Positions 1-10,093 of a stretch of DNA of 10,093 bases are shown one piece after another (the first letter of the stretch is position 1; each line of letters starts with the position of its first letter). The DNA comes from Anaerolineae bacterium (GTDB lineage: Bacteria > Chloroflexota > Anaerolineae > Aggregatilineales > Phototrophicaceae), in NCBI GenBank assembly GCA_020848855.1, contig JADLHH010000247.1:1-10093 (forward strand), read 5' to 3'. The notes under the pieces are model-generated. The model saw nothing but the letters and a program-made list of their open reading frames with translations. It had not been told where the DNA came from and made no database searches. Position numbers and translations under genes: made by a program.

Positions 1-66
1 CGGCGCTGCGGCAGGGTTTAGCACGCCGTTTTGTTTCCTACAGAGCGATTAAACCCAGAAAAGCCG

Positions 67-1017
67 ATGTCGAGCGGATCTTCTACACTGACCGGGCAGC
101 TTGCCCCTTATAGCCAGGAAGCGGAAGAAGCCGTCCTCGGCGCGGTGCTGGTGAACCCGGAAGCGTTCCTCGGCGTCGCCTCGTTCCTCGCGGCGGAAGA
201 CTTCTACATTCTGCGGCACGGTTACATCTGGGAAGCGCTGGAGCGCATCAGCGACCGCAATGACCAGATCGACTACGTGACGGTGCAGGATGAGCTGCGC
301 GCCATGAACCGTCTGAACGACATCGGCGGTCCCGCTTACCTGCTGCACCTGATCAACAGCACGCCGACCTCGATCCACGCCGAAGTCTACGGGCATCTGG
401 TCGAACGCGCGGCAACGCGCCGCCGCCTGCTGGTCGCCTCCGACGAGATCAAGGCGCTGGCGATGGACGAGCAGTTGTCCATCGAAAAAGTGACCAGCGA
501 TGCCGAGTCGCGGCTGTTCCACGTCACCGAGCGCAACGTCCGGCGCGACCTCGTGCCGATGCGCGACGCCATCAACAACTATTTCGAGCGCATCGAATAC
601 CTGATCCAGCACCCGGACGAGCCGCTCGGCTTGCCGACCGGCTTCCGCGACCTCGACCAACTGCTCGGCGGCTTGCAGCGCAGCGACCTCTTAATCTTCG
701 CGGGTCGCCCGGGAATGGGAAAGTGCGTTGCCGAGGGTACGCTCATCCATACCGAGGCGGGGATTGTCCCAATCGAGACGCTCAAGCCGAGCAATGCCAT
801 CGGGCAGCTCGACGATGAAGGCGGCGTTTTCTATCCGCTCGAAATCGGCGTCCAGACACCAGTGGGCATCCGGCAAACGTCACATTTTTACGATAGCGGC
901 GTGAAGCCGACCCTTCGTCTTCAGACGCGCGGCGGGTATTCCCTCACCGGCACGCTGGTGCATCCGGTTTTGACGTTGAACCGATACGGCGAAAAGGTCT
1001 GGAAGCGGCTTTCATAA
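67..1017 (+). CDS. dnaB: Replicative DNA helicase DnaB, N-terminal half plus N-terminal intein fragment (ends at in-frame TAA)
   Basis: This is the first part of the hexameric replicative helicase that unwinds DNA at the fork and binds primase. The start at ATG 67 gives an N-terminus running quickly into LAPYSQEAEEAVLGAVL, typical of the DnaB N-terminal domain. A TTG at 31 would add 12 residues and is less likely. Residues 1 to about 170 are the N-terminal domain and linker. The RecA-type ATPase domain then begins (LPTGFRDLDQLLGGL) and reaches Walker A, GRPGMGK, at residues 213-219. The extein is interrupted there by an intein starting at Cys (724). The frame closes at TAA 1015-1017 after 97 intein codons, and the same frame resumes immediately after the stop. 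Alone, this product lacks Walker B and the rest of the motor. Removing the intein and the stop joins exteins of 219 and 234 residues into a 453-residue protein, a normal DnaB length. Confidence 0.93.
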   Translation: MSSGSSTLTGQLAPYSQEAEEAVLGAVLVNPEAFLGVASFLAAEDFYILRHGYIWEALERISDRNDQIDYVTVQDELRAMNRLNDIGGPAYLLHLINSTPTSIHAEVYGHLVERAATRRRLLVASDEIKALAMDEQLSIEKVTSDAESRLFHVTERNVRRDLVPMRDAINNYFERIEYLIQHPDEPLGLPTGFRDLDQLLGGLQRSDLLIFAGRPGMGKCVAEGTLIHTEAGIVPIETLKPSNAIGQLDDEGGVFYPLEIGVQTPVGIRQTSHFYDSGVKPTLRLQTRGGYSLTGTLVHPVLTLNRYGEKVWKRLS

Positions 1018-1986
1018 CTGGAATGTGGCGATTTCGTCGCCGTGCAGCGTCATGCAACAGTTTGGGGCGATATCACTACGCTGCCGGAGTTTCACTTCCC
1101 GTTCAACGATAACCTGCGCAGCACAAAAGTCCCTATCCTGCCAACAGAAATGACGCCAAATCTGGCGTACATATTGGGCGTGCTGGCTGGCGACGATAAT
1201 CTAACGCGCACGCATTTCGTGAGTTTCACCTCCGCCGATCCTGAGATTGTGGATGCGCTGCGCCAGTGGATCGGTGAGCTTGGACTACACCTCGCCCACA
1301 GGGAGAACTACGATTATCAAATCGGCAGTATCGTCCTGAATGCCTGGCTGAAACACATCGGGTTGAGCGGCTATGCTCACGAAAAGAAAGTGCCTGTCAG
1401 CATTCTGCGCGCCCCACAGGATTGTGTACGCTCATTTTTGCAGGGACTATTTGATACTGACGGTCACGCCGAAATCCAGAGAGGCTATATTCAGTACGTC
1501 AGCACCTCGGAAATGCTCGCCCGGCAGATACACGTTCTGCGGCTCCAGTTCGGCGTGGTCAGCAAGCTGACGTATAAGGCGAATGCGCATCGCGGCGCAT
1601 GGTGCATTCGGATTACCGGAGATGCGGCGCGGCAGTTCTATGATAACGTCGGCTTTGGTCTTGCCCGAAAGCAAAACCGCCGCGTGCTGCTGCCGCAGAC
1701 AGCTAACTCCAATCTCGACGTGATCTCGTATCTGCCCGCCAGAGTCTCAGTCATTCCCAAACGCCCTACGACGAATTACTATCGCTACTTCAGCGGCGAG
1801 CGCAGCCCATCGTATGCGGTGCTGGAGCGAATCGCCGAGTTCGCACCAGAGGTTGAGCCTTTGCGCAAGCCGCCTTTCTACTGGGACGAAATCACCCAAA
1901 TAGAAGACGCAGGGATGCAGCATTGCTACGATCTGTGCGTCCCGGAAGGACACAGCTTCACCAGCAACGGGATCGTGTCGCACAAC
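724..1986 (+). mobile_element. DnaB intein with LAGLIDADG homing endonuclease, inserted in Walker A and interrupted by one stop codon
   Basis: This is a self-splicing protein element of 421 codons including the stop. Splicing residues are all present: Cys1 at the start (CVAEGTLI), block B with the TxxH motif (T77, H80 in TGTLVHPVLT), block F ([12 protein letters not shown], from residue 401), and C-terminal His420-Asn421 followed by Thr as the +1 extein residue. The central region is a homing endonuclease with two LAGLIDADG-type motifs, LGVLAGDDN (residues 151-159) and [10 protein letters not shown] (239-248), both keeping the acidic residue, plus a KKVP element between them. It lies between Lys and Thr of the helicase P-loop. 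G+C is lower than in the host gene: by hand count 63 of 120 bases at 1081-1200, against 80 of 120 at 2341-2460 in the extein. This fits acquisition from elsewhere. Codon 98 is TAA. Confidence 0.92.
1015..1017 (+). other. In-frame TAA stop inside the dnaB intein
   Basis: The codon lies between WKRLS and [11 protein letters not shown]. That segment matches the stretch after block B in inteins, where a continuous W..L..L..GD.VAV pattern is expected. Nothing is inserted or deleted and no frame change is needed. A single base change from GAA, CAA or AAA would create it. TAA serves as an ordinary stop in this window (the loader gene ends in TAA at 4681-4683), so general recoding of TAA is unlikely. 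The next base is C, a context reported to be leakier for termination. Confidence 0.9.
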
Positions 1987-2691
1987 ACGTCCTACCTGCT
2001 CTCGGTGGCGCTGAACGCCGCGAAGCTGGGCGCGCGCATCCTGATTTTCACGATGGAAATGGGGCACGAGCAGCTTGTCCAGCGCTTCATGTCGATGGAA
2101 ACCGGCATCAATTCGCAGAAGCTGCGCACCGGGCAGTTGATGCAGCAGGAGTGGACGCGCTTTGTCGAAGCCACCGGTCGCCTCGGCAACCTGAATATCT
2201 TCATCGACGACACGCCTGCCATGACGCCCATCCAGATGCGGACGAAGTGCCGGCGCATCGCCCATGAGTATGGACTCGATCTGGTGATCGTGGACTACAT
2301 GCAGTTGATGAACGCGGGCGGCGGCTACGAGAACAACCGCGTGCAGGAGATTAGCTACATCAGCCGCAGCCTGAAGGAACTGGCGCGCGAGCTGAACGTC
2401 CCGCTGTTTTCGGCGGCGCAGTTGTCGCGCGCGGTCGAGCAGCGGCAGGACAAGCGCCCGCAGCTTTCCGACCTGCGCGAGTCCGGCTCTATCGAGCAGG
2501 ACGCCGACATCGTGATCTTCCTGTACCGCGACATCGTCTACAACGAGGCGACCGAGTTCCCGAACCGCGCCGACCTGATCGTCGCCAAGCATCGTAACGG
2601 ACCAACCGGCGTGGTATCGCTGCACTTCGAAAAATCCCTGACGAAATTTACCGATGCGCGCACTCAAACCATCGACCTGAGCGCCTTATGA
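1042..2691 (+). CDS. dnaB: Replicative DNA helicase DnaB, C-terminal half preceded by intein endonuclease and C-terminal splicing domain
   Basis: This is the continuation of dnaB in the same reading frame after the TAA at 1015-1017. The open frame actually begins at 1018. The first plausible restart codon is GTG 1042, which has only a weak G-rich stretch upstream (around 1019-1029). The first 315 codons are intein: LAGLIDADG endonuclease, then the C-terminal splicing blocks. The helicase resumes at Thr (1987) with [19 protein letters not shown], completing Walker A. It continues with [10 protein letters not shown], Walker B ([10 protein letters not shown], Asp codon at 2293), the [17 protein letters not shown] motif, [15 protein letters not shown] and the arginine-finger-like FLYR. 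The C-terminus looks complete. The ESG/SIEQ position, another known DnaB intein site, is uninterrupted here. A working helicase from this locus requires trans-splicing, stop readthrough, or that the stop is not real. Confidence 0.9.
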
Positions 2692-3395
2692 GCGACAAAT
2701 TCGACGGCTTCGCTCCCGGCAAACAGCCCACCTTCTCGATCTACAGCGCGTTCGTCAGCGACCTGCTGCCGCGCATCGACGACCTCGCCGAACTCAAAGT
2801 CACGCTGTATTTCATGTGGGCAATCCAGCAGCGCGAAGGGCGCTTCCGCTACCTGCGCCGCCGCGATTTCCTGAGCGATCCCCGCTTCATGGCGGGCTTA
2901 GCCGGGCTGGATTTCGAGCCGGGCGCGACGCTCGACGCCGCGCTGGAACGCGCCTGCGCGCGCGGCACGCTGCTGAGCATTGGGATCACACTCGGCGGGG
3001 AAACCGAGCGGCTGTACTTCATCAACACCGAACTGGGGCGTATGGCGCTCGAACAGGTGGCGCGCGGCGAGTGGCTGCCCAGCGCCAGCGACGAACCGGT
3101 CGAGATCATCCCGACGCGACCCAACGTCTACCGGCTGTACGAAGACAACATCGGACCGCTCACGCCGATGATCGCCGATACGCTCAAGGATGCCGAGCGC
3201 AGCTACCCCATGAGCTGGATCGAAGAAGCGTTCCGCATCGCCGTCGAAAGCAACGCCCGGAGCTGGCGCTTCATCCAGGTCGTGCTGGATCGCTGGCGGA
3301 CGGAAGGAAGAAAAGATGCGACCTCTGAAAGACCTGCTCAACAAGACGGACAGCGATACGTCACCGGAAAATATGCCGACTTCATCGAACACTGA
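2688..3395 (+). CDS. DnaD-domain primosome protein
   Basis: This is probably a primosomal adaptor that works with the helicase loader to bring DnaB onto DNA. It has 235 residues. Residues from about 15 to 125 look like a winged-helix-type N-terminal domain, without a motif I can name with certainty. Residues from about 145 to 208 match the DnaD C-terminal domain: [15 protein letters not shown], then [10 protein letters not shown], ending FIQVVLDRW. The last fits the YxxxIxxxW DNA-binding signature of DnaD/DnaB(Bsu) proteins with conservative changes (Phe195, Val199, Trp203). A polar tail follows. The ATG overlaps the dnaB TGA as ATGA, so translation is probably coupled. Its 3' end overlaps the loader gene by 80 bases. 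Position between DnaB helicase and a DnaC/DnaI-like loader strongly supports a primosome role. Its exact equivalence to B. subtilis DnaD is inferred. Confidence 0.85.
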
Positions 3396-4683
3396 CGATG
3401 AACTCTGCACGTTGTGCGGTCGCCCGTCGTTATGCGGCGGGCTGGGTTACGTCCGCTATGACCTGCCCGTCGATCATCCGCAGTTCGGGCAGTTGTTCCG
3501 CTGCCCCAACAGCCCCGCCGACCCGGAGCGCCTGAAACGCCTGCGGACGCTCGGCAACCTCGACGCCTTCGCCGACAAGACCTTTGCCACCTTCCGCACT
3601 GACCTGCCCATGCTGACGCCGACACAGGCGCAGTCGTTACAGGCGGCGCTGAACGCGGCGCAGGCATATGCCGCCAACCCGGACGGCTGGCTGCTGCTCG
3701 AAGGCACGTACGGCTGCGGCAAAACCCATCTGGCGGCGGCGGTCGGCAACGCGCGGCTGCAAGTCGAGGACGTGGTGCTGTTCATCACCACGCCCGACCT
3801 GCTCGACCACCTGCGCAATACCTACGGCGCCGATTCGGAACTGGGCTACGACGAGATGTTCGACCGTCTGCGCAACGCGCCGATGCTGATTCTCGACGAC
3901 CTCGGCGTCGAAAATCCCAGCGCCTGGGCGCAGGAGAAGCTGTTCCAACTGCTGAATCACCGCTACAGCCGGATGCTGCCGACGGTCATCACCACCAACG
4001 CCGACATCGACCTGCTCGACCCGCGCGTGCGCAGCCGCCTGCTGGACGACACCATCATCCATCGCATCCGCATCAGCGCGCCGGATTACCGCACGCCGGT
4101 GCAGAGCCAGCGCGACCAGCTTTCCAGCCTGCCCTTCTATGCCGGCATGACCTTCGACAATTTCGACACCCGCACCGCGCTCTCGCCCGACGACCGGCAA
4201 AACCTGGAGCGGGTTTTCGCGGCGGCGCGCAGCTACGCCCAGCAGCCGCAGGGCTGGTTCGTGCTGCTGGGCAATTACGGCAGCGGCAAAACCCATCTGG
4301 CGGCGGCGATTGCCAATGTGCAGCAGGAGCGCGGCAATCTGGTTGTGTTCATCACCGTGCCCGACCTGCTCGACCATCTGCGGACGACCTTCAGCCCCGG
4401 CTCCAGCGTGACGTTCGACCGCCGCTTCCAGACGGTGCGCAGCGTGCCGCTGCTGGTGCTGGACGACCTGAGCACCGAAAGCGCGACCATGTGGGCGAAA
4501 GAGAAGCTGTTCCAACTACTGAATCATCGCTACGTCGCCGGGCTGCCGACGGTCATCACCTCGTCCTCGACCGTCGAGAAAATCGACGAGCGCATCCGAA
4601 CCCGGTTGATGGATCGGCGGCTGTGTACCATCTTCGGCATCACCGTGCCCTCGTACACCAGCCGGACGTACCGGAACAAATAA
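3316..4683 (+). CDS. Tandem-duplicated DnaC/DnaI-type helicase loader (two AAA+ modules in one chain)
   Basis: This is predicted to load DnaB helicase onto DNA. It has 455 residues, well above the roughly 245-310 usual for DnaC/DnaI. The N-terminus has a possible zinc site (CTLC at 31-34, Cys40, His54, Cys63), as in DnaI-like loaders. Two AAA+ modules follow. Module 1 has Walker A GTYGCGKT (Lys136), Walker B LILDDLG (Asp194-Asp195), sensor-1 Asn228 in TTNAD, and RVRSRL (Arg237, 239, 241). Module 2 has GNYGSGKT (Lys325), LVLDDLS (Asp383-Asp384) and RIRTRL (Arg426, 428, 430), but Ser417 where sensor-1 Asn should be. All paired landmarks lie exactly 189 residues apart. ATG 3316 is preceded by a purine-rich GGAAGGAAG Shine-Dalgarno at 3302-3310, favouring this start despite the 80-base overlap. 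ATG 3373 is an alternative that also keeps the zinc motif. The loader family is secure. The role of two fused modules is unknown. Confidence 0.88.
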   Translation: MRPLKDLLNKTDSDTSPENMPTSSNTDDELCTLCGRPSLCGGLGYVRYDLPVDHPQFGQLFRCPNSPADPERLKRLRTLGNLDAFADKTFATFRTDLPMLTPTQAQSLQAALNAAQAYAANPDGWLLLEGTYGCGKTHLAAAVGNARLQVEDVVLFITTPDLLDHLRNTYGADSELGYDEMFDRLRNAPMLILDDLGVENPSAWAQEKLFQLLNHRYSRMLPTVITTNADIDLLDPRVRSRLLDDTIIHRIRISAPDYRTPVQSQRDQLSSLPFYAGMTFDNFDTRTALSPDDRQNLERVFAAARSYAQQPQGWFVLLGNYGSGKTHLAAAIANVQQERGNLVVFITVPDLLDHLRTTFSPGSSVTFDRRFQTVRSVPLLVLDDLSTESATMWAKEKLFQLLNHRYVAGLPTVITSSSTVEKIDERIRTRLMDRRLCTIFGITVPSYTSRTYRNK

Positions 4684-4689
4684 GCAGCG

Positions 4690-4744
4690 AGCAGGTAGCA
4701 ATTGGCATTTTGCTAATCGCTACCTGCTAAAAGCGGCTCTTTTA
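4690..4744 (+). terminator. Terminator-like double hairpin after the primosome operon
   Basis: AGCAGGTAGC (4690-4699) pairs perfectly with GCTACCTGCT (4719-4728). Inside it, after one A/C mismatch, ATTGGC (4701-4706) pairs with GCTAAT (4712-4717) through one G-T wobble around the loop ATTTT. A second small stem, TAAAAG/CTTTTA (4728-4733 with 4739-4744), follows, then T-rich sequence. The first stem has no immediate T-run, so it could instead be a dispersed palindromic repeat. Its position right after the loader stop fits transcription termination. Confidence 0.5.
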
Positions 4745-4775
4745 ACTTTTAACCTTCTCCTTTACACTTGCCGTC

Positions 4776-5660
4776 ATGCGAGTCCACAGTCTGAGCGCCC
4801 CAACCCTCACGCATTTCGAGCGCCGCCACCGCGACGCTGTCCGCGACCTGCTGTTTCGCGGCTACCGCACACACACCCACCTCGACTGGCAGGAAACCGA
4901 TCAGTGGCTGGATGACGGCGAGCGTTGTCCCGCGCGGCTGGCATGGCAAAACGGACGACTGCAGGGCATTCTGGCGACATCCGAGGCGCTCAACCAGACC
5001 TGCTGGCTGCGGGTGGCTGCCGTGAGCGACCGCGCCGACGCCCAGTCAATCCTCACGCTGCTGTGGGATGATCTGCTGCCGGAACTGCGCGCGAACGGCA
5101 TCAAAACCGTTTCCCTGCTGGTGATTCGCAGTTGGATCACCAGCTACGTGACTCGGCTTGGCTTTCAGCAGGCAGAAGAAATCATCACGCTGCGGCGGGC
5201 ACAGAAAGAACTGGCGAAGAGCGAGCCGCCCGACGGCATGACCATCCGGCTGGCGGAAACGGAAGACCTGCCGCGCATCCTCAAGATCGATAACAGCGCC
5301 TTTGCCGCCCCCTGGCAGATGAGCAGCGACGAACTCCGTCAGGCGCTGCGAATCGCGGCATCCTGCACGCTTGCCGAGATGAACGGCGACATCGTTGGCT
5401 ATCAGTTGAGCACGCTGTATTTCGACGGGGCGCATCTCGCGCGGCTGGCGGTCGCACCGCAGGCACAGGGGATCGGCGTGGCGCGGACGCTGCTGACCGA
5501 CGTGCTCCAGCGCTTCGCCCGGCGCAACGTCCATTCGATGACGGTCAACACCCAGTTGAGCAACGTGCGGTCGCAGCACCTGTACGCCAACTTCGGTTTC
5601 GAGCGCACGGGCTACGACCTGCCGGTGTGGATGGTCAGACTAGGCAACAGTTCTTCGTGA
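4776..5660 (+). CDS. GNAT-family N-acetyltransferase with two GNAT-like halves
   Basis: This is a predicted cytoplasmic acetyltransferase that would transfer an acetyl group from acetyl-CoA to an unknown amine. It has 294 residues. The C-terminal half (from about residue 155, MTIRLAETEDLPRIL) is a complete GNAT fold. Motif A is LARLAVAPQAQGIGVARTLL, with the acetyl-CoA-binding Q-A-Q-G-I-G at 229-234. Motif B is of the RimI type, SQHLYANFGFERTGY. The N-terminal half (about 10-145) has GNAT-like features (ILATSEAL, then a final YVTRLGFQQAEEIITLRR), but I see no clear pyrophosphate-binding loop, so it looks like a degenerate GNAT repeat. The ATG at 4776 has no obvious Shine-Dalgarno, possibly a leaderless or weakly initiated message. 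It follows the terminator-like hairpin, so it is probably transcribed separately from the primosome genes. The substrate cannot be told from sequence. Confidence 0.85.
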   Translation: MRVHSLSAPTLTHFERRHRDAVRDLLFRGYRTHTHLDWQETDQWLDDGERCPARLAWQNGRLQGILATSEALNQTCWLRVAAVSDRADAQSILTLLWDDLLPELRANGIKTVSLLVIRSWITSYVTRLGFQQAEEIITLRRAQKELAKSEPPDGMTIRLAETEDLPRILKIDNSAFAAPWQMSSDELRQALRIAASCTLAEMNGDIVGYQLSTLYFDGAHLARLAVAPQAQGIGVARTLLTDVLQRFARRNVHSMTVNTQLSNVRSQHLYANFGFERTGYDLPVWMVRLGNSSS

Positions 5661-5663
5661 TTA

Positions 5664-5730
5664 GTGATTGGTTCTTAGTGAAAGCGCTGGCAGTCCATCC
5701 TCAGGCTTGTCTTCACCAAGAACTAACCAC
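5664..5730. repeat. Imperfect inverted repeat between convergent genes
   Basis: The left arm 5664-5682 (GTGATTGGTTCTTAGTGAA) pairs with the right arm 5712-5730 (TTCACCAAGAACTAACCAC) at 16 of 19 positions. One of the three exceptions is a G-T wobble. The loop is 29 bases. It lies between the converging ends of the GNAT gene and the lipoprotein gene, so it may act as a two-way terminator or be a copy of a dispersed intergenic palindrome. No T-run follows either arm. Confidence 0.5.
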
Positions 5731-5753
5731 CAAAAACGAACAACGCTCCTGGT

Positions 5754-6212
5754 TTACTCCAATCCCATGAACGCATCCCGGTACGCCGCCGCCTCCTGAT
5801 TCGTCAGCATCGGGTTCAGTTGCAGCATCACGTTCTGATTGAAGTACGTGAACACCACATCGCGGCGCGTGTCCGAATCGCTGCGCAGTTTGTCGATATA
5901 TGCCTGCCACGCCTGCATCTGCCCCGCGTCGGCAAACACGATGATCTGCCCGCCGGCAGGCGCGATACGCGGAATCTCGAACAGATAGCGGTCGCTGAAC
6001 TCGCCCGGCGCGCCGCGCCCCTGCACCACCAGCGCTTTCTCAGGATTCCGCATTTCCAGCGACGCCCGCGCGAACGCGCTGAACACATCCTGAGCGCCGA
6101 AGCGCGCGAACGGAACGGTCGTCGGCTCCGGGGGATTCAGCACGGCGCAGGCGCTCGCGCCGACCGCCGCGAGCATTGCCAAGAGGAGGAGAGCAAGGTA
6201 TTGTTGTCGCAT
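5754..6212 (-). CDS. Small predicted lipoprotein of unknown function
   Basis: This is a 152-residue exported protein. Residues 1-21 form a signal peptide: a short charged start, a Leu/Ala-rich core (LALLLLAMLAAVG), then A-S-A-Cys22. That is a slightly atypical lipobox, so lipid attachment at Cys22 is likely but cleavage by ordinary signal peptidase is possible. After a Pro-rich linker the mature domain has about 120 residues (VFSAFARASLEMRNPEKAL, then YLFEIPRIAPAGGQIIVFAD, and a C-terminal half with VVFTYFNQNVMLQLNPML). I do not recognise the fold. The start is supported by GGAG at 6220-6223 on the minus strand, 7 bases before ATG. It is divergent from the KARI-like gene and convergent with the GNAT gene. 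Confidence 0.75.
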   Translation of the reverse strand: MRQQYLALLLLAMLAAVGASACAVLNPPEPTTVPFARFGAQDVFSAFARASLEMRNPEKALVVQGRGAPGEFSDRYLFEIPRIAPAGGQIIVFADAGQMQAWQAYIDKLRSDSDTRRDVVFTYFNQNVMLQLNPMLTNQEAAAYRDAFMGLE

Positions 6213-6255
6213 TTCATGACTCCATCGCGGACGACCTAATAGGAATTATACGGAC
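6213..6255. promoter_or_regulatory. Divergent intergenic region with a candidate minus-strand -10 box
   Basis: These 43 bases separate the lipoprotein (-) and KARI-like (+) starts. On the minus strand a perfect TATAAT lies at 6250-6245, 32 bases upstream of the lipoprotein ATG, but no good -35 box lies 16-18 bases further up. On the plus strand, AGGA at 6241-6244 could serve as the Shine-Dalgarno for ATG 6256, although the spacing is long (11 bases). The spacing suits a shared control region. Confidence 0.35.
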
Positions 6256-7257
6256 ATGACGGTTATTTATCATGACGAAGATGGCGACCTGGGCTTCCTC
6301 ACGGGAAAACGAGTGGGAATCATCGGCTATGGCAACATGGGTCGCCCGGTGGCACTCAACCTGCGCGACAGCGGTGTGCAGGTGCTGGTGAGCGAGCCGC
6401 GCCCCGAAAAACAGGCGGAAGCAACCGCCGAGGGCTTCAGTATCAGCGAGATTGAAAACGTCGTGCGCTCGGCAGAGGTGATCATGCCGCTGCTGCGCGA
6501 CGAAGCCATGCCGAAAATCTATCTGGAGCATGTCTCGCCCCATCTGCGGCGCGGGCAGGCGTTAGTATTCAGCAGCGCCTACAACCTGACCTACGGCTTC
6601 ATCGAAGCGCCGCCATTCGTGGATGTCGGGCTGGTTTCGGCGCGCACGCTCGGCGCGGCGGTTCGCGAGCGCTATCTGTCCGGCGAAGGCTACGTCAGCT
6701 TCGTCGCCGTCGCGCAGGACGCCAGCCGTCACGCCTGGGACATGGTGCTGGCGCTGGCGAAAGCGATGGGCGCGCTCAAGGGCGGCGCGATAGAAATTCG
6801 TTTCGAGCAGGAAACCGAACTCGACCTGTTCCTGCAGCAGGCAATCCTACCGATCTTCCACTACGCGGTGATCACGGCGGCGCGCCTGCTGATGGAACAC
6901 GGCTATCCCCCGGAAGCCGTATTTACCGAGTTATACATCTCCGGCGAATCGTCGGACTATCTACGACAGGCAGCGTATCACGGCTTGATGAAAGCGCTCG
7001 ACCTGCAGGGGCTGCCGGCGCAGTACGGCACGCTCAGCCGCTACGAGCGGTTCAACAGCGCCCAGTTCGAGCGGCTGATGGAGATCACGCTCGAAGAAAT
7101 CCGCAGCGGCAAATTCGCGCAGGAATGGGCAAAGGAATTCGGCGCCGACTACCCTCGGCTGCGCCAGTTGCTCAAGAATCGCAAAAATATGGATATGTGG
7201 GAACTGGAACAGCAAACGCTCGAGCTGCTGCACCAGAACAACGGATTCGGAGAGTAG
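6256..7257 (+). CDS. Ketol-acid reductoisomerase-like protein with altered active site
   Basis: This 333-residue protein has the length and layout of class I KARI (IlvC), the NADPH- and Mg-dependent enzyme of branched-chain amino acid synthesis. Residues 5-45 match the N-terminal Rossmann region: YHDEDGDLGFLTGKRVGIIGYG then NLRDSG, with GxGxxG at 24-29. The knotted helical domain is recognisable in ETELDLFLQQ (186-195) and GYPPEAVFTEL (216-226). By hand alignment the KARI motif ETDLFGEQ keeps Asp190 but its second metal ligand Glu is Gln194. The HE glutamate after the PE..YFE motif is Ser229. The substrate Ser of SNTAEYG is Gly252, and KGPG is R-T-L-G (130-133). E225 is kept. Canonical isomeroreductase activity is therefore doubtful, and a reductase/dehydrogenase on another substrate is plausible. 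No ilvB/ilvN/leu genes adjoin it. The fold is fairly secure, the function open. Confidence 0.8.
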   Translation: MTVIYHDEDGDLGFLTGKRVGIIGYGNMGRPVALNLRDSGVQVLVSEPRPEKQAEATAEGFSISEIENVVRSAEVIMPLLRDEAMPKIYLEHVSPHLRRGQALVFSSAYNLTYGFIEAPPFVDVGLVSARTLGAAVRERYLSGEGYVSFVAVAQDASRHAWDMVLALAKAMGALKGGAIEIRFEQETELDLFLQQAILPIFHYAVITAARLLMEHGYPPEAVFTELYISGESSDYLRQAAYHGLMKALDLQGLPAQYGTLSRYERFNSAQFERLMEITLEEIRSGKFAQEWAKEFGADYPRLRQLLKNRKNMDMWELEQQTLELLHQNNGFGE

Positions 7258-7308
7258 CCGCCCTTCCCGCCGAAATTTTGCAGCTTTTTTGCGATTGCGC
7301 GCTCCACA

Positions 7309-7326
7309 AAAGCAAATTTCTGCTTT
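7309..7326 (+). terminator. Weak hairpin downstream of the KARI-like gene
   Basis: AAAGCA (7309-7314) pairs with TGCTTT (7321-7326) around a 6-base loop in the 107-base gap before the SHOCT-domain gene. It is short and A/T-rich, with only TTT at its end, so terminator function is a guess. Confidence 0.2.
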
Positions 7327-7364
7327 AATAAGAACCATGTCCAGTTGAAGACAAGGTGGTGGGG

Positions 7365-8051
7365 ATGATGCGCGCCGGTCTGGGTTGCCTGCTGATGATT
7401 GCCGCGATGGTGTTGTTGTTCGCGCTGGTCGTAATCCCGGTCATTCCACAAACTGCCGACAACAGCACCATCGACAATTACCTGAAAGCGATACTCTGCC
7501 AGCCCACCGACCGGCTGATCCGCGACCAGTACTCGTACTACGATTACGACTCCGACGGGGGTGGGACGGCATTCTCGATGAATGTCTACTGCGAAAACAC
7601 CGCCGAACAGCGCGAGGACGTGACCGGAAAATGGACACTGATCTCGATTGGGGCATTCCTTGCACCGTTTCTGCTCGGCTTGCTGCTGTTCATCGTCGGC
7701 ATCACCCGGCGGGCGATGAAGGCGACGCAGCAGATCGGCAACCTCGTGACGGCGCGCAGCTTCGGCGGCAGCCCGCAGGTCATGGTGACGCGCTACGGCA
7801 GTTCATCCAGCCCGATCGAGGGGCTGGACATCAACGAGGGCGTCCTCAAGGTCGGCGGCATGGAAATCCCGCTGAACAATTCTTCGGCGCAGCAGGTCGA
7901 AACATTCAGCCGCCCGACCGGGCAGGCAGCCCCCGGCGAAACCACGCTCGCCGCCAGGCTGCGCCAGCTTCAGGAAGCGCGCGACGCCGGGCTGATCTCG
8001 ATGGACGAGTACGACCGGGTGCGCAAGGAAATTCTCGACAACATGGGCTGA
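7365..8051 (+). CDS. Two-pass membrane protein with C-terminal SHOCT domain
   Basis: This 228-residue membrane protein has unknown function. The first transmembrane segment is at about residues 4-26 (LGCLLMIAAMVLLFALVVIP). An outside loop of roughly 70 residues follows, with a Tyr/Asp-rich acidic stretch (YSYYDYDSDGGG) and two cysteines that could form a disulfide (in LCQP and VYCEN). The second transmembrane segment (LISIGAFLAPFLLGLLLFIVG) is near 90-110 and is followed by positive charges (TRRAMK), placing the C-terminus in the cytoplasm. The last 35 residues (LRQLQEARDAGLISMDEYDR, then VRKEIL) match SHOCT, a short helical C-terminal domain often found on membrane proteins and possibly used in oligomerisation. 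I prefer ATG 7365, since AAGGTGG at 7353-7359 sits 5 bases upstream. GTG 7356 would overlap that site, and ATG 7368 is also possible. Confidence 0.82.
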   Translation: MMRAGLGCLLMIAAMVLLFALVVIPVIPQTADNSTIDNYLKAILCQPTDRLIRDQYSYYDYDSDGGGTAFSMNVYCENTAEQREDVTGKWTLISIGAFLAPFLLGLLLFIVGITRRAMKATQQIGNLVTARSFGGSPQVMVTRYGSSSSPIEGLDINEGVLKVGGMEIPLNNSSAQQVETFSRPTGQAAPGETTLAARLRQLQEARDAGLISMDEYDRVRKEILDNMG

Positions 8052-8067
8052 GCGCGGCACTCAGCCC
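8045..8067. terminator. GC-rich perfect hairpin at the convergence point
   Basis: GGGCTGAG (8045-8052) pairs perfectly with CTCAGCCC (8060-8067) over a 7-base loop. It includes the TGA of the SHOCT gene and lies just before the TAG of the opposing gene (8074-8072 on the minus strand), so it could end or stabilise transcripts from both sides. No T-run follows. Confidence 0.45.
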
Positions 8068-8071
8068 CGCC

Positions 8072-8911
8072 CTATTCGTCGTCGTCATCCACGTATTTCT
8101 TGCTTTTCTGCTTCTGAAGCAGCGGTTCTTCGAGGCTGCGCCGGGCGGCGTCGGCAATTGCCCCGGCAAGCGCTTCGTAATCCTTCGCGGCGAAGGCGAG
8201 CGCCTCCCCGTCCACCTCGAAGACGGCGAGTCCGTCGGCGCTGGGGCGGTCAATGCGGCGCATGGCAGTCACCTTGCGCACATTTTCGAGCGCGATCACC
8301 CGCCCGACCTGCCCGTCGCGCAGCAGGACGACGTGCAGCGGCGTCAGGTACAGCGTCAGCGCAGGGTCGAGCGTCCATGCGCCGTGAATGTCTTCCTCGG
8401 CGGGCGCGACCTGCGCGGGACCGTAATGCACGTAGGGACGGCGGCGGCGGTAGGCGGTGACCAGCGCCGGCGCGGCGAGCGGCTTAAGCGTGCGCACCAG
8501 TTCCGCCATGCGGTGACGGTACATCCGCAGCTTGATCAGATGCCAGCGCCCCGCCTGCTCGAAGTGCAGCCAGATTTCGTTGCGCCCGCTGTGATATTTG
8601 ACCGGGCGACCGAACCAGCGCAGCCCTTCGAACGAAAAAACGACCGTCTCGTCCAATGCCGACTTGCGCGGGTATACCGTGATCTGCTCCGGCGTGACGC
8701 TGACGATGCCCCCGCGCCAGCCGGAGTCCGCCCCGCCAATCGTCGACGTGCGGAAGCTGGCGTCGAACGGCGACAGCACGAGCAGCGCCCCATCGTCTCG
8801 CAGATGCTTCATCAGCGCGTTCATCTCCCGAAACAGGCGCATCTGACGCACACCCCAGACGGTGCCGCCGCCGATCACCGCGAGCAGGACGAGCAGCGCT
8901 TCGGGCGTCAT
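8072..8911 (-). CDS. Membrane-anchored protein of unknown function, possible PH-like beta domains
   Basis: This 279-residue protein begins with one transmembrane segment (about 3-20, PEALLVLLAVIGGGTVWGV). A short helical stretch follows (LFREMNALMKHLRDDG), then a large soluble part rich in alternating hydrophobic strands. Two halves look like beta-rich modules: about 40-130 (GGIVSVTPEQITVYPRKSAL, VVFSFEGLRWFGRP, EIWLHFEQAGRWHLIKLR) and about 175-265 (ALTLYLTPLHVVLLRDGQVG, RVIALENVRKVTAM, LAVFEVDGEALAFAAKDYE). This pattern resembles PH-like domains of bacterial membrane proteins, but that is a structural guess. The tail is a Lys then Asp/Glu cluster (KSKKYVDDDDE). Its ATG overlaps the TGA of the upstream glycosylase gene as ATGA, so it is the last gene of a three-gene operon. 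Confidence 0.75.
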   Translation of the reverse strand: MTPEALLVLLAVIGGGTVWGVRQMRLFREMNALMKHLRDDGALLVLSPFDASFRTSTIGGADSGWRGGIVSVTPEQITVYPRKSALDETVVFSFEGLRWFGRPVKYHSGRNEIWLHFEQAGRWHLIKLRMYRHRMAELVRTLKPLAAPALVTAYRRRRPYVHYGPAQVAPAEEDIHGAWTLDPALTLYLTPLHVVLLRDGQVGRVIALENVRKVTAMRRIDRPSADGLAVFEVDGEALAFAAKDYEALAGAIADAARRSLEEPLLQKQKSKKYVDDDDE

Positions 8912-9411
8912 CGATCCCCCTGAGCGAGAAATTCGGCGAGGCGCTGCCAGTGGCTCACATTCCAGAAGCCGCTCGCCGCGCCGGAAGTCGACGGCAGCAC
9001 AAAGGCGGCCGCCGCGCCGATGCGATCCGGCTGCTGCCCGTAAGCCACCGCCACGCCGTAAAACGCCCTCGCTGCCCGCTTGCCGTTGAACGCCAGCGCG
9101 CGCGGCGCTGCCGCCTCGATTTTGCGGCGCAGCCCGGCAGCGTCGAAATGCCCCGTGCGCAGCCCCTTGTCCGCGCCGGAATACGTCTTGGCGATGTCCG
9201 TCAGCCCGATGCCGTAACCCGGCAGACTGGCGAATTCATGCGGCTCAAATAAACGCGGCGTCAAGCCGATCTGGTAGATCGTGCGCCAGAACTTGTTGCC
9301 GCGCCCGGCATAGTACGCTCCGACTTCCGCCGAGCGCGCGCCCGCCGCCGTGCCGCAAAACACGACCCTCAAGCCGGACGGCAGCACGTCGGGGAGCCTG
9401 TGCGCGTTCAA
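8908..9411 (-). CDS. mug: Mug/TDG-like mismatch-specific uracil DNA glycosylase with variant first motif
   Basis: This is a predicted base-excision repair enzyme of the Mug/TDG branch of the uracil-DNA glycosylase superfamily, which removes uracil or thymine mispaired with guanine. It has 167 residues, the family length. Family features are the N-terminal LPDVLPSGLRVVFCG, then SAEVGAYYAGRGNKFWRTIY, GLTPRLFEPHEFASLPGYGIGLTDIAK and C-terminal FVLPSTSGAASGFWNVSHW, equivalent to the minor-groove loop with Pro-Ser-x-Ser-Gly. The first active-site motif reads G-T-A-A-G where E. coli Mug has G-I-N-P-G, so the usual catalytic Asn is absent. I recall GTALG-like versions in related bacterial proteins, so this may be a sub-branch with altered chemistry. 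The TTG start overlaps the upstream TGA (TTGA), and its stop overlaps the next ATG. This tight packing supports the TTG. Confidence 0.85.
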   Translation of the reverse strand: MNAHRLPDVLPSGLRVVFCGTAAGARSAEVGAYYAGRGNKFWRTIYQIGLTPRLFEPHEFASLPGYGIGLTDIAKTYSGADKGLRTGHFDAAGLRRKIEAAAPRALAFNGKRAARAFYGVAVAYGQQPDRIGAAAAFVLPSTSGAASGFWNVSHWQRLAEFLAQGDR

Positions 9412-10093
9412 TCCGTAGGGCCATCCTTGGCAGACTGCGGCTCGTGGTAGAAGGTCATCACGCGGAACGTCTCGGCAAATTCGACGCCGACCTGTTCGCC
9501 CGCCTGCTTGTCGAACCGGTTGACGAAATCGGCGGCTTCTTCGCCCACCTGCGAGCGGTGCATCAGCAGCGCTTCGATTTTGCGGTCGTGCGCCGGGGTG
9601 ATATCAACGGCGATATTCGGCTTCTCGGTCAGCACCAGGTACAGTTCTTCGACGTGATGCGGCTCCAGCCCTTCGTCGAGCAGTTCGGGGAAGATCGGGC
9701 GCGATTCGGCGCTGGGGAAAACGGCATAGAGCGCGGCTTCGGCAGCAGCCCGGTGATCCGGGTGATTGATGTAGCTCTCGTCGCCTTCCTGGAGCAGTAC
9801 CAGCGTCGGATCGTTGATCACGACGCGATCCGGGCGCAGTTCACGGATCAGGCGCGTCAACCGCAGGCGCAGTTCGAGCGTCGGCTGCAACACGCCATCC
9901 TGATAATCGAGGAAGCGCACGTCGGTGACGCCGACGACCTTCGCCGCGTCGGTCTGCTCCTGCCTGCGCCGGGCGGCAAGCTGAACGTAATCCACGCCCT
10001 TTTCGTTGCTGCCCGCCGCGCCGTTGGTCACGATGCAGTAGGTCACCTGCGCGCCGGCGTCCGTCCAGCGGGCGACGCTGCCCGCCGACCCGA
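9408..10093 (-). CDS. PIG-L/LmbE-family N-deacetylase (5' end outside the window)
   Basis: This is a predicted zinc-dependent deacetylase of the family that includes MshB, BshB and PIG-L, which remove acetyl from N-acetylglucosaminyl compounds. The open frame runs to the edge of the window. Reading on the minus strand it begins GSAGSVARWTDAGAQVTYCIVTNG, which normally follows the HPDD metal-binding motif, so about 10-20 N-terminal residues including HPDD are missing. A GTG at 10046 is internal, not the start. The second metal motif NHPDHRAAAEAALYAVFPSA is intact, followed by LDEGLEPHHVEELYL and a helical tail (LLMHRSQVGEEAADFV). It is the first visible gene of an operon with the glycosylase and the membrane-anchored protein. 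The substrate is unknown. Roles in low-molecular-weight thiol or cell-surface sugar metabolism are possible but not shown. Confidence 0.87.
   Translation of the reverse strand, partial: GSAGSVARWTDAGAQVTYCIVTNGAAGSNEKGVDYVQLAARRRQEQTDAAKVVGVTDVRFLDYQDGVLQPTLELRLRLTRLIRELRPDRVVINDPTLVLLQEGDESYINHPDHRAAAEAALYAVFPSAESRPIFPELLDEGLEPHHVEELYLVLTEKPNIAVDITPAHDRKIEALLMHRSQVGEEAADFVNRFDKQAGEQVGVEFAETFRVMTFYHEPQSAKDGPTD

Follow-up and report, generated by a model that had tools for sequence, protein, structure and literature searches.

A lone in-frame stop codon inside the P-loop intein of a Chloroflexota dnaB gene: very probably a consensus error or a recent lesion

The dnaB operon and its intein

The window analyzed here is a whole metagenome contig of 10,093 nt, on which dnaB is followed by a dnaD-like gene, a double DnaC-type helicase loader, and an acetyltransferase gene (Table 1). 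The identical gene order is found in the genome G072 (locus L133) and, with an intein-free dnaB, in G051 (L131), and this shared operon order indicates that the dnaB of the contig occupies a housekeeping locus. The dnaD-like protein belongs to a cluster of three sequences, with its sisters at 89-90%. In L131 the match to the loader extends along all 436 of its 436 residues (60%), in L133 along 432 of 436 (70%), and its doubled form is conserved in both. Since the dnaD-like, loader, acetyltransferase, and reductoisomerase genes match their homologues over nearly the whole length, the contig appears to be without general frame damage, the other tabulated genes being open by construction, as they were taken from the list of open reading frames.

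Table 1. Features of the dnaB operon and of the intein within it
Feature	Coordinates	Strand	Basis
dnaB frame (replicative helicase with intein), one internal stop	67..2691	+	ORF reading, Pfam
N-extein, DnaB N-terminal domain to P-loop GK	67..723	+	Pfam PF00772, 4.1e-28
Intein, 421 codons, inserted between GK and T in the P-loop, Cys1 to His-Asn	724..1986	+	Sequence; alignment with 26 relatives
N-terminal splicing region up to the TAA, 97 codons, block B TLVH at 952-963	724..1014	+	Sequence; NCBIfam intein_Nterm (21.4 bits, below the 24.5-bit cut-off)
In-frame TAA, intein codon 98	1015..1017	+	Sequence
Rest of the N-side splicing segment, 11 residues, strand FVAVQ at 1033-1047	1018..1050	+	48/48 short inteins; P0034 model strand 324-328
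GTG, first in-frame ATG/GTG/TTG past the TAA, inside the strand	1042..1044	+	Sequence
LAGLIDADG endonuclease region, limits approximate; PF14528 match at 1420-1653	1051..1872	+	Pfam, alignment
C-terminal splicing region ending SHN	1873..1986	+	NCBIfam intein_Cterm TIGR01443 (25.2 bits, cut-off 15.6)
C-extein, DnaB ATPase domain from Thr+1	1987..2688	+	PF03796, 1.8e-83
dnaD-like gene, ATG overlapping the dnaB stop (ATGA)	2688..3395	+	PF07261; synteny
Double DnaC/IstB-type helicase loader, two AAA domains (longest ORF starts at 3316; start at 3373 is our choice)	3373..4683	+	Pfam/NCBIfam; near whole-length match in L131, L133

The dnaB frame runs from ATG 67 to TGA 2689-2691 and contains a single internal stop, the TAA at codon 317 of the frame. 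Direct reading bears out the sequence-only reading on this point, which had described the frame as open save for that codon, and its limits for the intein proved exact. Both halves of DnaB had also been claimed to be unmutated, and this is borne out by Pfam: the N-extein matches PF00772 and the beginning of PF03796, and the C-extein covers the remainder of PF03796 to its end. All the splicing residues claimed for the two sides of the stop were found in the sequence, namely Cys1 (724-726), the TxxH of block B, His-Asn (1981-1986), and Thr+1 (1987-1989). The intein carries the class 1 signature (Cys/Ser1, block B TxxH, C-terminal His-Asn, and Cys/Ser/Thr+1) and, between its splicing blocks, a LAGLIDADG domain (PF14528, 7e-16) that is a predicted endonuclease; the cis precursor frame is not continuous, being interrupted by the TAA. 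The first LAGLIDADG motif reads LAGDD at 1183-1197, and its final D is G in the 26 aligned relatives. GC content at the third codon position is 0.65-0.73 in the parts of the intein and 0.85-0.86 in the exteins, as might be expected for a mobile insert.

Inteins at the DnaB P-loop (insertion site b) are described in the excerpted text of PMC6195587 (Nat Commun 2018) and likewise lie directly before the residue that serves as the +1 nucleophile. However, according to the same excerpt, Mycobacterium smegmatis DnaBi1 is a class 3 mini-intein with Ser+1, whereas the intein of the contig has Cys1, Thr+1, and an endonuclease. Closer counterparts are the long and short DnaB inteins of Anaerolineae relatives (P0002-P0029, P0034, and others), which share both the insertion site and the blocks.

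The stop codon and the splicing fold

Codon 98 of the intein had been proposed as the boundary where natural split inteins break. The TAA sits 18 codons past the block B histidine, and the endonuclease is separated from it by a further strand of the splicing domain. The segment after the TAA column is kept in 48 of 48 short inteins (140-200 residues) drawn from the relatives of both half searches, 46 of them recognized by pattern and P0034 and P0075 by eye, and matches to solved mini-inteins in a sequence search also span it. An AlphaFold model of P0034 has a mean pLDDT of 67.6 overall and of 69-93 in ten-residue blocks within the intein. In this model the residue equivalent to the TAA, 318, closes a short turn that separates strand 311-315 from strand 324-328, and the endonuclease of the long inteins has its place after residue 328. 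By the kept segment and the predicted fold, the TAA is inside the splicing fold and not at the usual split boundary, so the proposed coincidence with natural break sites does not hold.

The TAA aligns to about residue 86 of what we take to be the Ssp DnaB sequence. Reported split sites nearby in Ssp DnaB are 100 and 105, as given in the excerpted text of PMC3427171. Natural split DnaE inteins and conventional S0-type split inteins, in the excerpts of PMC3620165, PMC2664965, and PMC3427171, share with the contig an N-piece of about 100 residues, and conventional split inteins are described as breaking at the endonuclease position (PMC3620165, excerpt). The TAA does not occupy such an endonuclease or loop position, from which two pieces could rebuild the whole fold. 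The excerpted text of a review (PMC7765530) names, as the likely route to split inteins, mini-inteins whose coding region was broken. Among the papers listed in literature searches, no title or abstract opening describes a natural intein that one in-frame stop has split.

These features bear on the idea of an incipient split intein, in which an N-half (67-1014) and a C-half begun at GTG 1042 or at the CTG immediately after the TAA would splice in trans. It is favored by the spread of all catalytic residues over the two halves and by the conservation of the exteins and of both ends of the splicing domain. However, the break precedes a strand of the fold, and the C-half has no evident good start. 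There is no in-frame ATG, GTG, or TTG between the TAA and GTG 1042, and no clear ribosome site was visible by eye. Moreover, because GTG 1042 corresponds to residue 327 of P0034, within strand 324-328, a restart there loses most of the strand and drops LECGDFVA, so the earlier suggestion that it would yield a usable partner is not supported. A CTG start would be exceptional. Trans-splicing would have to follow from one nonsense change, with the C-half re-initiated at the stop and the fold broken one strand early, which we regard as extremely unlikely.

The sequence-only reading also raised the possibility of read-through at the TAA, which, if infrequent, would limit DnaB. The frame is open on both sides of the TAA, and the 100-nt stretch across it folds somewhat better than most shuffled sequences (z -1.53; 16 of 200 as good). 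However, the RNA following the TAA is not folded more strongly than its shuffled versions (z 0.56 over 100 nt and -0.17 over 50 nt), and a tRNA scan found no tRNA gene within the 10-kb contig. TAA also terminates two other tabulated genes on the contig, with no sign of recoding. RNA folding and the tRNA scan of the 10-kb contig thus give read-through no clear supporting signal, and it is very unlikely as an explanation.

Relatives, rates of change, and breaks elsewhere

The search with the C-half scored 7,999 candidates. Among the 120 matches listed are DnaB proteins that carry this long intein, and over the C-half the closest of them reaches 85% identity. By name, the closest relatives are bacteria of the Anaerolineae, Phototrophicaceae, Aggregatilineales, and Chloroflexota. 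The contig's own C-half (P0001) forms a one-sequence cluster from one contig, with no second sequence at 90% identity in the collection. The N-half (67-1014) is absent among the 120 matches listed of 1,647, though the C-half and the dnaD-like protein are in the collection. A scan of genome contigs returned 2 relatives only, and a viral scan gave only distant inteins, with about 24-33% identity among the best 80 of 146.

We aligned the dnaB product with 26 relatives of 800-900 residues that carry long inteins at the identical site. At the TAA column a residue is present in 27 of 27 aligned relatives (the 26 and one partial sequence), a count that holds partly by construction, since predicted proteins cannot contain a stop. 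Among the Anaerolineae relatives seen, an in-frame stop in the intein occurs only in the contig, a comparison resting on proteins, which are open by construction, and on 17 genomes. In the rows listed for these 17 genomes with P-loop inteins, in which stops were read through and counted, no stop was found inside the intein; the long intein is matched throughout in only 3 of them (G001, G002, and G051) and is open in all three.

A further possibility is that the TAA is one of several lesions in an intein undergoing long-term decay. The endonuclease region has 12 changes unique to the contig, 8 of them radical, compared with 2, 5, and 7 changes in P0002-P0004 (p 0.054 against the exteins; p 0.11 for the radical share), and one of the 12 alters the first LAGLIDADG motif. 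However, the endonuclease/extein branch ratio of 2.93 falls within the range of 1.24-4.63 of the other 12 relatives, and the splicing region has no excess of contig-only changes (3, p 1.0). Endonuclease decay is hinted at by the singleton counts and not upheld by the branch lengths. From these comparisons, relaxation of the endonuclease would be at most mild, with the exteins and the splicing region held, and we consider long-term decay distinctly improbable.

The terminal branch of the exteins is 0.060, compared with 0.065, 0.053, and 0.084 in P0002-P0004, on a fixed tree of 13 sequences in which the nodes between the contig's DnaB and its sisters are weakly supported (25 and 44). Both rate tests assigned the last intein residue to the C-extein, which has no material effect. 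Since the exteins evolve as in the sisters, the stop is either recent or not real, and the gene is not long dead.

As a control, we looked for stops in dnaB across the order. Of its 154 genomes, 148 gave a DnaB match, and the control covers 142 of these 148, some matches being pieces or running into contig ends. An in-frame stop occurs in one of the 142, G127, whose dnaB (L130) has no intein and carries a TAG in the ATPase domain. Lone dnaB stops therefore arise in such assemblies without anything to rescue them, and for this reason a lone stop in the intein of an essential gene, when met on a metagenome contig, says little in favor of a split intein.

Some relatives are broken near the TAA column, and these breaks lend something to the split-intein idea and count against a mere error or lesion. 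Both P0121 and P0122 leave the frame and terminate about 10 codons or less upstream of the column, and P0038, probably the other half of P0121, begins about ten codons before it. P0121 and P0038, whose contigs have the same length (237,967) and are probably one, look like two overlapping halves of a single dnaB in one relative. However, P0038 goes out of frame before the C-terminal Asn of the intein, so the pair could not trans-splice as deposited. Among P0121-P0219 (N-half search, 120 of 1,647 matches listed) there are 11 matches under 440 residues. P0129, P0195, P0125, P0124, and P0123 break elsewhere than the TAA column, in the N-extein, in other parts of the intein, or in the C-extein, and P0133, P0134, P0190, and P0197 seem to be partial records or to stop at contig ends; the frame changes are read from odd protein tails in the protein sequences. 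By a rough estimate, two of seven breaks near the column is not beyond chance, and the breaks of P0121 and P0122 speak somewhat for a weak spot there.

One of the elsewhere-broken relatives, P0125, has 356 residues and three members and ends about 30 residues past the last N-side splicing strand; its sequence would fit either a broken frame or the N-half of a natural intein split at the usual site. P0030 and P0031 carry a further intein at a later DnaB site (10-residue site).

Origin of the stop codon

We propose that the contig carries a class 1 intein at the P-loop of dnaB in an uncultured Anaerolineae-like member of the Chloroflexota, and that the working form of the gene would be one chain. 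As the conserved residues and the relatives suggest, the intein would excise itself and join K219 to Thr+1, and the TAA would have no function. The frame as deposited could not make DnaB by any demonstrated route. Very probably, then, this is an ordinary cis-splicing endonuclease intein in a housekeeping dnaB, and the TAA is either a consensus error or a recent lesion of one strain. Supporting this are the unbroken long inteins at the same site in relatives, the sister-like exteins, the position of the TAA inside the fold, the lone stop in the intein-less dnaB of G127, and the conserved operon. Error and a second dnaB had been named as the simpler alternatives in the sequence-only reading, and we judge this to be right.

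Between the two, an error of the metagenome consensus seems to us the probable source of the TAA. Counting against error, the contig has no frame damage elsewhere where homologues permit a check. Moreover, with a background rate near 1 in 142, such an error is unlikely in a random contig, but this contig was picked for its stop.

That the TAA is genuine, a recent nonsense lesion of one strain that is either tolerated through a second dnaB or doomed, is rather unlikely by comparison. As part of that reading, a second dnaB elsewhere could supply DnaB and leave the copy on the contig as a fresh pseudogene. Consistent with this, at least two PF00772 matches are found in 14 of 154 genomes of the order, among them 4 of the 17 genomes with P-loop inteins, by our own reading of matches that may include pieces of one gene, and G051 has an intein-free dnaB in the operon as well as a separate intein-bearing one. 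However, the copy on the contig belongs to the conserved operon and its exteins show no decay, and a second dnaB is quite unlikely as the explanation. If the stop is real and DnaB is still made, the contig would be a direct case of the birth of a split intein in one step.

The two dnaB genes of G051 lie on different contigs, the intein-free one in the operon (L131, contig C12) and the intein-bearing one (L132) on contig C108, where it adjoins TIR, bifunctional-nuclease, and flavodoxin genes. Downstream of the dnaB operon in the window, the ketol-acid reductoisomerase-like protein encoded at 6256-7257 (+) scores 203.9 bits against the NCBIfam ilvC cut-off of 226.15 and is perhaps a divergent relative.
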